DNA of 38,749 bases, from positions 1 to 38,749 of the IMG/VR virus record IMGVR_UViG_3300048583_000081; one strand, 5' to 3'. Below, in pieces: positions 1-38,749 of this stretch. Position 1 is the first letter of the stretch, and each line of letters starts with the position of its first letter. The position numbers and the translations under genes are program-made. The notes under the pieces are model-generated. The model saw only the letters and a list, made by a program, of their open reading frames with translations, was not told the origin of the DNA and ran no database searches. The DNA comes from a virus.

Positions 1-2
1 GC

Positions 3-3000
3 AGGGCTGCGCTCAAGGCGGCGGATGCGGGTCGGGTCGGGGCTGATGACTTCTACCGGGCGCATCTGGACATGGCGTACAACGCCACCAAGTTCCAGAA
101 CGCGCTGCTCACCGGGTTCGCGGAAGGTGCGGAGGAGGCGGCCCAGGCGCTGCTCGACCCGATGGCGTACTCCGGCGACTACGACGGCTTCGCGGTTGCA
201 CGGTCGGCGGCCTACGGTTTCGCCAGCGGCGCCGGCATGGCCCTTGGATCCCAGATGCATCTGGGGAAGCCCGGGATGGGCCGGTCGGATCAAATGGCCA
301 TCATGCGCCAGCGGGCGCGGGAGAACGTCGAGCTCGCCAACGCCATGCAGTTCTCCAGCCAGGAGGAGTGGGCGGCGTACTCCGACGGGTTTACCGACGA
401 GATGATCGTCGCGCTCGCCACCCGGAAGAAGGACGAGGTCGGTGAGATCGGCCAGCTCATCAAGATGGCCCGCGACCTCCAGGCGTACGAAGAGGGCATG
501 CAGAACCCGCTGGGTCTGTACACCGTCGACGACATCACCGCCACGGCTGAAGGCTCCGGCAACGTCCCCAACGGCTACGGCCAGCTCAAGCTGGCGCCGC
601 TGATTCAGGAGCGGCTGTTCGACACGGACGGTACGCTCCTGGACATCAAGGGGTCGGTCACCGACACGCAGATGTCCTGGTGGCAGGTGGGCCGCCGGTT
701 CCAGCTGAAGGCCGAGATGTTCCAGGCTCACGCCCAGGACATCACCGCCACGCTTACGCAGGCTCGAGCAGCACGTGCGGCGGCGGAGACGGCCGGTGAC
801 CAGGCGCTGATGGATGAGGCGGATCAGCTCATCGCCTCCTCCGAGAAGGATCTGCAGGACGTCACTGAGTTGAACGAGGTCATGGAGATCGTGGCCCGTC
901 AGCTCGCGGGGATGTGGGAGCAGTACGTCGCGGAGACCGACGAGAACGTCCGGCGCGCGATGATCGACACCCTCAACATCGGGCTACGCGATGCCGCCGA
1001 CAACGGGCGGTGGGTGCTGCCGGACGGCGGGGTCTTGCAGGTCAGCGACCCGGAGCTGGTGCAGCGTGCGGTCGAGATCATCTACGGCCGCCAGCCGCTC
1101 ATGGGCCAGAGCTCGCAGGTTCGACTGGTGCCGCAGGTGTCGTACGACCTGACCCGCACCAATGCGCACGGCGTGATGCAGTTGCACCAGACGGTGCTGA
1201 AGATCCTGAACGCTGACTTCGACGGCGACGACGGTGTCGACCTGAGCGGGACGTACTACCCGAAGGCCAGCCGCGAGGCGCTGCGCCGCGGCTCGCAGTT
1301 CATCATCAAGGACCCGAAGCAGACCGGCGAGCCGGACGCTCCGCATGCCGTGGTCATGGACAACCCGGACCAGGAAGCCAAGTTCCTCAACAAGACGCGG
1401 ATCTGGGCGCAGAGTCGCGGAGTCCCCGCGCAGATCGTCGACGACGAGATCGACGTTTTTGGGACCTGGTTGCTCGACCGTTACGACGGCATCCTCGAGG
1501 CCCGGTTCCTGAACGACGCGCTGATCGCGTTCTACCAGGAGGTGACCGCCGGGAACCCCGATGCGCGGATGAACCTACTGAACGCACTGGTGACGGCGGA
1601 TCGCACTGCTGTTCTGCAGCGTGGCCAGGACACTGGTGTGCAGGAGGTTCCGTACCTGTCGGGGCAGATCACGCTGGCGTTCATGAAGATCCAGCGCAAG
1701 CAGGAGCTGTACGACTACACGCTGCGCCGGAACGCTGGGGTCACCGATCCGGCCACCGTTCGTGCCGCCACGTCGACCGCCGTGAACTCACTGCTCGAAG
1801 ACACGGCAACGCTCGGCGCTGACATCTCCTTGACGCTGGGCGCGGATGCGCAGCGTTCCTCGCAAAAGGTCCACTACCTGTCGTGGCTGCGGGCAGCGGT
1901 CGGCTTCGGTGACGCCACGGCGGAGACCACCGCCGGCATGCAGCCGGACAAGGTCATCGAGCTGGCCCGGCTGTACATGCTGCTCGGCAGCAACGAGGTC
2001 GACACCCAGCAGGAGACGATCGATCGGCAGGACGTGGTCCTGTCGCGGGTCCGCGCATGGCTCCGCGAGATGGTGGTCGAGCTCGGGCGTGAACAGGGCA
2101 AGACCTACACCGCGGCAGAGGAAGGCCAGCTCATGCTGGCGCTCGGGCAGGCTGCGACGCCCGACTACGACTTCCAGCCTGATGGCGGAACGACCGGCAA
2201 CAAGGGCCGTGTCACTGTCGCCCAGATGCTGTTGCGCCGCTCGGTGCAGATCGAGCGTCTGCGGTACGAGCAGCAGCAGGGCGATACCGACACGACGAAC
2301 CAGCTCCGCGCGCTCGAGCGTCTGACTCGCCCGCAGAGCGAGCACTCCTACTCGGCGTCCGCCGCACTGGTGGAGATCTTTGCCGGCGACCAGCTCGGCA
2401 CACTGCTCGGCGATCTGCACGCATCGCTCGGTGCGAACCTCACCGTTCAGCAGTTGCAGCAAGAACTCATCGGGCTGGCTTCGCATCAGCGCAGCCACAA
2501 GATCCACCTGATGAAGAACGGCATCGGGTACCTCAAGCATCACGGCTTGGGCGACCCGCCGTACACGCTTGACGGGCCCGATGGCATCACCACGATGATG
2601 CTGGACGGCCGCATCAACGGGTACACCATCCTTGTCGACGCGCTGCAGGCCACGGCGGACACGCACTACAAGGCGATGAAGAGCCGCAGCGACACGATGC
2701 AGACCCGTGTTGAGGCTGGTTTCAAGGCACTGGGCGAACGCATCGACCAGTGGGAGAAGCGCCACCGCCAGCGTCTGAGCCAGCAGTACCCGCAGAACGC
2801 GACCGAGCAGGAGCGCCGGCGCATCGTTCTGCTGGACCTGATGAAGAGTGACCCGGATCTGCCGAAGACCCTGCAGGCACTCTTCACCGAAGACAGCCGT
2901 CTCGCCACGTTCGCCATCGATCAGCAGACCGGCGAGGTCGTGGTGAAGGCATGGGTGATGGATGCGCTCACGGAGACCAACATCCCCCGGGCTGTCGTCA

Positions 3001-6000
3001 AGTACTACGTCGGCTCGCACCTTGACCAGTACCAGCAGTTGGGTGCGCAGGTCGAGCACGAGAATCGTGAGAAGGCTGCGACTATCGACGCCAAGAAGAC
3101 GATGGCCGGCGTGCCCTACGGCCGCATCCGGTCGCGCTTCCTGCAGAACCTTCACACTGCTGCGCGCTATGCAGAGGTGGATGGCGGCTTCACGCTGAAC
3201 CAGCTGCAGAAGGCCATGTTCTCCGCCAAGAACATGGACGAGCTGTTCGCGGTCTTCAACGACAACCCGCTCATCATGAACGGGCGCGAGCAGTTGGTTC
3301 CGTGGTACGACGACGTCGCCGACTTCGAGACGCTGCCGAACGAGCTGTTCAACTCGGCCATGCCGGGAGCTGTCCTTCGTGACCGCTTCGAGAAGATGGT
3401 CAATCGTCTGCAGCACATGACGACCGAAGCTCGTCGCATGGAGGAAGTGCAGACCAAGTCACGCTCCACGATCGACGCGATGGTCCGCCGGTTCGAGGTT
3501 CTCGGCGGAGACGACTCGGCACTGCTCGACCTTCAGTCTGCGAGTGCCGAGCCGTCCAATGTTGACGAGCTCCTGCTGCTGCTCAAGCTTGCGATCGAGC
3601 ACCGCCGCAACATCCCGCCCGTCAAGGGTGTCAACGTCTACGACCAGGCGATCGAAGCTGCTCAGCAGGCCGTGCTCATCATGCACGACAAGGCGAAGGC
3701 CGACGAACGCCTGCGCCAGGTGGGTGCGGTCGTGTTCGCCAACACGTCGATGGGCGCGTATGGCGGCCCGCACGCGGAGCTGAACAACATCACGTCGCTG
3801 AAGTACGAGGATGTGGCATCGAACTTCTCGATGCTGGCCGAAGGCCCGGTTCGCATCATGTACCCCGATGGCTCCTACACCCCGGTCGTGGACCTTTCGA
3901 CCGTGGCCGGCGTGCTCGCGGCGCTCAAGGATCCGAACACCGAGATGCTGGCTCGTGCAGTGGTGCTGCCCACCAGCCTCGACATCAACATGGAGAACGC
4001 GCTGCAGGAGTACTCCCTGAACAGCGACTCCGCAGACATCGCGGCTGCTCTCCGCGAGGAGCGCCTCACCGATGTACTCGACCTGGCGGGTGATGGCCGG
4101 GTCACCAACGCCTACACGCTCATGGGCCTGATCGAGTCGGCAGCCCTGGGCCGAGCCCGCTCCGGCTCTGCCGAGGAGCTGGCAGCCGCGTCCCACCCCG
4201 CGCTGCACCTGGTGAACGACTTCGTCGTTGCTTACATGCACTCTCCGGCGGCCGAGGGCAAGAACGACAAGCGCCTTCGCCAGCAGCTCGTGGTCGACAT
4301 CATGGATGCGCTGCGGCGGATCGCGCTCATCAAGGAGCCGGAGATGCGCGCCAAGGCGCAGCGGCTCTTGCGTGAGGAGCTGACCAGTCGAGCACTGGGC
4401 GGCGACCCGATCGCGCGCATGAAGCGCGACGAGCCTCAGACCTACCAGCTGCTGGAGCAGATGCTGGAGCAGCAGGCCGCCGACGCGCTGAACAAGCGGC
4501 AGGCTGAGCTAAACGTCAAGCTCACCGCCAACCCCGCGGACATCGAAGCGATCGAAGAGGCGGAACGGCTGCAGGCGATCGACGCGAGCTCGCCGTTGCG
4601 CATCCTTCGTGCGCTCAACCCCCAGTCGCAGTTCATCACGGTGGAGACTGCGCTCGCCAGCTTTGAGATCGACGAGACTTCGGACGAGACCAAGGCGTCC
4701 AGCATCGAGCGGATCCTCAACTACCTGGGCTCGGGCGCGACGCTCGCCCGCCTGCAGAGCAAGGACAACGCTGTTCTCGTCGAGCAGGTGCAGACGCTGC
4801 TCAGCCAGCTCCGTACTGGGGCGCTGAACCCTGAAGACGTGGCTGCTGTGGATTGGGCCAAGCTGCGCGAGTTGGCGGCCACCGTGCTGGTTGCGCAGTC
4901 GGTGAGCCCGACCGCTGCATGGGTGGGCCTCACGGAGATCGACACCACCGATGCACTGCAGACCTCGTACATGGACTACACGTTCAGCTACCTGGTCGAC
5001 CGCCTGTTCGACCCGACGTTGATCGACGCCACCGAGTACGTCATAGAGTCGTCGATGGCTGGCATCGGCACCGAGCTCAGTGTGCCCGAGTTGGTGCAGT
5101 ACTTCTCGGATCGTCTGTTCCGTGCGGAGAACCTCGGGACTTGGACTACACGCATTCCGGTCGAGTCGGTCAAGGTCCGCCGTGCGGTGAATGGCACGCC
5201 TGCGAACCGCGAGCTCGAGACCAAGGGCTCCATCCCCAAGACCATGCAGGCGTACGTGAACGCTGGCATGGTCACGTTCGAGCTGCCGGACCCGGCCACC
5301 GCGCATGAGACGGTTGGCATCGAAGTCGAAGCCGGCACTGACATCACGCAGTTCCTGTACGACACGAACCCGGCCATGCTCATCAAGCTCGAGCACCACT
5401 TCATGTCGTCGCTGAAGCTGACGTCGCCGGATCTTCAGGAGGAGCTGGACCTCTTCGACGAGGTCGGGCTCGACAGCTACATCTCCGATGAGGTCCGTGA
5501 CTCGGGCTACAAGGTTCTGACGATGGAGCAGCTGCAGCGCGCCATCGATCGAGTGCAGCTGCAGAACCCCGGCATGCGGCGGTTCACTCTCAGCGTTGAG
5601 TTTGTCGACGTCGACAAGCGCCCGCCGGCGCCGCAGTTCCTCAACAACATCTACTTCGATGGCGTGGGGCGCGAGTTCGAGGGGAACTCCGGCACCAGCC
5701 CCGTCGCCGCCATGTACTTCCGCACGATGGCGCTAAACAACCTGGGCCAGCAGCGTCCGCTGGACTTCATGAAGTCCGGTATGGCGTTCTACACCTACCA
5801 AACCTCCGACTTCCGCAACGTGCTGACGACTGAGACCAGTTCCAGTACGGTCACCGAGCTCATGTGGCGCAAGGCGTTGCACCTCGCCGGCATTACCTAC
5901 GAGACCGGGCGCTTGCAGATGGCCGACCTTCCGGCTCTCTACAAGCTCGTCAAGTTCCGTCACGTCATTCGCACGCAGGACGGCGAGTTCATCTGGCCGG

Positions 6001-9000
6001 AAGAAGCGATTGCGATTGAGTCTGCGGCTCTTGCGGCCGGTGAGAAGCCGCCGCTGTTCGAGGTTGTTCCGATCAGTGACGACGTCGCCAAGACGCTGTT
6101 CCAGCAGAACTCCCTCGAAGGTGTGCCAGGTTCTGTTCGCGGGCTGCCGCTGTTCAACCAGTTCGACAGCAGCGGGCTGCCTCCGCTGGACAAGGCCACG
6201 CTCAAGCGTCTCGGGCTTGAGAACCTGGGCCAGCAGCGTGAGCTGTCACAGAGTCCTGTGGCGACCGTGGGTCTGCTCAACCGCACCTACCTCAACGATG
6301 AGCGTGGCGCGGCAGCGCGTGGTGTGGCACCGCGGCGCATCCCGATCCAGGACACCGGCATCACCGCGGTTGTCTTCGCTCAGCGGCAGCGCCAGACCAC
6401 CGGTGACAACACTCCGCAGCAGATCTCCACACGCAACGAGACGACGATCCGCTCCGCGATCGAGCTCGAGGCGCTGCTTCCGAACATCATCGGACTGCCG
6501 GCTGAGACAATCCGACAGAGCGACCTCATCGATTCGTTGACCGCGGCTTCGATGGCCAGCCGGATGAACGAGCTGAAGCCGAGTGCGCTCAACGTCACGT
6601 GGCTGCTGACCGGTGACATCAACGCGCGCAAGACCTCCGGCATGGCGACCGGTGTCATCACCGAGGTCGACATCAAGCAGGGCTTCGAGGACACCGCCAG
6701 TGCCACATCGGTGGTCTACGGCGACGTCGTTGCCATTGACCTTGTCGGCATCCGAGACGGTCTGTTCAACGGCAACAACACCGATGCCATTCGCTACGTC
6801 ACGAACGCGATCAAGCAGCTGTCCGATCGCGGTGTCTCCTTCGTGCTGATGTCGAAGGGTGCCCCCAGCCCGACGCTGCGCGCAGAGGTGGCCGACTGGA
6901 TCACCAACAACCTGCCGTACCAGGGCGTGGCAGGTAGCAGCTTCTTCTTCGAGCCGATCACCGAGCTCAACGACATGGGAGCCACGTCTCGTGCAGAGCA
7001 GAGCTCGCTGACGGCGACGCACACGGTGACCGGCAGGAACATCAGCGTGTGGGGTGTGAACCCGACTGACCTCGCCATGAGTGAGGGCGGCGCATTCATC
7101 TACGAGGATCGGATGCGGGAGGCCACACGCTGGCTCAACGTCATCATCCCCACCCAGCACACGGTGTCGCACCCTGACTTCGACCCGCAGGGTCCGAATG
7201 GTGCGGCCTACTCCTTCGGACTTCCGCTCAACGGGTTGGGCAACCAGGCGCAGCTCGCTCTGCTGCAGAAGTTCCTGCTTCCCCTGATCGCTAACCCAGA
7301 GGGGCGCGCGACTCTCCGACAGTTGGCTTCAGGAACTGACGGCTCGCCGGATCCGGATGGCGCTCCGCTGTACAAGCGCCACTCCGATGGACTCGTCGAG
7401 CCTGGGGTGCGCTCGTTCGATGACGCTCTTGATGTCCTGGCCGAGGTCCTACAGGCGGGCGAGCTCCTGGTGGGGCGCGACCTTCTGCCGGGCGACATCA
7501 TCCCGGTGGTCGACAGCAAGAACAACGTGGTGCTGGCGCGGTACGGATACGACTTCCCCAAGGACTTCATCAAGCAGTTCAACAACAACAGCGCCCAGGA
7601 GACACTGGTCGATGCGGCGCACGTCCCGTCACCGTTCCGTGTGGCTGTCTCTCCGCCGCGGTTGATCCCTACGCAGACGACGAACACGATGACGCGGGTT
7701 CACTCCGTGCAGTCGACGTCGCGTGGCATGGAGGCGCGTGGCTCGTACGTGCTGCAGAAGACCGGCAAGATCGTCGGCGCTTACGAAGGGCTGAAGTTCG
7801 GCCTGACCACCGCCCCGCGCGACATCAAGCCGACTAACATCCCGCTCAGCCTGCAGCCCAACAACCAACTCTCCATCCTCGGCGAGGTCAGCGAGAAGGC
7901 TGTTGTCGGTAAGGGTGCGACGCAGCAGCTCGTCAACAACTTCCGCAATGCGTTCGCGTTCTTCGGAATTGACTTCAAGGATTCCCTGATCGACTTCTTT
8001 GCCCCGTTCTACGACACCACCGGCATGAGCCGGGCGGAGCAGATGGACTACATCCAGGGCTTCCTCCGCGAGTGGGCCGGACTGCCGACCAACATGACGA
8101 AGGCTCAGCTGCTGGCTCTGCTCGACACCAACACGATGTTCGAGGGCATCCAAGCGGAGCTTCGCCCGATGGTGGAAGCGTTCTTCCCCCAGCTGGACTA
8201 CGACGCTTTGCTGAGCCGGGTCCTGCCAGGGCCGGGCACCTCGGAGAACGTGAACGAGCGGATCGCATCGGTGCTGCTCGGCACGCTTGCGCTCCCTGGT
8301 GTCAACTACGACGACGTCATCGGCTCCACGGGATTCATGAATCTCGAGAGCCTCGACAGTTCACAGCTCGTCAAGTTCATGCCGGCCATCATGACGCAGG
8401 CGCTGGACGACATGCGCTTTCCGGCGACGCGCGCCTACCTCTTCGAGCGCATGCGGAGCCAGCTGCCGCGCGATCCGCAAGGTGGCCCGGACCCGTACCA
8501 GCTGTCCGATGACTGGACGTTCAGCTACCTGGTCACGGATGCTGACGGCAACAACCCGGTGTACCGCGATGTCATCCTCAACTTCGGTGAGTACGTGCCG
8601 GCCGAAGAGAATCCCATCGTGCAGGCCAACACACAGGTCACCAAGTCGCAGCAGAAGGTTTCGCCCCACATGCTCAATGTGGTGGACAAGATCAGTGATG
8701 GTGGCCGTGTTCCGCGGAACCCCGAACGCCTGCAGGAAGACGGCACGGTCATCGATGACTTCACGGTCGAGTGGTTCACCCGTGACCTCGCGTTGCCTTA
8801 CTCCTCGACGGAGCCTGAGTCGCCGATGCGTGGGTTGATCCCGCAGGTACTCAAGCTGGACGACAGCTTCAACAAGATGCAGCAGCGCACCTACCTCGAG
8901 CAGCGGGTCATCGAGCGGGCAGAAGCGCGGATGCGCCTGTACTCGCAGCCAGTCGACAAGACCGACTGGGACATGACGGAGATCGAGCCGATCATCAGCA

Positions 9001-12000
9001 GCATCCTGAGCACGCTCAACATGGGCGACCCGGCCCTGTACTCCGCGAATGAAGCCATGCTGGACATGTTGGTGCGGCAGTACCTCGGAGCGCCTGGGCT
9101 TGCCAAGGATCAGGAAGAGTTCCTGGACATCAAGTCCAAGCTGTACAAGGAGACGCTCACGATCATTCGTGACAACCTCCGCGAAGGAATGAACCCGCTG
9201 CATGGTGGGCAAGTACCGCTCCCGCACGCTCGGCTGTTCCTCGAGCGCGTGTTCAAGGCCCAGCAGGGTCAGGCACAGCCGTGGCGCCCCGCTGCACGTG
9301 GTGGTCGTTCCGGTCGAGTGGATGCCACTGACTGGGCCAAGTGGGTCGAGGCGATCATCGGCCAGGTGAAGACCTCCCGCCATGACTTCGAGACGATGTT
9401 CAGCTCAGACCTCAACGGGTTCTGGCAGACCTACACCTCTGTCACACCCTCGACGATCGGCCTGCCTCTCACCCCGAACGAGATGGTCAACGCGGAGCTG
9501 GCCAGCCCCAACAAGGCCGAGGCGTTCGCCGACCTGCAGGCCCGTTGGGATGAGGTCACCCTCAACCTTTCGTTGGACCCGGCCGAGCGTGCGCTGATGC
9601 GGGCTCCCATCATTCTCGAGTCGATGGACCGCACGATCGAGACGTACCTTGGCAAGGACCAGGTCTTCAACGGCATGGACGCCCCGAACGTGGTGGCTGC
9701 CGCCATGCACGACAAGAAGAACCAGCAGGGCGCATGGCGCTCGATGAAGAAGATGGCCAAGGCTGAGAAGCCAGCGCTTGCTGACTTCGTTGCCGAGGGT
9801 CGCGTCACCATCGACAGCCACGTCCAAGGCACTGCGTTCGGTCGATCGCTGGTCAACATCTCGATCATCAACCGCATGCTGAACCCTGCGATCTGGGTCT
9901 CTGGCTTCATCGAGGTCCCGATCATGAGCGCGTTCCAGAACGTGTCTGACATGCTCACCGGCCAGTACATGGGTGTCGGTGGTCAGACGCTGGCGAAGAT
10001 GTTCGAGGACAAGGCCATCAGCCCGCAGTACACCGCAGATGAAGTGCAGGCCCTCAAGGGTCTGGCACGGTCACTCGGCTCGAACAAGCTCTGGATGTCT
10101 GAGCTGCTCAACGAGCTCAACTACCAGGTCGAGATCATGAAGAACGACCCGCGTGCCAACCAGCGCGTCTCGATCAAGCTGGAGCAGGCCGCTACTGCGA
10201 TTGCGCGGATGATCTCGGATCCCCGCTTTGGCACCCGCATGACAGCGTTTGCTCGCCAGTACCTTGTCGGCGTGCTCGAGTACCTCAACGCGACGAACAG
10301 CAACCAGATCTCGGTCGACCAGTTCGTGGCGCTGATGAGCCGCAACCCGCTGGCCATCAAGCAGCTGATGAATGGTGAAGGTCTGAACGCTCACCAGCTG
10401 GGGCTCAACCGTCTGGCGAACACGCGCGGCACGAAGGCCACGCTCCCCGGCAAGGCCATCATGGCACCCATCCACTGGATGATCAGCCGTGAAAGTCCGC
10501 TGGTGAACGTGCCCGGCCACCTGCTGCAGATTCCCTTTGCGTTCACCAACTTCAACACCGGTCGTCTGGTGACGCTGACCGGCATGAGCGGTTGGGACCA
10601 GCTCATCGCCATGTTCTTCGACGCTCGGCACAAGCCGGCCGTTCTGTCCAAGATCGGACTCGGTGGCGAGCAGGACACCTGGGACAACCTCGACGTCCTT
10701 GAGACCATCGATCTGCAGAAGACGTTCATCCGCTCGGGGGCCACGCTCACGATGCTCATGGCGTTGGGCTTGCAGTTCGGACGCCTGGGCCTCGGGGGTG
10801 GCGACGACGAGGATCGCCGGCGCGAGCGCCTGTCGAAGTACCTCAACATGCCGAACTACCTGGACCCCCGTGAGCCGGAGAACTCGTTCACGTTCGCTGA
10901 CGCGATCTACCTGGACAAGATCCCGTTCCTCAACAACATGTTCAAGAACGACGCCGGCAACAGTGCGATCGTCCCGCACTGGATCATCCAGCAGTTCTCC
11001 GCGCCCATCATGGGTATGGCTCGCTTCTTCGAGACCGGAGACTTCCGCGAGATCCGGTACGGCTTCGAGGCTGCGTATGCCGCGCTCCCCAACAGTGTCG
11101 ACCGGCTGATCGAGCAGGGCGACATGCTGGCAACGCAGCTGGTGCTCGAGGCGCAGGAGGAGGCGCGCAAGGCGTCCGGTGACCCTAACGCTGCGGCCAT
11201 GACGAACAGCCTGCTCATCACTGCATTCGGTGCTCTGGAGCGCGCCCTCATCGAGAACTCGTTCGTCAACACGCTGTACGTGGCGTTCGATGAGTATGAG
11301 CGCAACCCGTTCATCCTGCCCAAGACGGATGACCAGGCAACCGACGGTCTCGACCGGACGCAGGGGACGGAGCTCCCGCAGAAGACGGATGCACGGACAG
11401 CTGTGGTTGGACCCGACGGCGAGATCATCACGCCCTACCTCACACGCACCGGCACGGACGCGGCTCTGCACAACTACACCAAGAACAACGCTGTGGCTGC
11501 GACGTTGCTGTCATTGTTCACCGGCCAGGGGTTCAAGGGCTCGTACAACCGCGAGAACATGGCACCCAAGGAGAAGGTGATCGAGCGACCCGAGCTCAAT
11601 GCCGAAGAGGGCAAGGCTCTGGTCTACGCAGCCTTCAAGGGTCAGGGTGGCGAGTTCCGCCTCACCGAAGCCGAGATCGTCCGCGTGCTCAAGGCGAACT
11701 GGGAAGCCACGACCGATGAGCGGTGGGACCAGGCGGAGCTTGAGGCGCGGGCAAAGATCATCTACGACGCCAACAACGGAGACACCGCGCTCACTCAGAT
11801 CACTGAGGATGGAGCGGAGAGCTTCACCAAGTACGGCAACAAGGCCGTGATCAACAGCCTGTACAAGGGTTCCGTGCAGCTGGGCGACCCGAGCCTCCGT
11901 GGCTTTGCACTGACCCGCGAGCAGCGTGACGCTATCGCTGAGGAGATGCTCACCGAGATCAAGCAGGACGCCATCAACCTCGGGCTCGGCACCGAAGCGG

Positions 12001-12620
12001 CGAACTTCGTGATGAACCGCATCTGGTATGGAGACAAGGAGACGGGCACCGTCGGGCTGCAGAGCATCATCTACTCGCAGGACATCCCGATCAGCAACAA
12101 GATCAAGTACGACCAGCTGAACGTGACGTTCGCACTCGGACCGGACGGGCGTCCTTGGGCCACGCCGTTCACTCGCTCGCGCGTTGCGCAGGCGTTCGGC
12201 ATCCCGCTCGCTAACGTCATCCCTGACGCGGGTCCGGGCACCACGCTCGACAAGCTCGGCAAGGTGGTCGACGAAGTGACCGGCATCAACACCGGTCTCC
12301 ATGCAGTTGTCCGACAGCAGGAGCCTGAACTTGACCCGAAGGACGTCAACGAGATTCTGGACAAGGTGGCCGCAAAGACGCTCAACCCCGACAAGGACCC
12401 CTACGTCAGCCGCAAGAAGTACGGCAGCAGCGGCTATGGCGGCGGCGGCAGTAGCTTCGCGCGCGCCCTCTTCACCCGCATGGACGATCTCCCTGACGGA
12501 CAGGCTCCGCGCGTCGAAGGAATCCCGTTCATCAATACGAACAGCCCGTATGTCCGCCGCTCTCGGATCAACCGAGAACGTGTCTTCAGCGACCGAGGAA
12601 GGTTGAACGAATGGCAGTGA
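3..12620 (+). CDS. Giant putative virion protein with RNA polymerase beta-prime-like motif (5' end outside window)
   Basis: The reading frame is open from base 3, so 4205 residues are visible and the true start lies upstream; the ATG at 72 is only the first internal Met. At 1179-1229 the protein reads QLHxxVxxxxNADFDGD. From memory this matches the bacterial RNA polymerase beta-prime active-site segment at every fixed position (QLHPLVCAAYNADFDGD). An Arg-x-Pro 40 residues earlier (1089) and a GEP about 30 residues later also fit that family. The three Asp of DFDGD chelate catalytic Mg in cellular and crAss-like/YonO-type polymerases. Near the C-terminus there are hydrophobic stretches at about 9890-9960 and 10730-10800, followed by a Gly-rich acidic segment. 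The gene overlaps the portal start by 10 bases, which suggests a structural, ejected protein. I infer a virion RNA polymerase or a polyvalent ejection protein. I could not place the bridge helix, the trigger loop or the beta-side barrel. Confidence 0.8.
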   Translation, partial: RAALKAADAGRVGADDFYRAHLDMAYNATKFQNALLTGFAEGAEEAAQALLDPMAYSGDYDGFAVARSAAYGFASGAGMALGSQMHLGKPGMGRSDQMAIMRQRARENVELANAMQFSSQEEWAAYSDGFTDEMIVALATRKKDEVGEIGQLIKMARDLQAYEEGMQNPLGLYTVDDITATAEGSGNVPNGYGQLKLAPLIQERLFDTDGTLLDIKGSVTDTQMSWWQVGRRFQLKAEMFQAHAQDITATLTQARAARAAAETAGDQALMDEADQLIASSEKDLQDVTELNEVMEIVARQLAGMWEQYVAETDENVRRAMIDTLNIGLRDAADNGRWVLPDGGVLQVSDPELVQRAVEIIYGRQPLMGQSSQVRLVPQVSYDLTRTNAHGVMQLHQTVLKILNADFDGDDGVDLSGTYYPKASREALRRGSQFIIKDPKQTGEPDAPHAVVMDNPDQEAKFLNKTRIWAQSRGVPAQIVDDEIDVFGTWLLDRYDGILEARFLNDALIAFYQEVTAGNPDARMNLLNALVTADRTAVLQRGQDTGVQEVPYLSGQITLAFMKIQRKQELYDYTLRRNAGVTDPATVRAATSTAVNSLLEDTATLGADISLTLGADAQRSSQKVHYLSWLRAAVGFGDATAETTAGMQPDKVIELARLYMLLGSNEVDTQQETIDRQDVVLSRVRAWLREMVVELGREQGKTYTAAEEGQLMLALGQAATPDYDFQPDGGTTGNKGRVTVAQMLLRRSVQIERLRYEQQQGDTDTTNQLRALERLTRPQSEHSYSASAALVEIFAGDQLGTLLGDLHASLGANLTVQQLQQELIGLASHQRSHKIHLMKNGIGYLKHHGLGDPPYTLDGPDGITTMMLDGRINGYTILVDALQATADTHYKAMKSRSDTMQTRVEAGFKALGERIDQWEKRHRQRLSQQYPQNATEQERRRIVLLDLMKSDPDLPKTLQALFTEDSRLATFAIDQQTGEVVVKAWVMDALTETNIPRAVVKYYVGSHLDQYQQLGAQVEHENREKAATIDAKKTMAGVPYGRIRSRFLQNLHTAARYAEVDGGFTLNQLQKAMFSAKNMDELFAVFNDNPLIMNGREQLVPWYDDVADFETLPNELFNSAMPGAVLRDRFEKMVNRLQHMTTEARRMEEVQTKSRSTIDAMVRRFEVLGGDDSALLDLQSASAEPSNVDELLLLLKLAIEHRRNIPPVKGVNVYDQAIEAAQQAVLIMHDKAKADERLRQVGAVVFANTSMGAYGGPHAELNNITSLKYEDVASNFSMLAEGPVRIMYPDGSYTPVVDLSTVAGVLAALKDPNTEMLARAVVLPTSLDINMENALQEYSLNSDSADIAAALREERLTDVLDLAGDGRVTNAYTLMGLIESAALGRARSGSAEELAAASHPALHLVNDFVVAYMHSPAAEGKNDKRLRQQLVVDIMDALRRIALIKEPEMRAKAQRLLREELTSRALGGDPIARMKRDEPQTYQLLEQMLEQQAADALNKRQAELNVKLTANPADIEAIEEAERLQAIDASSPLRILRALNPQSQFITVETALASFEIDETSDETKASSIERILNYLGSGATLARLQSKDNAVLVEQVQTLLSQLRTGALNPEDVAAVDWAKLRELAATVLVAQSVSPTAAWVGLTEIDTTDALQTSYMDYTFSYLVDRLFDPTLIDATEYVIESSMAGIGTELSVPELVQYFSDRLFRAENLGTWTTRIPVESVKVRRAVNGTPANRELETKGSIPKTMQAYVNAGMVTFELPDPATAHETVGIEVEAGTDITQFLYDTNPAMLIKLEHHFMSSLKLTSPDLQEELDLFDEVGLDSYISDEVRDSGYKVLTMEQLQRAIDRVQLQNPGMRRFTLSVEFVDVDKRPPAPQFLNNIYFDGVGREFEGNSGTSPVAAMYFRTMALNNLGQQRPLDFMKSGMAFYTYQTSDFRNVLTTETSSSTVTELMWRKALHLAGITYETGRLQMADLPALYKLVKFRHVIRTQDGEFIWPEEAIAIESAALAAGEKPPLFEVVPISDDVAKTLFQQNSLEGVPGSVRGLPLFNQFDSSGLPPLDKATLKRLGLENLGQQRELSQSPVATVGLLNRTYLNDERGAAARGVAPRRIPIQDTGITAVVFAQRQRQTTGDNTPQQISTRNETTIRSAIELEALLPNIIGLPAETIRQSDLIDSLTAASMASRMNELKPSALNVTWLLTGDINARKTSGMATGVITEVDIKQGFEDTASATSVVYGDVVAIDLVGIRDGLFNGNNTDAIRYVTNAIKQLSDRGVSFVLMSKGAPSPTLRAEVADWITNNLPYQGVAGSSFFFEPITELNDMGATSRAEQSSLTATHTVTGRNISVWGVNPTDLAMSEGGAFIYEDRMREATRWLNVIIPTQHTVSHPDFDPQGPNGAAYSFGLPLNGLGNQAQLALLQKFLLPLIANPEGRATLRQLASGTDGSPDPDGAPLYKRHSDGLVEPGVRSFDDALDVLAEVLQAGELLVGRDLLPGDIIPVVDSKNNVVLARYGYDFPKDFIKQFNNNSAQETLVDAAHVPSPFRVAVSPPRLIPTQTTNTMTRVHSVQSTSRGMEARGSYVLQKTGKIVGAYEGLKFGLTTAPRDIKPTNIPLSLQPNNQLSILGEVSEKAVVGKGATQQLVNNFRNAFAFFGIDFKDSLIDFFAPFYDTTGMSRAEQMDYIQGFLREWAGLPTNMTKAQLLALLDTNTMFEGIQAELRPMVEAFFPQLDYDALLSRVLPGPGTSENVNERIASVLLGTLALPGVNYDDVIGSTGFMNLESLDSSQLVKFMPAIMTQALDDMRFPATRAYLFERMRSQLPRDPQGGPDPYQLSDDWTFSYLVTDADGNNPVYRDVILNFGEYVPAEENPIVQANTQVTKSQQKVSPHMLNVVDKISDGGRVPRNPERLQEDGTVIDDFTVEWFTRDLALPYSSTEPESPMRGLIPQVLKLDDSFNKMQQRTYLEQRVIERAEARMRLYSQPVDKTDWDMTEIEPIISSILSTLNMGDPALYSANEAMLDMLVRQYLGAPGLAKDQEEFLDIKSKLYKETLTIIRDNLREGMNPLHGGQVPLPHARLFLERVFKAQQGQAQPWRPAARGGRSGRVDATDWAKWVEAIIGQVKTSRHDFETMFSSDLNGFWQTYTSVTPSTIGLPLTPNEMVNAELASPNKAEAFADLQARWDEVTLNLSLDPAERALMRAPIILESMDRTIETYLGKDQVFNGMDAPNVVAAAMHDKKNQQGAWRSMKKMAKAEKPALADFVAEGRVTIDSHVQGTAFGRSLVNISIINRMLNPAIWVSGFIEVPIMSAFQNVSDMLTGQYMGVGGQTLAKMFEDKAISPQYTADEVQALKGLARSLGSNKLWMSELLNELNYQVEIMKNDPRANQRVSIKLEQAATAIARMISDPRFGTRMTAFARQYLVGVLEYLNATNSNQISVDQFVALMSRNPLAIKQLMNGEGLNAHQLGLNRLANTRGTKATLPGKAIMAPIHWMISRESPLVNVPGHLLQIPFAFTNFNTGRLVTLTGMSGWDQLIAMFFDARHKPAVLSKIGLGGEQDTWDNLDVLETIDLQKTFIRSGATLTMLMALGLQFGRLGLGGGDDEDRRRERLSKYLNMPNYLDPREPENSFTFADAIYLDKIPFLNNMFKNDAGNSAIVPHWIIQQFSAPIMGMARFFETGDFREIRYGFEAAYAALPNSVDRLIEQGDMLATQLVLEAQEEARKASGDPNAAAMTNSLLITAFGALERALIENSFVNTLYVAFDEYERNPFILPKTDDQATDGLDRTQGTELPQKTDARTAVVGPDGEIITPYLTRTGTDAALHNYTKNNAVAATLLSLFTGQGFKGSYNRENMAPKEKVIERPELNAEEGKALVYAAFKGQGGEFRLTEAEIVRVLKANWEATTDERWDQAELEARAKIIYDANNGDTALTQITEDGAESFTKYGNKAVINSLYKGSVQLGDPSLRGFALTREQRDAIAEEMLTEIKQDAINLGLGTEAANFVMNRIWYGDKETGTVGLQSIIYSQDIPISNKIKYDQLNVTFALGPDGRPWATPFTRSRVAQAFGIPLANVIPDAGPGTTLDKLGKVVDEVTGINTGLHAVVRQQEPELDPKDVNEILDKVAAKTLNPDKDPYVSRKKYGSSGYGGGGSSFARALFTRMDDLPDGQAPRVEGIPFINTNSPYVRRSRINRERVFSDRGRLNEWQ
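1089..1325 (+). other. Beta-prime-like double-psi barrel segment (DFDGD, metal-binding) inside the giant gene
   Basis: This encodes the GRQP-to-GEP stretch of the giant protein, with NADFDGD at 1209-1229. Eleven of 17 positions from QLH through the last Asp agree with the Escherichia coli beta-prime segment as I recall it, with no gap. After the motif, an EAL-like helix and an I..P..GEP element follow with nearly the cellular spacing (36 versus 35 residues). The segment before the motif is about seven residues longer than in bacteria. Confidence 0.7.
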
Positions 12621-14590
12621 TGAACGAGCCCGTCCTCGAGTTCGCGGACTGGTACGACGACTACCGCATCGACGAGCGCGATGGGTGCCTTGAGGTGCGC
12701 CGGCACAGCTCGTTCGCGGGGTCGCTGTACAGCGACTACGAGAACTACAAGCGCGAGATGGACCAGCGCGTCGGCACGTACCACAAGCTGGAAGCTCTCG
12801 CCGACGGGCAAGTCATCTCGCCGAAGGCAGATCTCCCCAACATCAGCTCGGGGGAGACAGCCGGTCTCGTCCGGCGCATCGCCCGCAACCTGGTGCAGAA
12901 CTGCCCGAACGTCGAAGTCATCAGCAAGTTCGACGATGACTCGGCGCCTGGGATCTTCGCCCGCCACATCTTGACGTCGAAGATCATTGGCTCTGACCAG
13001 TACAGCAACGACATGCAGCAGAACCTGTTCTCGTCAGTGAAGTCTGCGCTGACACTCGGGTTCGATGCCGTCGTGCCTACGTTGCTGGAAGATGCGGCGG
13101 GCAGCTGGTACATCAAGTACGACGCCCTGAACTATCGGGATGTCTTCCCCGAGCCGGGGGCTAAGGACGTCCGTGATGCGCAGTACGTCTTCGTCCGCCG
13201 CTACCTCACCAAGGGCGAGGTCCAGGCGCTGATCCGTGAAGATGCGGTTGGCTGGGACAAGGCTGCGCTCATCGACATGCTGAAGAACTCGACGTACAGC
13301 CGCACGCAGGAGAGCGTCGACTACCAGACCAAGAAGTTCGGCATCGTGCCCGAGGGCTACGAGATCATCACCTGGTACTCCTCGACCGGCATGCCGTTCC
13401 TGACGTTCTCTGGCCACTCGAAGAACCTGCTGCGCATCGAGAAGAACAAGCACCCGCTCAAGCAGCACCCGGTCCACTTCCTGGTGCTCGAGAAGGACAG
13501 CCTGCAGCCACTCGGCAAGTCGCAGGTGGAGCTCCTCATCGGCCGCCAGGACTTCCAGGACCTGATGCTGAACGGTGCGATGAAGCTCTGGTACCGCAAC
13601 ATCAACCCCAGCATCCTGGGCTACGGGGCCGTCAACTCGGTGCCCAACCTGAGCCCCGGCAAGTACACGCAGATCAGCAACCCGAACGCCCGCATCGAAC
13701 CGTTCGAGGTGAACACCGGGACGCTGATGCAGTACGGCAGCATCAGCCAGCAGAACCTCGGCTCGATGGTGAACCTCATCGGATCTGCGGACCAGCAGAT
13801 GGCGACGCAGGCCGGCTCCGGCATGAGCGCCACCCCGCAGGGCGTCGAGGCTCAGCAGGCGATGGTCGACATCACGACCAACAACTACCAGAAGGCCATC
13901 GAGTCCTTCTTCAGCCACTACTGCTCCTACGCCCTGACGATCTACTTCCAGGAGCTGAAGGCGGTCAAGAAGGTTGCGCCGACGGCCGAGGCCCGCATCA
14001 AGCTGCTGCGTGAGGGATTCCCCACCGATCAGCTGCAGGACGACGGCACCCTCGAGATGAACTTCGAGGAGCTCGCCACCGAGTACTGGGTCAAGACTGT
14101 CCCTGGCTCCCTGGTGGAGATGGAGGATGAGAAGCAGCTGCGCATCCTGAACCAGATGTTCGTCCCGCTCTCCCAGGCGATGCCGGCTCTGGCCGCAGCT
14201 CAGGACCCGGAGATGCTCAAGAACGCGGCCCTGGCGATGCAGTACATCATCAGCCGCCAGATCGAGCTGTCCGGTTCAGCCTCCGCCAAGGAGATCGGAC
14301 TGGCATTTGGTGGCAAGCACGACATCGCGGAATCAATCACCCAGCGTGTGGCCGGTGTGGAGGAGCAGATCACCGGAGCAGCCACCAGCATGGGCGAGTT
14401 GATGGACCTGCAGCACCAAGGAATGGCACAGATGCAGGAGCAAATTGCCCTGCTTGCCCAGACTCAGGCGGAAATTCTGAAGGCACTAGGTGCCTCAGGA
14501 GTTTCATCTGGGACAACTTCACCAACTTCTGAAATGGGTTCCTCGGAATCCTTGACAGATGGCTCTACGGTTCCACCTGCCAGCGCCTGA
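12611..14590 (+). CDS. Portal protein
   Basis: This 659-residue protein is the probable dodecameric portal, the ring at the capsid vertex through which DNA enters and leaves. I call it from its length, its acidic alpha/beta character, its place immediately before the major capsid gene, and portal-like features. These are an N-terminal region about crossing residues (SDYENYKREMDQR), a central segment LNYRDVFPEPGAKD that resembles podovirus portals, and a long helical, Gln-rich C-terminus that would form the wing or barrel. The last 40 residues are Ser/Thr/Gly-rich. The ATG overlaps the giant gene by 10 bases and is preceded by GAGGAAGG, so the two are probably translationally coupled. No scaffold gene lies between it and the capsid gene. 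Confidence 0.8.
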   Translation: MAVMNEPVLEFADWYDDYRIDERDGCLEVRRHSSFAGSLYSDYENYKREMDQRVGTYHKLEALADGQVISPKADLPNISSGETAGLVRRIARNLVQNCPNVEVISKFDDDSAPGIFARHILTSKIIGSDQYSNDMQQNLFSSVKSALTLGFDAVVPTLLEDAAGSWYIKYDALNYRDVFPEPGAKDVRDAQYVFVRRYLTKGEVQALIREDAVGWDKAALIDMLKNSTYSRTQESVDYQTKKFGIVPEGYEIITWYSSTGMPFLTFSGHSKNLLRIEKNKHPLKQHPVHFLVLEKDSLQPLGKSQVELLIGRQDFQDLMLNGAMKLWYRNINPSILGYGAVNSVPNLSPGKYTQISNPNARIEPFEVNTGTLMQYGSISQQNLGSMVNLIGSADQQMATQAGSGMSATPQGVEAQQAMVDITTNNYQKAIESFFSHYCSYALTIYFQELKAVKKVAPTAEARIKLLREGFPTDQLQDDGTLEMNFEELATEYWVKTVPGSLVEMEDEKQLRILNQMFVPLSQAMPALAAAQDPEMLKNAALAMQYIISRQIELSGSASAKEIGLAFGGKHDIAESITQRVAGVEEQITGAATSMGELMDLQHQGMAQMQEQIALLAQTQAEILKALGASGVSSGTTSPTSEMGSSESLTDGSTVPPASA

Positions 14591-14623
14591 CGATCAGGCC
14601 AACACGAAAACTGGAGGATTGCG

Positions 14624-16018
14624 ATGGCAGTCGCACCCGTTCAGAAGGACAGCCTGACCGACTACCAGGTCGCTCTGGCCACGTACCTTCGCATCACGTC
14701 GCCGGTGGCGGGCATGTTCACCGGCAACGAGATCAAGCCCAACCCCAACGCGCGGTCCATCCGCGTCCCCGACATCCGCGTCGACGACTACATCGTGGAC
14801 GCCGACTTCACGCGCATCGGTGCCGACCACTACAGCGGGTCGGAGTTCACCAGCGAGTGGAAGAACGGCGTGCCGCCCATCGAGTGGCGCACCTACTCGA
14901 TGAGCCGCCACCGCTCCTTCGGCTTCACGGTGTTCGACGAGCAGCTCCGTTACTCGCCGATCAAGAACATCGTGCAGGAGTACACCGGCCGCAAGATGCA
15001 GACCACCGTGCTGCGCGACCACGACAAGTACTGCCTGCTGGCCGCCGTGTCGGGTCACATGACCGGCAAGCTCGTGCCGAAGACCGGCTCCGGCACCGCC
15101 GGTGACGCGACCACCCCGGTCACCGCCAACGCCCACAAGATCGCTTGCACCGGCAACGCTGCCGACTACAAGTGGATCGCCGAGCCGGGCGAGGACTACG
15201 ACAACGAGATCCAGCCGTCGTTCGCCACGATCAAGGGCATGTACCTCAACGACGCGGACCCGCTGTCCACCCTCGACGCGCTGTCGCTGCTGTTCTCGGA
15301 CAACTGGTTCGACAGCAACTTCGGCAACTCGGAGCGCATGCTGCTCATCACCAGCGCCCTCGAGCTCGTGTTCATCAACGCGCTCATCGACGCAGGTGCG
15401 GGTACCGAGTCGGCGTTCAAGCTGTACCGGGATGGCGACATCTCCGGTGCCAACGCCGCCGGCTACCTCGGCACGCTGAAGGGCTCGTGGAAGCTCCACA
15501 AGATCCACCCCGAGTTCCTGCCCAAGGTCTTCACGGACTCGAACCTGGTCGTCGACCCGACCGCCCACACGGGCACCGCGTCGCGCACCCTGCGCCAGGT
15601 CGTGGCTCTGGCCGCGTACAAGAACGCGATCCAGACCTACGAGCACTTCTCCGAGCGTCGCCAGCAGGACGGTGGCACCCGGTTCAAGGGCACCGAGTAC
15701 GTGCAGGACTTCTCCTACGACTGCTGGGTCATCGACCAGCTCTCGGAGGGCGTCGTGCCTCTGTTCCTCCCCGGCTCGATCACCAACCTCGACGTCGTCG
15801 ACGACAGCTTCACCTACGTCGCCGGCCAGGTCGCGGCTGCTCGCGCCCAGCTGTCCGTCTCGCCGGTCACCTACCCGCTGTCGGGTCCGGCCACCCTGGT
15901 CTCGCGGCCCGAGTGGTTCACCCCCGCTGCGGATGGCGACTACGACCGCGGCGGTCTCATGGACACGGGGCTCACGGTGCAGACCGCGGGCGACGTGGCC
16001 ACCAGCAACCAGGTCTGA
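14624..16018 (+). CDS. Major capsid protein
   Basis: This 464-residue protein is the likely shell-forming subunit with an HK97-type fold. Support comes from its position just after the portal, its length, and an N-terminal region (residues 1-130) that looks like the N-arm and E-loop region of podovirus capsid proteins, with charged beta-strand text such as RSIRVPDIRVDDYIVDADF. The codon use is the most biased in the window, with almost all third positions G or C, as expected for the most highly expressed phage gene. The start has a good ribosome site (GGAGG) ahead of the ATG. A small gene and a strong hairpin follow at once. Confidence 0.8.
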   Translation: MAVAPVQKDSLTDYQVALATYLRITSPVAGMFTGNEIKPNPNARSIRVPDIRVDDYIVDADFTRIGADHYSGSEFTSEWKNGVPPIEWRTYSMSRHRSFGFTVFDEQLRYSPIKNIVQEYTGRKMQTTVLRDHDKYCLLAAVSGHMTGKLVPKTGSGTAGDATTPVTANAHKIACTGNAADYKWIAEPGEDYDNEIQPSFATIKGMYLNDADPLSTLDALSLLFSDNWFDSNFGNSERMLLITSALELVFINALIDAGAGTESAFKLYRDGDISGANAAGYLGTLKGSWKLHKIHPEFLPKVFTDSNLVVDPTAHTGTASRTLRQVVALAAYKNAIQTYEHFSERRQQDGGTRFKGTEYVQDFSYDCWVIDQLSEGVVPLFLPGSITNLDVVDDSFTYVAGQVAAARAQLSVSPVTYPLSGPATLVSRPEWFTPAADGDYDRGGLMDTGLTVQTAGDVATSNQV

Positions 16019-16030
16019 GAGGAGTAGCTC

Positions 16031-16189
16031 ATGGAGCAGCTCATCGAGCTTCTCAAGCAGATCCAGGAGCTGGCTGGTGCCGGTATCGACGCCCTGCAGC
16101 AGGCCGCCGGAGGCGGCGGCGAGGGTGGCGAGGGCGGTCAGCCTGCGCCGGAAGGACCGCCTGAGGGCGGAGCACCTCCGCAGCAGTAG
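16031..16189 (+). CDS. Small helical protein with Gly/Pro-rich tail, downstream of capsid
   Basis: This 52-residue frame starts with ATG after a good ribosome site (AGAGGAG, about 7 bases upstream) and begins 12 bases after the capsid stop. Residues 1-25 form an amphipathic helix (MEQLIELLKQIQELAGAGID) and the rest is Gly, Glu, Pro and Gln. The strong ribosome site, high GC third positions and tight spacing argue that it is real. I do not recognise a family. Capsid cement, a small head-assembly factor or a virion peptide are all possible; the position only says that it is expressed with the capsid protein. Confidence 0.7.
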   Translation: MEQLIELLKQIQELAGAGIDALQQAAGGGGEGGEGGQPAPEGPPEGGAPPQQ

Positions 16190-16204
16190 TCAGGTTCGTC
16201 GGAT

Positions 16205-16241
16205 GAGGGGCAGGCATGAAGACATGGCATGCCTGCCCCTC
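16205..16241 (+). terminator. 14-bp perfect hairpin after the capsid operon
   Basis: GAGGGGCAGGCATG (16205-16218) is followed by a 9-base loop and its exact complement (16228-16241). No T-run follows, so it is not a textbook intrinsic terminator. In high-GC actinophages strong hairpins without a U-tract often act as terminators or RNA-stability elements. Here it would reduce expression of the tail genes relative to the capsid gene or protect the capsid transcript. Confidence 0.6.
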
Positions 16242-16269
16242 GCCGGCACAGTGGAGAGGGGTGTGAAGC

Positions 16270-16938
16270 GTGCTCGGTAACACGCCTTTGATGCCGGTCG
16301 ACTTCACCGTCGAACGGGCGAAGTCGTTCGCGTTCAGCATCAAGGTGCAGTTCGAGGATGAAACCCCTTTCCCGCTGGACGGCACGGTCGCTCGGCTCAC
16401 CATTGCGCAGCCCCGCAGGATGGGTGGAGCGGTAGTACTCACCGAGCTCGGCGTCGACCTTGACGTCGACGGGGTTCGCCAGTTCCAGCTGCAGGCTGCT
16501 GACCTGGACCTCGCGCCTGGTGAATACCCCTACGACATCACCTTGGTGACGGCGGAGGATTACTCCGTCCCTCTCGCCAAGGGCTCTTTCATCATCGGGT
16601 CCAATGTGGACACGGTGGACACGAACGTCTACGACTTCTCCGACCCCGCGCAGTGGATCACCTTCACCATCAAGAACGGTGCCACGATTCGCACGGTCCT
16701 CAGTAACACTCTGGCCCTCGGATCCGTGTGGCTTGGGGGTGCTCCCGGCACGTTGGCACCCACCATGCTTGAGGCCATCCAAGACGCTGTTGCAGCAATG
16801 CTGCTCGAAGGTGACAACGTCAGTCTCGACTATGACGACGGCGCTGGCACGCTCACCGTCTCCTCCACAGGTGGTGGCGGTGGTGGCGGCAGTTTCAGCG
16901 GCTACAACCCGATCTACGCGCTGGCCTACGAGGATTAG
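16270..16938 (+). CDS. Virion appendage protein (BppU-like N-terminal beta domain)
   Basis: This 222-residue protein starts at GTG, with GAGAGGGG upstream. The first 110 residues read as a beta-sandwich (FTVERAKSFAFSIKVQF, then alternating strands). The pattern is weakly like the N-terminal domain of BppU baseplate proteins, which attaches fibres. The middle has a helix (TMLEAIQDAVAAMLLEGD) and a short beta segment, and the end has a run of six Gly before an aromatic tail (SGYNPIYALAYED). It sits first in the appendage cluster, ahead of the fibre and spike genes, so an adaptor that holds fibres is a reasonable inference. The family assignment is uncertain. Confidence 0.55.
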   Translation: MLGNTPLMPVDFTVERAKSFAFSIKVQFEDETPFPLDGTVARLTIAQPRRMGGAVVLTELGVDLDVDGVRQFQLQAADLDLAPGEYPYDITLVTAEDYSVPLAKGSFIIGSNVDTVDTNVYDFSDPAQWITFTIKNGATIRTVLSNTLALGSVWLGGAPGTLAPTMLEAIQDAVAAMLLEGDNVSLDYDDGAGTLTVSSTGGGGGGGSFSGYNPIYALAYED

Positions 16939-16947
16939 GAAGACGAC

Positions 16948-18201
16948 ATGGCGCATCCCGAGAACATCCCTGACGGCGCGACACCGGGCGAAGCCGGCCA
17001 CGTCGACGACCACAACGACATCACCACTGCGCTCAGCAACATCGATGATCGGCTGCACGCGGTCGAGATCGGTGGAGGCGGTGGTGGTGGTGGCGGTGTC
17101 ACAGTCCACAACGACCTCACCAGCCGCAATGCAGCGGGTGCTCACCCCGCATCGGCTGTCACGGTCGCTCTCGGATCAGGCGCGTTTGTTGCTCCGAGCA
17201 ATACCGTTGAGGGTGCCATTGGCGATCTTGATACTGCACTCGCATACCTGAACCTCAGTGTCACGAATCACATTGGCGACACCAGCGGCGCCCACCTCGC
17301 GTCCGCCATCGCTACGAGCGGGCACACCGGCAATCTGTCAGGGGCCCTCAGCGTTGAAGCTGCTCTTGACATCATCGATGACTTGGCTCTTGGTGGCGGC
17401 GGTACGCCGTCTGGCGCTGCGGGTGGCTCGCTGGCCGGGGTGTACCCAAACCCCACCATTGCAGCAGGTGCTGTTGGAGCTGCAGAGATCGCGGCCAATG
17501 CTGTCGGTGCCTCGGAACTCGCGGATAACGCTGTCGATACCAACGCGATTGTCAACGGTGCTGTCACGACAGCCAAGCTCGGGAGTATCCCGATCGATGC
17601 GCTGTCTGATGTTGTGATCAGTTCACCCACAAACGGCCAAGTCCTGAAGTGGAACGGCACTAACTGGGTGAACGATACGGATTCTTCCGGCGGCGGCGGA
17701 GCCACTGTTCACAACGACCTCACCAGCCGCAATGCTGCGGGCGCTCACCCCGCATCGGCTGTCACGGTCGCTCTCGGATCCGGAGCGTTTGTTGCCCCGA
17801 GTAACACCGTTGAAGGCGCAATCACTGACCTCGACACTGGACTCGCATATGTGAACGCGCGGAAGGCTGGTCAGGGCCAGGTTGTGTTCGGCATCGATGG
17901 CTCCGTCACCGCCCGCACCGGCACGCACCGGATCTACAACGACTCCGGCGTCACGCGGACCCTGACTTCTGCACGCGCTTCGGTAGGTACGGCTGTAGCT
18001 ACCGCCGCTCTCACCGTTGTGCCGAAGATCAACGGATCGGCCTGCATGAGCACCAACCCGATCATCGGTGTGGGTTCGAACACGCAGAAGTCCACGGCCT
18101 TCTCTGACAACTCGTGGGCCGATGGTGAGTACATCACTGTCGATGTCTCGACGTTCACTGGAACGGCTGCCGATCTGACCGTCGTGATCGAGTGGATCTG
18201 A
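16948..18201 (+). CDS. Tail fibre-like protein with repeated segments
   Basis: This 417-residue protein has an N-terminal attachment-like module (PDGATPGEAGHVDDHNDI) that it shares with the next gene. It has Gly-rich linkers and two copies of a roughly 50-residue unit starting TVHNDLTSRNAAGAHPASAV. Between them is a fibre-type low-complexity stretch (GAVGAAEIAANAVGASELAD) and the common fibre motif GQVLKWNGTNWVND. The C-terminal 110 residues look like a beta-rich tip domain. Fibres of this type trimerise and contact the host surface. The gene ends one base before the spike gene and has AGGAAG ahead of its ATG. Confidence 0.7.
   Translation: MAHPENIPDGATPGEAGHVDDHNDITTALSNIDDRLHAVEIGGGGGGGGGVTVHNDLTSRNAAGAHPASAVTVALGSGAFVAPSNTVEGAIGDLDTALAYLNLSVTNHIGDTSGAHLASAIATSGHTGNLSGALSVEAALDIIDDLALGGGGTPSGAAGGSLAGVYPNPTIAAGAVGAAEIAANAVGASELADNAVDTNAIVNGAVTTAKLGSIPIDALSDVVISSPTNGQVLKWNGTNWVNDTDSSGGGGATVHNDLTSRNAAGAHPASAVTVALGSGAFVAPSNTVEGAITDLDTGLAYVNARKAGQGQVVFGIDGSVTARTGTHRIYNDSGVTRTLTSARASVGTAVATAALTVVPKINGSACMSTNPIIGVGSNTQKSTAFSDNSWADGEYITVDVSTFTGTAADLTVVIEWI
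17098..17246 (+). repeat. Direct repeat copy 1 inside fibre gene
   Basis: This segment recurs in frame 603 bases downstream at 17701-17849. The two copies agree at most positions, with differences mainly at third codon positions, so the protein unit is kept while the DNA drifts. It encodes the HNDLTSRNAAGAHPAS unit of the fibre. Confidence 0.85.
17701..17849 (+). repeat. Direct repeat copy 2 inside fibre gene
   Basis: This is the second copy of the fibre unit at 17098-17246. A third, much more diverged relative (HIGDTSGAHLASAI) follows copy 1 at about 17270, which suggests stepwise duplication of a shaft or knob element. Confidence 0.85.
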
Positions 18202-18202
18202 C

Positions 18203-19894
18203 ATGACCTACCCGGAGCCGCTGCCGGACAGCGCCAGTGAAGGTGAAGCCGGACACATTGACGATCACAACCAGATCGTCGCTGCTGTTCGCGCTGTCGA
18301 CATTCGACTCAACGCTGCTGAGCTAGCTCTTCCCGGCAAGGCCGCGACTCACTCACACCCGTACGACGCAGCAGGCTCCGCTGCGGCTGCTCAGGCTGCT
18401 GCGGTGCAGCGCGCCAATCACACCGGATCGCAGCTCGCCTCCACCATTAGCGACTTCAACACGGCGGTTCGCACGAACCGTTTGGATCAGATGGCGGCGC
18501 CGACGGCTGCGGTGGCGATGGGGTCGCAGCGGATCACGGGCCTGGGGGCGCCGACCGCTTCGACGGATGCGGCGACGAAGGGTTATGTTGATGCGGCTGG
18601 GGGCGGTGTCAACGCTGTCGATGTGGAAGCCTATGGCGCTGTCGCGGACGGGGCGGCGTGCTGGCTGATTTCCACGTCGTCGGCCTCTACGACGCTGCTT
18701 GCCGTCGCGGTGGCGGGGACGTTCACCGACGTCCCGTTCAAGGATGCCGACGTCGGGAAGACTATCCGCATCAGCCCCGCCAACTTCTCTACGGCGACGG
18801 TGACGCGGACGATTACGGCGGTCGCCTCCGATGGGATGTCAGCCACGATCAACTCGGCCCCCGGCTTCACGTCCGGTGCCGCTATCGCGGATTGGGGTGG
18901 CACCGATAACACCGCCGCGATTCAGGCGGCGATTGACGACGCGAACGGCAGGATCGTCCGCTTCGGTCCGGGCGTGTATCGGGTGACCGGCGAGCTGATC
19001 CTGCGGAACGGAACCCGGTTGCAGGGTGTCGGCTGGGGCTGGTTGAACGGTGTCAAGGCGACGGGCACGACGCAGCATCAGAACATCGGCACCACCATCG
19101 TCCTGTCGCGGGGTGTGGATGATGCGGTGCTGTCGAACGATCCGGCGGTGCCGACTCATTCGGTGACGATCCGGGGCATGAGGATCATCGGCTCCACGGA
19201 GCCGTCTGCCGCGCACGGCACGGTGAACTGCTTCGGCAACGCCTTGGGTGCGGGGCAGAACGTCCAATGGGTGCTGGACGATCTGGATGTGGTGGGCGGC
19301 AAGCACGCCTTCTACGGCTACTACATGGGCATCGGGTACATCACCGACTCCAACCTTGGATTGACCCGCCTGGACGCGATGCGATTTGAGAACTGTTACG
19401 ACTCGGTGCTTCGTGGCGTGTCCGCGCTGGTGAACACGGTGGCGGGCCAGACCGGTTCCGCGATCTACATCGACTCCGCTTCGCACGGCTTCGTGATCAA
19501 CGGGTGCCTACCTCAGTGGGGTAAGTATTCGCTGTACCTGGCGGGCGACGGTCACACCGTCACGGGTAACCGTTTCGACTCTGCGGAGCAGGCGGGCATC
19601 TACATGGACGGTGCCTACCAATGCACCGTGTCAGGGAACAACCTGTGGTGGTTCGCCAGTGGCCTCGGAATGTCGTCGGGGATCAGGGCCGGTATCGCGA
19701 TTGCGGGCAATACCCGCATCTGTTCGGTGGTCGGCAACGTCATCGGTGACGCTGACAACTCAATCCTGGTCGGTGTCTCATTCGGTGGCACCGGGTCGTA
19801 CAACGCGATTGGCCCGAACGCTATCGGCCAATGCGGGACCGCCCGATTGAGCAACACGAACACGGGCTCCAACAACACCGTGACCGGGCCGTAA
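18203..19894 (+). CDS. Tail spike with right-handed beta-helix (pectate-lyase-like) domain
   Basis: This 563-residue protein has three parts. Residues 1-45 repeat the GEAGHxDDHN attachment module of the preceding fibre. Residues about 95-130 hold the common phage collar motif (RITGLGAPTASTDAATKGYV). From about residue 140 it reads as a pectin-lyase-fold spike: VEAYGAVADG, then DNTAAIQAAIDDANGRIVRF and GVYRVTGELILRNGTRLQGV, followed by many short N-rich, G-rich rungs. Such spikes bind and often cleave surface polysaccharide. I cannot name the active site. Codon use shifts to GCG/GGG/TCG-rich from about 18480, which suggests that the spike domain was acquired separately from its anchor. Confidence 0.8.
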   Translation: MTYPEPLPDSASEGEAGHIDDHNQIVAAVRAVDIRLNAAELALPGKAATHSHPYDAAGSAAAAQAAAVQRANHTGSQLASTISDFNTAVRTNRLDQMAAPTAAVAMGSQRITGLGAPTASTDAATKGYVDAAGGGVNAVDVEAYGAVADGAACWLISTSSASTTLLAVAVAGTFTDVPFKDADVGKTIRISPANFSTATVTRTITAVASDGMSATINSAPGFTSGAAIADWGGTDNTAAIQAAIDDANGRIVRFGPGVYRVTGELILRNGTRLQGVGWGWLNGVKATGTTQHQNIGTTIVLSRGVDDAVLSNDPAVPTHSVTIRGMRIIGSTEPSAAHGTVNCFGNALGAGQNVQWVLDDLDVVGGKHAFYGYYMGIGYITDSNLGLTRLDAMRFENCYDSVLRGVSALVNTVAGQTGSAIYIDSASHGFVINGCLPQWGKYSLYLAGDGHTVTGNRFDSAEQAGIYMDGAYQCTVSGNNLWWFASGLGMSSGIRAGIAIAGNTRICSVVGNVIGDADNSILVGVSFGGTGSYNAIGPNAIGQCGTARLSNTNTGSNNTVTGP

Positions 19895-19904
19895 GGGGGG
19901 CGAC

Positions 19905-20615
19905 GTGCCAACAACTATCGCGGACTTCGAGGGCACTAACGGCGCCTACCCGACTGCGACCAGCCCGTTCACGGTTTACTCGTTGCCGAACGGCAATAGC
20001 ACCGACTTCGCTAACGACAACGGAGTGGCGTACCTGGGGAGCCTGTCCGGGGCAACGGCCAGCGCCACGCAGTTCGCGGGATTCTTTGACAACTCGCCGT
20101 CTGCGACTACTTACTTCCGGGCTTACTACCGGCTGTCCTACACGCCATCCAACAATCATGCGGTAATGGCGCTTTACGGATCAGCGTTCGCCACTTCGAT
20201 CATTGTTGGGTTCGGGACAAGCCGCCAACTTTGGGTTCAGGCGAACCCTGGCGGAACTAACCCCAGCGACGGCGCTCTCTACAACGGGTCCAGTAACCAG
20301 TTGCCGAATAGTGGTGCGTGGGTGCGTGTGGAGGCGGCGCTGACCGCCACAACGTGCCATGCGAAGGTGTGGACGACGGACCCGGCTTCCACCGGCACCC
20401 CGGATATTGACACGGGTTCGCTTTCCTTCACTTCGCTGGGGGCGTTGAGTCAGGTCGTGGTCGGTGCGTGGTCGCAGGCGCCGGGCGGCGGTGCGTGGCG
20501 CACGTTCACCACTTACATCGGCATGGACTCCATCGCCTATGACACGTCAACGTGGGTCGGTCCTGCTGGCGCTGGAAGCGCAGGCGACTCGTATGCCGGA
20601 ATCGTGCCGATCTGA
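19905..20615 (+). CDS. Lectin-like (concanavalin A/LamG-fold) appendage protein
   Basis: This 236-residue protein starts at GTG, with AGGGGGG upstream. It opens TTIADFEGTNGAYPTATSPF and continues with alternating beta strands, aromatic residues and a terminal GMDSIAYDTSTWVGP segment. That pattern is typical of LamG/concanavalin-like jelly rolls in which the last strand packs on the first (IADFEG ... MDSIAYD). Carbohydrate binding is inferred, with no catalytic residues recognised. The stop overlaps the next start (TGATG), and its codon use resembles the spike domain, so both may have come in as one module. Confidence 0.6.
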   Translation: MPTTIADFEGTNGAYPTATSPFTVYSLPNGNSTDFANDNGVAYLGSLSGATASATQFAGFFDNSPSATTYFRAYYRLSYTPSNNHAVMALYGSAFATSIIVGFGTSRQLWVQANPGGTNPSDGALYNGSSNQLPNSGAWVRVEAALTATTCHAKVWTTDPASTGTPDIDTGSLSFTSLGALSQVVVGAWSQAPGGGAWRTFTTYIGMDSIAYDTSTWVGPAGAGSAGDSYAGIVPI

Positions 20616-20923
20616 TGGGCACTTACGGCAGCCTCGGCTCTTACGGCTCGCTCGGCCTGTACGGGTCGCTCGGCGGCGGTGGTGGCAAGGCGCTGAAGTG
20701 GGAGATCTCCGTCTTCAAGGGAGCCAACGTCGATGGCAGCACGCCGGATGTCACGTTGCTCGTGGATGCCACGGTTCCCAACGGGTTCTTGGACATGAAC
20801 TTCGCCAACAGTGTCGGGGGGTCCACCGGGTTCGACGACATGATCTGGGACGACACGAACATCCCCACCCGAACCCCGACCTTCACTGCTGGGTCTGACT
20901 TCGTTGGCGTGGAGCCGATCTGA
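20615..20923 (+). CDS. Small virion protein with YGSLG repeats
   Basis: This 102-residue protein starts at the ATG of a TGATG overlap with the lectin-like gene. Residues 4-20 contain three YGSLG units, followed by a Gly run. The rest is a beta-rich domain (ALKWEISVFKGANVDGSTPD) with many Asp and ending VGVEPI. The preceding protein also ends GIVPI, so the two may share a C-terminal packing motif. It could be a tip or decoration protein. I do not recognise a family. Confidence 0.6.
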   Translation: MGTYGSLGSYGSLGLYGSLGGGGGKALKWEISVFKGANVDGSTPDVTLLVDATVPNGFLDMNFANSVGGSTGFDDMIWDDTNIPTRTPTFTAGSDFVGVEPI

Positions 20924-21243
20924 TGGACCAGGAACTTGACCCCGTACGAGAGCGCCTGAATCACGCCAAGGAGCGCCTGCGTACCGAGGTTGAACGAAGC
21001 GGGTCGCTGGACGGTGACGATCTCGTCACCGTCTACGACGACGTCCTGCTCGTGTGGGACGCCTACAACGTGAATGCTCGTGTTCGACATGCAGTGATTG
21101 ACACCCGGCTTGACCACCTGGAGAAGACGAAGGTGGACAAGAATCCCCGTGCAGCCAAGGCGTTCTGGATCTTGCTGCCCGTGCTGGCGACCTTCGCTCT
21201 CGGTGTCGCGTTTTACCTGTTCACCGGAGGATCCAATGGTTGA
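20923..21243 (+). CDS. Membrane protein with coiled-coil N-terminus and one C-terminal TM segment
   Basis: This 106-residue protein starts in a TGATG overlap with the previous gene. Residues 1-75 are charged and helical. Residues about 81-101 (AFWILLPVLATFALGVAFYL) are one membrane span, leaving a very short Gly/Ser tail outside. It lies at the start of the membrane-protein and holin cluster. The topology, cytoplasmic domain first, suits an antiholin or a holin partner, but this is inferred from position alone. Confidence 0.65.
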   Translation: MDQELDPVRERLNHAKERLRTEVERSGSLDGDDLVTVYDDVLLVWDAYNVNARVRHAVIDTRLDHLEKTKVDKNPRAAKAFWILLPVLATFALGVAFYLFTGGSNG

Positions 21244-21772
21244 CACCGAGAGGCTTGAGAAAACGAAGGAACGCGCCTGGAGTTCCGCGCTCGGCGCTGT
21301 CATCACTGTCTCGGTGATCCTGCTGGGCACTCTGGTCTGGCTTTTCTGGCCCTATCCGCGAGTCACTTCAACCGGAACGGGAACTGTCTCCAACCTCGAT
21401 TCGCGCGGGTACTTCGAGACCGGCGATGTCATCAGGTGGACGACCCCGGAGGTGTGTCAGCCTGAAGGTCGTACCGATGTCACGGTCCAGGCGATCCTTG
21501 ACTTTGCGGGTCCCGATGGAGCGGTCGCTACATCTGACACCTTGGTAGTGTCTCGGTCCTTTGACGTTCGTGGCTTCCCCGAGTGCGTCCGAGACAATCC
21601 CACCACGGCTTATGTAGACGGGAACCTGCCCAGCGGGACGTATCGGTTCGAGGTCCGCGCTTGCGTTCAGAACCCGACACCCCGCCCCAAGTGCGACACG
21701 TTCCCCGGTCCTACAGGGGTGAAGATCGTGCGGATCGCTGGTAACGAACCCACCCCGAATCCGGTACCCTGA
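21236..21772 (+). CDS. Single-pass membrane protein with exported Cys-containing domain
   Basis: This 178-residue protein overlaps the upstream gene by 8 bases and has GGAGG before its ATG. A TM segment lies at residues about 17-38 (SALGAVITVSVILLGTLVWL). The remaining 140 residues form a beta-rich domain with four Cys (near residues 66, 119, 142 and 149), which could be disulfides in an exported domain. The tail is Pro-rich. It sits between another TM protein and the holin. A role in lysis or superinfection control is possible; no family is recognised. Confidence 0.65.
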   Translation: MVDTERLEKTKERAWSSALGAVITVSVILLGTLVWLFWPYPRVTSTGTGTVSNLDSRGYFETGDVIRWTTPEVCQPEGRTDVTVQAILDFAGPDGAVATSDTLVVSRSFDVRGFPECVRDNPTTAYVDGNLPSGTYRFEVRACVQNPTPRPKCDTFPGPTGVKIVRIAGNEPTPNPVP

Positions 21773-21798
21773 CCCCGACCATCAACCCAGGAGGAAAC

Positions 21799-22065
21799 AT
21801 GTCCGACGTTCTCACCAAGGAGTTCTGGATCGATGCGCGTGAGCGCCTGATCCGCACCTTCGTCCAGGTGTTTCTGGTGACGCTGCCGCTGCAGACCGTC
21901 TCCGACAGCCTGTTCGCTGGAGACTGGCAGGCACTCAAGGTGCTCGGGCTGCAGGCGCTTACCGCAGCTGCCGGCGCCAGCCTCTCGCTGCTGTGGTCCC
22001 TGATCGTGGCCAAGAAGCCGGGCACCGTCTCGCCCGCATCGGGCGCCTCCCTGCCAGCAGCATGA
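21799..22065 (+). CDS. Holin (r1t-like)
   Basis: This 88-residue protein has a start FWIDARERLIRTFVQVF that resembles holins of the r1t family, which read FWxDAxERAxKT. Two hydrophobic segments follow at residues about 17-35 and 45-72, and the C-terminus is Ser/Pro/Ala-rich. It has a strong ribosome site (AGGAGG, bases 21789-21794). It would permeabilise the inner membrane so that the amidase at 29073-29969 reaches the wall. The stop overlaps the next gene as ATGA. The endolysin is 7 kb away, an unusual separation. Confidence 0.75.
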   Translation: MSDVLTKEFWIDARERLIRTFVQVFLVTLPLQTVSDSLFAGDWQALKVLGLQALTAAAGASLSLLWSLIVAKKPGTVSPASGASLPAA

Positions 22066-22238
22066 AGCCCACCGACCGGGTCCAGGTCTTCCGCGAAAAG
22101 CGGGGGCCTGTCCCACGCTGGCGCTGGCGAGTGAAGGCGGCGAACCGTCGCACCATCGCCACGTCGGGCGAGTCTTTCGTCAGCCGGGGCAACGCTGTGC
22201 GGGCAGCGATCCGCGTCACAGGCCGCGAGCCGGAATAG
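22062..22238 (+). CDS. DUF1508 (YegP-like) small protein
   Basis: This 58-residue protein starts within the ATGA overlap with the holin. The core RWRVKAANRRTIATSGESFV resembles the DUF1508/YegP repeat pattern (xWRLKAxNGxxIAxSGExY), and the next helix begins SRGNAVRAAIR. Families of this type are small single alpha/beta units of unknown role that occur in bacteria and phages. The N-terminus is very basic. Translational coupling to the holin suggests co-expression in the late operon. Confidence 0.7.
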   Translation: MKPTDRVQVFREKRGPVPRWRWRVKAANRRTIATSGESFVSRGNAVRAAIRVTGREPE

Positions 22239-22251
22239 AGAGGAGCAGCAG

Positions 22252-23649
22252 ATGGCGGATTACGGAGCGACCACGTTCAACCAACCTGGACAGTTCCAGG
22301 GCTGGGTGATTCCTGGGCCGCCTCCGGGATCAGCCGCGCCTGCTGCTGCGCCGGCTGCTGCTCCTGCACCCCGAGTCATCCAGGCCCCGCCTGCCACAGT
22401 GAGTGGTGGGTGGGGTTGGCTCAACCCGGCCAACTGGAATGCCCCGTGGCTGAACCCGCAGTCCTGGACCATGAGCGAAGGCCCGATCCCGCTGCCCACC
22501 GTTCAGACACCGGAGGAGCAGGCCACCGCGACTGTCGAGCTGCAGCCCAACAACCCGAACTGGAGCCTGCAGGACATTCCGAAGTGGAATGCCCCGGACG
22601 AGCAGAAGGCTGCTCTCGCCGCAGCGGGTATGAACTATGGGCAGGCTGCTCCCGAGAAGCCGGAGCCGCTCGCCCTGGTGGACATGAAGAGTGCGAACCC
22701 ACTGACGGAACACACCTACCAGATCAGCGACCGGGACTGGAGTGCTATCCAGCGATCCAACGGGCAGTGGGTCGACCCGGCGAAGAACCCGGCACCGGAG
22801 ATCCGGACGGGCTGGGACATGAGTGCGCCCATGACCGCCGATGCGTTTGCCGCCCTGAGCGAAGATCAGCGACGGGCTGTTGAGTTCAATACCCTGCTGC
22901 TCGATGCACGTGAGCAGGACCTGAAGACGCAGCAGGCGCTCACTGGTGCAGACCTTGAGCAGTACAACAAGGACGTCGACATCATCTTCGGCATGGGCGG
23001 CGGGTCGAACGTCGTCGCACCCAACACGGTCAAGATGCTCAAGGGCCTGGGTATGGAGCTGCAGGGTCAGGACCTTGATGACTTCCTCTCCGGCGAGGCT
23101 GCGGTGCAGCTCAATGAGTTGCTCGAGTTCCAGCTGCCACAGACACCCAACATGATCATCAAGCCCACGGGTCAGACCGGGATGAATCAGGACCTGGTCG
23201 ACTTCGCGTACGGGCGTTCCGCCGAGAACCGCGACCGTGTGACGGCTGTGGCGATTCGCAAGGCGGGCGAGCTCATCGACGCTGCCCTGAAGCGCCAGGA
23301 CATCCAGCAGCCTGATTGGGTCGGAACCGTTTGGGAAGGTCTGGGCATCCAGAAGGACAAGCCCGTGGGCTGGAACAGCGACCGGACGCAGGACGACCCG
23401 CTGTTCCAGCAGGAGCAGTTCTACCAGGGCGCCTACAACTACCTGCGTAACCCGGCCAACGCCGACCTCAACGGCTTCTGGAACTCGGTCAAGAGCGCCG
23501 GTCTCAACGAGCAGGAGATCGACGAGCTCTTCAAGTACGTTGACACCCGTGCACAGTGGGAGAAGCGCACCGGGTTCACAGCCGAAGGAGCCAGGGTCGG
23601 CGACGATGTCCGCACGTTCGCAGGGCTAGGAGGACCCGCCAATGGCTAA
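22252..23649 (+). CDS. Unknown protein, probable internal virion protein
   Basis: This 465-residue protein starts at ATG with AGAGGAG upstream. Residues 20-55 are Ala/Pro-rich and probably disordered. Residues 55-125 hold two related Trp-rich segments (WGWLNPANWNAPWLNPQSW and NWSLQDIPKWNAPDEQ). From residue 200 on the protein is helical and acidic. It lies between the lysis genes and the tail adaptor, where podoviruses carry internal and ejection proteins, and it overlaps the next helical gene by 8 bases. No enzyme motif was seen. Confidence 0.6.
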   Translation: MADYGATTFNQPGQFQGWVIPGPPPGSAAPAAAPAAAPAPRVIQAPPATVSGGWGWLNPANWNAPWLNPQSWTMSEGPIPLPTVQTPEEQATATVELQPNNPNWSLQDIPKWNAPDEQKAALAAAGMNYGQAAPEKPEPLALVDMKSANPLTEHTYQISDRDWSAIQRSNGQWVDPAKNPAPEIRTGWDMSAPMTADAFAALSEDQRRAVEFNTLLLDAREQDLKTQQALTGADLEQYNKDVDIIFGMGGGSNVVAPNTVKMLKGLGMELQGQDLDDFLSGEAAVQLNELLEFQLPQTPNMIIKPTGQTGMNQDLVDFAYGRSAENRDRVTAVAIRKAGELIDAALKRQDIQQPDWVGTVWEGLGIQKDKPVGWNSDRTQDDPLFQQEQFYQGAYNYLRNPANADLNGFWNSVKSAGLNEQEIDELFKYVDTRAQWEKRTGFTAEGARVGDDVRTFAGLGGPANG

Positions 23650-24655
23650 GGCAGGTGTGACCCCGGTCATCCCCAAGGAGACGTCGAGCAGCACGCGCCC
23701 CAAGACTGTCGTCCCTGAGGACCCGAACAAGGCTGCCCGCGATCAGGCCGCTGACCTTGCGGCACAGGCCCGAGCCGATGCGCTCGCTGCCGAGAAGCGA
23801 GCCAACGCACGCGCTGATGCTGACAAGCGACGCGCCGGCAAGCGTTACCTCTCCGGGGCGCAGAACCTCGAAGGCCAGGCGCGAGCGATCGAGAACGCGC
23901 TCAAGACGCAGTTCGGCAAGAACCTCAAGAGCAACCTGGCCGACGTCGGGCTGAACCTCAAGCAGCAGGTCGATGTCCTCACCTCGGGCGCTAAGGCTCG
24001 TGGTGCTCAGTTCGTCGCCACAGCCCGTGACAACGAGAAGGCCACCGCCGATGCGTTGATGGGCTCCGCACAGAACATGACGCGCGAGCGGGCCGACGCG
24101 ATGGCGCAGCTGGTTCAGCAGGGCGCCGGCGAGACCGACACCATGCGCTCGATGCTGATGGCGGCTCGCAACATGCAGGCCAACGCAAGTGAAGCCAATC
24201 GCTCCTACTTCGACACGGTGCGGTCGATCAACACGGGCATCACTGACTTGAACGTCGACACCAAGACCGCGCTGTCGAACATGTACATGTCAGCGGAGCA
24301 GGAGCGTGACCGCCTCTACACGGACTACTACAGCCGCCGGGGTGAGGCGTACACCCAGCTCGGGAACATCCGTGGCCAGCAGCAGGATCTCTACGAGCAG
24401 GCTGGCGAGATGGGTGTCAAGGCAGGCAAGGGTGAGATGGCGCAGACTGAGAAGCAGCGCGACACTGCCTACGGCAACGCCTCCAAGGAGATCGGCAACG
24501 ACTACAAGCAGAAGCCGCTCCCGGACTGGGTGAAGAATTACAAGGGGCAGGGCAAGGTGGCGGAGCGCCAGTCCAACACCAACCTCGCCGCAGCTGTCAC
24601 GATCGGCAAGGCTGAGAAGGCTGAAGGCGCGTCGCTGCGGAGGTGGGAAGGTTGA
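23642..24655 (+). CDS. Long helical protein, probable internal virion/ejection protein
   Basis: This 337-residue protein is almost all helix former, rich in Ala, Gln, Lys, Arg, Asp and Glu with hardly any Pro between residues 45 and 300. That fits a coiled coil or a gp14/gp15-like internal core protein. The N-terminal 35 residues are Thr/Pro-rich. It has an internal-repeat feel (ADALAAEKRANARADADKRR). It overlaps the preceding gene (ATGGCTAA) and runs into the start of the adaptor. A role in the ejectosome or core stack is inferred from composition and location. Confidence 0.6.
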   Translation: MAKAGVTPVIPKETSSSTRPKTVVPEDPNKAARDQAADLAAQARADALAAEKRANARADADKRRAGKRYLSGAQNLEGQARAIENALKTQFGKNLKSNLADVGLNLKQQVDVLTSGAKARGAQFVATARDNEKATADALMGSAQNMTRERADAMAQLVQQGAGETDTMRSMLMAARNMQANASEANRSYFDTVRSINTGITDLNVDTKTALSNMYMSAEQERDRLYTDYYSRRGEAYTQLGNIRGQQQDLYEQAGEMGVKAGKGEMAQTEKQRDTAYGNASKEIGNDYKQKPLPDWVKNYKGQGKVAERQSNTNLAAAVTIGKAEKAEGASLRRWEG

Positions 24656-25407
24656 GCAACCCCGAGGTCGAGCTTACGCTTGAGGAGGCGGTCGCTGAGG
24701 TTCTCAACCAGCTGACCGGCCTCGATCTCGAGTATCGCCCGGAGCAGGACCGCTTCCGCTCCATCACGCGCCAGCTGAATCGGGCGTTGCGATCGAACGC
24801 GCTCGAGAACGAGTGGGGCTTCTATGCCACCCGAGCCACGGTAGGGGTGGCAACTGAGGGCCAACAGCGCATCGCGCTGCCTGGATCCAAGCGTCCTCGC
24901 ATCATCAACGACGATGCTGTGACGCTGATGGACGAAGACGGCAAGCCCGTGCGCTGGGCCTACTTCCTTCCGCGCGATGCGCTGCACAAGTACGCGGACC
25001 GCGAGGAGCTGCGCTGCGCCTGGACCCGGCAGTACATCGACTTCTCCCGCCCGTTCTGGGCCTCGGAGGATGGACTGACCATCGAAGCCACCGTCATGCG
25101 TGAGCCGGAGATGTTCCGCCTCCCCGTGTCAGGCGAAGAGGTTCCGGACGAAGTGCTGCACCAGACCATCGACTTCGACTTCCCGGACGTCATCATCGCC
25201 CGTGCAGCGTTCTACTACGCGCAGACGGACCCGGTCATGCAGCCCCGCGTCCAGACGCTGGAGGGCATCTACAAGGACTTGATGTACCAGCTCATCGAGC
25301 GTGACACCCGCATGTCGGATTCGCCCTATATCAACGAGACCATCGTGCCGGTGCAGAGTGGGCTCGTCCCGCCGGCATTCCACCACCAGCACCCGCACGC
25401 TAACTAG
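24652..25407 (+). CDS. Tail adaptor (tail tubular protein A-like)
   Basis: This protein of about 251 residues matches the podovirus adaptor that joins portal and nozzle (T7 gp11-type). It shows a mid-helical N-terminus (EVELTLEEAVAEVLNQLTGL), a segment ALRSNALENEWGFYATR with the typical aromatic pattern, and a C-terminal helix carrying YAQTDPVMQPRVQTLEG. I chose TTG at 24652, inside TTGA with the previous stop, because GGAGG lies 8 bases before it. A GTG at 24643 would add three residues but has a poorly placed ribosome site. It is directly followed by the nozzle, the usual order. Confidence 0.7.
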   Translation: MSNPEVELTLEEAVAEVLNQLTGLDLEYRPEQDRFRSITRQLNRALRSNALENEWGFYATRATVGVATEGQQRIALPGSKRPRIINDDAVTLMDEDGKPVRWAYFLPRDALHKYADREELRCAWTRQYIDFSRPFWASEDGLTIEATVMREPEMFRLPVSGEEVPDEVLHQTIDFDFPDVIIARAAFYYAQTDPVMQPRVQTLEGIYKDLMYQLIERDTRMSDSPYINETIVPVQSGLVPPAFHHQHPHAN

Positions 25408-25415
25408 GAGGTTCA

Positions 25416-28400
25416 GTGCCTCCCAAGAAGAAGATCGCGCAGCCGATCGATCGGCCGCTGTCCAAGGCATACCTCCGCGGCTTCACCGGCTGGTCGACGG
25501 CGTACCCGCCTGGCGCCTCCGACCCGGCGAGCTGCCGTGTCATGGACAACGTGTGGGTCGATCGCAACGGAGCCATCGCAGTTCGCCCGGGTCTGCGCTA
25601 CCTGTCGTACACGCTCGGTCCGGACAGTCCGATCCTCCCGGAATCGGCGGGCATCGGGCTCCAGGGTCTCGAGATGATCGGCTCGATGGAGCTGTTCTAC
25701 GTCGCAGACGGGTCACGCGCCATGCTCTTTGCCGTTCGAGAAGATGATGGCACCGTGGGCTTCCGCGCCCTCCTGCTCTCCGGTACCTGGCGTTCGGTGT
25801 ACGGGCTCGAGGAAGCCGAGATCGGTTTCCGCATCCCTCAGGGCGAGGAGGCGCTGCGGTTCAGCGCGGACACCACCTACGTCAAGTACCTGCAGATCAA
25901 CAACAAGATCCTGGCGCTCTCCGACAACGGCGAGCCGGCGCGCTACTTCGATGTCGGCGAACGCAAGGTGGCCAAGGCACTGACCACCATCTCCGTGCCG
26001 GAGTGGGTCGAGAGCCACAAGCTGTCGGTCATCCACCCTGATGCCGACTGGATCTTCGACCACAACGGGTACTACGAAGTCTTCAACGGGATCGAGAACC
26101 CGACCTTCGAGGGCGGGTACTACGGTTGGACGGTCAGTGACAACGCGGAGATGCTGGTTGTCGATGGTGAGTTGCGACTCGCGTCCAAGCCGTCTCGCAC
26201 CAACGCGGTACCCAACCCTCTTCGTAACGTCGGGGTCAACATCGGTGGGTGGGTTGCCCACCCGGATATGCCGGCCACACTCTCTGCCACCGTCAACCAT
26301 CTCAAGATCGAGTCGACCGCAGCTGGTCGTTACGTCGGACAGACCCACAAGTTCTCCGATGGCATCAAGCCCTTCGAGCGTTACAAGGTGGCGTTCACCC
26401 CGGACACCGGTGATGCCACCGCACCTGAGCTGCTCGTCGACTTCTACACGATCGATGGCGCACTGATCGAGAACACGCTGCGCATCCCGATCCCCGAGAA
26501 CAGCTCGACCCGCTTCGTCAGCGACTCCATCCAGGTGCCCGATGGAACCGTGGCGATGCGCATTGGGTTCGGTGGTACTGCAACCGCTGCAGGCGACTCC
26601 GTGTGGGTGCGTGACGTGATCGTCTGCCAGGAGGATGAGAGCACCACTGGTTTCGATGGAGCGTCGGCATCATGCGAATGGGTGGACACGGCCTACAACA
26701 GTGCGTCGGTCTACCACCCTGCAGCCACGATCAAGCTCACCAGCAACCGGGCACCCGTCACCATCGGCCAATACCTGTACGCATCGATCGATGTCCGATC
26801 CGACAGCGACTCCACGCGATCGGTGACCATCCGCTCCCGCACGCACAGCACGTCAGGTGCCATCGATGTTGTCAGCGACACCACCTCCTTCACCACTGGG
26901 ATGGCTGCACGAATCGAAGTCACGAAGACTGCTGCCCCGTACCCCTCCGGCGAGCTCGAGGTATCTGTCTCGAGCTTGGCTCGCGGCGAGTACTTCTTCG
27001 TCGATGACGCGCTGCTGTGCTCCACGAATCTTGCCGACCCCGGCTACTTCGATGGCGGCATGGCCGACACCTCCAGCTTGCTGTTCAACTGGGAAGACCC
27101 GCTGCGCCCGCACGCATCCCGTAGCCGTCGTGCCTACCTGTGGAGTGCCACACCAACTCTGGTGGCGGAGACCCCTGCTGCGACGACGTTGATCAAGGCG
27201 GGCGGCTCCGGCCAGAATCCGTACAAGATGGCGTTCTTCTACACGTTCGAGAACGAAACGGGTGAATCAACGCCTTCGCAGATCACCGAGGTTCGCATGC
27301 AGCGCCCCTGGTCGAACTGGTACTGGGAGGAACCGGATGCGTCTGGCGGCCCGAGCGGTGATGCGACCACTGACCCGTTCCTGGCGTGCGACCAACTTGC
27401 GGCCATCATCCCCACCGCGGTCTACAACCAGGCCGTGGACGAAGGCGCGCTCAAGTGGAATCTCTACGCCATGTCCTGGTCCGATCAGTCTCCGGTGCCG
27501 GTCGAGGCTGACCTGGTGGGCACTGGTCTGATTCGCTCGAGTCCGGACGCGGACCCGGCGCCGGCCGATCCGGGGCGGTACCTGGTCATCACGCCGCGCA
27601 AGCTGGTGACCAGCTACGCCCTGAACCTGCCGACGAAGGACAACCGGACCAACTACTCCGAGGCCCCGCGCCACCGCAATGGGCTGGTTGCCGGCGAGCG
27701 GATGATCCTGGTGGGCGATCCGACCAACCCGGCAGGCATTCAGTGGACCTCGCGTGCACCAGCCGACTCGATGAACTTCACCCCGACCAAGGGTGGTGGC
27801 AGCAAGACACTGACCTCGGGCAACCTCAACATCCCGGTCGACGTCCAGCTGTGGCAGAACCCGCAGTCCGTAGACACCCTCACCATCCTGTGCAATGGCG
27901 ACAACGGTGAATCGATCGCGTACTACATGGCGCCGGCCTCGGTGAATCAGAACTCGACCGGCACCATCCAGGTGATGGGCTTCGAGCAGGTGACTAACAC
28001 CCCTGGCACTGAGGCGGTCTACGGCTCCGAGGTCATGAACAACGGCCTGTACCGCCCGGTGGACTACGGGCTGGTCAAGTCGACGGCCAACAACTACAGC
28101 CTCAAGCACAAGGTTGTCACCGACGACATCGCCAACCAGTGGCACGACCTGCGCAACAAGTCCCAGATCGTGACGGCTCAGCTCGAGAACCGGCTGTACA
28201 TGCTGGTGAACAACGCCCTCGGGGATCTCCTGGAGCCGGGCTGCAGGGGCAACGAGCTGTGGGTCTACGACATCACCAGTGAAGCGGGCTCCTGGTCACG
28301 CTTCACTATCCAGGCACACGGTTTGAAGGTCTTCACCGTGGGCAACCGCGCTCGCCTTGGCGTCCTGCGGCCGGACGGAATCTACTACCTGGACCCGTAC

Positions 28401-28919
28401 TACCGCATGGACGACGCCGTGCAGGGTGCGGAATCCAGCTACGTCGTCTACCAGCAGCCCATCGAGTGGTACTTCGAGACCAACACCCAGGGTGCCAACC
28501 GTGCCCACGACGCCTGGTGCCACCTGCAGCAGGTGGTCCCGACGTTCGGCAACATGACCGGCACCGTGCGGTACGGAATCAAGGGCCAGGAGATCAACGG
28601 CCGCCGCGCTGACACCGAGAAGCTCTTCACCGACGATCGCCCGTACGACCACGGCAAGGCCGTGTGGGATGTCCAGGACATGTTGGCCCTGCGCCGGGAC
28701 ATCATGGAGTGGTTCTTCTACGCTGGGTCGGTGCCTGGGGAGTACAGTCACGGGCAGGTAACGGCTGTTCAGTACCGCTACACCCCGGTCAGTGTGAACG
28801 TGGGCTACGAGTTCGGCACTATCGAATCGTACGAATATGGGACAAACGTCGCAGAAGGCCCAGATGTGTACAGCGACAACGGGATCCCAACGCCGTACAT
28901 GGACTACACCCGCCCCTGA
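25416..28919 (+). CDS. Tail nozzle (tail tubular protein B-like) with carbohydrate-binding-like inserts
   Basis: This 1167-residue protein starts at GTG after a perfect AGGAGG. The N-terminus reads like T7 gp12-type nozzles: FTGWSTAYPPG followed by DNVWVDRNGAIAVRPGLRYL. The C-terminal part (from about residue 690) has the beta-propeller and loop style of nozzles. Residues about 215-560 are different. They hold two jelly-roll-like units, each ending in a strand such as DSVWVRDVIVCQED or GEYFFVDDALLCST, and the second is followed by GYFDGGMADTSS. This is the pattern of CBM4/9-type inserts seen in actinophage minor tail proteins. The nozzle therefore probably carries its own sugar-binding domains. 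Confidence 0.75.
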   Translation: MPPKKKIAQPIDRPLSKAYLRGFTGWSTAYPPGASDPASCRVMDNVWVDRNGAIAVRPGLRYLSYTLGPDSPILPESAGIGLQGLEMIGSMELFYVADGSRAMLFAVREDDGTVGFRALLLSGTWRSVYGLEEAEIGFRIPQGEEALRFSADTTYVKYLQINNKILALSDNGEPARYFDVGERKVAKALTTISVPEWVESHKLSVIHPDADWIFDHNGYYEVFNGIENPTFEGGYYGWTVSDNAEMLVVDGELRLASKPSRTNAVPNPLRNVGVNIGGWVAHPDMPATLSATVNHLKIESTAAGRYVGQTHKFSDGIKPFERYKVAFTPDTGDATAPELLVDFYTIDGALIENTLRIPIPENSSTRFVSDSIQVPDGTVAMRIGFGGTATAAGDSVWVRDVIVCQEDESTTGFDGASASCEWVDTAYNSASVYHPAATIKLTSNRAPVTIGQYLYASIDVRSDSDSTRSVTIRSRTHSTSGAIDVVSDTTSFTTGMAARIEVTKTAAPYPSGELEVSVSSLARGEYFFVDDALLCSTNLADPGYFDGGMADTSSLLFNWEDPLRPHASRSRRAYLWSATPTLVAETPAATTLIKAGGSGQNPYKMAFFYTFENETGESTPSQITEVRMQRPWSNWYWEEPDASGGPSGDATTDPFLACDQLAAIIPTAVYNQAVDEGALKWNLYAMSWSDQSPVPVEADLVGTGLIRSSPDADPAPADPGRYLVITPRKLVTSYALNLPTKDNRTNYSEAPRHRNGLVAGERMILVGDPTNPAGIQWTSRAPADSMNFTPTKGGGSKTLTSGNLNIPVDVQLWQNPQSVDTLTILCNGDNGESIAYYMAPASVNQNSTGTIQVMGFEQVTNTPGTEAVYGSEVMNNGLYRPVDYGLVKSTANNYSLKHKVVTDDIANQWHDLRNKSQIVTAQLENRLYMLVNNALGDLLEPGCRGNELWVYDITSEAGSWSRFTIQAHGLKVFTVGNRARLGVLRPDGIYYLDPYYRMDDAVQGAESSYVVYQQPIEWYFETNTQGANRAHDAWCHLQQVVPTFGNMTGTVRYGIKGQEINGRRADTEKLFTDDRPYDHGKAVWDVQDMLALRRDIMEWFFYAGSVPGEYSHGQVTAVQYRYTPVSVNVGYEFGTIESYEYGTNVAEGPDVYSDNGIPTPYMDYTRP

Positions 28920-28930
28920 GGAGGAGCGCC

Positions 28931-29080
28931 ATGACCGAGCCACTGCCAGAGGACTTTGGTCCCGAGGACATCGTCGAAGTCCCCGACGAGCAGATCCTCA
29001 ACGAGGACGGCACGCCACTCGACCCGAACGAGCACGACGTCGAAGACGGTGCCGGCGATGAGGTGGCTCTCGATGGGTGA
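28931..29080 (+). CDS. Small acidic protein upstream of endolysin
   Basis: This 49-residue frame starts with ATG, with GAGGAG just upstream. It is strongly acidic (MTEPLPEDFGPEDIVEVPDE), with 17 Asp/Glu and no hydrophobic segment. It lies between nozzle and endolysin and overlaps the endolysin start by 8 bases. The good ribosome site and tight packing support it. No function can be given. Confidence 0.65.
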   Translation: MTEPLPEDFGPEDIVEVPDEQILNEDGTPLDPNEHDVEDGAGDEVALDG

Positions 29081-29969
29081 GATCAAGAAGAACCCGTACA
29101 TCGCGGAGTGGCTCAGGGCCAAGGGCCTGAAGGTGGTCGAGTACCCCGGCTGGGAGGAGCGGTCGCGCCCCGCATCCACCGGGTCGTTCAACCCGCAGGG
29201 CATCATGATCCACCACGATGCGTCCCCCAAGGGCCCCTCGCCGGCTCTGCCGCGCTACTGCGCCGAGGTGGGCAGTCCCACCAACCCGCCACCCGTCTGT
29301 CACCTGTGGGTCGCCTACGACGGCACGTGGCACGTTCTGGCCGCGGGGCGTGCCAACCATGCCGGACTCGGGGGCGGGGCTGACGCGGCCCCCAGCGCCC
29401 GCTGGATCCCCCGCAACAGTGGCAACGCCTACACCTACGGTATCGAGGTCGATCACACCACGGGTGAGATCTGGCCGCGGGCGCAGTACGAATCCCTGGT
29501 GAAGGGCGTGGCGGCCCTCGTCCAGCTGATGGGGCAAGGCTCGGCCGAACGGGTGACCTCCCACAAGGAGTACGCTCCAGGCCGGAAGATCGATCCGCAC
29601 GGCATCAACATGGACGTGTTCCGCTCCCAGGTACAGCGGGCGCTCACCCCTGCATCCAAGCCGAAGCCGCCGGTCAAGCCGAAGCCCAAGCCGAAGCCGT
29701 TGCCGGTGGTCAACCTGCGGAACGTGCAGCCTGGGAAGACCAACAGCGATGTCACCGTGCTGCAGAAGGCGCTGATGAAGGCGGGCTACGACATCCCGCT
29801 CCTGCGCTCGGGCAGGGCCGAGTACGGCTACTTCGGGGCGCAGACCAAGCACGCCTACGCCCTCTGGCAGCGCAAGCTGGGCTTCAGGGGTAAAGATGCT
29901 GACGGTCGACCGGGACTTCAGTCCTTGACTCGACTAGGCCGAAAGACCGGGTTCAAGGCTGCACGCTGA
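29073..29969 (+). CDS. Endolysin: N-acetylmuramoyl-L-alanine amidase with C-terminal wall-binding domain
   Basis: This 298-residue protein cuts the bond between muramic acid and the peptide stem. The Amidase_2 fold spans residues about 20-195. GIMIHHDAS carries the first zinc His, YGIEVDHT lies in the central strand, and TSHKEYAPGRKIDPHGINMD carries the second His, the Lys/Arg pocket and the Asp ligand. A basic Pro-Lys linker (residues about 195-215) leads to a peptidoglycan-binding repeat with VLQKALMKAGYD and FGAQTKHAYALWQRKLGF. No signal peptide is present, so it needs the holin. The ATG at 29073 is chosen because AGGTGG precedes it by six bases. Confidence 0.9.
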   Translation: MGEIKKNPYIAEWLRAKGLKVVEYPGWEERSRPASTGSFNPQGIMIHHDASPKGPSPALPRYCAEVGSPTNPPPVCHLWVAYDGTWHVLAAGRANHAGLGGGADAAPSARWIPRNSGNAYTYGIEVDHTTGEIWPRAQYESLVKGVAALVQLMGQGSAERVTSHKEYAPGRKIDPHGINMDVFRSQVQRALTPASKPKPPVKPKPKPKPLPVVNLRNVQPGKTNSDVTVLQKALMKAGYDIPLLRSGRAEYGYFGAQTKHAYALWQRKLGFRGKDADGRPGLQSLTRLGRKTGFKAAR

Positions 29970-29992
29970 GTTTGTGACACTTGTGACACCCC

Positions 29993-30015
29993 TGTGACAC
30001 CTGCGGGGTGTCACA
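29993..30015. repeat. 23-bp palindrome TGTGACAC-N7-GTGTCACA, copy 1
   Basis: TGTGACAC (29993-30000), seven bases, then GTGTCACA (30008-30015). As RNA it would form a 9-bp hairpin with a 5-base loop just after the endolysin gene, so it might also help end late transcription. The same design with the same N7 spacing recurs at 30190-30212. Confidence 0.75.
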
Positions 30016-30093
30016 ACACTTCCGCCCCAGTACTGGGCAAGAAGGGCTGAAACAGCGTGTGACACTTGTGACACCCCTTTTTCAAAACTTCTA

Positions 30094-30124
30094 TTGAGAA
30101 GGAGGAAGAAGGGGTGGATATAAA
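30094..30124 (+). promoter_or_regulatory. Candidate promoter in the loop of the heptamer array
   Basis: TTGAGA (30094-30099) and TATAAA (30119-30124) are each 5 of 6 to sigma-70/sigmaA consensus hexamers, 19 bases apart, which is slightly long. It is the only A/T-rich spot in this gap and faces the 30337-35504 operon. Flanking heptamers on both sides could serve as repressor or activator sites. Confidence 0.45.
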
Positions 30125-30189
30125 GAGTACGCGTTTTGAGGTGTCACAAGTGTCACAACCCGTTTTGCCCAGTGTGGGCCCGGAATTCT

Positions 30190-30212
30190 TGTGACACTTG
30201 GCAGGTGTCACA
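30190..30212. repeat. 23-bp palindrome TGTGACAC-N7-GTGTCACA, copy 2
   Basis: TGTGACAC (30190-30197), seven bases, then GTGTCACA (30205-30212). The spacing is the same as in the copy at 29993-30015, its mirror partner in the array. Two matched inverted pairs suggest dimer-binding sites for a protein that also binds the direct repeats. Confidence 0.75.
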
Positions 30213-30276
30213 AGGTGTCACAAGGTGTCACAGCGACACGCCCAACCTGGCTGCATGCGCGACGGGTGTACATCTC

Positions 30277-30310
30277 TTCAATCCGGGTGCTAGTCTCCGC
30301 CTGGATTGAA
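30277..30310. repeat. Inverted repeat before the 30337 gene
   Basis: TTCAATCC (30277-30284) and GGATTGAA (30303-30310) are perfect 8-base arms around 18 bases, within the leader of the downstream operon. The AAGGA ribosome site (30324-30328) lies just after it. It may be an operator or a leader hairpin, and chance is possible. Confidence 0.4.
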
Positions 30311-30336
30311 CCCGCCACCCACCTAAGGACCTGCGG

Positions 30337-31170
30337 ATGAATCAGAACACCGAACGCTCCATCATCTGGAAGGCGCTCAAGGCCGCCGGGTGGAAGCCCG
30401 AGGAGGGGCGCGGGTACATCAAGTATCCGCTCGCCGACCTCCACGCTGAACTGGAGCGATTCCAGAACGCGACCGGACAGGTGCTCGAGATCGAGGTGCC
30501 GAGCGACGTCGACGACGTGCAGCCCACTCCGTCCGAGCCGATCCCTGCCGAGGTGGACGGGCTCGACCCCGACAGCCTCTTCGCCCACCCGCAGCTCGGG
30601 CCGCCGCCGGCCCAGCCGGTCCCGACTCCGCCGGTGCAGCTGCCGCCAACGGAACCGCTGCGGCAGAACCGCCCGAACCCGGACGAACTGCCCGGCCAGC
30701 GCACGCTCAACGAGGACGCGGAGGTCATCCGCATCGACGACGCCGGGCGCATGTGGTACCAGGAGGAGGTGCGCAAGCCTGCGTACGCCAAGCCCCGTGG
30801 CCGCCGCATCCTCCGCTACGTCGAGAAGGGTGTGCAGACCGAGACCGTCAAGGCCGGTGAGTACGTCGAGTCCTTCGAGGTCGAGGGCCAAGGCCCCGGC
30901 AAGGCGGCCGAAATCAAGATCACGCTGCCCTCCTACCAGGTCGGGATCTACAAGGACCCGCGCTTCCCGTTCAAGATCCACTGCTACGGCGGCTCAGAGG
31001 CGTTCGACCTGGCCGACGTCGAGCAGTACTACGGCGGAGTCGAGCTGGTACCCAGCACGATCAAGCGGGTCTACATCGAGAACGACCTCTGCTACGACAT
31101 CCGGTCTGTGATCCAGACGATCCAGGCTGAGTTCCGCCAGCTGCAGCTCACCGGAAGGATCGGTTCATGA
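30337..31170 (+). CDS. Unknown protein with Pro-rich middle
   Basis: This 277-residue protein is the first gene after the heptamer array and starts with ATG after AAGGA. Residues 1-45 are a small helical/beta domain (SIIWKALKAAGWKPEEGRGY) that looks DNA- or protein-binding. Residues 55-125 are Pro/Asp-rich and disordered. Residues 130-275 form a folded beta domain with ITLPSYQVGIYKDPRFPFKI and a C-terminal helix (IRSVIQTIQAEFRQLQ). It is coupled to the next gene by ATGA. A gene in the packaging half that may act at the array is one idea, but I do not recognise a family. Confidence 0.6.
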   Translation: MNQNTERSIIWKALKAAGWKPEEGRGYIKYPLADLHAELERFQNATGQVLEIEVPSDVDDVQPTPSEPIPAEVDGLDPDSLFAHPQLGPPPAQPVPTPPVQLPPTEPLRQNRPNPDELPGQRTLNEDAEVIRIDDAGRMWYQEEVRKPAYAKPRGRRILRYVEKGVQTETVKAGEYVESFEVEGQGPGKAAEIKITLPSYQVGIYKDPRFPFKIHCYGGSEAFDLADVEQYYGGVELVPSTIKRVYIENDLCYDIRSVIQTIQAEFRQLQLTGRIGS

Positions 31171-31799
31171 CCGACGAGACCACCACGCCCGACATCGACA
31201 CCACCCAGCTGGAAGGTCAGCTGACGGTTCAGGACATCCTGGACACCCCGGAGGGCGACGTTCCGCTCGAAGCGGTGGCTGAGGGCCCGTACCACTCGAT
31301 CCTCGAGATCTGGTCCGCCATCGTCAGCGGCGCCCCGTCCGAGGCCGAGAAGCGGATCACCCCGCAGTGGGCCACCCGCATGGCCGCCAAGCACACCGGC
31401 GTCCGGGTGCAGGACGCGGGGCTGCTGCAGGACTACTACTTCGGCCACATCATGGACCTGGCCAAGATCCTGCAGTTCGAGATCGAGACCGACGACGAGT
31501 GCCTCAACGTCACGAGTGCCACTGAGGACGTCGAGCACAACTCCTTCCACTACAAGAACGTGCTGATCACGTGGCAGAAGCAGTTCCTGCAGTGGGAGCT
31601 CGAGTGGGACTACACGGCTGAGGATGCTGCCATCCAGGTGGCGGCCCTGTCGGAGGTTCACTCGATGTTCTTCTCGCCGGAAGGCGTCACGGGGCTGCTG
31701 GACCAGATCAACTTCCAGTTCACCGACGCCGACCGTGAGACCCTGCAGGGGGAGCTGCAGGCTCTCCTCGACGAGGCGGAGAAGGTGACCAGTGAGTGA
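31167..31799 (+). CDS. Unknown acidic protein
   Basis: This 210-residue protein is very acidic (TDETTTPDIDTTQLEGQLTV and a C-terminal helix ending LLDEAEKVTSE) with a helical core from residue 45 on. Residues 95-150 are aromatic and His-rich (HNSFHYKNVLITWQKQFLQW). It starts in an ATGA overlap with the previous gene, and its last codons hold the GGAGAAGG that serves the next one or two starts. It lies upstream of the two-frame gene and the terminase; assembly or packaging roles are possible. Confidence 0.6.
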   Translation: MTDETTTPDIDTTQLEGQLTVQDILDTPEGDVPLEAVAEGPYHSILEIWSAIVSGAPSEAEKRITPQWATRMAAKHTGVRVQDAGLLQDYYFGHIMDLAKILQFEIETDDECLNVTSATEDVEHNSFHYKNVLITWQKQFLQWELEWDYTAEDAAIQVAALSEVHSMFFSPEGVTGLLDQINFQFTDADRETLQGELQALLDEAEKVTSE

Positions 31800-32952
31800 G
31801 CAGCCAGGAGCCGGAGGGGACCAGCGCACCGGCTTGGAGATCACGTCTAACGGCGACGTGGCGTTCGGTGCTCTCATGGATGTCCTGGTCGCGGAGGAAG
31901 GCGACCAAGGAGCGGGCGGCAGCGGAGGATCGGGAGCTGCTGCTGGCACAGATCCAGCTGCTGGTGCAGCAGGCGGTGGGTTCGATCCCGCCGCTGGTAC
32001 TCCCGCCGCACCTGCAGTACCCGCCACCGATCCCGTCACAGGCGCCCCAGTTGTGGGAGCTGGAGCAGATGGTCAACAGCCAGCTGCTCCAGGCGTTCCG
32101 ACCACTGGCGGAAGCGATGGAACGCCAGGATCAGATGCGGGAGCAGCGGACGCAGGATCTGCTGACGCAGCTGCGAGTGGTGGAGGGGATGCTGGTGGAT
32201 CTGCTGAAGGCACAGCCGGGCCCGCTGGTGGAGATGCAGCAGGACTTGGGTTTGCTGGACTCGACGACAAGGCCGTAGCTGAAAGGCTCGGCAGCCTCAG
32301 CACCACCATCGAGCAGAACATCGGGCGCGCCTTCCAGCAGGAGGCGTACGGCGAGGTTCAGGCGGAGTACAAGCCGTACTTCGACGCGCTTGAGAAGCAC
32401 CCCCGCCTCCTGGTCGGCACACAGGTTCCGAAGATCGGCGGGGCTCAGGGTGACATGGAGACGCTCAAGAGCTCCGACGACGCCCGCGAGTGGCAGGAAG
32501 CGGTCAAGAGCATCCTGGTCCCCGAGATCCAGTCCCGGGCACAGACCAAGATGGAAGGGTCACGCGACTATCTCGAGACCCTCCACTCTTCCGTCGACCT
32601 GTTCCTGCAGAACCGAGACCTCATCCCTGGCACGCCGAACTTCAACACTCAGCTGGCCAACGCCTTCGCTGAGATGGCCACGCCGTACGAGGTCCGTGTC
32701 GAAGGCAAGCTCAGGGGCTACTCCATCCCGGTGCAGCCTCTGATTGACAGCCTGCGGAAGCAGCTGGCAGCAGCCCCCTCGCAGCCGAGCGCGCCGCCGG
32801 CACCTGCCGGAGGGTCGGCCCAGGGTCCGTCCAGCCCTGCCGCCGACCCTCCGCAGGCTGGAATCGCATCGAAGGCTGGCGCATCGGCAGGCCAGGCGGA
32901 AGACTTCTCCACACTGTTCGGCACTATCGGATTGCCCAACCTGAAGATCTGA
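31792..32952 (+). CDS. Probable head-assembly protein; low-complexity middle overlaps a second frame
   Basis: This frame encodes 386 residues from GTG 31792. Residues 1-40 look ordinary (GLEITSNGDVAFGALMDVLV). Residues 45-160 are almost only Gly, Ala, Pro, Asp and Ser. From about 32260 it becomes clearly coding (VAERLGSLSTTIEQNIGRAF and a long helical domain) and ends with an Ala/Pro/Gly linker and the peptide LFGTIGLPNLKI. By hand count, only about 37% of third positions in the middle are G/C, against about 85% in the other frame over the same bases. A scaffold is one possibility. The C-terminal part has no in-frame start nearby, so it must be read from upstream or by a -1 shift at 32248. 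Confidence 0.7.
   Translation: MSEQPGAGGDQRTGLEITSNGDVAFGALMDVLVAEEGDQGAGGSGGSGAAAGTDPAAGAAGGGFDPAAGTPAAPAVPATDPVTGAPVVGAGADGQQPAAPGVPTTGGSDGTPGSDAGAADAGSADAAASGGGDAGGSAEGTAGPAGGDAAGLGFAGLDDKAVAERLGSLSTTIEQNIGRAFQQEAYGEVQAEYKPYFDALEKHPRLLVGTQVPKIGGAQGDMETLKSSDDAREWQEAVKSILVPEIQSRAQTKMEGSRDYLETLHSSVDLFLQNRDLIPGTPNFNTQLANAFAEMATPYEVRVEGKLRGYSIPVQPLIDSLRKQLAAAPSQPSAPPAPAGGSAQGPSSPAADPPQAGIASKAGASAGQAEDFSTLFGTIGLPNLKI
31796..32278 (+). CDS. Overlapping +1-frame reading frame with strong coding signature
   Basis: This 160-residue frame starts at a GTG 4 bases inside the other GTG and ends with TAG. From 31905 to 32275 it is made of CTG, CAG, GAG and GTG codons, about 85% GC at third positions. 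It encodes a helical, Gln/Leu-rich protein: EDRELLLAQIQLLVQQAV, a Pro-rich turn (PLVLPPHLQYPPPIP), then coiled coil LLQAFRPLAEAMERQDQMRE and LRVVEGMLVDLL. That looks like a genuine scaffold or coiled-coil protein, better than the same bases in the other frame. An internal ATG at 31880 could also start it. Both frames share the ribosome site GGAGAAGG. Confidence 0.65.
   Translation: MSSQEPEGTSAPAWRSRLTATWRSVLSWMSWSRRKATKERAAAEDRELLLAQIQLLVQQAVGSIPPLVLPPHLQYPPPIPSQAPQLWELEQMVNSQLLQAFRPLAEAMERQDQMREQRTQDLLTQLRVVEGMLVDLLKAQPGPLVEMQQDLGLLDSTTRP
32248..32254 (+). other. Candidate -1 ribosomal frameshift heptamer G_GGT_TTG
   Basis: In the 31796 frame the codons here are GGT then TTG preceded by G, which exactly fits X_XXY_YYZ. 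A -1 slip puts ribosomes into the 31792 frame right where that frame becomes strongly coding, 22 bases before the TAG of the first frame. A small hairpin (AGGCT-CGGC-AGCCT) lies at 32284-32297, somewhat far for a stimulator. Confidence 0.5.
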
Positions 32953-32962
32953 GGAGATCACC

Positions 32963-33211
32963 ATGACCGAAGCAACCCCTGAAGAGAACGTCATCGAAGA
33001 CACCCCGATTGTTGGTGAGACCCCCGAATCCACGCCGGAGGGTTTCGTTCCCGAGCTCGGCACGCAGGACGTCGTCGACGACGAGACTGTCCCTGCTGAC
33101 ACCGTCGCACCCGCCCCCGAAGGCTCGATCGAGTCGTTCGAGCGCGACGGCGGCACCACCGTGTCGGCGGCCTTCCGCGCCCTGACCGGACTCGACGACC
33201 AGCCCGAGTGA
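32963..33211 (+). CDS. Small acidic protein before terminase
   Basis: This 82-residue protein starts at ATG with GAGGAG ahead. It is acidic and Pro/Thr/Val-rich (EDTPIVGETPESTPEGFVPE), probably disordered apart from the last 25 residues (GGTTVSAAFRALTGLDD). It overlaps the terminase start by 4 bases (GTGA). It might be a packaging cofactor. No family is recognised. Confidence 0.65.
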   Translation: MTEATPEENVIEDTPIVGETPESTPEGFVPELGTQDVVDDETVPADTVAPAPEGSIESFERDGGTTVSAAFRALTGLDDQPE

Positions 33212-34677
33212 GCCAACTGCACTTCCCGGTCTACTACCACCCGAGGCCGTACCAGCAAGAGCTCCACAGGATGTGGCGCTCGAAGCGGTACGGCATCGCG
33301 GTACTGCCGCGGCAGACCGGCAAGGATGTCGCTGCTTCAATGGAGCAGTGCGATGCGCGGCTTCGCACGCCTAAGACGACAGGCGTCTACATCAGCCTGT
33401 CCAACCCCATGATCCGCGACATCCTGTGGGACAAGACGTACATCGACCCCGAGACGGGCGAGTACATCCGTGGCCTCCAAGACAACGTGCCATCTGAGCT
33501 CGTGTCATGGAAGGACACTGTGATGGAAGGCCGGTTCCAGAACCACAGCCGACTCAAGCTGCAGGGCTACTTTCAGTCCGGGCAGGACAAGTCAGGTGTG
33601 GGGACTGCGTTCCAGGACTACACCATCACCGAGTTGGCGCTGTTCTACCGGGAGGATCCGATCCCCCGGCTGCTGCCCATCCTCGAGAACCGAGCTGAGG
33701 ACAAGCGGCTGATGGTGGTGAGCACGCCCCGAGGTAAGCGGAAGAACCCGCTATGGGCGCTGATGGACTCGCTGCAGGGGAACCCTGAGTCGCAGGTCAT
33801 CATCCGCACCATCGATGACATCAACGCCATCATGAAGAAGAACGGGCTGCCGGCGGTGCTCACCCAGCCTGAGCTCGAGACGATCCGTGAGACATACCTC
33901 AAGCGATTCGGCAACGATCGCATGTTTGAGCAGGAGTACTACTGCTCGTTCGAGGAGATGGACGCAGCTGCCGTGTACGGCGAGGCGTTCATGGCGATGA
34001 CCAAGGACGGCCGCATCCACGACTTCAACCTTGACGGCGGCCGCCCGGTCTACGTCGTGTTCGACATCGGCTCGTCCGGCATGCACTCAGACGCCACGAG
34101 CTGGATCGCCTTCCAGTGGTACAACGGTCGACTCTTTCTCTACGACTGTGGCGAGGGCCACGGCAAGGCGCTGCCTGAGTACGTGGATGTGCTTCAGACG
34201 AAGCACTACTTCAATCGGATCGCTGCGATCATCCTGCCGTGGGACGGTGACCACCACGAGAAGGCGGTGAACACCACACCTGCCGACATGATGCGCCAGC
34301 GGTTCCCGAACGTGGCGGTGTTGGCGAAGTCCAACAAGGTGTGGAAGGTGCCCGGTTCCAGGGCCGGCGACTACACGATCATCACCGACATCCAGCAGAC
34401 ACGGCTCACCCTGTACAACACGATCGTCCACGAGACAAACTGCCAGTGGCTGCTCGAGTGCTTGGAGAACTACAAGTACTCGTTCAACACCAGGCTGCAG
34501 ACGTGGAACGAACAGCCGCTGCACGACCAGCACAGCCACATGATGGACGCCCTGCGCTATGCGGTGCAGGCCACGAAGGAGCTGGACTTCTTCAACGGCG
34601 AGTTCTTCGAGGCCAGCGGTCAGACACCGCGTGGCGCTGTCGACTACGAGGAAGACTGGACAGGGGTGTGGGCCTGA
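33208..34677 (+). CDS. terL: Terminase large subunit (ATPase and nuclease)
   Basis: This 489-residue motor pumps DNA into the capsid and cuts the concatemer. The ATPase has Walker A at residues 34-40 (PRQTGKD) and a Walker B of the S/T-E type in the ITELALF segment, a pattern common in this terminase class, so the lack of Asp-Glu is not a defect. The RuvC-like nuclease starts at about residue 275 with [17 protein letters not shown] (first Asp), continues with [13 protein letters not shown], and ends with [11 protein letters not shown] carrying the last Asp. The GTG start overlaps the previous stop, and the TGA overlaps the next ATG. The small subunit may be one of the genes downstream. Confidence 0.92.
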
Positions 34678-34934
34678 TGGCACGCCGATTCCGCAAGAAG
34701 CCCGTTGTTGTAGAAGCCGTTCAGTGGCGCGGCCGCAACTACGCCGAGATCGAAGACTTTGTCGGTGTCAGGCGTTTCACTGTCCATAACGAGAGCGGCG
34801 GGCCACTAATTATTCCAACGCTCGAAGGCGACATGCAGGCCAATGTTGATGACTGGATCATCAAAGGCGTACAGGGTGAGTTCTACCCATGCAAGCCCGA
34901 CATCTTTGCTGCGACGTACGAGGAGCAAGCCTGA
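34677..34934 (+). CDS. Small phage protein (PGDYG-like)
   Basis: This 85-residue protein shows the pattern of a very common phage family: [14 protein letters not shown] at the start, then [20 protein letters not shown] and [14 protein letters not shown] at the end. The central [13 protein letters not shown] replaces the PGDY loop of the type members. The biological role is unknown, and family members lie anywhere in phage genomes. The start is the ATG of TGATG with the terminase, and the stop shares TGATG with the next gene. Its codon use is less biased than that of the terminase. Confidence 0.75.
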
Positions 34935-35224
34935 TGGCACATGTGACCATTCAGCAGGCGCTGCAGAACGTCGTCGACAACCCCGAGTTCGGGACGGACG
35001 ATCTGCTTGCACTGCCGGCGCATGAGCTCATTTGCCGCACGCTGTTCGACATCGCCAACAACGCAGCACTGGCGGACCGCAAGTCGATGGCTGCAGCCAA
35101 CACCGCACGCACGCTGATCTTCCAGCGGCTGGTCGGCAAGCGCCGTGCCGGCTCGCACCCCGCCACACGGACACGCCAGCAGCTGGTGTTCAAGGACTTG
35201 GAGGGTTCCGACGATGGCGAGTGA
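34934..35224 (+). CDS. Unknown small helical protein
   Basis: This 96-residue protein is all helix-prone after a short start: VTIQQALQNVVDNPEF, LPAHELICRTLFDIANNA, and MAAANTARTLIFQRLVGKRR, then a basic stretch ending QLVFKDLEG. Together with the next gene of equal length it sits where a small terminase could be expected. The basic segment could contact DNA. It is coupled at both ends by TGATG and by overlap. Function is unproven. Confidence 0.55.
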   Translation: MAHVTIQQALQNVVDNPEFGTDDLLALPAHELICRTLFDIANNAALADRKSMAAANTARTLIFQRLVGKRRAGSHPATRTRQQLVFKDLEGSDDGE

Positions 35225-35504
35225 ACTGGTTGCCACCAACCGACGCTGGCGACGTGAGGTTCCCGAGAAGCACCGAGCCAGCCTGGACACTCGTGTCGTG
35301 TGGCTGTGGAACCAACGCTTCGGCGTGGTGCAGACCGTCTACAACGATAGCCCCGACGTCCTTGACAAGACGGCGGCCACGCTCATCCTGCAGGCGATCA
35401 TGGCTCGAGACCTGGTCTCCATTCGACAGGTGTTTCAGCGGCTCGAGGGTGGATCACAGTTCGATGATGAGGTCATTGAGGCGCAGCAGTCGCTCCGGAT
35501 TTGA
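35214..35504 (+). CDS. Small helical protein, possible small terminase-like
   Basis: This 96-residue protein starts at the ATG at 35214 with GGAGGG upstream. The C-terminal helix pair TAATLILQAIMARDLVSIRQ followed by VFQRLEGG resembles the end of small terminase-like proteins (xAIxRALxGDxxAIxxIxxRIxGxP). The first half has a basic WRREVPEKHR segment. It is the last rightward gene and its 3' end overlaps the 3' end of the leftward operon by 32 bases, so no terminator fits between. If it is a small terminase, it would recognise the packaging site; this is inference only. Confidence 0.55.
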   Translation: MASELVATNRRWRREVPEKHRASLDTRVVWLWNQRFGVVQTVYNDSPDVLDKTAATLILQAIMARDLVSIRQVFQRLEGGSQFDDEVIEAQQSLRI

Positions 35505-35814
35505 CGGCGGCGATTGCCTTATCGCGCCACTCGCGCCCTTCTCTCCTCTTACAAACCTCACATCTACACCTCAACTTCTCCTCCATATAATGATCGAACG
35601 CTTCCCGATCAGGCCGCGTTAGCGGCATGATCCTTTTGTTCTCATCCACCACTTCAGGTTCCACCCACCACTTTCCACCCCACCTCACGGCGCGTGGGTC
35701 AGCAGGCTTACGCACCTTGTACTTGCGCTCAGCCAGAGGCTTAGGCTTGTAACGGGTGCCGTTGCTGTAGACCCGGGTGCCGTCCTCCAATACCCGGATC
35801 GGGTGCTGCGTCAT
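35473..35814 (-). CDS. Unknown basic protein with CxCxxC motif
   Basis: This 113-residue protein starts at 35814 inside an ATGA overlap with the upstream gene (35811-36383). It is basic and Trp-rich in the middle (RWGGKWWVEPEVV). A Cys cluster RCRCEVCKRR could bind zinc together with a His nearby. The N-terminal residues (VLEDGTRVYSNGTRYKPK) look like a beta-hairpin. It is the last gene of the leftward operon and overlaps the rightward gene by 32 bases. No family is recognised; a nucleic-acid-binding role would suit the charge. Confidence 0.55.
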   Translation of the reverse strand: MTQHPIRVLEDGTRVYSNGTRYKPKPLAERKYKVRKPADPRAVRWGGKWWVEPEVVDENKRIMPLTRPDREAFDHYMEEKLRCRCEVCKRREGREWRDKAIAAVKSGATAAPQ

Positions 35815-36383
35815 GCGACGAGTGTGCCTTCGCAGTACTCGGCGTAGAGCGTCAGGCTCACCGGCCGGTGACGCTTGATGTAGTAGCCCTTGCGCACGGT
35901 GTACGCACGCGGCACCTTGCGCCCGGCGATGTACGTCATGTACGGCTTGCCGAAGTAGTGCCGCAGCAGAGCGTTCAGCTTCCGCAGATCGGAGCGATGC
36001 GTCGCTTTGCCGTCAGCTGTGCCGGCCTTGATCGCTGCTTCCAGATCCACAACCGACAGACCTGTCGCCCATTCCCAGACCATGACGGCAGACACGCGGT
36101 GCTCGTGTTCAGGTGAGAGCCGGCGTAGGAACTTGCGCAGCTCCCGCTCCCAGAAAATTTCTTGTGGGTTTTCCTTGATGAGGTACTGCGACTTGGTGAA
36201 CGGCATCCTGCCGCGCTCCTCCTCAGGCAGCACCAGCTGCTGGAGTCGCACCTGCCGCGTACCTCCCTGAGCTCCAGCCTTGGCGTCAGATGGTGACACC
36301 CGACGCGCTTGCTTCGTGGCCTCGAACTGTGCGCGCAATTGGCGCTCGGCTTCGGTCAGATGCACCCGTGATGGTTGAGTCAT
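35811..36383 (-). CDS. Unknown basic protein
   Basis: This protein of 190 residues starts at 36383, where MTQPSRVHLTEAERQLRAQF begins. The ribosome site is weak and the frame runs on upstream without a better start. The first 60 residues are basic and helical. A second block (KENPQEIFWERELRKFLRRL) and a third (RSDLRKLNALLRHYFGKPYM) are also helix-rich, with basic residues that suggest nucleic-acid contact. It follows a strong terminator, so it may need its own promoter or read-through. No known domain was recognised. Confidence 0.55.
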   Translation of the reverse strand: MTQPSRVHLTEAERQLRAQFEATKQARRVSPSDAKAGAQGGTRQVRLQQLVLPEEERGRMPFTKSQYLIKENPQEIFWERELRKFLRRLSPEHEHRVSAVMVWEWATGLSVVDLEAAIKAGTADGKATHRSDLRKLNALLRHYFGKPYMTYIAGRKVPRAYTVRKGYYIKRHRPVSLTLYAEYCEGTLVA

Positions 36384-36397
36384 GGGCAGAGGATACA

Positions 36398-36437
36398 CAA
36401 AAAAGAAGAGGAGGAGGAGCCCGTAGGCCCCTCCTCC
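36398..36437 (-). terminator. Intrinsic terminator of the leftward operon (UNCG tetraloop)
   Basis: On the minus strand GGAGGAGGGGCC pairs with GGCTCCTCCTCC (one G-T wobble) around the tetraloop TACG, closed by C-G, the very stable UNCG type. TCTTCTTTTTTG follows. It lies between the transglycosylase gene and the 35811-36383 gene, so it should end or attenuate leftward transcription before the last two genes. Confidence 0.8.
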
Positions 36438-36468
36438 GCTCCTAGATAGAGCCCCCTCTCCACCGCTG

Positions 36469-36996
36469 TCAGAACCCGGGACAGTTGTAGCTGGTCCACT
36501 TCGACCAGTGACCCCACCCGCTCCTTCCCATGTTGGCTGCAACAGCATCCTGCACTGCCGGCGGCCATTTGTCAGCAGGCTTTGACGCCCATTCTTCGTA
36601 GCCGGCACGCCGTGCCCAGGTGTCGGAGTACTCGGTCGACATCTGATATGCGCCGCGGTAGATCCCGTTGGTGGCGGTGTAGCGCCCACCCGATTCGTGC
36701 TTGCGAATGCAAGCCAGCGTGCTACTTACGGAGCTAGAAGTAGCAGGTGCGGACTGTCGTGATACTTGATTACGACTGGCTCGGCTGATGTACACCGTGC
36801 GAGTTGGACCGGGTGTCGTCACGACCTTGGTCCTGACCGGCCCTGGTGTTTCAACTGTGACTGTTGGCAGTGGTCGCTCTTGCAGATCTTCGATCGTGCT
36901 CTGCCGCTGCAATGCAAGGAAGGTGACGAACCCTAACCCCAGCACAGCGAGCAAGAGCGTGACGAACAACTTGATGTGCAGTCGATCGGGTTTCAT
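36469..36996 (-). CDS. Membrane-anchored transglycosylase/lysozyme-like protein
   Basis: This 175-residue protein has an N-terminal anchor (TM at residues about 8-28, KLFVTLLLAVLGLGFVTFLA), a Thr/Pro/Val-rich stalk, and a C-terminal lysozyme-like domain at residues 90-175. The motif ACIRKHESGG (Glu101 as the likely catalytic acid), GIYRGAYQMS and the Cys96-Cys172 pair match the Rpf/transglycosylase-like family of Actinobacteria, which cleaves or binds glycan strands of peptidoglycan. AAAGGG precedes the ATG at 36996. It overlaps the zinc-ribbon gene by ATGA. Placement in the leftward, replication-type operon rather than with the lysis genes is unusual, so entry or superinfection roles are as plausible as lysis. 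Confidence 0.75.
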   Translation of the reverse strand: MKPDRLHIKLFVTLLLAVLGLGFVTFLALQRQSTIEDLQERPLPTVTVETPGPVRTKVVTTPGPTRTVYISRASRNQVSRQSAPATSSSVSSTLACIRKHESGGRYTATNGIYRGAYQMSTEYSDTWARRAGYEEWASKPADKWPPAVQDAVAANMGRSGWGHWSKWTSYNCPGF

Positions 36997-37124
36997 CCAA
37001 CATCCCTTTCGTTCTTGAGGCACTCCTCGCACATCGGGTTGCCGTCATGGATCTTGGTCAGAGCAAACCCACAGCATACGCAGATTCGGGATCGTGGGCG
37101 CTTGTGATGCGCCTTGTAGACCAT
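36993..37124 (-). CDS. 43-residue zinc-ribbon-like microprotein
   Basis: This short gene runs from ATG at 37124 to TGA at 36993-36995. It has a basic His/Lys/Arg N-terminus (MVYKAHHKRPRSR), then CVCCG and MCEEC, which gives two Cys-pair knuckles about 14 residues apart, the design of a zinc ribbon. Its start shares TGATG with the upstream DUF6378-like gene and its stop shares ATGA with the transglycosylase gene. Such double coupling is strong evidence that it is real. The role is unknown. Confidence 0.75.
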   Translation of the reverse strand: MVYKAHHKRPRSRICVCCGFALTKIHDGNPMCEECLKNERDVG

Positions 37125-37429
37125 CAGAACGGAGGGTTGTTCTTGACGATGCTGTCAGCGACTTCACCACCACAGGCCGCATAGCCTGCGATGTCGACCC
37201 AGTTGTCGCGCTTGGTCGGGCTGGTCTGCAGCCGACTGCACTTCATCAGGATCATCATGGTGGCGACGTCGATGGCGGTGACATCCGTACCGAGGTACGT
37301 CGACCAGAACTGTGCGATCGTCTGGAAGTTCGACTCCGGTGTTCCGTAGTCGGTGTTGCGGTCCTGCGTGATGTAGCCCTTGGCTTCGTCGAGGACTCCG
37401 CCTCGAACCGTTGCGATCTCGTCCTGCAT
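37124..37429 (-). CDS. DUF6378-like phage protein
   Basis: This 101-residue protein matches the pattern of a widespread phage family: RNTDYGTPESNFQTIAQFW, then TAIDVATMMILMKCSRLQ and DNWVDIAGYAACGGE. Members are small helical proteins of unknown role that are found mostly near replication or nucleotide-metabolism genes. The ATG at 37429 lies in TGATG with the preceding microgene and has AAGGGG upstream. It belongs to the leftward operon. Confidence 0.8.
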   Translation of the reverse strand: MQDEIATVRGGVLDEAKGYITQDRNTDYGTPESNFQTIAQFWSTYLGTDVTAIDVATMMILMKCSRLQTSPTKRDNWVDIAGYAACGGEVADSIVKNNPPF

Positions 37430-37554
37430 CAGTATCCCCTTGTGAGAATGGCGAGGAGCTTCATCGCTCCATCGGCTGTGATCTGGTTGGTGTCCAACAA
37501 CAGGTACACCGCCGTCTCAAGGTCAGACCTCAAGACGGCGGCGTTCGCTGTCAC
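37429..37554 (-). CDS. 41-residue helical microprotein
   Basis: This short gene begins at GTG 37554, one base after the primase stop, and ends in TGATG with the DUF6378-like gene. It reads MTANAAVLRSDLETAVYLLL and then DTNQITADGAMKLLAILTRG, two helices with a turn. GGGGTGTGAC precedes the start. Spacing with both neighbours is tight, which suggests one polycistronic message with coupled translation. Function is unknown; small helical regulators or protein-interaction modules are common in such positions. Confidence 0.7.
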   Translation of the reverse strand: MTANAAVLRSDLETAVYLLLDTNQITADGAMKLLAILTRGY

Positions 37555-37555
37555 G

Positions 37556-38416
37556 TCACACCCCGTAGTTCTCGATGTTCGACACCAGCTTGTCCGCTTC
37601 GTCCGAGCTCAGGCCGACCTCGATCGCACGAGCATGGACCGTGTCCTGCCAGTTCTCGATCTCAGCGGTCTTCATCTGCGAGCCGAGAGCGAACAGCGTG
37701 TTGTTGCGACGGCCCGCCGGGATCGGCTTCTTCAGGTCGTCGAGCAGAGCTTCCTTCATCATCAGAACCTCGTGGTCCTCTCCAGTCAGGAGTGTCGTGG
37801 TGATCTCAGCAGTCCGGGCTTGGATCTTCTGAGTTGACTGCTTGAGCCGCCGAGCAAGGTGCTCCGGCAGCATGGCGATGGGATGCCCATTCCACCGCTG
37901 TGTTGGGTAGTGGTACACGCAGCCAGTGCCGCGGATGTCCACACCCTGCTCGATTCCGATCCGGTCGCTGTAGCCACCGAATCCGAGCTCGTCATCCCAG
38001 ACGTCATCTGGGGTCACGTAGAACAGGTGGTATCCGTCGCCACTCTTGCTGGTCTCAGCCAGCGTGTGTGGGAACGGACTGAGTCGAACAGCGTGCTCGA
38101 GCCCACCGTTCTTCCCATCGATGTCGATGCACACGAGCCGCATCGACCTCATGATGAACGCGAAGTTCCATGCTCCACGTTCGTAACCTACGAGCGTGCG
38201 CTTCGGTGCGAAGCGTTCACCTTTGTACTGCTCCATGAACGTGGGGTCGTCAGGCTTCTTTGCCTGCAGGCCCCACCCCTTGTCCGTCTTGCCGTCATCC
38301 CAGGAGCGGACGATGGCCACGCCGTGCGGTCCCGCCAGAGGCAGGAACGAATCCGGGATCGGTGTGTCGATGGTGTAGTTCGGGTTATCCCTCCACCACA
38401 CGTACGGTTGCTGCAT
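37556..38416 (-). CDS. PrimPol-like primase-polymerase
   Basis: This 286-residue protein starts at the ATG at 38416, with GAGGAAGTGG upstream. It contains the archaeo-eukaryotic primase / PrimPol signatures in order: CIDIDGKNGG with the metal-binding Asp98 and Asp100, GDGYHLFY with His130, and GVDIRGTGCVYHYP with the third Asp160. Residues 30-90 form the preceding beta/alpha unit. The C-terminal 70 residues are helical. Such proteins make primers for DNA replication. The gene overlaps the helicase-like fragment by 32 bases. The primase being separate from the helicase, and downstream of it, is not the usual fusion order. Confidence 0.8.
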   Translation of the reverse strand: MQQPYVWWRDNPNYTIDTPIPDSFLPLAGPHGVAIVRSWDDGKTDKGWGLQAKKPDDPTFMEQYKGERFAPKRTLVGYERGAWNFAFIMRSMRLVCIDIDGKNGGLEHAVRLSPFPHTLAETSKSGDGYHLFYVTPDDVWDDELGFGGYSDRIGIEQGVDIRGTGCVYHYPTQRWNGHPIAMLPEHLARRLKQSTQKIQARTAEITTTLLTGEDHEVLMMKEALLDDLKKPIPAGRRNNTLFALGSQMKTAEIENWQDTVHARAIEVGLSSDEADKLVSNIENYGV

Positions 38417-38749
38417 CTGAAACCACTTCCTCGATGTTGTCTGGCGTACGCCAGTTGTCCAGGAACGCGAGAGCATCGCGCTTGAAACCAGTGATGGTGT
38501 ACACACCTTTGTACCCGACGCCTGAAGGATCACGCTTGGTCGTGCGCTTCCAGTCAACGATGTCGTTGAAGAGACGCTTGACCGCCATGTCCTCCCACAC
38601 GCTCAGATCGTTCTGCTTCAGACGCCAGCTGCAGAACTGCTGGTACAGATCGTTGAGCTCGACGCCGATCAGATTGTCGGCACCGTGCGGGTCTGCGTTC
38701 TCCATGTGCATGACGTACTGGAGGGCAATGCTGTTGGTGTGCATGTGCT
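38385..38749 (-). CDS. C-terminal part of a helicase/primase-like protein (cut by window edge)
   Basis: The frame is open to the window end at 38749, so only the C-terminal 120 or so residues are seen. They read GVELNDLYQQFCSWRLKQND, then KRLFNDIVDWKRTTKRDPSG and YKGVYTITGFKRDALAFLDN, a pattern seen at the ends of D5-type SF3 helicases in phages (winged-helix-like domain). It would lie just upstream of the primase in the same leftward operon. The helicase core itself is outside the window, so the assignment is tentative. Confidence 0.55.
   Translation of the reverse strand, partial: HMHTNSIALQYVMHMENADPHGADNLIGVELNDLYQQFCSWRLKQNDLSVWEDMAVKRLFNDIVDWKRTTKRDPSGVGYKGVYTITGFKRDALAFLDNWRTPDNIEEVVSDAATVRVVEG

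Follow-up and report, generated by a model that had tools for sequence, protein, structure and literature searches.

A mirror-image heptamer array in a Burrovirus-related phage contig: a probable replication origin with iterons for a superfamily-3 helicase

The DNA analysed here (the window, 38,749 nucleotides) is a virus record whose kin are Microbacterium phages of the Burrovirus/Eekayvirinae group. Gene order is the same as in Araxxi, and the two terminases share 69% identity. The contig starts just past the junction of leftward replication genes and rightward structural genes, beginning at a giant gene, carries a full structural set with portal and terminase, and breaks off within gp3, the helicase gene. 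It therefore includes neither the early/late junction nor most of the early genes. A gene gap of 367 bp (29970-30336), flanked by an endolysin gene and a homologue of Araxxi gp43, holds an array of TGTGACA heptamers. The array, its surroundings and the replication genes have the following layout.

29973-30015: left outer module, with heptamers at 29973 (+), 29982 (+), 29993 (+) and 30009 (-)
30016-30057: left linker, read from the sequence, with the 12-bp palindrome CCCAGTACTGGG at 30026-30037 and ACTGGGCAA at 30032-30040
30058-30073, + strand: left inner iteron pair, at 30058 and 30067, spacing 9 bp
30074-30141: AT-rich core (68 bp) between the inner pairs, candidate melting site
30142-30157, - strand: right inner iteron pair, at 30142 and 30151, spacing 9 bp
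30158-30189: right linker, read from the sequence, with TTGCCCAGT at 30165-30173
30190-30232: right outer module, with heptamers at 30190 (+), 30206 (-), 30216 (-) and 30226 (-)
30233-30336, + strand: gp43-like gene leader; TGCTAGTCT at 30288-30296, recognized by eye only, is a possible extended -10
30337-31170, + strand: Araxxi gp43 homologue next to the array, considered not to be its binder
37574-38359, - strand: homologue of Araxxi gp2 (Prim-Pol primase/polymerase), 52% identity; the coordinates are the limits of the match, not gene ends
38388-38747, - strand: C-terminal 120 residues of the gp3 helicase, a predicted winged-helix domain and the proposed iteron binder; the gene runs off the contig

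A recount upheld the description in the earlier note of twelve exact heptamers, which lie within 29973-30232, and of an orientation string (+++-++--+---) that is its own reverse complement. All twelve extend to the octamer GTGTCACA. Three further copies of TGTGACA occur elsewhere in the 38.7-kb contig (chance expectation for the whole contig, 6.7), and none of 2000 order-2 Markov sequences with the array's own composition contained more than eight copies of any heptamer. The dyad centre of the array is 30102.5. As previously claimed, the four outer mirror pairs agree in centre to within one base (30102.0-30102.5); both inner pairs are centred on 30107.5, and the mirror is therefore exact outside and shifted by 5 bp inside. 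The claimed homology between the heptamers was also found, in 65-nt arms (29990-30054 and 30151-30215) that are 75% complementary, and the 9-mer linker word ACTGGGCAA mirrors TTGCCCAGT about 30102.5, as the outer pairs do. The core has a GC content of 0.40 compared with 0.63 for the contig, and within it lies the lowest-GC 60-mer of the whole contig (30078-30137, 36.7% GC).

Known phages have no DNA similarity to the array region, and scans with Rfam and for tRNAs and terminators gave no matches. The possible -10, picked out by eye, lies about 55 bp right of the array and similar sequences occur at the same place in relatives; no consensus sigma-70 promoter was found. The idea that the giant ORF encodes a virion RNA polymerase, and hence that N4-like promoters might be present, was rejected for want of a family match; the literature likewise reports no such polymerase. 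The endolysin gene (28956-29969, Amidase_2 plus peptidoglycan binding) separates a gp41-like gene from the array, which in the relatives that were read follows the gp41-like gene directly. The gp43-like protein has a short conserved N-terminus, a variable middle and a conserved C-terminal domain.

The element is found again across the phages related to Burrovirus and Eekayvirinae, with other words in place of TGTGACA. Uncultured relatives found through the gene at 30337 mostly have arrays of the same build in the same place, composed of GTAGACA, GTAGTCA or CTAGTCA; one relative (L020) has no array at this late position. A terminase-anchored search returned 80 loci, and among the 35 with at least 4.5 kb of upstream sequence, which entered the count, 28 have an array at the late position by an automatic rule of at least five words. 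Among the 28, L358 owes its call to a different repeat but does have a GTAGACA array; three of the seven that failed the rule (L329, L334 and L039) have a shorter form of the array. The long uncultured relatives (G001-G004 and G010) have, besides the late array, another at the junction where the leftward genes meet the giant gene; the word is identical in both arrays of one phage and differs between phages. A junction array was present in all nine cultured relatives examined, with words including GGTAACG, CGGTTAC, GTAACCA, GAACCGC and TCGTTAC, and there was no late array in the gp43 gap of the seven cultured relatives in which this gap was read. Absence of the late copy from L020 and the cultured phages indicates that it is not essential for the group. 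The shared unit is an AT-rich core with two iterons to its left and two to its right; outer modules may be present on one side or both, or be absent, and the window represents the bilateral form. This retention of the design with all copies rewritten in another word lends support to the earlier proposals that the symmetry is maintained and that a specific DNA-binding protein probably recognizes it. Such an array is not mentioned in the published survey of this phage group and was not found in the searchable literature on the group.

Two other sequence features were seen near the junction arrays. In Araxxi, Burro and Mazun a second conserved AT-rich block, TATATACATATATATAGGGGGGTATA..., separates the junction array from the giant gene (L004, 4495-4560, in Araxxi; also L005 and L006). 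Linkers of the Eekayvirinae junction arrays (L006, 1930-2260; L318, L319 and L320) contain several copies of a small hairpin, CCCATGCGAGACATGGG.

Sequence comparison and a structural model make the gp3 helicase, represented in the window by its C-terminal 120 residues alone, the likely binder. In Araxxi, gp3 belongs to the DUF5906 helicases and gp2 contains Pfam Prim-Pol. A profile of the gp3 family had one match in the PDB, to 7ola/7om0 ('DNA primase', E 1.4e-8), which is a SaPI primase-helicase. The last 120 residues of the window's gp3 model as a winged helix (pLDDT 81.8). A model of full-length gp3 has a poorly predicted helicase part (pLDDT 65.6). In fold searches the winged helix had only middling matches, among them ORC1/Cdc6, PadR and MarR domains; P4 alpha was not among the matches listed, which excludes nothing.

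Covariation between gp3 and the array word was examined in the 23 relatives that have both. One residue of the gp3 wing is Arg in all 13 phages with GTC words (GTAGTCA, GCAGTCA, CTAGTCA and CCTGGTC) and in 1 of 10 GTAGACA phages. The exception, G011 (L042, L058), mixes 18 GTAGACA with 4 GTAGTCA words and has the wing Arg typical of GTAGTCA phages, a mixture that is perhaps a word switch in progress. Fisher's test of wing residue against word gives p 1.2e-5, a value that none of 300 permutations reached when all columns were considered. The eight proteins used as controls (terminase, gp43 and six others) gave 0.17-0.97 and do not track the word. An earlier test with 17 phages had been only suggestive, one control protein being nearly as good, and was settled by the 23-phage set. 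All four phages added after the rule had been noticed (L364, L351, L373 and L396) fit it. On the terminase tree the class of word shows no clustering, with a minimum of seven changes, and 4-5 of 5 independent pairs agree with the covariation and none opposes it, although these are too few for significance. The window's own combination of word and wing has no second example among its relatives, and the covariation rests on other words. This pattern supports iteron binding by gp3. It does not extend to either of two proteins put forward in the earlier note as binders: neither the product of 30337-31170, which is also conserved in phages where this place has no array, nor that of 35214-35504, a match to Araxxi gp50, varies with the word.

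Word scans of virus contigs found many arrays in unrelated phages. The array is no more than about 220 bp from a primase-helicase gene at 16 loci; at 13 of these, by coordinates, it is at the 3' end of the gene, and at some it overlaps that end. The gene is a Prim-Pol plus DUF3987 gene at L041 and L057 and a Prim-Pol, D5_N, DUF5906 gene at L183, L168 and L230. At most other array loci no primase-helicase gene was detected, for which a narrow search and short contigs are partly responsible. The DUF5906 helicase (Pfam) was found in 17 of 57 proteins near arrays and 3 of 57 near single matches; we preferred this comparison to a phmmer tally of the loci because the control of the latter was spoiled, 14 of its 15 hits being one prophage family. 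In pairwise comparison with replication proteins of the unrelated phages, the gp3 profile had weak matches for L226 and L183 and none for L178 and L041. A scan of virus contigs for TGTGACAC-N7-GTGTCACA matched nine other contigs, which were set aside. Three unrelated contigs with TGTGACA (L178, L226 and L231) have a build of inner pairs, core and outer modules like that of the window.

GTAGTCA arrays in virus contigs outside the EK group (L083, L104, L113, L116 and L119) accompany a DNA polymerase A-like match, with no primase-helicase detected; they could be origins from a different type of phage. Anaerolineales genomes, mostly a single genome bin (L272, L273, L277, L292, L295 and L308), contain long tandem runs of TGTAGACA in one direction that are unlike the phage arrays.

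We propose, with a probability of about 0.78, that the array is a replication origin whose iterons are bound by the phage's superfamily-3 (D5-like) helicase gp3. The C-terminal winged-helix domain of gp3 would bind the inner pairs (30058-30073 and 30142-30157) and the outer modules, and two gp3 hexamers would load head to head, one on each side of the core. The AT-rich core between the iteron sets would then be melted by gp3, the Prim-Pol protein gp2 would supply primers, and replication would presumably start here and proceed in both directions. In the long relatives both arrays, late and junction, would be used. Against this proposal, the array lies about 8 kb from gp3, with another gene block between its end at 30232 and the gp3 stop codon at 38385, and the late copy precedes packaging genes and is absent from some relatives.

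In a rival explanation the array is a cis element for the same helicase and no start site itself, aiding a junction origin. P4 has two repeat regions per genome, ori and crr, both of them required for replication, as two arrays are seen in the long relatives here, and the late copy would then resemble crr. The use of one word in both arrays of a genome and the cultured relatives with a junction array only agree with such a role, but an AT-rich core and complete inner pairs are present within the late copy itself, which in the window is fully bilateral, and we consider this explanation unlikely. Less probable again is an operator or enhancer through which a phage regulator controls the operon from gene 30337 to terminase and, via the second copy, the early genes. 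The late copy is indeed just upstream of a gene whose leader has a possible promoter, and the junction copy sits between divergent gene blocks. However, no consensus promoter accompanies the array, the orientation of the modules relative to the operon is inconstant (compare the early array of G001 with G004), the word tracks the helicase and not the other proteins tested, and in 13 unrelated loci the arrays are 3' of a primase-helicase gene, some overlapping its end. A packaging (pac) site or recombination site is very improbable, since, despite a distance of only about 3 kb to the downstream terminase gene and headful packaging in this phage group (PMC7302621), long genomes have two far-apart copies, the place is empty in cultured relatives, terminase shows no tracking of the word, a core of 68 bp greatly exceeds the length of a strand-exchange core, and the proteins scanned (a scan that was not exhaustive) included no recombinase. 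Among the functions suggested in the earlier note (origin, switch or packaging site), the origin is the one supported.

A replication origin would give a function to a large unannotated gap in every cultured cluster EK/Burrovirus-like phage examined, and its layout occurs here in a group of lytic podoviruses as well as in contigs of unrelated phages. That the iteron word and one wing residue have repeatedly switched together would amount to a natural recognition code between initiator and origin, testable with isolated phages. A broader scenario, which we regard as doubtful, is a lytic lineage in which each genome has one self-loading-helicase origin at the early/late junction and another ahead of the packaging genes, the iterons of both repeatedly switch word together with the initiator wing residue, and the late origin couples genome copying to expression of packaging genes.

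Comparison with known systems did not bear out the earlier statement that no phage element of this design has been described. On the best reading, the array would work like a SaPI/PICI, P4 or SV40 origin (precedents in PMC6092414, PMC9894130 and PMC7581432). The initiator of SaPI/PICI origins is a primase-helicase with a C-terminal DNA-binding domain, and by homology and model gp3 appears to be a relative built in the same way. SaPI/PICI origins lie immediately 3' of the initiator gene, within a phage-inducible chromosomal island or satellite; the array belongs to a full-size lytic phage group, and primase and helicase are separate proteins, there are often two arrays per genome, and bilateral outer modules come with linker dyads. 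We have not classed the array as a PICI origin because both the 3' position and the island context were tested and neither was found for the window, although the position immediately 3' of the helicase gene does occur in unrelated loci such as L041 and L183.

The SV40 origin, in which opposed repeats direct two head-to-head hexamers, has been described as the counterpart that SaPI origins mirror (PMC9894130). The SV40 core origin and T antigen share with our proposal opposed repeats beside AT-rich DNA and two head-to-head SF3 hexamers (PMC9894130), but differ in the repeat word and DNA-binding fold, the origin-binding domain of T antigen being N-terminal (PMC7581432). In SCCmec Cch2, a D5-type helicase, the C-terminal domain on its own binds direct repeats (PMC7581432); the putative origin of Cch2 has three iterons only and adjoins the helicase gene. 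P4 alpha is a helicase whose winged-helix domain binds origin repeats (PMC4234260), and its winged helix is likewise at the helicase C-terminus, a likeness that for gp3 is a predicted model with only a middling Z. In P4 alpha a TOPRIM primase is fused to the helicase (PMC4234260), whereas Araxxi has a separate Prim-Pol gp2 and DUF5906 gp3. By the same logic as in SaPI, SV40, Cch2 and P4 alpha, gp3 would bind the iterons, load on both sides and melt the core.
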